Below are positions 1 to 41,302 of a stretch of 41,302 nucleotides of DNA, piece by piece. The translations under genes were made by a program, and so were the position numbers. Source of the DNA: Flavobacteriales bacterium (GTDB lineage: Bacteria > Bacteroidota > Bacteroidia > Flavobacteriales_G > JALEGO01). Every line of letters starts with the position of its first letter. Position 1 is the first letter of the stretch. The notes beneath the pieces are model-generated. The model worked only from the letters and a program-made list of their open reading frames with translations. It was not told where the DNA came from and did not search any database. The DNA lies in assembly GCA_020631045.1 (NCBI GenBank), contig JAHDHZ010000018.1, positions 4,210-45,511 of the forward strand, read 5' to 3'.

Positions 1-1541
1 GTAATAATTGCCTCACTTTCGCCGGGAAGTTTGGCTAAATAATGTTTCTCAATTTGATTGAACAGTGTGAGCTCTACTTTTTTAGGGTCAACCAAAACAA
101 ATTTGATTTGAGAAGGGTGCTTTTTATACAATAAAGAAACTAAGATGGCATTCAATCCAACCGACTTACCCTGGCCAGTTGCTCCGGCCATTAACAAGTG
201 TGGCATTTTGGCTAAATCTGCCACATAAGTCTCATTTGAGATGGTTTTTCCCAAGGCCAAAGGCAGCTCCATTTTAGTGTTGTTGAATTTCTCAGAGGCA
301 ATCACAGATTTCATGCTTACAATCTCAGAGCTTTGATTAGGAACTTCTATGCCTACAGTACCTCGGCCCGGAATCGGAGCGATAATTCGAATGCCCAGTG
401 CAGATAAACTCAACGCGATATCGTCTTCAAGGTTTTTAATCTTTGAGATGCGTACTCCTGCTGCAGGAACAATTTCGTAAAGGGTGACTGTAGGGCCAAT
501 AGTTGCTTTGATCTTGGCAATTTCAATTTTATAATCTTTAAGTGTGTTGACAATCTTATTTTTGTTCTCTTCAAGCTCGTCTCGATCTACATTTACAGCC
601 GCTTTATCATAGGTTTTCAGCAGTTCTAAGGTTGGCATATTAAAAGAGCCTAGGTCTAAAGTAGGATCGTAAGGATTGTCTGTGAGTGCTGATGCGGTTG
701 TTTTTTCAAGCATTTTTTCATCGACTTGTGCCTCAATTTCTAAGCTCAAATCTACCAGGGTTTCGCTTGTTTCATTTTCTTTTTGGGGTGGATGATCAGC
801 ACTTTGCTTGGTTTGTTCTACAGTAGGTTCTTGTGCGATGGGGGCAACAGAAAAATCAATGCTTTTCTCAGTTTGATCTAAGATCTTTTTAGTCGAATCA
901 AGCATGGGTTCGCTCTCATCTTCAAAGATTACGTTTTCAGGGGTGTTTGTTGCTTGGTTTTCTTGGGGTTTGCTTTTTGTTGTGATTGCTTTTAGTAAGT
1001 TAATGACAGAGAATCCATAGAAAACGTGGGCGATTAATCCACCCGTTAGAAAAAGCAAAATAAGGGTGCCTAATTTGCCGAAAATTGAGGTTAAGAAAAT
1101 CATGCTCCAATAACCATAACTGCCATACAATATAGGTTGTGAAGGGCTGAAAATCAGCGCTAAAAACACAGGGGTGATGATTAAAAACAGCAACAGTTTT
1201 TTGAAAAAATCGATGGGTTTAATTAGCCACTTTTGGGTCATTAGTTTAATGCTCAATATAAATAAGAGTATGCCTAGAGACACCCCAGTAATGCCAAACC
1301 AATTGTAAATAATTGTGTGAGAGATCAGGGCTCCGATTTTACCTACAATGTTTTGACACTGAATTTTAGGATTGGTCAAAAGCTCTAAAATTGGCACATC
1401 AAGCTTGTCTTGATCGGCTTGCCAGGTAAACAAATACGACAGGCAAGCAGTCATCAATAGTAAAGCAATTGCAAGGGCGATTACCCCAATGTATAAAGAG
1501 GCTTTGCTTTTGGTTTTAACTTGTTTTTTTTTTGCTGCCAA
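1..1541 (-). CDS. ftsK: DNA translocase FtsK, N-terminal part (C-terminus cut by window edge)
   Basis: About 513 codons are visible. The protein starts with a Lys-rich tail and four hydrophobic segments (about residues 15-40, 80-105, 115-135 and 145-195), matching the FtsK 4TM membrane domain. A Glu/Thr/Gln-rich linker follows, then the alpha/beta motor region with the Walker A motif GATGQGKS and the downstream FVLVDPKKVE stretch. FtsK is the septal ATP-driven pump that moves chromosome ends during division. Roughly 300 residues (Walker B region and gamma domain) lie beyond base 1. The only usable start after the in-frame stop at 1563-1565 is TTG at 1541; there is no upstream ATG. A run of ten A residues falls in codons 3-6. 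It sits 13 bases after the lipoprotein gene, so the two are probably cotranscribed. The family call is firm; the start is inferred. Confidence 0.95.
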   Translation of the reverse strand, partial: MAAKKKQVKTKSKASLYIGVIALAIALLLMTACLSYLFTWQADQDKLDVPILELLTNPKIQCQNIVGKIGALISHTIIYNWFGITGVSLGILLFILSIKLMTQKWLIKPIDFFKKLLLFLIITPVFLALIFSPSQPILYGSYGYWSMIFLTSIFGKLGTLILLFLTGGLIAHVFYGFSVINLLKAITTKSKPQENQATNTPENVIFEDESEPMLDSTKKILDQTEKSIDFSVAPIAQEPTVEQTKQSADHPPQKENETSETLVDLSLEIEAQVDEKMLEKTTASALTDNPYDPTLDLGSFNMPTLELLKTYDKAAVNVDRDELEENKNKIVNTLKDYKIEIAKIKATIGPTVTLYEIVPAAGVRISKIKNLEDDIALSLSALGIRIIAPIPGRGTVGIEVPNQSSEIVSMKSVIASEKFNNTKMELPLALGKTISNETYVADLAKMPHLLMAGATGQGKSVGLNAILVSLLYKKHPSQIKFVLVDPKKVELTLFNQIEKHYLAKLPGESEAII

Positions 1542-1554
1542 ATTCGTGCAAAGA

Positions 1555-2253
1555 TTAATAACCTAGATCGACAAAACTTTCAAGTAGATCTTGAATTTGT
1601 CGCTCAAAAACAGAATAGTCTACTGCTTTGAAATTAGAAGGTATTTCAAATGAACTCACATCAACAGGCTCAGAGCTAAAGCTTTCAGCAGTGAGTTTCA
1701 TTTTTAAACCCATACGGTCAATTTCATATTCTAGCGGAAGGCCTTCAAGTTTGTTAAACGGAAATGACCAATTGGGATCTTTAAAGTCGATTTGATCTGT
1801 GTAATAAAGGTCTTGCTTAGAGATTTTTGAAGAGGTTACTAAGGCTTTTTTAGCGTTGAATCCGACAATGTTTTTAGTTTCATTGGTTGGATTGATCAAT
1901 ACTTTGCCGTTTTCTTTTTTATGAATTTCTTGTACTTCTTCTTTGCTCAAAGTGCTTTTGATAAGCTGTCTGCCAAAAGCAAAGCTTTGTTCGAGCTCAT
2001 AGGTGTTTGAATTGCCCATCAATGTGATGACTAGCTGATCGTTTTTGGCAGCGAGCCTAGAATGAAACACATTGTCTTTAAATTGAAAGACCATCTGGCT
2101 AGGCATCATGCTGATTAAGAAATTGTCTTCTAATTCAGGATAGCTGACATTATAAATGATAGTGCCTTGATTAGGTTTTTCACTTTTACAAGCGCTGAGT
2201 AAAATAACACAACATAAAAGTGTGGCAATACTTAAAGAATGTAGGGTTCTCAT
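1555..2253 (-). CDS. Putative lipoprotein, DUF4412/GLPGLI-like
   Basis: This 232-aa protein begins with a lipoprotein signal peptide (residues 1-22, lipobox LLSAC), so it is probably anchored to a membrane facing the periplasm or surface. The body has features seen in DUF4412/GLPGLI-type Bacteroidota proteins: a GTIIYNVSYP strand near the N-terminus, TKNIVGFNAKKA in the middle and GLPLEYEI near residue 170. Such proteins are beta-rich and have no settled function. It lies directly upstream of ftsK in the same direction. Many Bacteroidota carry a LolA-type carrier near ftsK, and a distant LolA-like fold is possible, but I see no diagnostic motif. Family assignment is by resemblance only. Confidence 0.7.
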   Translation of the reverse strand: MRTLHSLSIATLLCCVILLSACKSEKPNQGTIIYNVSYPELEDNFLISMMPSQMVFQFKDNVFHSRLAAKNDQLVITLMGNSNTYELEQSFAFGRQLIKSTLSKEEVQEIHKKENGKVLINPTNETKNIVGFNAKKALVTSSKISKQDLYYTDQIDFKDPNWSFPFNKLEGLPLEYEIDRMGLKMKLTAESFSSEPVDVSSFEIPSNFKAVDYSVFERQIQDLLESFVDLGY

Positions 2254-2331
2254 ACTTACAAATATGGGTATTTTTTTGACTTAGGGTCATTTGAATGGCT
2301 GATTTTTGTATCTTTTTGGCAAAATAGTATC

Positions 2332-4077
2332 ATGATAAAAAAAGTTCTTTTAGTTGGTTTGGTGTTTTTTAGTGGCTTTTGGGTAAATGCTCAGTTAGAT
2401 TGCTCTTCAAATGTTGAACAGGTATTTTGTGGGCAAACCTTTGTGGGCGCATCAGCAAATGGCCTACCCAATAATGTGACTACTTATGCCTGTACAACCT
2501 GGACAGATATTGGTCCGGAGCGAGTACATACCTTTGTGCCTGTACAGAGCGGCAGCTATATGGTTGAGATTGATGGTTATACGGGGGATTTAGATGTTTT
2601 TGTGTTGACAGACTGTGATGCAAACACATGTGTGGGAGATTTGTATTCAGATAGTGTAGTTTGGAATGGTTTTGTGGCAGGGTCAACCTATTATATCGTT
2701 GTTGATTCAGATGATGGAAGTGCCTCAGGATATGAGTTGAATGTGCATTATTTAGATGGGGGTGGATCGTGCCCAGTTGTGACACAAGATTCTTGTGATG
2801 TTCAGTTAGGATTGGTTGCTGTTGATGAGGTTTCTTCAAATGGTGCTTCTGATGGATCAGTTGAGCTTCAAATCATTAATCAACCTACTAATTTTAGTAT
2901 TGGATGTTATGATTTTTCTGACGCATTCATTGGTTCTCCTGTATTAGATGGAGCAACTCAAAACTTCATTCTAGACAGTCTTGCCGTAGGTTCATATTAT
3001 GCCCGAGTACTTAATTTAGATGATACAAGCTGTTTTGATACTCTTCATTTTTCTGTTGTATTAGACAGTGCCGATACATCAATGACTTGTATGATGAGTG
3101 TAGATGTCTTTACTACAGAAGAAACAGCAACAAATGCTTCTGATGCAAGTGCTTGGTTAGAAGTGATTGGTGCAGTGGGTAATGTGAATATACTTTGGAG
3201 TACTGGACAATTCTCAGATTCTATTTCTGGTTTGTCGGCTGGCAATTATAGTGTTGTTGTGACAGATTCATTGAATTGTGTAGAGACAAAGTTTTTTCAG
3301 ATCTCAACCCTTCAAGATACTTCTTGTAATCTTACATTACAAGTCTTTAAAACAGATGAAACTGCTCAAGGAGCAGCAGATGGCTCTGCTACTGCTACTG
3401 CAAGCGGTGCTCAGGGAGCAGTTGCTTATTTTTGGAGCACAGGTGAGACAACAGGGGTGATCAATAATTTGGCACCTTCAACTTATGCTTTGACAATTAC
3501 TGATAGTGCAGGATGTACCGCGAGTTCTACAGTAACAATATTGGCCTATTCTGATTCATCTTCTCAAGGAGCAGATTCATGTGATTTTACAATTGCTGTA
3601 AATACAGCTAATGAAACAATGTCTGGGGCTTCTGATGGTTCTGCAACTGTTCAGGTGAATGGTCCGAACGGAACTTATACATACCAATGGAATACCGGTC
3701 AAAGTGGCCCTGCTTTGTATAATTTAGAGCAAGGCGTTTACTTAGTAACTGTTAGTGATCAAAATAACTGTACTCAAATTGGGTTTAGCTCTGTGGGAGT
3801 TGATGACCCTGTTTTTGTACATCAAAAAATGAAACATCAGTTGAGGGGTTACCCTAATCCTGTAAATGATCAATTATTTATTGATCTAGCAGAGCATCAA
3901 ATTAGTATAATTAAAGTCTTTGATCAGACTGGTAAAATGGTTTTGATCAAATCTACAGGTTTAGATAAAAATCTTATAAGTCTTTCGGTTGGTCAATTGT
4001 CAAAAGGGATTTATTCGGTTAAACTACTTGCTGAAGATGCTCAGGTGTTTTGCTTGAATTTTATCAAGTTAGACTAA
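2332..4077 (+). CDS. Secreted T9SS type A cargo with PPC-like domain and SprB-type repeats
   Basis: This 581-aa protein has a signal peptide (residues 1-20, ending VNAQ). Next comes a Cys-containing pre-peptidase C-terminal (PPC)-like beta domain (about 22-140), containing VHTFVPVQSGSYMVEIDG and DVFVLTDCD. About four SprB-type repeats follow (about 155-490), recognised by recurrent NASDGS, WSTG and LxxGxYxVxVTDxxxC patterns. The C-terminus (about 505-581) is a type A T9SS sorting domain opening with GYPNPVNDQLFID and ending KGIYSVKLL. It should cross the outer membrane through the type IX system and stay at the surface or be released. No catalytic motif is visible, so an adhesin role is an inference. 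Its stop overlaps the stop of the convergent phosphoesterase gene by four bases. Confidence 0.9.
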   Translation: MIKKVLLVGLVFFSGFWVNAQLDCSSNVEQVFCGQTFVGASANGLPNNVTTYACTTWTDIGPERVHTFVPVQSGSYMVEIDGYTGDLDVFVLTDCDANTCVGDLYSDSVVWNGFVAGSTYYIVVDSDDGSASGYELNVHYLDGGGSCPVVTQDSCDVQLGLVAVDEVSSNGASDGSVELQIINQPTNFSIGCYDFSDAFIGSPVLDGATQNFILDSLAVGSYYARVLNLDDTSCFDTLHFSVVLDSADTSMTCMMSVDVFTTEETATNASDASAWLEVIGAVGNVNILWSTGQFSDSISGLSAGNYSVVVTDSLNCVETKFFQISTLQDTSCNLTLQVFKTDETAQGAADGSATATASGAQGAVAYFWSTGETTGVINNLAPSTYALTITDSAGCTASSTVTILAYSDSSSQGADSCDFTIAVNTANETMSGASDGSATVQVNGPNGTYTYQWNTGQSGPALYNLEQGVYLVTVSDQNNCTQIGFSSVGVDDPVFVHQKMKHQLRGYPNPVNDQLFIDLAEHQISIIKVFDQTGKMVLIKSTGLDKNLISLSVGQLSKGIYSVKLLAEDAQVFCLNFIKLD

Positions 4078-4571
4078 GAAACTGTTTTTAGCTCTATGGC
4101 CTGCATGTCTGTGATACGTGCTTTGTCAATTGTGAAGCGTAGAAGTGTGCTTACTTGTTGAAAACCATGCTTGCCTGCAGCTCCTGGATTCATATGTATG
4201 AGGTTTCTGGGCTTATCTGGCATCACTTTTAAGATGTGTGAATGTCCGCAGATGAAAACATCAGGTTGTTCTCTGTTGAGTAACTCGTGTATCGTGGGTT
4301 TGTATTTGGGTGGATATCCGCCAATGTGTGTGATGACAATTTTCATACCCTCACATTTAAAAATGGCATTTTTTTGGGTGCGCACTCGAATGTTTTGACC
4401 ATCAATATTTCCGTATACGGCAATGGTTGGTTTGAACGCTTCAAGGGTGTCTAAAACATCGAGTGTTCCGATGTCACCCGCATGCCAGATTTGATCACAT
4501 TCTTTAAAATGTTTGAAGATGCTGGGGTGTAAATATCCGTGTGTGTCAGAAAGAAGTCCGATTCTTTTCAA
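4074..4571 (-). CDS. YfcE/MJ0936-family metallophosphoesterase
   Basis: A 165-aa calcineurin-like phosphoesterase of the small YfcE/MJ0936 type. All metal ligands are visible: D9 and H11 (SDTHG), D33 (GD), N55 (YGNID), H82 (THIGG) and the terminal GHSH at 109-112. These enzymes hydrolyse phosphodiesters with Mn or similar metals in the cytosol; the natural substrate is usually unknown. The length is normal for the family. It is transcribed against both flanking genes. Its 5' end lies 52 bases from the start chosen for truA, and the two probably share a divergent promoter region. Confidence 0.92.
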   Translation of the reverse strand: MKRIGLLSDTHGYLHPSIFKHFKECDQIWHAGDIGTLDVLDTLEAFKPTIAVYGNIDGQNIRVRTQKNAIFKCEGMKIVITHIGGYPPKYKPTIHELLNREQPDVFICGHSHILKVMPDKPRNLIHMNPGAAGKHGFQQVSTLLRFTIDKARITDMQAIELKTVS

Positions 4572-4610
4572 AATAATCTGCTTATTTTACGAATTTAGAT
4601 GCATTGCTCA

Positions 4611-4618
4611 TAACTTTG
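4611..4618 (+). promoter_or_regulatory. Bacteroidota -7 promoter element before truA
   Basis: TAACTTTG matches the Bacteroidota -7 consensus TAnnTTTG exactly. Transcription would begin about five bases after it, near 4623, almost on the GTG chosen as the truA start, so the message may be leaderless. I see no convincing -33 element at the right distance, so this is a moderate call. Confidence 0.45.
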
Positions 4619-4623
4619 TATTT

Positions 4624-5367
4624 GTGCAACGCTTTTTTTTAAAACTGGGGTTTGATGGTAGTGCTTATCATGGTTGGCAAATTCAGCCCAACGCACATAC
4701 CGTGCAAGCTGAGCTTGAAAAGGCTTTAAGTACGCTACTCGGTGACTCAATTAGTGTGGTGGGTTGTGGTAGAACAGATACAGGAGTGCATGCTAAGAAA
4801 TTCTATGCCCATTTTGAACTTAAAGAAGCACAATTACCAGACAACTTTGTCTTTAAGCTCAACAGGTTGTTGAGTGATGATGTAGTGGTTTATGACTGTT
4901 TTAAAGTAGATGCCCAAACCCACGCACGCTTTAGCGCTCATTTGCGATCATATGCCTATTATATGACCTATGAAAAAGCGTTGTTTGACCGCCAGTTTGT
5001 TTTAAAAGTAAGAGGCGCTTTGAATACAGGCTTGATGAATCAGGCTTGTGAACATTTGATTGGGGTGCATGATTTTAGCTCATTTTGTAAGTCAAAAACC
5101 AACAACCATCATTTTGAGTGTGATTTGTATGAAGCTCGAGTGATTGAAGGTGAAGGTGGTTTGGTTTTTGAGGTGTCTGCTAATCGATTTTTGAGAGGTA
5201 TGGTACGTGCTTTGGTAGGTACATTAATTGAGGTGGGCAAACAAAAAATAACACCTCAAGAGTTTAAAAGTATTTTAGAATCAAAAGACAGAACTCGAGC
5301 AGCAGCTAATGTAAAGCCACATGCTTTATTTTTGACAGACATTCAATATGAAAATATAAGTGCATGA
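4624..5367 (+). CDS. truA: tRNA pseudouridine synthase A
   Basis: TruA converts U38-U40 of the tRNA anticodon arm to pseudouridine. With GTG at 4624 as start the protein is 247 aa, the usual length, and opens in the family's normal way (RFFLKLGFDG then AYHGWQ). The catalytic aspartate is D52 in GRTDTGVHA. Other conserved parts are HDFSSFCK and the C-terminal FLRGMVRALVGTLIEVG. An ATG exists at 4513, but it would add 37 residues that do not fit the family and would overlap the opposing phosphoesterase gene by 59 bases, so I reject it. The stop overlaps the start of the ABC transporter gene (ATGA), indicating cotranscription and translational coupling. Confidence 0.95.
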   Translation: MQRFFLKLGFDGSAYHGWQIQPNAHTVQAELEKALSTLLGDSISVVGCGRTDTGVHAKKFYAHFELKEAQLPDNFVFKLNRLLSDDVVVYDCFKVDAQTHARFSAHLRSYAYYMTYEKALFDRQFVLKVRGALNTGLMNQACEHLIGVHDFSSFCKSKTNNHHFECDLYEARVIEGEGGLVFEVSANRFLRGMVRALVGTLIEVGKQKITPQEFKSILESKDRTRAAANVKPHALFLTDIQYENISA

Positions 5368-7121
5368 GTAAGGCTAAAAAATATGATCTTCAGATTTTAA
5401 TGCGCTTGTTGGGGTATTTAAAAAGTAGAAAAGCATTGTTTTTCTTTGCAGTGTTTTTAACCATTTCTATTGCTTTACTTTCTCCTTTAAGACCTTATTT
5501 GATTCAAAGGGCAGTAGATGATTATGTATCTGTGAAAGATGTGCAAGGCTTAAAGAACATTACCTTGATCATGGTTGCGATATTGTTCATTGAAGCCATT
5601 TTTAATTTTTCATACAGCTTTTATGCCAATGTTTTAGCTCAGTCTGTCATCAAAGAAATTCGTTCTGAAGTTTATGAATCTATACTCTCTTACCGCTTAA
5701 AATTTTATGATCGCTCAGCGGTTGGATCTTTGGTAACCAGAGTAGTTTCTGATGTTGAGGCAATTGCCAGCGTGTTCTCCCAAGGCTTATTGACTGTGAT
5801 TGGAGATCTCTTAAAGCTAACCGTAGTTATTGTGGTTATGTTTTGGGTCTCTTGGAAGTTGACGCTAGCTTGTTTGTGTACTTTGCCTTTTTTGATTGTA
5901 GGCTCTTACTGGTTTAAAAGAACCCTTAAAAAAGCCTATCAGAAAGTTAGAAAAGAAGTGTCTGAGTTGAATACATTTGTGCAAGAACGCATTACAGGTA
6001 TGCAGATTGTTCAATTGTTTAACAGAGAAGAACAAGAGTTGCAAGCCTTTAAAGAAATTAATTTGCGACACAGGCAAGCAAACATTGATTCAATTTGGGC
6101 GTATTCTGTGTTTTTTCCGTTGGTAGAAATTTTATTGGCGGGATCTATGGCTATGTTGATTTGGGTCGGAGCAACTGGAGTGATTGAACATTATGTCACT
6201 TTTGGTCAGTTGATGGCTTTTATTTTGTATATCAATATGCTGTTTAGGCCTATAAGACATATAGCAGACAACATCAATGTGTTACAAATGGGAATTGTGG
6301 CTGCTGGTCGAGTGTTTAATGTGGTTGGTTTAAATCAAACAGAACGTATTGAAGATCTAGGGAAAGAAGTTTTAGATGATTTTAAAGGTGATTTAGAATT
6401 TAAGCATGTTTCTTTTGCTTATCATGAGCCTCATTGGGTGTTGAAAGACTTGAGTTTTAGACTTTCTGATGCTCAGACTTTGGCTGTTGTAGGCCCTACT
6501 GGAGCGGGAAAAAGTTCTCTGATTAATATTTTGGCGCGCTTTTATGAATATCAAAAAGGTCAAATACTTTTATCAGGTAAGTCCCTTGAGCAGATCAGGC
6601 TCACTTCTTTGTATAAACATGTTTTAGTGGTCACTCAAGAGGTGTTTTTATTTTCAGACACGATTTACAATAACATTGTTATGGGTGATCAAACAATTTC
6701 ATTACAAAAAGTTCAACAAGCAGCAAAAGCAATTGGAGCCGATGATTTTATTAAGCAGTTGCCTGAAGAATACGATTATAATGTACGCGAAAGAGGGGTG
6801 ATGCTGTCAGTTGGGCAAAGGCAATTGATCGCTTTTATTCGAGCTTATGTGCACAACCCTAAATTGTTAATTTTAGATGAGGCTACTTCATCTGTTGATG
6901 CTCAAACAGAAGAGTTGATTCAAAAAGCCATAGAAGTGCTGACCAAAGGTAGAACTTCAATCGTGATCGCTCATAGATTGAGTACCATCAAGTCTGCAGA
7001 TAAGATTTTAGTGCTTCAAGATGGTGAGATTATTCAACAAGGTGATCATAAATCCCTGCTTACAGAGCAGGGATTGTATAAAGATTTACATGAAGTGCAG
7101 TTTTCTAAACCAAGTATTTGA
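5364..7121 (+). CDS. ABC exporter, fused permease and ATPase (MsbA/MdlB type)
   Basis: This 585-aa type IV-fold (type I exporter) half-transporter has six membrane helices in residues 20-300 and a nucleotide-binding domain from about 340. The ATPase motifs are all present: Walker A GPTGAGKSS (377-385), signature LSVGQ (481-485; the usual form is LSGGQ), Walker B LLILDE ending at E506, and the H-loop H537. Such proteins export lipids or drugs from the inner membrane, working as homodimers or heterodimers. No partner half-transporter is nearby, so a homodimer is the simpler reading. It overlaps truA by four bases. The substrate cannot be told from sequence; a lipid A flippase role (MsbA) is possible but not shown. 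Confidence 0.92.
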   Translation: MSKAKKYDLQILMRLLGYLKSRKALFFFAVFLTISIALLSPLRPYLIQRAVDDYVSVKDVQGLKNITLIMVAILFIEAIFNFSYSFYANVLAQSVIKEIRSEVYESILSYRLKFYDRSAVGSLVTRVVSDVEAIASVFSQGLLTVIGDLLKLTVVIVVMFWVSWKLTLACLCTLPFLIVGSYWFKRTLKKAYQKVRKEVSELNTFVQERITGMQIVQLFNREEQELQAFKEINLRHRQANIDSIWAYSVFFPLVEILLAGSMAMLIWVGATGVIEHYVTFGQLMAFILYINMLFRPIRHIADNINVLQMGIVAAGRVFNVVGLNQTERIEDLGKEVLDDFKGDLEFKHVSFAYHEPHWVLKDLSFRLSDAQTLAVVGPTGAGKSSLINILARFYEYQKGQILLSGKSLEQIRLTSLYKHVLVVTQEVFLFSDTIYNNIVMGDQTISLQKVQQAAKAIGADDFIKQLPEEYDYNVRERGVMLSVGQRQLIAFIRAYVHNPKLLILDEATSSVDAQTEELIQKAIEVLTKGRTSIVIAHRLSTIKSADKILVLQDGEIIQQGDHKSLLTEQGLYKDLHEVQFSKPSI

Positions 7122-7143
7122 GCCTTCTAAGTTTTTGGTTTAG
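7105..7143. terminator. Possible convergent terminator hairpin
   Basis: CTAAACCAA at 7105-7113 pairs with TTGGTTTAG at 7135-7143, with a 21-base loop, between the convergent ABC exporter and citrate synthase genes. A T-rich stretch follows on the plus strand. The stem begins inside the last codons of the exporter gene. The loop is long, so confidence is low. Confidence 0.3.
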
Positions 7144-7157
7144 CGTTTTATTTTGAC

Positions 7158-8429
7158 TTAGTAGTTTCTTTCATTTGCCCCAACATACACTTGTCTAGGC
7201 CTTCCGATAGGTTCTTTGTTTTCAGTCATTTCTTTCCATTGTGCAATCCATCCAGGAAGTCTACCCAAGGCAAACATAACTGTAAACATATCAGTAGGAA
7301 TGCCTAAAGCTCTGTAGATGATGCCTGAATAGAAATCAACATTCGGATAAAGCTTTCTAGCCACAAAGTATTCGTCTTTAAGTGCTACTTCTTCAAGTTG
7401 TTTTGCGATATCAAGCACTGGGTCGTTTACGCCAAGTTTGCTTAAAATGTCGTCACATGCTTTTTTGATGATGCGCGCTCTGGGGTCAAAGTTTTTGTAT
7501 ACTCTGTGTCCGAAGCCCATCAATCTGAATGAGTCATTTTTGTCTTTGGCTTTTTCTACCCATTTGGCAACATTGCCTCCATCAGCTTTAATTTTGTCAA
7601 GCATTTCAATTACGGCTTGATTTGCTCCGCCATGTAATGGTCCCCATAAAGCGGCAACACCCGCTGCAATAGATGAATACAGGTTGGCTTGAGAAGATCC
7701 GACCAAGCGAACAGCAGAAGCAGAACAGTTTTGCTCGTGGTCTGCATGTAAAATTAAAAGTTTCTCTAATGCTGCAACTACTACAGGATCAGCCTCAAAG
7801 TCTTCGGTAGGCATACCAAACATCATGTGCAAGAAATTCTCGCAATAACCCAATTTGTTTTTAGGGTACATCACAGGGTGACCAATAGAATTTTTATAGG
7901 CCCATGCAGCAATTGTTGGTAGTTTAGCTAAGAGCCTAATGATGGTCAAGTCAACATCTTCTTCAGTTCTGTTCGGATTTTGTGATTCAGGATAGAAAGT
8001 AGAGAGTACATTTACCATAGAGGCCAATACGCCCATAGGGTGAGCTTTTGAAGGATACGCTTCGTAAAAGCGTTTCATGTCTTCATGAATGAGCGTGTGG
8101 TGTGTAATGTTTTGCTTAAATAAGTCTAACTCACTTTTTGAAGGCAATTCACCTTCTATTAATAGATAAGCAACCTCAAGAAAAGAAGACTTTTCTGCCA
8201 ATTGTTCAATCGGATATCCTCTGTATCTTAAAATACCTTTTTCTCCGTCTAAGAAAGTGATGGCGCTTTTTGTTGAGCCGGTATTCTTAAAACCGGGATC
8301 AATGGTGATTAATCCACCCGAACTGGCTCTGAGCTTACCAATATCAAGCGCTTTTTCATTTTCAGTTCCGGTAATTACGGGTATTTTGTATTCGTTTCCG
8401 TCAAACGATAAAGTTGCCTCTTGACTCAT
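7158..8429 (-). CDS. gltA: Citrate synthase
   Basis: This 423-aa enzyme condenses acetyl-CoA and oxaloacetate to citrate, the entry step of the TCA cycle. The sequence is a full-length type I citrate synthase. It has an N-terminal beta extension (TLSFDGNEYKIPVI), FLDGEKGILRYRGYPIE, HADHEQNCSAS, the catalytic region LWGPLHGGANQAVIEML, MGFGHRVYKNFDPRA, and NVDFYSGIIYRALGIP with the active-site Asp. It ends with the normal GRPRQVYVG. It stands alone, convergent with the ABC exporter and followed in the same direction by nothing closely spaced, so it is probably monocistronic. Confidence 0.98.
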   Translation of the reverse strand: MSQEATLSFDGNEYKIPVITGTENEKALDIGKLRASSGGLITIDPGFKNTGSTKSAITFLDGEKGILRYRGYPIEQLAEKSSFLEVAYLLIEGELPSKSELDLFKQNITHHTLIHEDMKRFYEAYPSKAHPMGVLASMVNVLSTFYPESQNPNRTEEDVDLTIIRLLAKLPTIAAWAYKNSIGHPVMYPKNKLGYCENFLHMMFGMPTEDFEADPVVVAALEKLLILHADHEQNCSASAVRLVGSSQANLYSSIAAGVAALWGPLHGGANQAVIEMLDKIKADGGNVAKWVEKAKDKNDSFRLMGFGHRVYKNFDPRARIIKKACDDILSKLGVNDPVLDIAKQLEEVALKDEYFVARKLYPNVDFYSGIIYRALGIPTDMFTVMFALGRLPGWIAQWKEMTENKEPIGRPRQVYVGANERNY

Positions 8430-8503
8430 TTCTAAAATTTTAACTCTGAAATATACATTTTTTTACAAAGCAGTAGGTGTAAATGCTGTAATTTTTTTGA
8501 AAT

Positions 8504-9505
8504 CTAATTTAGATTGTAAAAAGAGTAGATGCTGGCTTCTAGATTGTTGATCAGACTTCTTTTCTTGACCTCAGGGCCATAGGCATATCCATATAAATGA
8601 TAAGCGTGTTTTTGTGATTTATCAACGATGAAATAATGAATGAAAGGGCCTCCCATTCTAAGGCCTGCATTCATGCGCCACAGTCCGCGTGTGATCACGG
8701 TGTAAAATCCGTTGATTTTTTTTATTTCGTGTGAGGGTAAAATAAAATTTCTGGATACCTCCATGAAAACGCCTTTTTCAGTGCCTTGAATTTCTGTGTT
8801 TAGTATGTCGTTAAGAGCGTCGACAATAAAGTTTGTATCGGCTTGCAAGGCGCTCAAGTAATCAACTTTTTTGATGAATAGCCCTTGACTGACTTGATGG
8901 TTGAAGTCTTGTTTGATTTTTTCTTGTTCTTTACGTGCCCAAAAAAGAGTCGAGTCAGCACGGGCTAGAAAACTTTCTTGATCAAAGTAGAGCTTAATTT
9001 TTAAGTTCTTGTTTAGCTCATCAGTGAGGCTAGAAGGGCCAAATTTTTTGTGCTTTTGGGTAAGTTTTAAGAGCTCTTTTTGATGAAAGTGGTTTTCAAT
9101 GAACTTTTTGCTATTTAAAATATCGGTTATGATGCTGTCTTTTTGTTTGCTGAATAGTTGAATGATGTGTTGGTTGTGCGCCCATTTGTTGGTGTCTGTT
9201 TTTAAGCCAGATTTTTCTTTGTTGTGTTCAATGAAAAGGATGTTCATGTGGCTTTTGAGGTGGTTCTTGAAAAGGGAGGTGGGGATGATTTGTAGGTCAA
9301 ATTTAGGCTCCATTCTGGGTAGGCCTTTTTGAGGTGTGAAAAGTATTTTTTGAATGCTGTCTTTAAGGGGCTTGAATTCTTTGTCAAGCACAACCAATAT
9401 GGTCGACTCATAGTATGTGTGTGGTAAGAGTTGTTTTTTGTCAGATTGACAATTGCTTAGGTTGAAGACTATGACCAAGCACCAGATGTACCTGAATATA
9501 GTCAT
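8504..9505 (-). CDS. DUF4837 family lipoprotein
   Basis: This 333-aa protein has a signal peptide with a lipobox-like ending (NLSNC, residues 15-19). The body fits the Bacteroidota DUF4837 family: an early STILVVLDKE strand, the short GLPRMEPKFDL block, a long coiled middle, and a C-terminal part with GLWRMNA, GGPFIHYFIVD and LYGYAYGPEVKKR. The function of the family is unknown. Its start codon overlaps the stop of the lytic transglycosylase gene by four bases (ATGA), so the two proteins are made from one message. Such pairing suggests, but does not prove, a role in cell-envelope turnover. Confidence 0.85.
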   Translation of the reverse strand: MTIFRYIWCLVIVFNLSNCQSDKKQLLPHTYYESTILVVLDKEFKPLKDSIQKILFTPQKGLPRMEPKFDLQIIPTSLFKNHLKSHMNILFIEHNKEKSGLKTDTNKWAHNQHIIQLFSKQKDSIITDILNSKKFIENHFHQKELLKLTQKHKKFGPSSLTDELNKNLKIKLYFDQESFLARADSTLFWARKEQEKIKQDFNHQVSQGLFIKKVDYLSALQADTNFIVDALNDILNTEIQGTEKGVFMEVSRNFILPSHEIKKINGFYTVITRGLWRMNAGLRMGGPFIHYFIVDKSQKHAYHLYGYAYGPEVKKRSLINNLEASIYSFYNLN

Positions 9506-10842
9506 GATTTGTCTTTTTGACGATCAAACCCTACAACGAGTTTTTGACCTTCATTGATCTGCTTTTCTTTCAAGTCATTCCAGTGTAAGATCTGTGCGGT
9601 GCTGCAGTTGTATTTTTTAGCTAAAGACTCTAAGGTTTCTCCTTTTAAAACATGGTGTACCATCTGAATTTTTTTACGATCAGGTACGCTGAATTTTTCA
9701 ATTTCACGGCTTTTAGCAAAAATTTGATCTTGTTGGTCTAAAAAGGCTCCAATTTTAGTGATGGGGAGATATAAATTTTTTGGACTCTCTCCTTGTGGTA
9801 TAATGTCTAATTTGTAAGCAGGGTTTAAGGTTTTTAGTACCTTAAAAGGAATGTCTAATTGATAAGCTAAGAGGTTTAAATCGATGCGTTTGTTTACTTG
9901 CAGGGTGTCGTATTCAAAGTATTTTTTGATGGGTTTGCTAGGATAGATTTTCAGTTCATTGGCATAGCTCATAACATAATTAACTGCGATGAATGCCGGC
10001 ACATATCCTCTAGTTTCTTTAGGAAGGTAAGGCCACAGTTTCCAGTAGCTTTTCTTGTTTCCACTTCTTCGAATGGCTTTATTTACATTGCCAGGTCCGC
10101 AATTGTAGGCTGCCAAAACAAGCTCCCAATCTTTGTATATGCTATATAGATCTTGGAAATATCTACAAGCTGCTTCGGTAGATTTGTAAGGATCTCTTCT
10201 TAAATCTTCATATGAATTCACTTTTAGGTCGTATGCTTTTCCTGTGTTAAGCATGAATTGCCATAATCCAACCGCACCAGCGTGTGATTTGATTGAGGGG
10301 TTTAAGGCTGATTCAACAACAGCTAGATACTTAAATTCTAAGGGCAATTCATAACGATCTAACAATTCTTCAAAGATCGGGAAATACATGTCAGAAAGCC
10401 CCAGTAATTTTGAAGTGAATCTACGCTTTCTGTATCCGTACAGGTCAATGAAGTATTGAACTTCTTTGTTATAGGTAAGGTGAAAAGGGGTTTGTCTGTC
10501 AAGTGTTTTTAGTCTTTTAGAGACAATACTTTCAGGGTCTTTTGTTATTTTTTTTACAGTTTGTTCTTCTTGTTCACATGAGCTGCAAAGCTTAAAGTAT
10601 TTTAAATTTGCAAGTGAATCAAGTGCTGAGACAATAGAATGATTGGCTGTTTTGTCGTAAATCTCAGCTTTTGGGATGATAAAGAGCTCTTCTTGATTGT
10701 TTTCTTCTTTATTTTGATTAATGATTTGAGAGCCGTAAAGGTTCAATACAAGAAGTAAAACGGCAAATAAAGAGAGTTTCAGTGCGTGTGTTTTCAGGAA
10801 GTTCATAGCTGCATTAACGAAGTATTTGAAAGAGGGTTTCAA
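9502..10842 (-). CDS. Membrane-bound lytic transglycosylase, MltD-like, with LysM
   Basis: A 446-aa envelope enzyme that cleaves peptidoglycan glycan strands with formation of anhydro-muramyl ends. A single hydrophobic segment (about 21-40) anchors or exports it. The SLT domain spans about 140-300, with the catalytic Glu at E177 (VVES), then GLWQFM and AAYNCGPGNV (about 244-253). One LysM glycan-binding module lies at about 397-438 (GETLESLAKKYNC). MltD of enterobacteria carries two or more LysM copies; here there is one clear copy plus a degenerate region before it (KRIDLNLLAYQLDIP). A second Met at residue 13 is an alternative start. The four-base overlap with DUF4837 shows an operon. Confidence 0.93.
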   Translation of the reverse strand: MKPSFKYFVNAAMNFLKTHALKLSLFAVLLLVLNLYGSQIINQNKEENNQEELFIIPKAEIYDKTANHSIVSALDSLANLKYFKLCSSCEQEEQTVKKITKDPESIVSKRLKTLDRQTPFHLTYNKEVQYFIDLYGYRKRRFTSKLLGLSDMYFPIFEELLDRYELPLEFKYLAVVESALNPSIKSHAGAVGLWQFMLNTGKAYDLKVNSYEDLRRDPYKSTEAACRYFQDLYSIYKDWELVLAAYNCGPGNVNKAIRRSGNKKSYWKLWPYLPKETRGYVPAFIAVNYVMSYANELKIYPSKPIKKYFEYDTLQVNKRIDLNLLAYQLDIPFKVLKTLNPAYKLDIIPQGESPKNLYLPITKIGAFLDQQDQIFAKSREIEKFSVPDRKKIQMVHHVLKGETLESLAKKYNCSTAQILHWNDLKEKQINEGQKLVVGFDRQKDKS

Positions 10843-10871
10843 AAAGTTTTCAACACTAAGCTTCTCTTTGT

Positions 10872-11684
10872 TTACTTCCAGAAAGAAACAGCCGAGTCAA
10901 TTGGGTTCACGCAAAGTACAGGTATGTTGTATGGATTGGTGATCATGCTTTGTTTCGGGTTAGATCCGAATATGCCAATCCCAGAATCTTGTGCGTTCAT
11001 GATAGCAATTAAGTCTGAATTTTGTTGTTGAGCATACTCTATAACTTCTTTGCTGAAAGAACTTCCAGAAGCGATTTTTATCTGGTAATTGATTTGATGT
11101 TCGCTCAAAAAATTCTGTGCAAATAAAATGTTACGTTTCAGTTTTGCAGTGAGTTCTTTGTTAGAGGTTTTTGGTACAATGATGTGAATTGTAGACTTAA
11201 ATTTGTCTGCGATTTCAGAAGCATATCCCAATTTTTGCTTTGTCTCTAAAGTCAAATCTAAAGGCAGTACGATGTTTTTATAAAAATTTGTCATTGGTGT
11301 GTTTTCTTGCACAACAATGAAAGGGATTTTTGAGCTTGTGATTACTTTTAAGGCTGGAGATCCTGTGAATTTTTCAAGCCCTTTTAAACCGTGAATGCCC
11401 ATCACAACAAATTTGGCATCAATTTCTTGAGCAACTTCGCTGATGTCTTCATAAATACTACCTGTTCTGACAATTCCGTCACATTCAATTTTTAGCGTTT
11501 CAGCTAGCTCATTTGCAACACGGTTGATTTTTGCCTTTTCTGTACTGATGTCTTCACTTTTACTTAAAATGTGAAGTAGAGTAACTTTTGCTTCAAAGAT
11601 TTTAGCAATCGAAACAGCATGATTGTATGCTACGTTTGCAGATTCAGAAAAATCAGTCGGAACTAAGATAATTTTTTTGCTCAT
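10872..11684 (-). CDS. Universal stress protein with two tandem UspA domains
   Basis: This 270-aa cytosolic protein consists of two Usp domains, about 1-140 and 145-270. The first opens with KKIILVPTDFSESA and ends with a region containing FVVMGIHGLKGLEKFTGSPA. The second opens with NIVLPLDLTLE and ends DLIAIMNAQDSG. The ATP-binding glycine pattern (G-2x-G-9x-G-S/T) is only partly preserved, in the first domain, so nucleotide binding is uncertain. Such proteins are induced by starvation or stress in other bacteria. It is 29 bases upstream of the transglycosylase gene on the same strand; cotranscription is possible. Confidence 0.9.
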   Translation of the reverse strand: MSKKIILVPTDFSESANVAYNHAVSIAKIFEAKVTLLHILSKSEDISTEKAKINRVANELAETLKIECDGIVRTGSIYEDISEVAQEIDAKFVVMGIHGLKGLEKFTGSPALKVITSSKIPFIVVQENTPMTNFYKNIVLPLDLTLETKQKLGYASEIADKFKSTIHIIVPKTSNKELTAKLKRNILFAQNFLSEHQINYQIKIASGSSFSKEVIEYAQQQNSDLIAIMNAQDSGIGIFGSNPKQSMITNPYNIPVLCVNPIDSAVSFWK

Positions 11685-11772
11685 TTTATAAGTAATAAAC
11701 CTATCTCAAAGGTGCGAAAAAACAGTGAATAATCATAATTTGAAGATGAATAAATTGTTATGATTGCGCGCT

Positions 11773-13011
11773 TTATTTAGGGTAGCAAACAAAGTATTTG
11801 TCTACTTTTTTAGCCATGGCAGAGATCGTTAATAAATCTGATGATAATGAAACTTCTTTGAGTTCTTTGTTGGCAAATATAACTTTGATGGTGTCGTCTT
11901 TATCGTTATAGGCATGGTTACTGACCTTGCCGTGCGTTACAAAATAATCAATTTCAGAATTGCTTACATTCAATTTTTGCATTGATGTTTTTCTGATTTC
12001 AACCAGTTCTTCTTCTGTTTTTTGATGTTCAGAGAGTTCTACCTTAAAGAGTTTTCTGTTGATTAAAAAGTTGCAAAGCATTGATAAAACTTTGTCTTTG
12101 TGAACAGTCCAAGATTTTATTGCCGCAACAATATCATGGTCATCTAGTTTTGTGAAATGCTCAAGCGCCTCTTTGTTGTTTTCGAAAAATTCAAGCTCAA
12201 TTTTTTGGGATAGAAAGTAAGATAGAAAAGGGGTTGCTTGTAAATTTTCTCCAGCCAGAGCAAGTTCTTTAGCGCGTTTTAAAATTTTTATGATGATTTG
12301 ATCAACACCTAGAGTAGTTTTATGCAGATATACTTGCCAGTACATCAAACGCCTTGCAGTAATGAATTTTTCAACTGAATAGAGTCCTTTGTATTCAACA
12401 ACCAGTTCATTGTTGTGCACGTTGAGTTTGTTAATGATTCGGTCATAGTTAACAATGCCCTCACTTACCCCAGTATAAAAAGAATCTCGATTGAGGTAAT
12501 CCATTCGGTCCATATCAAGTTGAGAGGAGACCAGTTGATGTAAGAATTTTTTTGGATGCTTGTCTTCAAAAATTTTAATGGTACAGTCTAAAGCTCCATC
12601 AAATTCTTTGTTGAGCTCGTTCATAATGATTGTTGAGATGTGTTCATGATGCACGCCTTCAACCAAAGAGTGTTCTAAGGTATGTGAAAAAGGTCCATGC
12701 CCTACGTCATGTAATAAAATGGCAAGTTGTGTGGCATTGTACTCTTCTTCAGTAATTTCTATGCCTTTAGACCTTAGGGAGTTTAGACTTAATCCCATCA
12801 AGTGAGTGGCTCCTAGAGCATGTTCAAAACGACTGTGTCTTGCTCCAGGGTAGACGTATTGAGTTAGGCCAAGCTGAGAAATTCGTCTTAAGCGTTGAAA
12901 ATAAGGATGATTGATTACCTGAAAAATATTTTCTCTAGGAATCGAAATAAATCCATAAATAGGATCGTTTATTACTGTGTGTTTCTTGTAGGCCAAGACT
13001 TTTTTGTACAT
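11773..13011 (-). CDS. HD-domain phosphohydrolase (dNTPase-like)
   Basis: A 412-aa metal-dependent phosphohydrolase. The fold is shown by FQRLRRISQLGLTQYVYPGA, then HSRFEHALGATHL, the HD pair H101-D102 in LLHDVGHGPFSHTLEH, and DQLDMDRMDYLNRDSFYTG-type residues further on. This is the layout of deoxyguanosine triphosphate triphosphohydrolase relatives, but the true substrate is not known. I start at the ATG at 13011 (MYKKVLAYKK). A longer reading frame to 13089 would run into the divergent porX start and adds a poorly conserved hydrophobic stretch. From memory, similar HD proteins sit next to porX in other Bacteroidota. Confidence 0.9.
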   Translation of the reverse strand: MYKKVLAYKKHTVINDPIYGFISIPRENIFQVINHPYFQRLRRISQLGLTQYVYPGARHSRFEHALGATHLMGLSLNSLRSKGIEITEEEYNATQLAILLHDVGHGPFSHTLEHSLVEGVHHEHISTIIMNELNKEFDGALDCTIKIFEDKHPKKFLHQLVSSQLDMDRMDYLNRDSFYTGVSEGIVNYDRIINKLNVHNNELVVEYKGLYSVEKFITARRLMYWQVYLHKTTLGVDQIIIKILKRAKELALAGENLQATPFLSYFLSQKIELEFFENNKEALEHFTKLDDHDIVAAIKSWTVHKDKVLSMLCNFLINRKLFKVELSEHQKTEEELVEIRKTSMQKLNVSNSEIDYFVTHGKVSNHAYNDKDDTIKVIFANKELKEVSLSSDLLTISAMAKKVDKYFVCYPK

Positions 13012-13080
13012 TAAACACAAATTTATCAATAAGGTTACACTTGAGTTTCTTAAAAAGAGACTTTTAATTGAATACATGCT

Positions 13081-14628
13081 ATGAGTCAAGTGAATATTTT
13101 ATGGGCTGATGATGAGATCGATCTTTTAAAGCCGCATATTCTTTTTTTACAAGAAAAAGGATATGAAGTACAGCCTGTTTCAAATGGGTTTGACGCCTTA
13201 GAAGCGGTCAAGCAATCAAATTTTGATGCTGTTTTACTTGATGAAAATATGCCAGGTTACTCAGGTTTAGATACCTTAGGTGAGATAAAAAAAATCAAAC
13301 CTTCTTTGCCTGTGATAATGATTACAAAAAGCGAAGAAGAACAGATTATGGAACAAGCCATTGGTTCAAAGATTTCAGATTATCTGATTAAGCCAGTAAA
13401 TCCAAAACAGATCTTACTTTCGCTAAAGAAAAACCTGCAAGACAAGAAGCTTATTCAAGAAACCTCTGCGCAATCTTATCAGCAAGAATTTCGAAAAATA
13501 GCCATGCAAATGAATGGTAGGTTAGATTTGCAAGGCTGGTGCGATATTTATAAGCAACTTTCTTATTGGAGTATTGAGCTTGATGCGGCAAGCAATGACT
13601 TAAAACAAATACTCAACAATCAAATGAAAGAGGCCAATGTTTTGTTTTCAAAATATGTCGATCAAAATTATGCTGATTGGCTTTCAGGATCATCTGAAGA
13701 ATCTTCTTTGATGTCTCATACGCTTTTAAAAGAAAAATATTTTTCAAATCTGACAAATCAAACCAGCTTTTTACTTGTGATCGACAACTTGAGGTATGAT
13801 CAATGGCTTGTGTTAAAGCCTCTTATGCAGCAATATTTTACAGTTGATCAAGAAGGCATATATTCAAGCATTTTGCCCACAGCTACCCATTATGCTAGAA
13901 ACAGTTTATTTGCCGGTTTGTTGCCTTCAGAAATTGAAAAAATCTACCCAGATTTGTGGCTAAGTGAAGAAGATGAGGGCAGTAAAAATAAACATGAGCA
14001 TGACTTATTTAACCGTTTGTTGAAACGCACTGGCAAGCAATTGAAAACCTCATATGCCAAAGTTTTAAATTCTTCTTTCGGAAAGAAAGTCAATGATAAT
14101 TTTCATCAAATGCTTAACAATGACATCAATGTTGTGGTGTACAACTTCATTGATATGCTTTCTCATGCAACAACAGATACCAGGTTAGTCAAAGAATTGG
14201 CAGAAAGCGATGCGGCTTATCGCTCTGTTGTGCAAACTTGGTTTGAGCATTCAACATTAAAAGAATTGCTTATAGCTATTGCAGATTCTAAAAAGCAAGT
14301 GTTCATTACAACCGATCATGGCACCATTCAGGTTGATGAGCCTGTTAAGGTAATTGGCGATAAACATACCAATACCAATTTAAGGTATAAGGTGGGTAAA
14401 AACTTAAGCTTCAATGAAAAAGAAGTGTATTTGGTTGATCATCCATCAGAAATATTTTTGCCAAAAGCCAATGTAAGCTCAAAGTATATTTTTGCAAAAG
14501 ACACAGGCTTTTTTGCCTATCCAAACAATTTTAATCACTACGTAAAGTATTATCAGAATACCTTTCAACACGGCGGAATTTCAATGCAAGAAATGTTGAT
14601 TCCTTTTGCTTTGCTGAGCGCAAAATAA
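13081..14628 (+). CDS. porX: T9SS response regulator PorX (receiver plus PglZ domain)
   Basis: This 515-aa protein has an N-terminal receiver domain (1-120) with acidic pocket D10-D11, phospho-acceptor D54 in LLDENMPG, T81 (MITKS) and K103 in LIKPVNP. A helical linker follows, and then a C-terminal PglZ (alkaline-phosphatase-like) domain from about 210 with LVIDNLRYDQW, THYARNSLFAG, the TTDHGTIQV metal site and a final HGGISMQEMLIP. In Porphyromonas and Flavobacterium, PorX works with the kinase PorY and a sigma factor to control T9SS genes, and its PglZ domain binds zinc and acts on oligonucleotides. No histidine kinase is encoded nearby. It starts 69 bases from the divergent HD gene and is followed 52 bases later by a T9SS cassette. 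Confidence 0.95.
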   Translation: MSQVNILWADDEIDLLKPHILFLQEKGYEVQPVSNGFDALEAVKQSNFDAVLLDENMPGYSGLDTLGEIKKIKPSLPVIMITKSEEEQIMEQAIGSKISDYLIKPVNPKQILLSLKKNLQDKKLIQETSAQSYQQEFRKIAMQMNGRLDLQGWCDIYKQLSYWSIELDAASNDLKQILNNQMKEANVLFSKYVDQNYADWLSGSSEESSLMSHTLLKEKYFSNLTNQTSFLLVIDNLRYDQWLVLKPLMQQYFTVDQEGIYSSILPTATHYARNSLFAGLLPSEIEKIYPDLWLSEEDEGSKNKHEHDLFNRLLKRTGKQLKTSYAKVLNSSFGKKVNDNFHQMLNNDINVVVYNFIDMLSHATTDTRLVKELAESDAAYRSVVQTWFEHSTLKELLIAIADSKKQVFITTDHGTIQVDEPVKVIGDKHTNTNLRYKVGKNLSFNEKEVYLVDHPSEIFLPKANVSSKYIFAKDTGFFAYPNNFNHYVKYYQNTFQHGGISMQEMLIPFALLSAK

Positions 14629-14680
14629 AAACGCTTTTTTATAAGAATCTGTTTAAATTTTATACTTATCTTGTGTACTG

Positions 14681-15451
14681 GTGTATAGTACATTGAGTAG
14701 GTATAAATCACATATTTTAAGCTTTGTTTTTGTTGTTTTGGGTGGATGGGTTTCTCAACTTAACGGTCAAATTCAAGTGTCAAGACAAGTGTTTTCTAGT
14801 TTGGGTTCTTGGGCAGGCAATGCTGATTTTTTAGTGAGTTACACTGTAGGCCAATCAATTGTTTCTACTCAAAATGATAATCAGTTTACGCTTACACAAG
14901 GCTTTGAACAGCCTTTAAGAAAAGGCTTAATTGTACAAGTCTCAGTGATGCACCCCAAGTGTGCAAATTCGCAAGATGGCGCTGTTTTTTTTAGGGTGTT
15001 TGACGGATCAGGATTTTATGATCTTGTCTTTGGTTCGACCAATTTAAGTCTCGCCCAAGATACTTTTTTGGTTGAAGGATTATCTGAAGGAGTGTACACG
15101 GTTTATTTCAAAGATCAGGTAACAGATTTAGAACGTGTATTAAATGTAGAGTTGCAAAGTGAAGATGGTCAAGATTGTGGTGTGTTTGCTTACACTGGTA
15201 TTTCGGTGAACGCTGATGGATTAGATGATCAGTGGTATATTGAAAAAATTGAAGAATATTCAGAAAATAAGGTTTACATCTATGACCGTTGGGGTAATTT
15301 GGTTTGGCAGACTGTAGGGTATGATAACGCTTCAAATTTTTGGAACGGCAAAGACCAAAGCCAAAATGATTTGCCCACTGGAACCTATTTTTACCTTATT
15401 GAATTAAATACAAAAGAATCGTTGAAAGGGTGGGTGCAGCTTACAAAATAA
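14681..15451 (+). CDS. Small T9SS type B cargo (gliding motility-associated C-terminal domain)
   Basis: This 256-aa exported protein starts at GTG 14681; TTG at 14693 is an alternative. The signal peptide (about 1-29) ends QLNGQ. Residues 30-85 form the motif common at the start of such cargos (SYTVGQSIVST, then LTQGFEQP). Residues 90-160 form one SprB-like beta repeat (PKCANSQDGAVFF, LSEGVYTVYF). Residues 170-256 are a complete type B sorting domain: ISVNADGLDDQWYI, VYIYDRWGNLVW, FWNGKD, LPTGTYFYLIEL and a final KGWVQLTK. Type B cargos are often thousands of residues long, so this one is little more than a sorting tail. Its end overlaps the PorP/SprF gene by 22 bases. Confidence 0.9.
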   Translation: MYSTLSRYKSHILSFVFVVLGGWVSQLNGQIQVSRQVFSSLGSWAGNADFLVSYTVGQSIVSTQNDNQFTLTQGFEQPLRKGLIVQVSVMHPKCANSQDGAVFFRVFDGSGFYDLVFGSTNLSLAQDTFLVEGLSEGVYTVYFKDQVTDLERVLNVELQSEDGQDCGVFAYTGISVNADGLDDQWYIEKIEEYSENKVYIYDRWGNLVWQTVGYDNASNFWNGKDQSQNDLPTGTYFYLIELNTKESLKGWVQLTK

Positions 15452-16380
15452 GAAGTGTTAGATGCATCATTAGCTTGTGCTTGATTGTGCAATTGTTTTT
15501 GGTTTATAATTATTCTTTTGCTCAGCAAGACCCCATCTTTAGTAAGTATATGTTTAATCCCTTGTTTGTGAATCCGGCCTATGCAGGCTCAAGAGAAGCG
15601 ATCAGCACTTCTTTTGTTGCTCGAAATCAATGGGTAGGTTTTCAGGGAGCACCTAACACGCAAACTTTGTCAATTCACGCTCCGCTTGCTCAAAAAAAGA
15701 TAGGATTGGGCATTGGAGTAGTGCGAGATAAGATTGGGCCGTCAACCAATACTGGAATGCACGCTAATTTTGCATATAGAATACGCATGGGTAGAGGTAA
15801 ATTGGCCTTTGGATTAAGGTCAGCACTCTATAATTTTGCCTTTGATTGGTCGCAAATTAATTTTAAAGACCTCAGTGTACAGCAATTGCCTAATTCATAT
15901 TGGATGCCCAGTTTTGACTTTGCTCTGAGGTATCATGATCATCAAAAATTTATTGGTCTCACCTTAGCGCATCTCAATCAACCCTCTGTTCAGTCAAATC
16001 AGGTGATTGATAGTCTGAATAATCCTTTACAGTTACAGTCTTACGCCTCATTGGTATGGGGCTATGCTTTTGAATTGAGTGATCAGGTGATTTTTAAGCC
16101 TTCTTTTTTATTGAATCAATCTATTCGTGCAGGTCGTGTATTTGATTTAAATGCCAGTGTGCTGTTGAATCATAAATTGTGGTTGGGTTTGAGTTATCGA
16201 TCGTCAAAAGTGATGGTCTTTATGGTGCAATACGATCTTTCTGATCAAATTAGTGTAGGATATTCTTATGATTGGGTGCTTTCTGGATTGCGTAATCAGC
16301 AAAGTGGGTCACATGAACTTTTTTTGCGCTATGAGTTTGAAATCAAAAAATCAGCAATGAGCTCGCCACGCTATTTTTAA
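15430..16380 (+). CDS. PorP/SprF-family outer-membrane protein of the T9SS
   Basis: This 316-aa protein has a signal peptide ending YSFAQ and the family opening QQDPIFSKYMFNPLFVNPAYAG. Further hallmarks are SFVARNQWVGFQGAP, GLGIGVVRDKIGP, LAFGLRSALY and a string of amphipathic strands ending LFLRYEF, consistent with a 14- to 16-strand barrel. SprF helps SprB, a type B cargo, reach the surface; PorP is a T9SS core partner. Because a type B cargo gene overlaps its 5' end by 22 bases, a SprF-like helper role is more likely than general PorP. The start is taken as GTG 15430; no in-frame ATG exists near the signal peptide. The stop shares one base with the next start. Confidence 0.92.
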   Translation: MGAAYKIRSVRCIISLCLIVQLFLVYNYSFAQQDPIFSKYMFNPLFVNPAYAGSREAISTSFVARNQWVGFQGAPNTQTLSIHAPLAQKKIGLGIGVVRDKIGPSTNTGMHANFAYRIRMGRGKLAFGLRSALYNFAFDWSQINFKDLSVQQLPNSYWMPSFDFALRYHDHQKFIGLTLAHLNQPSVQSNQVIDSLNNPLQLQSYASLVWGYAFELSDQVIFKPSFLLNQSIRAGRVFDLNASVLLNHKLWLGLSYRSSKVMVFMVQYDLSDQISVGYSYDWVLSGLRNQQSGSHELFLRYEFEIKKSAMSSPRYF

Positions 16381-19300
16381 TGGGCACAAAACATACATAT
16401 TATCTGATAAAGACTTTATTTTTTATATTGCTGTTTAGTCAAGTCATCAATCTCAATGCACAGAAAAAGGCAGATCATTTTTATGAGCAAGGCTTTTACG
16501 CCAAAGCAGCTGCGCTTTATGCAAAAAAGCTTAAGAAAGACACGACTGATGCTTTGCTTTCAAAACTTGCTAAAAGCTATTTGAAAGTTAAAAATTACGA
16601 TCAGGCAGAACACTATTTTTCTCATCTCGCAGCAAGAAAAGGAATGAGTCACTCTCAGGCACTTTCATATTTAGAGGTGTTGAAAAACAATTCAAAATGG
16701 CAAGATGCCAAGCAAGTTGTGGCGGTTTATGCTCAAGGAGCTCAGCAGCAGTTTTTAGCTGATTTTGATCAAAAAAATCTTCTCGATCAAAAAAAAGCCT
16801 TTTTCTCAGTTGATAAGGTTCATGGCATCAATACAAAAGGTTCTGAATATGGTGTAATTAAATACAAAGATTCTTCAGTGATTTTTGTAAGCGATCGAAT
16901 AAAAGATTTAAACTATTATGAGTTAGATCAGACTACTTTAAAGCCTTATTACGGTTTGTTTAAAGCAGATTTAGTGGGTGGTGATTATATTGACAAGATC
17001 AGTAAAATGAAAGGGCATTTTCAGTATGATTACCATATTGGGCCCATCACATTTGATTCTGCCTATCAAGTGGCAGTATTCAATAAAATTCAAAATCTAA
17101 AAAAGGGGCCAGGCTTTGTCAATAAGCCTCAGTTGTACATCTCTTACTTTAAATCTGGTCGCTGGACAAAACCTCAAGGGCTCGTGTTCAATGACTTAAA
17201 CCATTCGTATGCTCATCCTAGCTTATCTAAAGATGGTAAGACGCTTGTATTTTCATCAGATTTAAAGGGGTCAAAAGATTTGTATGTTTCTTATTTTGAA
17301 AACGGGCAATGGAAAAGTCCTGAGAGGTTGAGTAGTGAGGTCAATTCGCCAAAAGATGAGGTTTTTCCGTTCTTAAAAGATGATTCAACACTTTTTTTCG
17401 CCTCTAATGGTTTTCAAGGTTTGGGTGGATTAGACTTGTACGTCTCACACAAAACAAGCAAAGGCTGGTCTGACGCTCAAAACCTTCGTAGGCCCATCAA
17501 TTCAAATAGAGATGATTTTTCGATTGTGTTTTTTGATGAGCAGACAGGTTATTTTGCTTCAGATCGAAAACAAGGCTTAGGAAAAGATGATATCTACCGT
17601 TTTCAGCAAATTGAAGCCCTTGAAGATAAAACTGATTTGAAAGGTGTGTTTTTTTATTCGCAACTCAAGCGTTCTGTAAGAGAAAAGCTTTTATTGTATG
17701 ATCTTGATGATCAGCTGATTGATATTGCTTATACCGATGATACTGGGGCTTTTGTTTTTCGTAATGTAGATGCTAAAATGCAGTATTCTATCAGGCCAGA
17801 AAAGGCGCAACATCCCATAACAGATCAAACAACGATTGAATTGCAAAACTTGAGTACCAAGCAGATTTTAGTTATCAAGCCCAACGAGCAAGGAGCATTT
17901 ATGTTTAATACTCTGCCTTTAGATACTTCTGAAAAACTAGTGCGTCTAGAAGCTGTAGATCATCAAATGTTTGTGCCTGTTATTCAAGGAAAAGTCTACA
18001 CGAAACTATCAGCAGATAAAAGTGAGTTGATTCAAATTGCGTTGGTCGATGAGAGCGGAAAGATTATTCAAACTGTTTTTGCAGATCAAAATGGCAATTT
18101 TACATTTAAAAACTTGCCGTTAGACCGAAGCTACCGCTTACAAGTGCTAAATGCTGAAAACAGTACCATTGATTTGTTTGATGCTCAAGGGAGGTTGATT
18201 GCCAAACTCAAAGATTCAGATAAAGGTTTTGTTTATTCACACTTACAGAAAGATGCGTTTGCTTTGAGTCTGTTAGAGAATCTAATTGATGATCAACAGC
18301 TGTTGACTTCTGTAAATGCTATGCTTAAGCTTGAGCAAGAAGAAGATTTGCCGGTGAAGTTAATCTTGTATGACGATCAAAATCACGCATTAGATACTTT
18401 AATTACTGATCAGCAAGGAAGGTTTGAGCTTTCAGATGTGCAACTTTATAAATCCTATAAATTAAAAGTCGAAGGCTTAGCTGATCAGCAAAGCTTATCT
18501 GAAATATTCATTCAAAATGATCAAGGTGTTTTTGTGCAGTCTTTGTATAAAGAAGGAGCATATCATTACTTCACAGCTCTTACAAGAGAAGAGTATGGGG
18601 CTTTACAGCCTTTGGTGCTTGATAAAGGGCGTTTCATAGCGGGTAAGGTTTATGAGTTTTTGCCTGGAGATGTTCCTGCTGGCTTGTCGGTTTATTTGTT
18701 AAATGATCAGCATGAGCGTATTGAGCAGGTTGCTTTAGATGAGTATGGGAATTTTAGATTTCAAACCCTTGCTGGTGATAAGCAGTATTTAATTGAGTTG
18801 GATGAGCGAATCTCTGATTTTGCAAAACTATTTGTTTTTGATGCAGGCAATCAACTCAGTGAGGCACAAAGAAGAAAAGATGGCTCTTTTGAATACAAAT
18901 TCTTAAAAAGACAAATAGACTTTTTACAAGATGTTATTGAGCATGAGAAGGCTTATTTATCACTCTTCATTAAAAGTCAGCAAAAATTTGAGGGTTCTCT
19001 TCAGCTTTTAGACGATCAGTTAAATACCATTAGAGACCTTTCTTATGATCATCAAAACTGTTTGATTGATCAAATTGATTTGTATAAGTACTATCATGTT
19101 CGTTGCAAAGAGGTAGGTCAGGCTAGCTTAATTGAAAATATGTTTGCATTGAATAGCAAGCAAGAAAAGGTGATGCCTTTACTTAAGGTTGATGATCAAA
19201 CCTATAAATTTTATGCTTTACATGGCTATGAATACGATGCCTTGCCAACTATGACTATAGATGAACAGCAAGATCAGTTGATGGCACATGTTTATTCTAA

Positions 19301-20261
19301 ATTATCTTCAAGTAATGCAGGTTTGCAGGTGTTTTTGTTGGATGCACAGCAAAATATTATTGACAGTACTCAAACATTGAGTTCTGGTGCATTTCGATTT
19401 GCTCGTTTATCGCCAGAAAAAAAGTATTTCATAAAAGTGCTTAAAACAGATTCAACTCAAGGGGTTGATTTTGGCGATCAGGTTGGCGTCAGGGTTGTTG
19501 AGAATTCATCTTCAGAATTGATGCTTGCGTTGAATCAGCCGTCAGAGCCTTCTTCGGTCTATAGGGGTAGAGTCTACAAAAAACTTGCTGGTGATTTGCC
19601 TGCTGGACTTAAAATGTATTTGTTAGATGATTCAGGCAATGTAATTGATAGTACTTACATTGATGAAAAAGGGAGCTTTGTATTTAAAAACTTACCTAAA
19701 GATCATGGGTATAAGTTGTTTTTGCAAAATACCAAAGATGAGGCTTTGGTTTATATGCATCTCACGGACAAAGGTAGTGAGCGAGCTGTCAATGTATTTA
19801 CATATAAACAACTTAAGGCTGAAAATTCTACTTTGACACTGTTGGCTTTGTCATCTGATGATAGTGCATTTATCTTTTTAAATGACTTGCATTCAGACAC
19901 AGCTTTATTGGCAAGGGTTTTTCATTTATATGATAGTGATCAATTAGATGAGTCATCGCTAAGAAACACTTTGCCAGGCCTTTTAGATAAGTTGAAGAAT
20001 ATGAACGTAAATAAGTTGTTGGTTCGTTCTTACACAGATCCTAAGGGGAGTTTTGCGTATAATTTAAAACTTTCAAAGCGAAGGGCAAATAAGGTCAAAC
20101 AATTCTTTATTCAGTCAGGTCTTAAAATTGATGTTGAAACTCAAGGTATGAGTGAGCGTTATCCCTGGGCTTCAAATTATATGCCTGATGGATCAGATAA
20201 TTGGTACGGTCGAAAAGTCAATAGGCGTTCAGAGATTTTATTGATCAAAAAGACTAAATAG
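16380..20261 (+). CDS. PorE-like protein: TPR, PD40 propeller, long repeat region, OmpA domain
   Basis: This 1293-aa protein has a signal peptide (about 1-27) and TPR-like helices (about 29-130). A PD40/WD40-like propeller spans about 145-415 (SLSKDGKTLVFSSD, DDSTLFFASNGF, GLGGLDLYV). The long middle region (about 430-1130) is built from about seven units with a CarboxypepD_reg-like face. The C-terminal OmpA peptidoglycan-binding domain (about 1165-1293) contains RSYTDPKGSFAYNLKLSKRR and a final GRKVNRRSEI. This order (TPR, propeller, regulatory fold, OmpA) is that of PorE, which links the T9SS to peptidoglycan. The repeat region is much longer than the single regulatory fold of PorE. Its ATG overlaps the PorP/SprF stop by one base. 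It is most likely the periplasmic partner of this cassette rather than the core PorE. Confidence 0.88.
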   Translation: MGTKHTYYLIKTLFFILLFSQVINLNAQKKADHFYEQGFYAKAAALYAKKLKKDTTDALLSKLAKSYLKVKNYDQAEHYFSHLAARKGMSHSQALSYLEVLKNNSKWQDAKQVVAVYAQGAQQQFLADFDQKNLLDQKKAFFSVDKVHGINTKGSEYGVIKYKDSSVIFVSDRIKDLNYYELDQTTLKPYYGLFKADLVGGDYIDKISKMKGHFQYDYHIGPITFDSAYQVAVFNKIQNLKKGPGFVNKPQLYISYFKSGRWTKPQGLVFNDLNHSYAHPSLSKDGKTLVFSSDLKGSKDLYVSYFENGQWKSPERLSSEVNSPKDEVFPFLKDDSTLFFASNGFQGLGGLDLYVSHKTSKGWSDAQNLRRPINSNRDDFSIVFFDEQTGYFASDRKQGLGKDDIYRFQQIEALEDKTDLKGVFFYSQLKRSVREKLLLYDLDDQLIDIAYTDDTGAFVFRNVDAKMQYSIRPEKAQHPITDQTTIELQNLSTKQILVIKPNEQGAFMFNTLPLDTSEKLVRLEAVDHQMFVPVIQGKVYTKLSADKSELIQIALVDESGKIIQTVFADQNGNFTFKNLPLDRSYRLQVLNAENSTIDLFDAQGRLIAKLKDSDKGFVYSHLQKDAFALSLLENLIDDQQLLTSVNAMLKLEQEEDLPVKLILYDDQNHALDTLITDQQGRFELSDVQLYKSYKLKVEGLADQQSLSEIFIQNDQGVFVQSLYKEGAYHYFTALTREEYGALQPLVLDKGRFIAGKVYEFLPGDVPAGLSVYLLNDQHERIEQVALDEYGNFRFQTLAGDKQYLIELDERISDFAKLFVFDAGNQLSEAQRRKDGSFEYKFLKRQIDFLQDVIEHEKAYLSLFIKSQQKFEGSLQLLDDQLNTIRDLSYDHQNCLIDQIDLYKYYHVRCKEVGQASLIENMFALNSKQEKVMPLLKVDDQTYKFYALHGYEYDALPTMTIDEQQDQLMAHVYSKLSSSNAGLQVFLLDAQQNIIDSTQTLSSGAFRFARLSPEKKYFIKVLKTDSTQGVDFGDQVGVRVVENSSSELMLALNQPSEPSSVYRGRVYKKLAGDLPAGLKMYLLDDSGNVIDSTYIDEKGSFVFKNLPKDHGYKLFLQNTKDEALVYMHLTDKGSERAVNVFTYKQLKAENSTLTLLALSSDDSAFIFLNDLHSDTALLARVFHLYDSDQLDESSLRNTLPGLLDKLKNMNVNKLLVRSYTDPKGSFAYNLKLSKRRANKVKQFFIQSGLKIDVETQGMSERYPWASNYMPDGSDNWYGRKVNRRSEILLIKKTK
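17698..19730 (+). repeat. About seven tandem protein repeats, period near 105 residues, inside the PorE-like gene
   Basis: Copies start near 17698, 18050, 18368, 18695, 19005, 19335 and 19620. Each has a sub-block of pattern LLDDxGxxIDSTxxDxxGxFxFxxLxxDxxYxLxV, and most add a second sub-block of pattern LFxxDxxGxxVxxLxKDxGxFxYxxL before the next copy. The DNA itself is not repetitive; the repeat is visible only in the protein. The copy near 19005 is degenerate: the glycine of the xGxFxF turn is replaced (QNCLID). Confidence 0.7.
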
Positions 20262-20276
20262 AATTGAATTTAGAGT

Positions 20277-20771
20277 ATGAATAAAACTTATAGCATAAAG
20301 TTCTCGTCTTTAAAGCAAGGATTGCATCATTTTGATTTTAAGATTGACGATACTTTTGTTAGAGAGCACAATCTTTCTGAGATACGTGCAGCTAAAGTAC
20401 TTGTTTCTGTATTGCTTGAAAAAACTTCAAGATTTTTAAAATTAGAATTTGATCTTTCAGGAACAGTTGGTTTAGAATGTGATCGCTGTCTTGAGTTATA
20501 TGATCAGCAAATAGCTATACAAAAAGAATTAGTTGCAAACTTTGATGCTGAAAATCAGAGTGATTCTGAAGACATCATTACACTTTCTTCAGCTGACCAT
20601 TCTTTTGATATAGAGCATTATTTATATGAATTTCTTGTACTTGCTTTGCCAATGAAACGAGTGCATCAAGATATTAAGCTCTGTGGTGAGGAAAATATTA
20701 AATTTATTCATAACTTTGCTCGCCCCGCCGAGGATGATCCGAGGTGGGATGTTTTAAAAAACATTAAATAA
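20277..20771 (+). CDS. DUF177 (YceD-family) protein
   Basis: A 164-aa protein of the YceD/DUF177 family, which is almost always encoded just before the ribosomal protein L32 gene, as here (7-base gap). The family signature is the strand pattern around residues 45-70: [18 protein letters not shown] with a CxxC pair, followed by an acidic stretch ([10 protein letters not shown]). The C-terminal end has [15 protein letters not shown]. In plants and E. coli the family has been tied to 23S rRNA processing or accumulation; the precise activity is unknown. It begins 15 bases after the PorE-like gene, so read-through from the T9SS operon is possible. Confidence 0.92.
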
Positions 20772-20778
20772 AGGAATT

Positions 20779-20973
20779 ATGGCACATCCTAAACGAAAGA
20801 CATCTAAAACGAGAAGAGATAAGAGAAGAACGCACTACAAGGCTGAAATGCCAACTGTAGCAACTTGTTCAACAACAGGTGAAGTACACTTGTCTCACAG
20901 AGCGCACTGGTCTGAGGGAAAACTATACTACAGAGGAAAAGTAGTAGTTGATAAATCAGAAATCGCTGAGTAA
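20779..20973 (+). CDS. rpmF: 50S ribosomal protein L32
   Basis: This 64-aa protein starts with the standard [17 protein letters not shown] and continues with a flavobacterial C-terminus ([23 protein letters not shown]). It is a component of the large ribosomal subunit. The zinc ribbon of many L32 proteins (two CxxC pairs) is absent: only one Cys is left, in ATCSTTGE. This zinc-independent form is normal in Flavobacteriales. Translation is probably coupled to DUF177 upstream. A strong terminator follows 12 bases after the stop. Confidence 0.97.
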
Positions 20974-20984
20974 GCGAACAGTTA

Positions 20985-21034
20985 AAAGCATAAAAAAAGG
21001 GGGATTGTTTTCAATTCCCCTTTTTTTATGCTTT
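20985..21034. terminator. Strong bidirectional terminator after rpmF
   Basis: A 23-bp stem (one G-T pair) with a TTTT loop: AAAGCATAAAAAAAGGGG at 20985-21002 pairs with CCCCTTTTTTTATGCTTT at 21017-21034, extended by ATTG/CAAT. The A-run and T-run in the stem make it work on both strands. It separates the convergent rpmF and bacilliredoxin genes. Confidence 0.9.
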
Positions 21035-21045
21035 AATCCTAGTTT

Positions 21046-21456
21046 TTAACAATATTCATCAAAAGCTGCCGTTAGGTTTTCTGCAATCATCTGGGCAGAA
21101 ACTCCTTCAATATGATGTCTTTCAATAAAGTGCACCAATTTGCCGTTTTTAAACAGAGCCATTGATGGCGAAGATGGAGGGTAGGGAAGCATGTGTTTTC
21201 TGGCTTGATTTACAGCTTCTGTGTCAAAGCCTGCAAAAACAGTTGTTAAATGATCTGGTCTTTTGGTGTGTGTGGCAGCCATTTTAGCTGCAGGTCTTGC
21301 GTTGCCAGCAGCACATCCGCAAACAGAATTGATCACAACTAAAGTAGTGCCTTCTTTCTCTAGTTGTTTATCAACTTGATCAGGAGTTGTCATTTCTGTA
21401 AATCCTGCGCTTAGCAGGTCATTTTTCATTGGAATTACGATTTCTTCGGGATACAT
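21046..21456 (-). CDS. BrxA/BrxB-family bacilliredoxin
   Basis: This 136-aa cytosolic thiol protein belongs to the YphP/YqiW family. The active site is the CGC motif in VVINSVCGCAAGNARPA (about residues 47-49). PPSSPSMALFKNGKLVHFIERH follows, typical of the family's cis-Pro strand and helix. In Bacillus, bacilliredoxins remove bacillithiol from oxidised proteins; many Bacteroidota have the family, although which low-molecular-weight thiol is used here is not shown by the sequence. It ends at the terminator shared with rpmF and lies 40 bases from the tadA gene upstream on the same strand. Confidence 0.95.
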   Translation of the reverse strand: MYPEEIVIPMKNDLLSAGFTEMTTPDQVDKQLEKEGTTLVVINSVCGCAAGNARPAAKMAATHTKRPDHLTTVFAGFDTEAVNQARKHMLPYPPSSPSMALFKNGKLVHFIERHHIEGVSAQMIAENLTAAFDEYC

Positions 21457-21496
21457 AGTCTAATTTGAAAATTTGTTCAATATAAATTTAACCAGT

Positions 21497-21952
21497 TTAT
21501 TCAGCTTTCTTTCTTTTTTCTGAGAAAAAATCACTGAGAATTTGCCCGCATTCTTGTTCTAGGATGCCACCAATTACTTCTGTTTTAGGATGCAATATGT
21601 TTGAAGAAATACTAGAGTACCCTCCTTTAGGATCATAAGCTCCAAAAACAATCTTTTTAAATTGTGCCCATTTAAGCATGCCAGCACACATTACACAGGG
21701 TTCTAGTGTCACATAGAGCACTGCATTTGTCATGTATTTACTGTCTAAAAATTGTGTGGCAGAAGTGTAGGCTATGATTTCAGCGTGAGCAGTAACATCT
21801 TTTAGCCTTTGTGTTTGGTTATATCCTTTAGCAATAATTTTGCCTTCACATACAATGATTGCACCAACAGGTACTTCATCTTCTTGATATGCTTGTTGAG
21901 CTAGATCAAGCGCTTTTTTAATAAAGTAACTGTCATCAAAAGGTTGAATCAT
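21497..21952 (-). CDS. tadA: tRNA adenosine(34) deaminase (TadA-type)
   Basis: This 151-aa zinc enzyme has the deaminase sites H57-A-E59 (TAHAEI) and PCVMCAGM with C86 and C89. It converts A34 of tRNA-Arg to inosine. The N-terminal part (FIKKALDLAQQAYQEDEVPVGA) and the C-terminal FGAYDPKGG and LSDFFSEKRKK match TadA rather than cytosine or guanine deaminases, though the general nucleoside deaminase label is the cautious alternative. Its start overlaps the kdsB stop by four bases (ATGA), giving translational coupling. Confidence 0.9.
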   Translation of the reverse strand: MIQPFDDSYFIKKALDLAQQAYQEDEVPVGAIIVCEGKIIAKGYNQTQRLKDVTAHAEIIAYTSATQFLDSKYMTNAVLYVTLEPCVMCAGMLKWAQFKKIVFGAYDPKGGYSSISSNILHPKTEVIGGILEQECGQILSDFFSEKRKKAE

Positions 21953-22692
21953 TGTTCGTTGAGTAGTTTGTTTAGATTTTCTAAATCTTCTGGTGTGTCT
22001 ATTGCAGGTGTTTCAATGTTAGTGATAGCAGTGTGAATAGTATAGCCGGATTCTATCCACCTGAGTTGTTCGAGACGCTCTGCTTGTTCAAGTGGGGTAG
22101 CGGCAAGGTTGCAAAGTTTTTGAAGCACTTCTGCCTTGTATGCATACATGCCTAAGTGTTTGTAGTTAGGTGTTAGGTTGTCTTTGGTAAGATCTTTAGC
22201 TTTTATGTTATGCGGAATAGCCGCTCTTGAGAAGTAAAGTGCTTTTTTATTGTTGTCAACAACAACTTTAACTCTGTTTGGATTGTTTAATAAGCTATGG
22301 TCTTTGATCGGTTTGATAAGTGTTGCAATTTGACAATGATCTTGCTCAATAAGTTCAATGAGTTGGTCAATTTGTTTGGGATCAATCAAAGGCTCATCTC
22401 CCTGAATATTCACTACCACACCGACGTTTGTCATTTTCTTTAATACTTCATTACAACGCTCTGTGCCAGAATTATGTTCAGTACTTGTCATAATCACTTG
22501 AGCGCCAAACTCTTGACAAACTGACTTAATGCGCTGATCGTCAGTGGCAATGATGAGTTGGTCAAGTTTTGTTGCTTTTGAAGCATTTTCAAAGACATGC
22601 TGAATCATGGGTTTTCCTTGGATATCAACAAGGGGTTTGCCGATAAATCGAGACGAATGATAGCGAGCAGGTATAATGCCTAAAGTAATCAT
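21949..22692 (-). CDS. kdsB: 3-deoxy-manno-octulosonate cytidylyltransferase
   Basis: KdsB activates KDO with CTP to CMP-KDO for the lipopolysaccharide inner core. The 247-aa protein has the nucleotide-binding start IIPARYHSSRFIGKPL, then LIIATDD, STEHNSGTERC, VVNIQGDEPLI, YFSRAAIP and the C-terminal LEQLRWIESGYTI. All are standard. It lies in a run of overlapping minus-strand genes: one base shared with pth upstream and four bases shared with tadA downstream. Confidence 0.97.
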   Translation of the reverse strand: MITLGIIPARYHSSRFIGKPLVDIQGKPMIQHVFENASKATKLDQLIIATDDQRIKSVCQEFGAQVIMTSTEHNSGTERCNEVLKKMTNVGVVVNIQGDEPLIDPKQIDQLIELIEQDHCQIATLIKPIKDHSLLNNPNRVKVVVDNNKKALYFSRAAIPHNIKAKDLTKDNLTPNYKHLGMYAYKAEVLQKLCNLAATPLEQAERLEQLRWIESGYTIHTAITNIETPAIDTPEDLENLNKLLNEQ

Positions 22693-23255
22693 TACTTATT
22701 GTTGTAGTCGCTCATAATTTTTGAGATAGATTGAAAAGTGAAATCAAGCACCAATTGATAGCATTTTTCAATTCTTTCATCTAGCAGATTACTTTCTTGA
22801 TCAGTCCACTTACCTAAGACATAATCAGACTGCTTTCCTCTTTGAAAATTATTACCTACGCCAAAGCGTAATCTTGGGTACTTGCTTGTCTGCAGTATAT
22901 TTTGAATGTCTTTAAGCCCGTTATGCCCCCCGTCAGAACCTTTTGATTTTACTCGAATTGTTCCAAAATCAAGAGCAATGTCGTCTGTGATAATCAAAAG
23001 CTTGTCTGTGTCAACTTTTAAACTATCTTTCCAGTACCTCACTGCCTTTCCGCTTAGATTCATAAAGGTAGTTGGCTTGATCATATGAACTGACCTGCCT
23101 CTGTGTTTGAAATTGCAATATTCTGCATAGCGATCTGCAGAAAAAAAAACACTAGACTTTTGAGCAATAAAGTCTAGTGTTTTAAAACCAATGTTGTGAC
23201 GAGTATTTGTATACTCATCGCCAGGATTTCCCAGGCCGACGATTAAATACTTCAT
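22692..23255 (-). CDS. pth: Peptidyl-tRNA hydrolase
   Basis: Pth releases peptides from peptidyl-tRNA that drops off the ribosome. The 187-aa protein shows N10 and H20 (VGLGNPGDEY, NTRHNIGF), KPTTFMNLSG, the catalytic-Asp region ITDDIALDFG, and SDGGHNGLKDI. Length and motifs are normal. It follows rplY by 22 bases and overlaps the kdsB start by one base. The prs-rplY-pth order seen here is, from memory, common in Bacteroidota and links nucleotide supply and translation. Confidence 0.97.
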   Translation of the reverse strand: MKYLIVGLGNPGDEYTNTRHNIGFKTLDFIAQKSSVFFSADRYAEYCNFKHRGRSVHMIKPTTFMNLSGKAVRYWKDSLKVDTDKLLIITDDIALDFGTIRVKSKGSDGGHNGLKDIQNILQTSKYPRLRFGVGNNFQRGKQSDYVLGKWTDQESNLLDERIEKCYQLVLDFTFQSISKIMSDYNNK

Positions 23256-23277
23256 CAGTTAGATTTCTAGCGAATTT

Positions 23278-23901
23278 TTATTCTGCAGTAGCTTCACCAC
23301 CTTCAGTAGCTTCACCACCTTCAGTAGCATCTTCAACAAGAGTGTCATCTGTTTTCATAGATACTCTAGTAGCAGCGCAAGCTACAACGACATTGCTTTG
23401 AGCATCAGTGAAGGTGACTCCTTCTAAATTGATGTCAGAAATTCTGATTTTATCGCCAATTTCTAGTCGAGAAATATCTAAAGTAATGTCATTAGGAATC
23501 TTATCGATCATCCCTTGAATGTTCACCTTTCTTAAGTTGGTCTTTAGTCTTCCGCCAGCAATTACGCCTTTGGCTACGCCTTCTGTCTTTACTGGAAGTG
23601 CTACTTTTACAGCTTTTGAGGTGTCAACTGTTTGAAAATCAGCATGAATTAATCTGTCTGTTACTGGATGATATTGTGTTTCTCTTAATACGGCTTGCTC
23701 TTTTGTGCCTTCAATATCAAGGTTTATTAAATAAGTTTCGGCTGTATTGGTTAATTTTCTTAATTCAAGTTCAGAAGCACTGAAATGTACATTTTTTGAT
23801 CCGTATAATTCACAAGGAACAATACCTTCTCTTCTTAAGTTTTTAGAAACTTTTTTACCAGTTTCTGCTCTTTTGCTCGCTTTAATTTCAATTGTTTGCA
23901 T
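23278..23901 (-). CDS. rplY: 50S ribosomal protein L25/general stress protein Ctc
   Basis: This 207-aa long form (TL5/CTC type) has an N-terminal 5S rRNA-binding domain (IEIKASKRAETGKKVSKNLRR, QYHPVTDRLIHADFQTV) and a C-terminal beta domain. It ends with an acidic low-complexity tail in which EGGEAT occurs twice, encoded by an 18-base tandem repeat. Such tails are variable between species and probably unstructured. It lies 10 bases after prs and is presumably cotranscribed with it from the promoter at 24865-24895. Confidence 0.95.
   Translation of the reverse strand: MQTIEIKASKRAETGKKVSKNLRREGIVPCELYGSKNVHFSASELELRKLTNTAETYLINLDIEGTKEQAVLRETQYHPVTDRLIHADFQTVDTSKAVKVALPVKTEGVAKGVIAGGRLKTNLRKVNIQGMIDKIPNDITLDISRLEIGDKIRISDINLEGVTFTDAQSNVVVACAATRVSMKTDDTLVEDATEGGEATEGGEATAE
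23287..23334. repeat. 18-base tandem repeat in the rplY tail
   Basis: AGTAGCTTCACCACCTTC occurs at 23287-23304 and 23305-23322, followed by a degenerate partial copy (AGTAGCATCTTC). It encodes the EGGEAT repeats at the C-terminus of L25. Copy number may vary between strains. Confidence 0.85.
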
Positions 23902-23911
23902 GGTTTTAAAT

Positions 23912-24847
23912 TTAAATCGCTATAAAATGAGAACTAATTGATTCGCACTCAATTAGCTTGTGCATAACATCAGCAAATAAATCTGCTACTGTTACTGTAG
24001 TTATTTTTGAATTCTCTTGTTTGGTCGGAATCGTGTCAGTTACAATGATTTCAGTCAAAGGAGAGCTTTCTATTCTTTCATAGGCTGGGCCTGACAACAC
24101 AGGGTGCGTGATGATTGCTCTCACAGAATTAGCACCTCTGTCAATCATGAGTTGTGCTGCTTTTGTCAGTGTGCCTGCAGTGTCTGCAATGTCATCAACC
24201 AGTACAACATCTTTGCCTTTCACCTCTCCGATTAAGGTCATGTTTGAAACCTCGTTTGCTTTTTTTCTTTGCTTGTAGCAAATTACCATTTCAGCGTCAA
24301 GATACTTTGCATAAGCATTCGCACGCTTGCTGCCGCCTGTATCAGGTGCGGCAATGGTTAAGTTATCAAGTTTAAGCCCTTTGATGTATGGCAAGAAAAC
24401 TGATGAACCGAACAAGTGGTCAACAGGAACTTCAAAGAATCCTTGAATTTGATCAGCGTGTAAATCCATTGTCATGACACGGGTTACTCCAGCTGCAGAA
24501 AGTAAGTTAGCGACTAATTTCGCACCAATAGCTACACGGGGTTTGTCTTTTCTATCTTGTCTTGCAAATCCAAAATAAGGAATCACCGCTACGATGTTTT
24601 TTGCGGAAGCTCTTTTGGCGGCATCAACCATCAATAAAAGCTCAAATAAATTGTCTGAAGGAGCATAGGTAGATTGCACAATAAATACATCTGATCCTCG
24701 AACAGTCTCTTCAAAAGAAACTTGAAATTCACCGTCACTAAAGCGAATCAAATTCACATCACCCAACTTCTGACCAAAAGATTGTGCAATCTTCTCAGCC
24801 AAATCTAAAGAGGCAGAACCTGCGAATATTTTAACCTTTTGACTCAT
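23912..24847 (-). CDS. prs: Ribose-phosphate pyrophosphokinase
   Basis: This 311-aa enzyme makes PRPP from ribose 5-phosphate and ATP, feeding purine, pyrimidine, His and Trp synthesis. Recognisable parts are FSDGEFQVSFEE, YFGFARQDRKDKPR, the metal- and ATP-binding DLHADQIQGFF, and the PRPP-binding loop VLVDDIADTAGTL. Length is typical. It heads the prs-rplY-pth-kdsB-tadA run. A near-perfect Bacteroidota promoter lies 18-48 bases upstream of the ATG. Confidence 0.98.
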   Translation of the reverse strand: MSQKVKIFAGSASLDLAEKIAQSFGQKLGDVNLIRFSDGEFQVSFEETVRGSDVFIVQSTYAPSDNLFELLLMVDAAKRASAKNIVAVIPYFGFARQDRKDKPRVAIGAKLVANLLSAAGVTRVMTMDLHADQIQGFFEVPVDHLFGSSVFLPYIKGLKLDNLTIAAPDTGGSKRANAYAKYLDAEMVICYKQRKKANEVSNMTLIGEVKGKDVVLVDDIADTAGTLTKAAQLMIDRGANSVRAIITHPVLSGPAYERIESSPLTEIIVTDTIPTKQENSKITTVTVADLFADVMHKLIECESISSHFIAI

Positions 24848-24864
24848 TTTGTGCTAGCGGAGGG

Positions 24865-24895
24865 CAAATTTAATGAAAAACTACAAGTAATTCAA
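24865..24895 (-). promoter_or_regulatory. Bacteroidota-type promoter for prs
   Basis: On the minus strand, TTG (24893-24895) is followed after 20 bases by TAAATTTG (24865-24872), an exact match to -33 TTG and -7 TAnnTTTG. Transcription would start near 24859, giving a leader of about a dozen bases before the prs ATG at 24847. Confidence 0.65.
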
Positions 24896-24926
24896 TGCTT
24901 TAGCTTATCTTTTCAGTAGAAACACT

Positions 24927-25349
24927 ATGCCCAAAAGAATTACACTAGAATTTGACGTAGATTTAGATTTTTATATGTGTGCCATTTCGTGCCATCATAT
25001 GGATTATCGTTTGTGTTGGAATTTGAACAAATTTTTAGGCTTAACACTTTGTAAAAAAGAAGATTACAGTCTTAATCTAGCCAAGGGAAAATCTGATTTT
25101 TATTCAAAATATACTTTTAGAAACGAGGTTAAAAAACTCGATTATACCTTAGTTTCAAATAAGGGTCATGAGACATATTTAGTGAAAGAGCATCCGTATT
25201 TTGATTATTTTTTAATTGTTGATGGATACACCGATGATGATTTTAAGCTGCAGGTACTTACTCAAATTCAAAATATTCCTGAAGTTTTGATGGGTACGGT
25301 GCTTGATCCTAATGAACTTAAAAGCAAAGTAAACTTAATATTTGATTAG
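24927..25349 (+). CDS. IPExxxVDY-family protein
   Basis: A 140-aa cytosolic protein of the Bacteroidota family named after an IPExxxVDY motif. It matches the family's general course: LDFYMCAISCHHMDYRLCWNLN near the start, LVSNKGHETYL, FDYFLIVDGY, and the ending LKSKVNLIF. The naming motif itself is altered here (IPEVLMGTVLD). The function is unknown; relatives often lie beside pyruvate kinase, which is not in this window. Its last 15 bases overlap the convergent SpoIID gene, so there is no room for a separate terminator. Confidence 0.8.
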   Translation: MPKRITLEFDVDLDFYMCAISCHHMDYRLCWNLNKFLGLTLCKKEDYSLNLAKGKSDFYSKYTFRNEVKKLDYTLVSNKGHETYLVKEHPYFDYFLIVDGYTDDDFKLQVLTQIQNIPEVLMGTVLDPNELKSKVNLIFD

Positions 25350-27644
25350 CCTAATGGCTTTGTTTTTATCTTGACTCTGTAGATAATATAATCCACTGGA
25401 TAGGTCTGATAGGTCAATGGTTTTTTGGGTGGATTGTTCTTCAAAGTCATAGGTGATAATCAAAGCACCGATCTGATTGAAGATATGAAGCTTGTCAATT
25501 GATTGATTTGATTTTATGTGGATTTGATCATTGAAGGGGTTTGGGAAAACTTGAAGTTGTGTTTCTTGAGTGAAAATATTTGATGTACTTAATGAATCAA
25601 ATGGAATCGTCACATCAAAAAGGTATTGACAGCCCACATTGTCTTGTACGTGTACATCATACTGGCCTGCTTGAGCTTGTTCAAGAGTAAGGCCTTGGCT
25701 GACTTGTGTGTTTAAAATCCAAGTAACTTGGTAGGGTTCAAATCCACCCCAAAGAGAGGCGTTTGCTGAGCCGTCATTGCCCGAGGTGGCTGGATTAATC
25801 TCAAAATTTGCTTGTAGGTTACAGGCTGGTCCGTTGATGTTAAAAATTCTAAAGTCGCTGCATCCTGCTGCATCTTCTATTTCTAAAGTATATTCACCCA
25901 TCGATAGATTTTCAAATTCATGTAGTTCTAGACTTGTTGAGTATTTTATAGTGTCTTGCTGATCAGAAATTAAGGTTAAGTAGTAGGGGGGCAATCCACC
26001 CGAAAAAAAAGCGTGGGCCAATCCATCAGTAGCAGAAAAAGTATTTGAGGCATAGGTGTGCACAGAGTCAAGGGTCAATGATGTTGAAGATTTCAGACTT
26101 TGGCAGCTGCCAGTTTGTGCATCGTGAATGATTTCAATGGTGAAATCTTGGCCTGAATCTTGCTGTTGATCAAGAATGAAATGAACTGGGATTCCGGCCC
26201 AGGCTGGGTAGATTTCTAGAGTGTTATAGGCGTAATCTTGGCAGACTTGATCACTGCAATTTAGCAAGTGATAAATGGTTACATCTGAGTTGTTGTTGGT
26301 GATTTTGATCGTATATGCTCCATCGTGAGAGGGCGTGAATGAAAAGTGGTGCTCGGGTCCGCTGTGTAGATCAGGAGCTGTGCAACTGTATTGGTCGATT
26401 TGAGAAGTTGTGCTTCCCATGATGTTATAGGTCGTGTTTTCAAGTAAGGTGGTATATTTTGTGCTGCAACTATCAGGAATTGTATCAAAATTTGCAATGC
26501 AGATGTTGGTGTAATATCTGTTTAAAATTTGATCAAAGGTATAGTTGTAATGCGTGCCTAAAACCATCATTCCGCGCTGACACATGCCTACTCCATGGCC
26601 GTAAACATTTCCGTAACTCCCTGTTTGTGAGTTGTATACTTCGCAGCATGGGTTTTCGTTTCTTGCCTGACAATTTGAGTGACCTGTGCAATTGACACTT
26701 TTTAAATAGCCTTTTGATTTGCCCTCAGGGGAGCAATGTGCATAAGGTACCCAGGTGCCTTCGGTGGCATCTTGAGTACGCTGTCCGTTGCAACGAGCGT
26801 GGTACTTGGCGTCAATTACTTTATTGTTGTATAGAATGACAATTTTTGATGTGGCATGTGCCGCTTGAATAGAAAGTGTGTCGGGATTGTAACTAAAGGC
26901 TTGGTTGATGTTAACAGGTTTTTGATTGAGGTGTCTGTATAAAGAGTAGGTTCTTGCAGCAACTGCTTGTGCTTTTTTTGCCTCTAAACTTGATGAGTAT
27001 GCGACCTCTCCGTTCACGACTCCTGCCACGTATTCATCAAAGTGAATGTAGCCTGTAAATCCGTTTCCGATGAGTCTGCCGTTGTAGTCATTTACAAGGT
27101 TTTGAACAAAGACATAATCGGGTACTTCGCTAAATGTACAAGATGATTTTTGGCTTGAGTTGTGGTATTTAGAAGCATCTTCAAATTCATGTATGGCTTG
27201 CATTTGCGCACGTTTGATGTTTTGTTTGTGTATGATTTTTTTTTGTTTAGCCTCAATTTCAATTTGCTCTTCTTGGGATGGATGTTTTTTAATGCATGTG
27301 ATTTGTTGTGCTTGTTTAGCGTTAAAATAAAGTGTTTGGTTAGTTTGGTAATCTTTGGAGTTTGTTTCAATGATGTATATGCCTTGTTGGCTGAGAGAAT
27401 TAAAGGTGTATCGACCTTCTTTGTTAGTTGTGGTTTCACCTACAAGTTTTGATTGGTTGCTGGGCAGCAATAATGGATAGCCTTTGTGATAACCTACAGC
27501 TCTTTGATAGATCTTTACTGTTTGGTTTTTTAGAGGTTTTTGAGAAACAAAGTCAATGATTTTACCAGTGACTTGGGTGTTGAGCTCTTGATTTGGTGAA
27601 AAAGAGAGTAGGCAGATGAAAAGTTTCAGTAAGTGTTTGTTCAT
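25335..27644 (-). CDS. SpoIID/LytB-domain protein with T9SS type A sorting tail
   Basis: Starting at ATG 27644 (a frame-compatible ATG lies 36 bases upstream), the protein has 769 aa. It has a signal peptide (about 1-24), a CarboxypepD_reg-like fold (about 24-110), a basic linker and a SpoIID/LytB domain (about 190-390). That domain carries FDEYVAGVVNGEV, KAQAVAARTYSLY, CNGQRTQDATEG and YGHGVGMCQRGM. Next come a PPC-like beta domain (about 400-510), two SprB-like repeats (about 530-680) and a type A sorting domain starting VFPNPFNDQIHI. SpoIID enzymes cleave peptidoglycan glycan strands lacking stem peptides. Carriage of a T9SS tail implies action outside the outer membrane. The PPC-like domain resembles that of the cargo at 2332. 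Confidence 0.9.
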   Translation of the reverse strand: MNKHLLKLFICLLSFSPNQELNTQVTGKIIDFVSQKPLKNQTVKIYQRAVGYHKGYPLLLPSNQSKLVGETTTNKEGRYTFNSLSQQGIYIIETNSKDYQTNQTLYFNAKQAQQITCIKKHPSQEEQIEIEAKQKKIIHKQNIKRAQMQAIHEFEDASKYHNSSQKSSCTFSEVPDYVFVQNLVNDYNGRLIGNGFTGYIHFDEYVAGVVNGEVAYSSSLEAKKAQAVAARTYSLYRHLNQKPVNINQAFSYNPDTLSIQAAHATSKIVILYNNKVIDAKYHARCNGQRTQDATEGTWVPYAHCSPEGKSKGYLKSVNCTGHSNCQARNENPCCEVYNSQTGSYGNVYGHGVGMCQRGMMVLGTHYNYTFDQILNRYYTNICIANFDTIPDSCSTKYTTLLENTTYNIMGSTTSQIDQYSCTAPDLHSGPEHHFSFTPSHDGAYTIKITNNNSDVTIYHLLNCSDQVCQDYAYNTLEIYPAWAGIPVHFILDQQQDSGQDFTIEIIHDAQTGSCQSLKSSTSLTLDSVHTYASNTFSATDGLAHAFFSGGLPPYYLTLISDQQDTIKYSTSLELHEFENLSMGEYTLEIEDAAGCSDFRIFNINGPACNLQANFEINPATSGNDGSANASLWGGFEPYQVTWILNTQVSQGLTLEQAQAGQYDVHVQDNVGCQYLFDVTIPFDSLSTSNIFTQETQLQVFPNPFNDQIHIKSNQSIDKLHIFNQIGALIITYDFEEQSTQKTIDLSDLSSGLYYLQSQDKNKAIRLIKY

Positions 27645-27699
27645 GTAAATTTTAACGAAAAAGAGTGTGATAGGTTTCATTATAGATAAAGGCGCTTTG

Positions 27700-27758
27700 A
27701 AATACTTGTTTTGAGTGCGGTCAAACGCAAGGTTTGAATGTACTCAAAACAAGTATTT
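27700..27758. repeat. Hairpin unit 1 of an intergenic array
   Basis: A 17-bp perfect outer stem begins AAATACTTG and closes CAAGTATTT. It surrounds a GCGG/ATGT internal loop and the inner stem TCAAAC/GTTTGA with loop GCAAG. It is followed by a flank (GCTATTTTAACATGA) that recurs after unit 2, 108 bases downstream. Confidence 0.9.
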
Positions 27759-27801
27759 CTTCGCTATTTTAACATGAGGGTGTGGGCTTTATATTGCCAA
27801 G

Positions 27802-27872
27802 GCTTTGAAGTATTTGTTTTCAGTGCGGTCAAACACAAGGTTTGAATGCACTGAAAACAAATACTTCAAAGC
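27802..27872. repeat. Hairpin unit 2 of an intergenic array
   Basis: A 25-bp perfect outer stem begins GCTTTGAAGTATTTG and closes CAAATACTTCAAAGC. The inner stem is TCAAAC/GTTTGA with loop ACAAG. Relative to unit 1 the outer stem carries three paired (compensatory) changes. The right flank GCTATTCTAACATGA matches that of unit 1. Confidence 0.9.
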
Positions 27873-27917
27873 TATTCTAACATGAAGTTTTGTGCTTTGA
27901 TAAGGTTTTTGAATTGC

Positions 27918-27960
27918 CTTCTTCAGGCACTCAAAGCTTGCCTTTGTTAGCCTAAAGAAG
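27918..27960. repeat. Hairpin unit 3 of an intergenic array, reverse orientation
   Basis: The outer stem CTTCTTCAGGC pairs with GCCTAAAGAAG (one mismatch). The inner stem CAAAG/CTTTG has the loop CTTGC, which is the complement of the GCAAG loop of unit 1. Compared with the other units the inner stem's closing C-G pair is swapped to G-C. Confidence 0.75.
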
Positions 27961-27987
27961 TTGATTTAAAACTACGTATATGTTTAA

Positions 27988-28055
27988 GCTTCAAAAAAGG
28001 CTTTTACGTGCATTCAAACCTTGCGTTTGACAGCACTAAAAGGCTTTTTTGAAGC
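27988..28055. repeat. Hairpin unit 4 of an intergenic array, reverse orientation
   Basis: The outer stem begins GCTTCAAAAAAG and closes CTTTTTTGAAGC, about 19 bp with one mismatch, continued by GTGC/GCAC. The inner stem TCAAAC/GTTTGA has the loop CTTGC. The core is the reverse complement of that in units 1 and 2. No T-run follows, so it is not a classical terminator. The rest of the 27681-28152 gap holds no gene that I can support. Confidence 0.85.
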
Positions 28056-28152
28056 GTCTGTACATCTTTATGCTAAAACATTGAAGAAATAACTTTTTAT
28101 TGTACTTAATCGATCGTGTTTAGATACACTCAGTGAAGTATTGTAGCTAAAA

Positions 28153-28479
28153 TTAGTGACTTTGTTTCACAGCAGTGCCGCTGCAAGCAACCATAAGCAT
28201 GCTGCCGCGTGCTCCAATGGTTTCATAGTCAAAATCTACAGCGATCAAAGCATTTGCTCCCATTGCTGAGGCTTTTTCTTGTAACTCTCTTAAAGCAGTG
28301 TCTTTGGCTTGAACCAACACTTGTTCGTAAGAAGTTGATCGTCCGCCAAAAAAATCTCTTAGAGAGGCAAAAATATCACGCACGACATTTGCTCCAATGA
28401 TGACCTCTGAGGTGACCACTCCAAGATATTCGATGTTTTTGTTTTGTAGAGTTGAGGTTGTTGTAGTAAGCATAATCAC
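28153..28479 (-). CDS. YbjQ/UPF0145 family protein
   Basis: A 108-aa small protein of the YbjQ (DUF74, heavy-metal-binding domain) family. The marks are the opening IEYLGVVTSEVIIGANVVRD, DFFGGRSTSYE, the long helix with ALRELQEKASAMGANALIAVDFDYE and the end SMLMVACSGTAV. Members form pentamers; the proposed metal-binding role is unproven. Met1 and Met3 are both possible starts. It follows the deoxynucleoside kinase by five bases, so the two are probably one transcript, ending upstream of the hairpin array. Confidence 0.92.
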   Translation of the reverse strand: MIMLTTTTSTLQNKNIEYLGVVTSEVIIGANVVRDIFASLRDFFGGRSTSYEQVLVQAKDTALRELQEKASAMGANALIAVDFDYETIGARGSMLMVACSGTAVKQSH

Positions 28480-28484
28480 TTGTT

Positions 28485-29105
28485 TTAAAACAATCCAAAC
28501 AATTCAGCATCGACCCTTCTGATGATTTTGCCTAAATCTTCAGGGTCGTTGGCAAAGTTGTTGTCGTCAATGTCAATGATTAAAATATTGCCCTTGTTGT
28601 AGGTTGAAATCCAAGATTCGTAACGTTCGTTAAGCTTTTTTAAATAATCAATTCTGATGGATTCTTCATAATCTCTGCCGCGCTCTTGAATTTGATTGAC
28701 CAATTTAGGAACGCTTGCCTTTAAATAAATTAATAGATCTGGGGCTTCAATGTATTGTTCCATTGAGTGAAACAAAGAAAAGTAGTTTTCAAAATCACGT
28801 GTGGTCATCAAGCTCATTGAGTGTAGGTTTGGAGCAAAAATGAAAGCATCTTCATAGATTGTTCTGTCTTGAATTACATTCTTGTCACTGTTTCTGATCT
28901 CTAAAATTTGATTGAAACGCATGTTTAAGAAATACACTTGAAGGTTGAAGCTCCAGCGTTGCATGTCGTTGTAAAAATCATTGATGTAAGGGTTGCTCTC
29001 AAGCTCTTCAAGCTGTTTTTCCCATTTGTAATGATCGCCTAGCATTTGAGCTAAGGTTGTTTTTCCTGATCCTATGTTTCCGGCAACTGCAACGTGTTTT
29101 CCCAT
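28485..29105 (-). CDS. Deoxynucleoside kinase
   Basis: This 206-aa kinase of the dNK/dGK-dCK superfamily phosphorylates deoxynucleosides for nucleotide salvage. Evidence: the P-loop GNIGSGKTT at about 8-16, LQVYFLNMRF, the DRTIYEDAFIFA motif that binds the base and sugar (the DR(S/T) signature), and the LID region IQERGRDYEESI. Substrate range (dA, dG, dC or dT) cannot be decided from the sequence. It forms a short operon with the YbjQ gene. Confidence 0.92.
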   Translation of the reverse strand: MGKHVAVAGNIGSGKTTLAQMLGDHYKWEKQLEELESNPYINDFYNDMQRWSFNLQVYFLNMRFNQILEIRNSDKNVIQDRTIYEDAFIFAPNLHSMSLMTTRDFENYFSLFHSMEQYIEAPDLLIYLKASVPKLVNQIQERGRDYEESIRIDYLKKLNERYESWISTYNKGNILIIDIDDNNFANDPEDLGKIIRRVDAELFGLF

Positions 29106-29584
29106 TGGTTTTCGTGTTTATAGATTGGCGAATATACGTAATATCATGCAAACTCTTTGTTTATGGGGTGGTGGCTTAGGTTAGTTGATGGAAATTGGTG
29201 TTTAAATTAATGAGGAAATTAATTAGAAAAGTGTTCTTTTAGTAGTTTTTGATTTTGTTTTTGGGAGGAACAGTTTGTTCTGGTGGTCTTTTGGCTAATA
29301 GCATTGCTTTTAGCCAAAAAAATGAATTCCGGAGTAGTTTAAAGGCTTTATGAGATAGCATCCAAGTAAATTCATTATTTTAAGTGATCATAGCATGAGG
29401 GTTTTTGAGTGTCTTTTTGCAAGTGTTTTTTATGTGATAATGATTTTTCATACTTGTATTTATGCGTTGGGCTCTATGTTGCTAGAGTTAGGTTTTCTAT
29501 CATCAATTTCATTCTTGAAATCAAGATTTTTCAAAAAATATTTGACTGGATTTTATTGTTTTTGGATCTTCACATCACTAAAAA
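29106..29584. other. Gene-poor AT-rich stretch with possible signal-peptide remnant
   Basis: I see no convincing gene in this 480-base region. An ATG near 29210 opens MRKLIRKVFF, is broken by two adjacent stops, and then continues in frame with a hydrophobic FLILFLGGTVCSGG. This could be a decayed lipoprotein start, but it is weak. The palindrome at 29289-29319 overlaps it. A hydrophobic ORF at 29395-29607 looks spurious. Confidence 0.4.
29289..29319. repeat. Dispersed palindrome, copy 1
   Basis: TTTTGGCTAA pairs with TTAGCCAAAA; between them AGCA and TGCT also pair around a single T. The arms GCTAA-N-AGCA and TGCT-T-TTAGC recur at 30119-30139 and, with a longer loop, at 35276-35300. Confidence 0.7.
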
Positions 29585-29983
29585 ATAAAAACTATTTTAA
29601 AATTTAAATTTATAGCAGCTTTAGGATTAAGCTTTGCTTTATTCTCAAATGATTCTTGTAACAGCGAGAAGAATAATACAAGTGATCCATGTGACGTTAG
29701 TTTTAAGATTGATGAAAGTGATAATTGGGTGAGTAATTACATTAATGATGATCCAGAAGGCTTAGAATTATTGCACGTTTTGCAATATCTTAACAATACA
29801 TGGAGAGAAGATGCTCAAGGCGTAGTTTATGTTTTTAAATACCAATATATAGATAGTGGAGATTGGTATTTTGAAATGTACGATTGTAATGGAGAAACTG
29901 TAGGTTTTGGCTCTTCTTTACAAGAGCTTGAGAACAAAGAATTTTTATATAATCACGAGTTAACTAACTATTTCAATATTTAA
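29585..29983 (+). CDS. Probable small secreted protein or lipoprotein with ATA in place of a start codon
   Basis: The frame after the stop at 29579-29581 reads as a classical signal peptide if translation starts at ATA 29585: Met-Lys-Thr-Ile-Leu-Lys, a hydrophobic core FIAALGLSFALF, then SNDSC. A polar, acidic 108-residue domain follows with WREDAQGVVYVFKYQY, GDWYFEMYDCNGETVGFG and HELTNYFNI. No family is recognised. The first standard start, GTG at 29729, would give 84 aa without any signal peptide. A rho-independent terminator lies 25 bases downstream on the same strand, supporting a real transcript. It is either a gene with a rare start or a pseudogene that has lost its ATG. Confidence 0.55.
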   Translation: MKTILKFKFIAALGLSFALFSNDSCNSEKNNTSDPCDVSFKIDESDNWVSNYINDDPEGLELLHVLQYLNNTWREDAQGVVYVFKYQYIDSGDWYFEMYDCNGETVGFGSSLQELENKEFLYNHELTNYFNI

Positions 29984-30007
29984 GCTAGTAAATCAAAGAT
30001 TAAAGAG

Positions 30008-30042
30008 AAGCTCAAGTTTTGAAAAGTAACTTGAGCTTTTTT
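30008..30042 (+). terminator. Rho-independent terminator
   Basis: AAGCTCAAGTT (30008-30018) pairs with AACTTGAGCTT (30028-30038) and is followed by a T-run. It would end transcription of the small ORF that stops at 29983. Confidence 0.85.
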
Positions 30043-30044
30043 GT

Positions 30045-30073
30045 TAGTTAATTTTAGATTCTAAAATTAACTA
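30045..30073. repeat. Perfect 14-bp inverted repeat
   Basis: TAGTTAATTTTAGA and its exact complement TCTAAAATTAACTA flank one central T. It starts three bases after the terminator's T-run. It could be a protein-binding site or a second termination structure; no T-run follows. Confidence 0.75.
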
Positions 30074-30118
30074 CGTTGCTAATGTGATTAAACTGTGTTA
30101 TCATTCATCTTGGCAAGT

Positions 30119-30139
30119 GCTAACAGCATTGCTTTTAGC
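30119..30139. repeat. Dispersed palindrome, copy 2
   Basis: GCTAA-C-AGCA pairs with TGCT-T-TTAGC around a single T, the same design as at 29289-29319. It lies in the otherwise empty stretch upstream of the T9SS cargo gene at 30266. The sequence from here to about 30230 is open in two frames but lacks a credible gene. Confidence 0.6.
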
Positions 30140-30238
30140 CGTGCTTTCACCACAAAGACACCAGTTAAACTTCAGGTTTCTAAAATTTACCAGGCTTTAA
30201 ATCGCTCCTTTTTATTAGGAGGCTCACGAAATAAACAC

Positions 30239-30246
30239 TAATTTTG
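30239..30246 (+). promoter_or_regulatory. Bacteroidota -7 promoter element
   Basis: TAATTTTG fits TAnnTTTG exactly and lies 20 bases before the ATG at 30266, giving a leader of about 14 bases. No clear -33 TTG was found at the best spacing. Confidence 0.5.
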
Positions 30247-30265
30247 CTTCTGTAAACACCTTTCT

Positions 30266-32929
30266 ATGAAGTACTTAAACACTGTTTTTATTCTTCTTCT
30301 TGCAAGCTTTTCTCAAGTGATTCTTGCTCAACAAATCACAGCAGATCAAGATACTGTGTGCGTGGGTACTACAGTAACTTTTACGGTAAGCGGAATCAGT
30401 AATGAAGCTTATGCTGATGCTAATATAGATGACACAACCAATGTAATTGACACACTTAATTCTGTAAACAACACCTTTTCATATACATATACTCAAGCGG
30501 GAACGTATACTGCAGCTGCTTTTTTGATTCCTGAGTTTGTAAGTTATAATGCCCAGGTTGTTGTGGTTGATCAGCCGATCAACGCTCCGCAGATTGTCTC
30601 TTCGGTAGATCGTGTTTGTGATGCCTCTTCTGTCACTTTTTCTTTGCAAGGAGACATCGATGCTTTTTCAAATTCAACTTTTGCTTGGAAGGTGAACGGA
30701 GTTTTGCAACAAACCGCTGAAACCGCTACTTCAATGACCTATTTTCTTGAGCAAGACCAGACCCTTCAGGTGAATTTAAATGCTTATGATGCAAATCTTT
30801 GTGGTATTGAAAATGATATTCAGCTCTCAAAATTGGTGCCTACCTCTAACATTCAAATTAATCTTTCGAGTAGTGATGCAGATTGTGGATTAACCAATGG
30901 TGCAGTGACTTCTGCTGTTTTGGGTGGATCAGCTCCGCTAACATACAGGTGGAGTAATGGTGCAAGCACACAAAATTTGATTAATGTGAAGGCTGGGTTA
31001 TATACCTTAAGTGTTACCGATGCTGATGGGTGTGAGAGCTTTCGTACAACAGGTGTAAGTGTGCCTGATGGACAAGGAGTTACTATTGATGGAGTTGATG
31101 TGATTGATGAGTCGTGCGTGGGGGCTTCTGATGGATCGGCTGAGTTGAATTATACAGTAAATTCTTCTGGATATGCGCTGACTTATTTTTCAACGGGTGC
31201 GCGCAACACACATCTGGTTGAAGATTTAACGCCTGGAGGGTATTTTGTATGGGCAGAAGACGAGAACGGCTGCGGGCAGTTTGAAGCGTTTAATGTATCG
31301 GGGTTTAGCAACGAGTTTGCTGATGTTGATGTTTTATCGCCCACTTGCTCAAATGCAGATGGAGAAATTCGATTTTTTCAAAGTGCTCAGACTTCTGGAT
31401 GGCAACTTTCAATTGATTCAGGTCTTACCTACTATGGCATTGAAGATACGATTAAAGATGTCGCAGCAGGTATTTACTATTTAAAAATCAATACAGGAAA
31501 CTGTGAGTTTTACAGCAGACTGCCTATTGTTGTTGTCAATCAAATTGCCAATACAGTTGTAGTGAGTGCGGCAAGTGTGACTGCTCAAGATTGTAATCAA
31601 AACAATGGTTCTTTGAAGTTAAAAGTAGAATATGACTTTGCTCCAGACCATACTCTTTCTGAAGTAAATTGGCTTGACTTAGGAGTTTCTGATCAATTGA
31701 ATGGCCAGAAGTTTGTGAGTCAGCAAAACCTTCAAGCAGGTGTGCAACAAATTCAAATTTTAGCTTTTGATAGTTTAAATAATGTTTGTGAGCAACTTCT
31801 GACTTATGAAGTGCCTTCTACTCAACCTTCACTTCAAGAGCTATGCGTGGCAACTGTAATTGGTCAAAACAACACAGAGGTGCGTTTTGAGCCTGAAGCT
31901 GGTTTTGATTTATACAACATATACAGAGAAGATTACACCTCTAAATCATTTCATTTCTTAAAACAGATCAATGTGCAAAATGGCGAGGCGGTCTTTTTAG
32001 ACAACCAAATCGATGCTGGGGTAAAGTCACACCGTTACAGTGTCAAAAAAGTAGATGCTTGTGAGGCAGAGTCTGATTTTGCATTGGCTCATCGCACGAC
32101 ACATTTGACGCATGAGCGTATGAGTAATTCAGATATTCAGCTTGCTTGGCAGCCCTATCAAGGCATTGTTGCAGATTCAGTTGTCTTAATGTTAGATACA
32201 ACAGGCTCTGCTCAAGATTCACTGTTTTATGCTTACAAAAGTTTTGCATTAGGCACTGAAAACTATACGCTTACTCAGGCAGAGATTATGGCTGATACTG
32301 GCCTGTCAAATGCTTTGGCACAAGGTAAGTTGAATTTTTTAATAGAATACGCTTCTAGCGATTCGTGTGCAGTAGTACTAAAAGCAAATAGTAACAACAA
32401 TACTCGGTCAAATAAAGATATGTGTTGCAGAGATGGCAGTATTTTGTATGTGGCTTTTGCCAATGCAAATCCTGTAAGCGCTGCTTCAGTGTGTGATGGG
32501 AGCATTGAGGTAGAGGTCTATGGCGGAGCTGCTCCGTATACTTTTACTTGGTCACAGGCGGGTTTAAATGGAAGCTTGGCTACAGATTTATGTGCTGGGT
32601 ATTATCAAATTACGGTAACTGATCAAAACAACAATACTGTTGTGACAGGTGCTCAAGTAGAATTGACGACTTCTTTAGTAATGAATCAAGTTAAAGGTTT
32701 TGAGGTGTACCCCAGACCTGCAAAAGACAAGCTTTTTATTGAAGCTGAAAGCCCTATTACTCAAATAGAGTTGTTTGATGGGCAAGGTAAGCGCGTATTG
32801 TCTCAACAAGTTGCCATGCAAGGGCAAGTGGTTGTTTCTTTGAGTGAGAAGCTTTCAAAAGGGTTTTATGTGCTTGTCTTACATACCCAACAAGGTGTGT
32901 TGCGAGAAAAAATTCTTACAGAGCGGTAA
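30266..32929 (+). CDS. Secreted T9SS type A cargo with Ig/PKD-like and SprB-type repeats
   Basis: This 887-aa protein has a signal peptide (1-21, ending VILAQ). An Ig/PKD-like domain (about 22-100) has CVGTTVTFTVSG and YTYTQAGTYT. A second Ig-like fold follows (about 105-190), then several SprB-type repeats (about 195-420; CGLTNGAVTSAVLGG, GLYTLSVTDADGCE, CVGASDGSAEL). A fibronectin III-like module spans about 530-610 (YNIYREDY, HRYSVKKVDACE). One more SprB-type unit (about 735-800) precedes the sorting domain (about 805-887). The sorting domain opens YPRPAKDKLFIEA; the usual YPNP has become YPRP. It is probably a surface adhesin. The PP2C sensor gene follows 37 bases later. Confidence 0.88.
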   Translation: MKYLNTVFILLLASFSQVILAQQITADQDTVCVGTTVTFTVSGISNEAYADANIDDTTNVIDTLNSVNNTFSYTYTQAGTYTAAAFLIPEFVSYNAQVVVVDQPINAPQIVSSVDRVCDASSVTFSLQGDIDAFSNSTFAWKVNGVLQQTAETATSMTYFLEQDQTLQVNLNAYDANLCGIENDIQLSKLVPTSNIQINLSSSDADCGLTNGAVTSAVLGGSAPLTYRWSNGASTQNLINVKAGLYTLSVTDADGCESFRTTGVSVPDGQGVTIDGVDVIDESCVGASDGSAELNYTVNSSGYALTYFSTGARNTHLVEDLTPGGYFVWAEDENGCGQFEAFNVSGFSNEFADVDVLSPTCSNADGEIRFFQSAQTSGWQLSIDSGLTYYGIEDTIKDVAAGIYYLKINTGNCEFYSRLPIVVVNQIANTVVVSAASVTAQDCNQNNGSLKLKVEYDFAPDHTLSEVNWLDLGVSDQLNGQKFVSQQNLQAGVQQIQILAFDSLNNVCEQLLTYEVPSTQPSLQELCVATVIGQNNTEVRFEPEAGFDLYNIYREDYTSKSFHFLKQINVQNGEAVFLDNQIDAGVKSHRYSVKKVDACEAESDFALAHRTTHLTHERMSNSDIQLAWQPYQGIVADSVVLMLDTTGSAQDSLFYAYKSFALGTENYTLTQAEIMADTGLSNALAQGKLNFLIEYASSDSCAVVLKANSNNNTRSNKDMCCRDGSILYVAFANANPVSAASVCDGSIEVEVYGGAAPYTFTWSQAGLNGSLATDLCAGYYQITVTDQNNNTVVTGAQVELTTSLVMNQVKGFEVYPRPAKDKLFIEAESPITQIELFDGQGKRVLSQQVAMQGQVVVSLSEKLSKGFYVLVLHTQQGVLREKILTER

Positions 32930-32951
32930 CTCTTTTTTGGGTAGTGCGTAA

Positions 32952-32970
32952 CATGGCCTCAAGGCCATGA
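32952..32970 (+). promoter_or_regulatory. Start-codon hairpin and 5-codon upstream ORF
   Basis: CATGGCCT and AGGCCATG form a perfect 8-bp stem around CA (32952-32969); the 3' arm contains the ATG of the next gene. GCCTCA/TGAGGC forms a competing hairpin. An ATG at 32953 opens a 5-codon ORF whose TGA overlaps the gene's ATG as ATGA. Confidence 0.55.
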
Positions 32971-35900
32971 GGCAATACTTCAAATATTACAAGATTTTAT
33001 TGGTAGCTTTTTGCTGCTTTAATGTTGACCTTGTTGTCTCACAGCAATACACCATTCAAAACATTGCTCCAAGTTCTTTGGGGAAGTTGGCGCCTCAAAA
33101 CTGGTGCGTGTCTCAAAATAGTTTACAGCATGTTTTTATTGGAAACAATAAAAATATAGTAGTTTCAAACGGAACTTTTTGGTCAGAAATTACTGTAGGT
33201 AATGATGCAAAAGTATACGATTTGCTCTCAAATCAAAAACAAGTTTATGTAGGTGCTTATGAAGAATTTGGAGTCATTTTTTTAAATGATAAAGGGGCGT
33301 ATGTCTATCAAAGTTTTAGGGCGCTTTTAAAAGATTCTGAAAAACAAATTGGGCCGATCATCAAAGTACTACAAAAAGGAGATGAAGTCTTTTTCTTTAA
33401 TCATTTTAAAGTTTTTATTTACAATATAAAAAATCAGTCCTTAACTGAAGTTTCTTTAAAAAATATTGAGGTTGAATATGCTTTTGAATTTGATGACAAG
33501 ATTATAATGTATGATCACCATCACAATAAATTATTTAAGCTTAATCGAGATTTGAAATCGCAACCATTTTTAGATATTCCCAATTCTCATCTTGTTGTTG
33601 CAGTCAAAACTTTTAAAAATAAATTATATATCTTATTCGATCATGATTTTATTCATGTGTACAATAAGAATTTAGAGCTCGTTGAGCAAAAATATTTTGA
33701 TAAACAATTTTGTAATCAGGTATTTACAGATTTTGAAATGATTGGAGATAAGATCTTGTTAGCTTCTAAAAAAGGTTTATTTCTTTTTGATCAAAATCAA
33801 ACGCTGTTACAGCATTACGATCAAAGTTCAGGGCTTAGAGACAATCATGTAACTGATCTTTTTATGGATAAAGCCCAAAACATATGGCTTACCCTCAACA
33901 ATGGCGTGTCTGTTTTAAAGCCTAAATTAAACCCAAGCCTGCAAAAATTGAATGCAAAAAATTCTTTGCAAGGATTAATCGAAGATGTTACTCTTTTTGA
34001 TGATGATGTATATGTTTCAACTCATGAAGGCGTTCAATACAAAAACAATGACTTGTTTAAAAAAGTAGACAAGGGAGCAAACATCTTATCTGCATCATGG
34101 GATTTGTGTGCGGTTAACATCAATGGGACAAAACAGTTGTTGAGCATCTCAAATGCAGGGGTACACCGCATTCATCAAAACAAACCCGCTGAATTCTTGT
34201 TTAGTGCCTATGCTTACCGGCTTGAGCAGTCAGTTAAAGACCCTAAAAGAGTCTTTGTAGGGCTTGATGATGGGTTAAAAAGTATGTATTACAAAGCAAA
34301 TGAATGGGTAGATGAGGGCTATTTGTTAAAGACCAACTATACGGCGTTTAATATTACTCAAAAGAATGATCTTATTATTTTAGGAGATGACCCGCAAGGG
34401 TTTTATACAGAACTTAAATGCGATCAATCAAATGAACAGATTAAATACCTCTGGCATAAAACATATGACCATAAGAATCAATTGCCAGTAGGTATGGTTG
34501 TACCTGAAGGCGATTTTGTGGGTACAGATAAAGGCATCTACCAAAAAATAGACACTCTCTTCAAGCCCATCAACGAAATCAATGAATTGTTTCCTGTAAA
34601 GAATCCTTACATCCACCGCTTAAAACAAGATTTTCAGGGGAATTATTGGGTAGTAGTGCAATGGACAGATACCATCAAGGGGCAAAAAAAAGAAAAGCAG
34701 CAAGTGGGGTATTTGCAGAAAACCATTTCGGGTTGGCATTGGATCACAGACCCTTTTTTAGAGCTTTCAAAAGGCAAGATAGATGCCATTACTCACGTCG
34801 ATTCTTTTGTGACCTATTTGGGCGGAACAAATGGTTTGTATGTCTATGATAAGCGTGAAGAAAAACCTTTAAATCAGCAGTTTAAAGTTTCAGTGGCAGG
34901 GGTTGAGACCCTGAGAGACCATATTTTGTTGTTTGGGGGAGTATTTGTAGATCAAAATAACCGACCTATAGAAGAACAACCTGAACATCAAAAGCTTAAC
35001 ATCGCATATACAAACAACAGTTTAAAGATTGATTTTGCGAGCGATAATTTCGAGCCTGAAATGCGTTATGCATACAAAATTGAACCTCTTGATCAAACCT
35101 ACAACGAGTTCTCTTATCAGAATTTTACCGAGCTTAAAAATTTGCGTGAAGGCTCCTACACCATTTTTGTAAAAGCCAAAAGCCCTAGAGGAGCCATTGC
35201 GTTTGCAAAACCATATTCATTTACTATTTTGCCACCTTGGTATAGAACTTGGTGGGCCTACCTGCTCTATTTTTTGCTAACAGCAATTATTGCTTTTAGC
35301 ATCTTCTTTGTTTGGACGAAAAATTTGCGCACTCAAGTCAATCTCAAAACCAAAGAGGTAGTCACCCAAAAAGAAATCATTGAAGAGAAAAACAAAGACA
35401 TTACACAAAGTATTGCATATGCTGAGAAAATACAACGCTCATTGCTGCCTTCTGAAAAGCTCATGCAAACACATTTAAACGATCATTTTGTGCTTTTTAA
35501 GCCAAGAGACGTAGTTAGCGGAGATTTCTATTGGGCAGCTAAACAGGGTAATTGCTTTTATTTTGCTTTGATGGATTGTACAGGCCATGGAGTGCCTGGG
35601 GCCTTTATGTCAATGATTGGTAATGCAGGTTTAAACGAGTTGGTGTTAGAAAAAAAACTACAAGACCCTGGCGAGATTTTAAATGCTTTAAGAATTAATA
35701 TTATTAAAGCGCTTTCTCAAGACGGAACAACTGCAAACCGAGATGGTATGGATGGAGTGCTTTGTAAACTCAATACTGATAGTCAGACACTAGAATATGC
35801 TGCTGCAAACAACAGTCTGTTTGTTTTGAGGTCGTCACATGAGTCACTTGAGTATTTGCAAGCTCATAAAACTTCTACAGATCAGATCTATGTCAGTGAG

Positions 35901-36200
35901 TTAAAGGGACAAAAGATGCCGATTGGCTATTACCCTGAAAAGCAAGAAGATTTTTTGACTCAAAAACTTAAACTTAAACAAGGAGATCGTCTATACTTAA
36001 CTTCTGATGGATTGCCCGATCAATTCGGAGGCCCGAAGGGTAAAAAGTTTAAAAAGACAAACTTCTTAAAATTATTGACTCAGTTGCAAAGTCAATCAAT
36101 GTCTAGTCAAAAACAAGCTATTGATCAAGCTTTTGTTGGTTGGATGAGCTCTGAGCATGAGCAGATTGATGATGTGTGCGTGATAGGGGTAAAAATTTGA
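32967..36200 (+). CDS. Membrane sensor with beta-propeller, Y_Y_Y domain and PP2C/SpoIIE phosphatase
   Basis: This 1077-aa protein has a signal peptide (about 1-25) and a long periplasmic propeller (about 30-680) with Reg_prop-like strands such as NHVTDLFMDKAQNIWLTLNNG. A Y_Y_Y domain follows (about 695-765; YKIEPLD, LREGSYTIFVKAKSP), one membrane helix (about 770-795), a coiled coil (about 800-835) and a cytosolic PP2C/SpoIIE phosphatase (about 850-1077). The phosphatase metal sites are visible: VVSGDFYW, MDCTGHGVPGAFM, GMDGVL and TSDGLPDQFGG. The architecture is that of a hybrid-sensor ectodomain with a Ser/Thr phosphatase instead of a kinase, so it probably switches an anti-sigma or anti-anti-sigma partner; none is encoded nearby. 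The start codon lies in a hairpin. Confidence 0.9.
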   Translation: MRQYFKYYKILLVAFCCFNVDLVVSQQYTIQNIAPSSLGKLAPQNWCVSQNSLQHVFIGNNKNIVVSNGTFWSEITVGNDAKVYDLLSNQKQVYVGAYEEFGVIFLNDKGAYVYQSFRALLKDSEKQIGPIIKVLQKGDEVFFFNHFKVFIYNIKNQSLTEVSLKNIEVEYAFEFDDKIIMYDHHHNKLFKLNRDLKSQPFLDIPNSHLVVAVKTFKNKLYILFDHDFIHVYNKNLELVEQKYFDKQFCNQVFTDFEMIGDKILLASKKGLFLFDQNQTLLQHYDQSSGLRDNHVTDLFMDKAQNIWLTLNNGVSVLKPKLNPSLQKLNAKNSLQGLIEDVTLFDDDVYVSTHEGVQYKNNDLFKKVDKGANILSASWDLCAVNINGTKQLLSISNAGVHRIHQNKPAEFLFSAYAYRLEQSVKDPKRVFVGLDDGLKSMYYKANEWVDEGYLLKTNYTAFNITQKNDLIILGDDPQGFYTELKCDQSNEQIKYLWHKTYDHKNQLPVGMVVPEGDFVGTDKGIYQKIDTLFKPINEINELFPVKNPYIHRLKQDFQGNYWVVVQWTDTIKGQKKEKQQVGYLQKTISGWHWITDPFLELSKGKIDAITHVDSFVTYLGGTNGLYVYDKREEKPLNQQFKVSVAGVETLRDHILLFGGVFVDQNNRPIEEQPEHQKLNIAYTNNSLKIDFASDNFEPEMRYAYKIEPLDQTYNEFSYQNFTELKNLREGSYTIFVKAKSPRGAIAFAKPYSFTILPPWYRTWWAYLLYFLLTAIIAFSIFFVWTKNLRTQVNLKTKEVVTQKEIIEEKNKDITQSIAYAEKIQRSLLPSEKLMQTHLNDHFVLFKPRDVVSGDFYWAAKQGNCFYFALMDCTGHGVPGAFMSMIGNAGLNELVLEKKLQDPGEILNALRINIIKALSQDGTTANRDGMDGVLCKLNTDSQTLEYAAANNSLFVLRSSHESLEYLQAHKTSTDQIYVSELKGQKMPIGYYPEKQEDFLTQKLKLKQGDRLYLTSDGLPDQFGGPKGKKFKKTNFLKLLTQLQSQSMSSQKQAIDQAFVGWMSSEHEQIDDVCVIGVKI

Positions 36201-36213
36201 AAGCTAAATTTTC

Positions 36214-36627
36214 TCATTCTTCGTAGTTTACAGTAGTTTCTTTGCACGTAAAAAACTCTGCTGTGCCTTGAGAAAGGATGCCGTCTGTAGTGTCATTTCC
36301 TAAAAAGATGTAGTACTGCTTTTGACCGCTTCCGTTTATTCTAATGCCTCCAGTTGATGCAGATGTAATAGTGCTATTAAATGTTACAGAGCCAACGTTA
36401 GCGCCATCAATCATGATGCCAACTTTAGGGGTGAAGCCTGATGATGAGCATGGAGTGCATATAACAGATAGTCTTGCGTATGACCAATCATTTGTAGTAC
36501 ACTCGCACTCTCCGTTAACGCAGTTGTCAAATTGGCATATGGTTGTTTCGCATAAATCATTGTTTTTATTACACGAAAAGATAACGAGAGCACTTATAAT
36601 TAAAAAAGAAGATATAAAAGATTTCAT
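36214..36627 (-). CDS. Small Cys-rich lipoprotein, EGF-like segment
   Basis: This 137-aa protein has a lipoprotein signal (1-19, VIFSC). A Cys-rich segment follows (about 25-45) in an EGF-like pattern: LCETTICQFDNCVNGECECT. A beta-rich domain comes next with ICTPCSSSGFTPKVGIMIDG and a last Cys in FFTCKE. No family is recognised. The odd number of mature cysteines besides the lipid-bound one suggests several disulphides in an extracytoplasmic site. It stands alone between the convergent phosphatase gene and the divergent hydratase gene. Confidence 0.75.
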   Translation of the reverse strand: MKSFISSFLIISALVIFSCNKNNDLCETTICQFDNCVNGECECTTNDWSYARLSVICTPCSSSGFTPKVGIMIDGANVGSVTFNSTITSASTGGIRINGSGQKQYYIFLGNDTTDGILSQGTAEFFTCKETTVNYEE

Positions 36628-36656
36628 TTAATTTGAATTTTTTCAAAATTCACAAA

Positions 36657-36690
36657 TTTGACCAACCTTACCAACTATTTACTAACTTTA
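36657..36690 (+). promoter_or_regulatory. Putative promoter for the enoyl-CoA hydratase gene
   Basis: TTTG (36657-36660) and TAACTTTA (36683-36690, seven of eight to TAnnTTTG) are 22 bases apart and lie 18 bases before the ATG at 36708. Confidence 0.45.
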
Positions 36691-36707
36691 ATTTAAAATA
36701 AATTTTA

Positions 36708-37475
36708 ATGTCAGTAATCAATCAAGGAGATGTTTTAGTAACCCTAAATAAAACAATTTCAACCATTGAATTTAATCACCCTTTAAGCAATTCTTTGCCC
36801 GGAAAACTCCTTTCTAAACTTGTAAATACAATCACTGAGCAAGGTGAAAATGATGAGGTGAACGTCATTGTCCTAAAAAGTGCTGGTGAGCGTGCTTTTT
36901 GTGCTGGAGCTTCTTTTGATGAACTTATTGCCATTAAAGATCTCGAGCAAGGCAAAGAGTTTTTCTCTGGTTTTGCAAGGGTAATCAATGCGATGCGCAA
37001 GTGCCCTAAATTTATCATTGGTAGAGTACAGGGTAAAGCTGTTGGTGGAGGGGTTGGATTAGCCGCTTCTGTTGATTATTGTTTGGCTACAAAATATGCA
37101 TCTGTCAAGCTCTCAGAATTAGCCATTGGGATTGGACCTTTTGTTGTTGGACCTGCAGTAGAGCGCAAGCTAGGGTTGGCTGCTTTTTCTGATATGAGCA
37201 TCAATGCCACCGAGTGGAAATCTGCCCAGTGGGCTCAGCAAAAAGGTTTGTTTAGTGAAGTTTATGAAGATGCGTACATGCTTGATCATAAAGTTGAAGA
37301 ATTGGCAGAAAGACTTTCAAAATTTAATCCTGAGGCGATGAAACGTCTGAAAAAAGTATTTTGGCAAGGCACAGATCATTGGGATACACTTTTATTTGAT
37401 CGTGCTGAAGATAGTGGTCAGTTAGTGCTTTCTGAGTTTACTAGAAATGCGATCAACAGTTTTAAGAAGAAGTAA
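36708..37475 (+). CDS. Enoyl-CoA hydratase/isomerase family protein
   Basis: This 255-aa crotonase-fold enzyme shows the two oxyanion-hole regions (RAFCAGASFDEL and GKAVGGGVGLAASVDYCLA) and a conserved Glu in LSELAIGIGP, followed by FVVGPAVERKLG. Crotonases hydrate or isomerise acyl-CoA thioesters in fatty or branched-chain amino acid breakdown. The exact substrate cannot be read from the sequence; a methylglutaconyl-CoA hydratase-like role is possible. No neighbouring beta-oxidation genes are present. The stop codon's last base begins a large palindrome. Confidence 0.9.
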   Translation: MSVINQGDVLVTLNKTISTIEFNHPLSNSLPGKLLSKLVNTITEQGENDEVNVIVLKSAGERAFCAGASFDELIAIKDLEQGKEFFSGFARVINAMRKCPKFIIGRVQGKAVGGGVGLAASVDYCLATKYASVKLSELAIGIGPFVVGPAVERKLGLAAFSDMSINATEWKSAQWAQQKGLFSEVYEDAYMLDHKVEELAERLSKFNPEAMKRLKKVFWQGTDHWDTLLFDRAEDSGQLVLSEFTRNAINSFKKK

Positions 37476-37556
37476 TGGAGCATTTTCAGCATGCTTTTTG
37501 GTATCCGACAAACTAAAGTTTGAAGTCCTCCAAAAAGCAGCTTGAAAATGCTCCAT
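37475..37556. repeat. Large palindrome between convergent genes
   Basis: ATGGAGCATTTTCA pairs with TGAAAATGCTCCAT, then TGCTTTTTGG with CCAAAAAGCA. After a 7/7 internal loop, CAAAC/GTTTG closes on a TAAA loop. The long outer stem, internal loop and CAAAC/GTTTG tip repeat the design of the array at 27700-28055. It fills the whole gap between the convergent hydratase and sugar transferase genes and may end transcription on both strands. Confidence 0.85.
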
Positions 37557-37561
37557 AAAAT

Positions 37562-38932
37562 CTATTTCCCTCTGCCCTGTAAGACAATCAATACCGTATG
37601 AATCAGTATTTTGAAATCTACTACTAAAGACATGTTTTCAATGTACAATACATCATATTTTAAGCGCTCTATCATTTCATCAACATTAGAAGCATAACCA
37701 TATTTAACTTGTCCCCAAGAGGTAATGCCTGGTTTTACGCGATGTAAAAACTTATAATGCGGAGCCCTTTTAACAATTTGTTCAATGAAAAAGGCACGTT
37801 CAGGTCTTGGTCCTACCAAAGACATTTCTCCTTTTAAAACATTAAAAAATTGCGGAGTTTCATCTAAACGACTCATACGTAAGAATTTTCCAATTTTAGT
37901 AACTCTTGGGTCGTCTTCTTTTGCTAAAATTGGCGTAGATTTTTCGGCATCGATGCGCATTGATCTGAACTTAATAATCTTAAAAGGTTTTGATTTTTTA
38001 CCAATCCGCTCTTGGGTGTAAAATACTGGGCCTTTTGAAGAGCATTTTACTAAGATGGCAAGCAGTAAGAAAATCCACCAGAAAAAAACAAAAACAAATA
38101 AAGAAACTACAATATCTATGGCACGTTTGATGACCAATTGCCATTTATCAATGATCGTTTGGTTGATTTCAATCAAGGGAACGCCCATAATTGAAGTCAT
38201 TTTAACTTGACCAGCTAACAAACTGTATAGGTCAGGGCTTACTTTAATCACTACCTCATGGGTGCTTAGTGTTGAAAGAATTGTACTTAGATTGCTTTTT
38301 TTATCGTCTTCAAGGGCGATGATTACTTCTTGAATATTATGTTGTGCAATCAATGTGTCAAGTTGATTTATTTGATTGCTCGAAATGATTTTTTTAATGT
38401 CAAATCCAGTGGCAATTTTGTTGGTTTCAATTAGGTTTTGAATTTCAAGACTCCTTTTGCCCTTACCAATGATTAAGGTTGCAAAACCAATTATTTTTCG
38501 TTGAATTTTAGAAATGGTAATTGAGCTAAGTATGAACCGAGGAACAGCTGTTAAAACAAAATGTGCAGAAAAATAAAAGCCAATAGCCTTGTAGTAATCT
38601 TTATATGAGGCAACTACATCGTCAAGCATGATGATGAAGAAAATGCACATAACACCCAAGACGCTTTGAATAAATGTTTGAGAAAATTCTTTGAATCGAG
38701 ATTTTCTGTAAGGCGCATTGTAGAACCCTAACAGATAGTAAAAGCAAATCCACCCAAAAGGAATAATGCAAAGCCCTACGTAGAAGTTGGTGTCAAATTC
38801 AACAGGTACTTGGTAGCCAAATTTGGCAGATTCTAAGATGTTTTTTCTGAAAAAAAATAGGGCAATCCACCCAAGAGCAGCAGAGCAAAAATCTACTGTG
38901 ATGTATTTTATTTTTTGAAGACCTTGATGCAT
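37562..38932 (-). CDS. Polyprenyl-phosphate sugar-1-phosphate transferase (WcaJ/WbaP type)
   Basis: This 456-aa inner-membrane enzyme starts surface polysaccharide synthesis by moving a sugar-phosphate onto undecaprenyl phosphate. It has four N-terminal membrane helices (about 15-135) and a nucleotide-binding-like middle domain (about 150-245). A further membrane segment (about 270-295) leads into the bacterial sugar transferase domain. That domain carries YTQERIGKKSKPFKIIKFRSM, DDPRVTKIGKFLR, LDETPQFFNVLKGEMSLVGPRPE and the final KPGITSWGQVKYGY. The sugar is not known. Its ATG overlaps the stop of the upstream lipoprotein gene by one base (TAATG). No other polysaccharide genes lie within the window. 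Confidence 0.94.
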   Translation of the reverse strand: MHQGLQKIKYITVDFCSAALGWIALFFFRKNILESAKFGYQVPVEFDTNFYVGLCIIPFGWICFYYLLGFYNAPYRKSRFKEFSQTFIQSVLGVMCIFFIIMLDDVVASYKDYYKAIGFYFSAHFVLTAVPRFILSSITISKIQRKIIGFATLIIGKGKRSLEIQNLIETNKIATGFDIKKIISSNQINQLDTLIAQHNIQEVIIALEDDKKSNLSTILSTLSTHEVVIKVSPDLYSLLAGQVKMTSIMGVPLIEINQTIIDKWQLVIKRAIDIVVSLFVFVFFWWIFLLLAILVKCSSKGPVFYTQERIGKKSKPFKIIKFRSMRIDAEKSTPILAKEDDPRVTKIGKFLRMSRLDETPQFFNVLKGEMSLVGPRPERAFFIEQIVKRAPHYKFLHRVKPGITSWGQVKYGYASNVDEMIERLKYDVLYIENMSLVVDFKILIHTVLIVLQGRGK

Positions 38933-39798
38933 TAAAAATTGGGATGAATCAGCTTGATGTTGTCAAGGTAAGTGGTTCCGCTCGTCAGGTCAGTTCCGGT
39001 GTAAGAAAGTATGGCAATTCGGTGAGAAACAGCCGTGCTAAATTGACTGATGTTGGGTTCGAGATCAATGTAAATTTTGTTGTAGTCAGCTTTAGGGTAA
39101 AGCACAATAATTGAGCTTTCATCAACATCTCCAGGTAGGTTTGTGATCAACCTGATTTCAATGAAAACATCAGATTTGTAATCTAATTCAAGATAAACAG
39201 GAATACCCAGTTTTGGAAGGGTAAAAGCATCTGAAATGCTATAAAAAAAAGCTTCTTGGCTGGGTAAAGAGATCTTTGCGCTACCCATTCCCTCAAAGAC
39301 TTCTTCAGGTTGTTGGGTGATTTCAAGAGGAACGCTCTCATTGGTGGTTTCAAACGTTGAGGTAAGCTGCTCGAAATCTTCAATTAAAGCAAAAGTTAAA
39401 TCGTTGAAATATTGAACAGTTGGTCGAATGGTGTCGATTCGATTTTTAGAAAGTTCAACATCAGCTTCATAGTATTTATAGAATGGGTAATCAACACGAA
39501 GAGCAGCGGCTCCGCTGTTTTTAATGCCTGCTTTTACTTTGATGTTATCGGTTTCTTTTTGTTTGAAAACAGGAAATAATTTAGGCAGCTCATATCCACC
39601 CACAAATTGATCATTCACAAAAACCCAAGCATCAGGAGTATTTTTTGAGTTTGATCCTTGTGTGGTGTAATCTGTCTGGACAGAAATGCTATCAATGTAT
39701 ATGTATGCCGGGATGTCTTCTTCAGAATTAATCACTTCACAGCTGCTTAGCCCCGTGATGCAAACTATAATTACGAGTATATACTTAATGCTTTTCAA
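38932..39798 (-). CDS. Putative lipoprotein, no recognised family
   Basis: This 288-aa protein has a signal peptide with lipobox LSSC (Cys20). The mature part begins with a short beta domain (about 30-130; YIDSISVQTDY, AWVFVNDQFVGGYELPKLFPV), similar in flavour to peptidase-regulatory or PEGA-like folds. A carbohydrate-binding-like beta sandwich follows (about 140-288; FEGMGSAKISLPS, VYLELDYKSD, TTYLDNIKLIHP). The second part suggests ligand or glycan binding, which is an inference. It shares one base with the sugar transferase gene, so the two are translated together, hinting at a role in polysaccharide display at the surface. Confidence 0.75.
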   Translation of the reverse strand: MKSIKYILVIIVCITGLSSCEVINSEEDIPAYIYIDSISVQTDYTTQGSNSKNTPDAWVFVNDQFVGGYELPKLFPVFKQKETDNIKVKAGIKNSGAAALRVDYPFYKYYEADVELSKNRIDTIRPTVQYFNDLTFALIEDFEQLTSTFETTNESVPLEITQQPEEVFEGMGSAKISLPSQEAFFYSISDAFTLPKLGIPVYLELDYKSDVFIEIRLITNLPGDVDESSIIVLYPKADYNKIYIDLEPNISQFSTAVSHRIAILSYTGTDLTSGTTYLDNIKLIHPNF

Positions 39799-39849
39799 AA
39801 TTTAAAGAAAAAACAAAATTAGTGATATTTATTAGGCCTGTAAAGGGTG

Positions 39850-39878
39850 TTGGGGTTAAAATAATTTTACTAACTTAG
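39850..39878 (+). promoter_or_regulatory. Promoter for tRNA-Cys
   Basis: TTG (39850-39852), 18 bases, then TAACTTAG (39871-39878): a good fit to -33 TTG and -7 TAnnTTTG (one mismatch). It ends 14 bases before the tRNA. Confidence 0.55.
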
Positions 39879-39892
39879 TGCTCAATTGAGAG

Positions 39893-39963
39893 GGTCACGT
39901 GGCCGAGCGGTTAGGCAGAGGTCTGCAACACCTTTTACGGCGGTTCGAATCCGTCCGTGACCT
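39893..39963 (+). tRNA. tRNA-Cys (GCA)
   Basis: This 71-base cloverleaf pairs acceptor arm GGTCACG with CGTGACC and has discriminator T. The D arm is GCC-GAGCGGTTA-GGC. The anticodon stem GAGGT/ACCTT encloses the loop CTGCAAC with anticodon GCA. The T arm is GGCGG-TTCGAAT-CCGTC. No CCA is encoded. The 3' side is followed by a terminator and then apparent mobile-element sequence; tRNA genes are common integration sites. Confidence 0.96.
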
Positions 39964-39978
39964 CAAATTAAATTCATT

Positions 39979-40014
39979 AACCCGTTGAAAATCAGTTTTT
40001 TTGACGGGTTTTTT
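39979..40014 (+). terminator. Terminator after tRNA-Cys
   Basis: AACCCGT (39979-39985) pairs with ACGGGTT (40004-40010), extended by A-T pairs after two mismatches, and is followed by TTTT. Confidence 0.75.
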
Positions 40015-40021
40015 GTTTGTG

Positions 40022-40045
40022 TTTGTCACAACATTTGTCACAACA
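40022..40045. repeat. Two perfect tandem 12-mers
   Basis: TTTGTCACAACA occurs twice without a gap (40022-40033 and 40034-40045), just after the tRNA terminator and before the orphan ORF. It could be a binding site for an integrase or excisionase, or an unstable direct repeat; no partner copies are visible in the window. Confidence 0.8.
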
Positions 40046-40121
40046 TGTTTTTGAAACTTGGCTTGCCTGGTAACTATGCAGTGAAGGTCTTCGTAGCAAG
40101 AGTATTGTTTTAGAAAAAAAT

Positions 40122-41087
40122 ATGGAAAATGATATAGAAAGCATAATAGAAAATTTTTTAGAAAATAAACGTGAAGTTTCTAGCTTTTTCAAAGGTCAAG
40201 ATAAAGACGAGTCTTCTACAGTTTTTGAGAACTTAACTGATGGGTTTATTTTTAAATCGAGTCGCTTTCAAGATTACAAAGAAGTATTCAATAGGTATGT
40301 TTATTCATGGTTTGTTTTGTCAAAATGGATTGACCTTAGTTTCAACATGACATTTGAAGATCCTGAAGAGTATAATAGACTATTTAGCTCTTCTAATTCA
40401 TATAAAAAGGAATATAATTTTCTCTTTGAACAAAAGAAAAAAGAGATAAAAGGTATGACAGAATTAGAGTTTATCGAATTTGAGATTTTATACCATCAGC
40501 AGCTATTAATTAATGAAAATGTCAATTACAAGGACAGATATTCCTTTAATAAGTTTGACTTTTTATTCAAAGACGAATATGACTCAGATTTGGTAATGTG
40601 TACACTTGATAAAGCAGTTTTAGGTTACTTTAATTATCCAATAGAGATTTCAGTTCCGCTCAGTATAAATATGCTTGAAAGCTATAAGAAGTCACAAATT
40701 CAAAAACAAGATTTTCTTAGAGATAAGAAGAAGGCAATAGAGCAAAGAAGACTATTTGAACAAGAAAATTTTGTACCTCAAAGTGAGACTATAATAACAA
40801 AATCTAGTCAACTCGTTTTGTATTTATCAGAGATAGGGCTGCTTAATTTGATAATTGAAAATTATAAGGCTAAAAGTAGAGGTGAAATACAGTTTACTAA
40901 ATTAGCCCAAATTTTAAAACCCCTTTTTAAGGGTATTAACAGTGATACTTTAAGGAAATTGTTAAATGACCTTGGTACAGGAAGAAAAAACGACCCTTTA
41001 AATAAAGCAACTAACGTTGAAACAGTATCCAAAGAGCTTCAAAACTTGTTTTCAACATATCCTGATTTGAAAAAAATAAAAAAATAA
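40122..41087 (+). CDS. Hypothetical protein, probably mobile-element associated
   Basis: This 321-aa protein is not recognised. It is highly charged and mainly helical (KKKEIKGMTELEFIEFEIL, QKQDFLRDKKKAIEQRR), with no signal peptide or membrane segment. The C-terminal part (about 220-310) has LVLYLSEIGLLNLI and ITKLAQILKPLFKGINSDTL-like segments, reminiscent of a helical DNA-binding or RteC-like regulator. That likeness is faint. Its base composition is more AT-rich and its codon use looks different from the housekeeping genes. Lying between tRNA-Cys and an excisionase-like gene, it is probably part of an integrated element. Confidence 0.65.
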   Translation: MENDIESIIENFLENKREVSSFFKGQDKDESSTVFENLTDGFIFKSSRFQDYKEVFNRYVYSWFVLSKWIDLSFNMTFEDPEEYNRLFSSSNSYKKEYNFLFEQKKKEIKGMTELEFIEFEILYHQQLLINENVNYKDRYSFNKFDFLFKDEYDSDLVMCTLDKAVLGYFNYPIEISVPLSINMLESYKKSQIQKQDFLRDKKKAIEQRRLFEQENFVPQSETIITKSSQLVLYLSEIGLLNLIIENYKAKSRGEIQFTKLAQILKPLFKGINSDTLRKLLNDLGTGRKNDPLNKATNVETVSKELQNLFSTYPDLKKIKK

Positions 41088-41223
41088 TCAATTGTTAATC
41101 AGCATTTTAAATCGATTCTCTTTGATTTTTTAAAAAAAATTCTTCCCCTTTAAATCCCCTTTGTCTCTTTGAAGTCATAATCTGAAGGGCGAATTTATTA
41201 TTCGGTCTTGTTAAATAGTTATT

Positions 41224-41302
41224 ATGATAAAAAGAGAAATTAAAGCCTCACCTCGGCTTATTACAATAGAGGAAGCAACACAAATATTTAAAGTTTCAAA
41301 AC
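41224..41302 (+). CDS. Helix-turn-helix (excisionase/MerR-like) protein, 5' end only
   Basis: Only 26 codons are seen before the window ends: MIKREIKASPR, then LITIEEATQIFKVSK. The second part is the usual opening of small helix-turn-helix excisionase-family proteins (leucine-ITIEEAA...-phenylalanine-XVS pattern). Such genes are common in integrative elements, where they bind DNA to control excision or regulate transfer genes. It starts 136 bases after the orphan ORF. The identification rests on a short stretch and is moderate. Confidence 0.6.
   Translation, partial: MIKREIKASPRLITIEEATQIFKVSK

Follow-up and report, generated by a model that had tools for sequence, protein, structure and literature searches.

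The window, the whole stretch of 41,302 nucleotides analysed here from contig JAHDHZ010000018.1 of a Flavobacteriales bacterium, carries an array of four hairpins between two genes that are both encoded on the reverse strand. A gene for a protein with a SpoIID domain and a Por-secretion tail (25335-27680) lies on one side with its start towards the array, and a YbjQ family gene (28153-28479) lies on the other with its stop codon towards it. Each hairpin has a common core, which we call the tip, flanked by longer complementary arms. Units 1 (27699-27759) and 2 (27802-27872) are on the forward strand; the tip of the former, in orientation A, is found at 27715-27743 (GTGCGGTCAAACGCAAGGTTTGAATGTAC), and that of the latter at 27823-27851, where the half-arms are 33 nt long and the outer stem is perfect. 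The other two units are on the reverse strand, namely unit 3 (27907-27971; tip 27925-27953; 55 bits), whose arms are degraded, and unit 4 (27988-28055; tip 28008-28036; 67 bits). Measured against shuffled sequences, the folds of units 1, 2 and 4 reach z scores between about -7 and -13, whichever strand is read; that of unit 3 is weaker (z of -2.7 on the forward and -4.3 on the reverse strand), yet real.

The four inverted repeats with a common core described in the initial annotation are thus confirmed, unit 3 being the weakest, and so is the 108-base duplication of units 1 and 2 (27694-27898, forward strand), which shows 84% identity across 97 nt. The three paired changes reported between the stems of these two units (C-G/T-A, A-T/G-C and G-C/C-G) are also present, together with two one-sided changes, and the inner closing pair of unit 3 is indeed flipped to G-C from C-G. 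Two corrections concern the core, which is rendered directional by a conserved 2x2 mismatch and is present at many places beyond this locus.

A fifth member of the same family (37476-37556, forward strand; 57.9 bits with the longer covariance model described below) occupies the whole gap between two convergent genes, the stops of which are at 37475 and about 37562. The window also contains long hairpins without the tip at 20985-21034 and 23146-23183, the latter with a T-tract and resembling an ordinary terminator.

The family comprises 56 distinct places in the 2.34-Mb, 86-contig Bacteroidota assembly, as counted from two covariance models combined. The first (R1), built on 24 copies, found about 50 places, and the second, longer model (R2), built on 49 copies, raised the total to 56; in a DNA search of the same assembly the matches were spread over many contigs. 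The copies are numerous, extragenic and present in both orientations, and are typically 60-95 nt in length. Most are intergenic and tend towards gene ends, often within 20 nt of a stop codon; counting only contexts supported by the sister species, 22 are tandem, six convergent and four divergent. The copy at C58:30136 had been considered as an overlap with a gene end, and this was rejected because it sits upstream of a carbamoyltransferase-like ORF, from which it follows that the preference for 3′-ends is a tendency and not a rule. The orientation of the tip is independent of gene direction, and close pairs in opposite orientation occur at C19:16388/16490 and C82:48052/48166. A search for long hairpins that was blind to the tip, carried out on 325 kb of this genome picked around the copies, returned 33 hairpins, 29 of which belong to the family, and none in shuffled DNA. 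Lone half-tips are limited to one in 334 kb.

Read in one orientation, the tip has the consensus CTTTT-N2-GTGC-YG-WCAAAS-loop(4-5)-STTTGA-RK-GCAC-N2-AAAAG, spanning about 45 nt, and it is directional because YG stands opposite RK as a conserved 2x2 mismatch. The arms behave differently. When the copies are aligned on the loop, most positions more than about 20 nt away from it carry less than 0.3 bit of information, whereas Watson-Crick pairing holds at about 0.8 up to position 34, is about 0.6 up to position 39, and sinks to the background of about 0.3 past position 45. The arms are uncorrelated in sequence between copies but complementary out to about 42 nt; the outer arms contain 1180 Watson-Crick pairs, 66 mismatches and 20 gaps. 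Among the 49 copies there are 483 double-changed cells versus 165 ± 11 in shuffled data (covariation score 0.625 versus 0.157), and the covariation falls sharply once one arm is slid by a single base.

Some copies lie within larger dispersed repeats. Those of type I are 200-300 bp in length, begin with CCGTTCAAGCATACAGAAAA, possess a GATCC..GGATC hairpin and contain a degraded family hairpin (L010:300-720, 4600-4990, 14080-14320, 14890-15270 and 18600-18890; L057:4600-5000). At least five copies are found on contig C45 amid genes for SUF, FeoB and AdoHcyase; this copy-rich contig was considered as a mobile element and rejected, since with these genes it is core chromosome. Locus L010 also encodes a 955-aa protein (1742-4609) with five DUF285 stretches, in a Flavobacteriales genome; DUF285 is a family named from Mycoplasma. 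The type II repeat, of about 200 bp, surrounds a family hairpin and has four copies (L010:6440-6640, L012:10040-10200, L017:5030-5190, and L009:6000-6198 with L069:1-80), inside one of which falls the overlap of contigs C54 and C26.

The stems of type II copies differ through compensated changes, the pair on C54 and C84 showing five of these and no single change. Type I copies on C45 are told apart by single changes without compensation, so that correction of the arms is not universal. The initial annotation took paired changes to point to selection on, or copying of, structure rather than sequence; the copying part of that remark holds. BLAST of 25-nt arms against the family's own loci and the sister species revealed no source for the arms; the only matches were short AT-rich ones, the sibling type I and type II repeats, and the C54/C26 contig overlap. 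Extended gapped alignments of the arms, which are noisy in AT-rich DNA, gave no general proof of flank duplication.

In two cases the inner part of the hairpin is inverted. The tip of the C54 copy is reversed relative to its flanks, the left flank matching, in reverse complement, what is normally the right flank (score 53 versus 7), and the other side was confirmed on the continuation contig C26; the arms of this copy are perfect. At C19:16388 the loop alone is inverted, reading CTTTG for CAAAG. At C82:48166, and only there, a degraded inverted similarity extends beyond the hairpin into the end of the adjacent coding sequence, as would be expected if the flank had been copied.

The family is lineage-specific. 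The initial annotation named the lack of further copies in any relative as a refutation; relatives indeed have none, but the genome itself has about 50 extra copies. Covariance searches did not find the family in the sister species (G001), the one other genome of the genus that was searched, nor in the other order-mates searched, where the single R1 match (in G007) was rejected as a chance match within a tyrosine-recombinase gene. It was likewise not found in the rest of 247 genomes of the class, 245 in all apart from the sister, by a lower-sensitivity search that recovered 18 copies in the home genome. The exact tip pattern is absent from 84,980 genomes, a collection that possibly does not include the present one, and from IMG/VR. 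In 0.93 Mb of the sister species there are three long hairpins, all of them outside the family, and shuffled DNA gave none. The convergent genes around C82:48052/48166 are 188 nt apart here versus 4 nt in the sister, and those around C44:32196 are 341 nt apart versus about 22 nt, a comparison that is not base-exact for empty sites, since gene order is rearranged and intergenic DNA diverged. Such gaps indicate that this species gained the hairpins, or that they disappeared from the sister along with the whole of the intervening DNA. Two sister contigs (L094:8503-8554 and L093:9531-9583) end exactly at an orthologous intergenic site and share GGGTCTTGACTAGTTAAGAGGT; another repeat is possibly located there.

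We interpret the array as one site of a lineage-specific, REP-like family of extragenic hairpins, the arms of which are made and kept complementary by DNA template switching, and we assign this reading a probability of roughly 60%. The data suggest copying between the arms in DNA, not the preservation of an RNA by natural selection. Homogenisation of arms together with inversion of the loop or spacer is the pattern ascribed to DNA template switching (PMC8794818), and inversion of this kind is also given as its signature in PMC8604942. In the present family the arms are near-perfect Watson-Crick complements with compensated changes, type I copies excepted, and the spacer is inverted between conserved flanks in the C54 copy, as is the loop at C19:16388. 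From these end states we infer template switching.

During replication, template switching or copying by fold-back would create and maintain the complementary arms: the nascent strand would fold back at the tip and copy its own flank, or one arm would be corrected from the other. What is recognised and spread would be the tip, through a putative activity acting on folded DNA, and each round of local copying would leave arms behind as by-products; the tip could instead be kept by selection for a protein-binding site. No reverse transcriptase was found in the genome. SbcD attacks DNA hairpins, and no match to it above the cut-off was found in this genome or in the sister; a genus without recognisable SbcD may let such hairpins persist. 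Loss of SbcD was rejected as the cause of the expansion, because its absence from both leaves the contrast between the two species unaccounted for.

We also considered whether the tip alone might be a mobile single-stranded DNA (or cDNA) hairpin from which, at each insertion, fold-back copying of the host flank is primed over about 25-30 nt; we regard this as unlikely. Were this true, every insertion would build its own palindrome, and the footprint of transposition would be an inverted rather than a direct target duplication. No reverse transcriptase was found in the genome.

Selection for the fold of a structured RNA, or of an mRNA 3′-end element acting as stabiliser or regulator, would account for the strong covariation across copies and for the many hairpins within 20 nt of stop codons, but we think it quite unlikely. 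Were an RNA helix under selection, G-U should be commoner than A-C; in the transcribed direction of the gene next to them, the outer arms have 11 G-U, 13 A-C and 19 other mismatches, and so show no sign of RNA-type selection. The orientation of the tip, moreover, is unrelated to gene direction, four contexts are divergent, and the hairpins match no Rfam family. The structured noncoding RNA suggested in the initial annotation is therefore not upheld.

The same annotation had raised REPIN- or MITE-like elements moved by a RAYT-type transposase, and here a dispersed palindrome family is confirmed and the transposase is not supported. The dispersed, extragenic copies in both orientations, the close opposite pairs on C19 and C82, and the directional stem mismatch, as in E. 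coli REPs, are all consistent with REP/REPIN-type elements moved by RAYT (TnpA-REP) acting on single-stranded hairpins. Yet Y1_Tnp (PF01797) has no match in this 98.6% complete genome, the same search being positive in five control genomes, and no GTAG or CGTC tetranucleotide lies beside the palindrome, where the only conserved positions are CTTTT..GTGC..GCAC..AAAAG. REP palindromes are, in addition, 20-50 nt in length and are sorted into families by a shared stem and loop, whereas at 60-95 nt these copies are longer, their outer stems are unshared, and the tip alone is held in common. Movement by a RAYT is, in our view, very doubtful. No parent element, such as a MITE would have, was noticed.

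Intrinsic transcription terminators with a conserved loop are highly improbable; placement near stop codons and between convergent genes would suit them, but the copies lack the T-tract that should follow a GC-rich hairpin in the gene sense. The frequency of T after the hairpin is at background (3.57 versus 3.60 per 10 nt), the polarity of the tip, with T to its left and A to its right, is wrong for a terminator, and in the window the terminator pattern is seen in one sub-stem of unit 3 only. That the tip was inserted into pre-existing long palindromes, much as certain IS elements enter REPs or terminators, with arms of old host sequence, has next to no chance of being correct, since the few tip-less long hairpins that exist (20985-21034 and 23146-23183 in the window) belong to a rare class (three in 0.93 Mb of the sister against 56 family copies), and the two clear insertion sites span 4 and about 22 nt between the sister genes.

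Known REP-like repeats conserve the stem; here the stem is nearly free, and only the tip and the complementarity persist. The roughly 56 copies of this single genome form a natural data set with which selection on structure can be separated from templated DNA copying, a problem still open for how perfect hairpins arise. Strong covariation across copies is usually read as the mark of a functional RNA, and the family warns that it can also arise where RNA is not under selection.

The ends of IS200/IS605 elements carry a directional imperfect hairpin tip, a feature that these ends and their non-autonomous derivatives share with the family; the family differs in that no Y1 transposase was found and the arms are unique. 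REP, BIME and REPIN elements of the GTAG and CGTC families are dispersed extragenic palindromes which, like the present hairpins, occur in either orientation, frequently separate tandem or convergent genes, and have a conserved stem mismatch that gives direction (PMC8266576, PMC3733652). Unlike these, our family has no tag tetranucleotide and no RAYT gene, is longer, and combines a conserved tip with copy-specific arms. Hairpins attributed to template switching (PMC8794818) or to quasipalindrome correction resemble it in their near-perfect stems, compensated changes without wobble bias, and inversion of the loop or spacer; they have been described for individual RNA genes and mutational hotspots, not for bacterial repeats that are dispersed and carry a common tip. 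The inverted repeats of Nematomorpha mitochondria lie in mitochondrial coding sequence and apparently have no common tip; as there described they are, like our hairpins, many, near-perfect and copy-specific, and active conversion between the arms has been proposed for them (PMC6649704).
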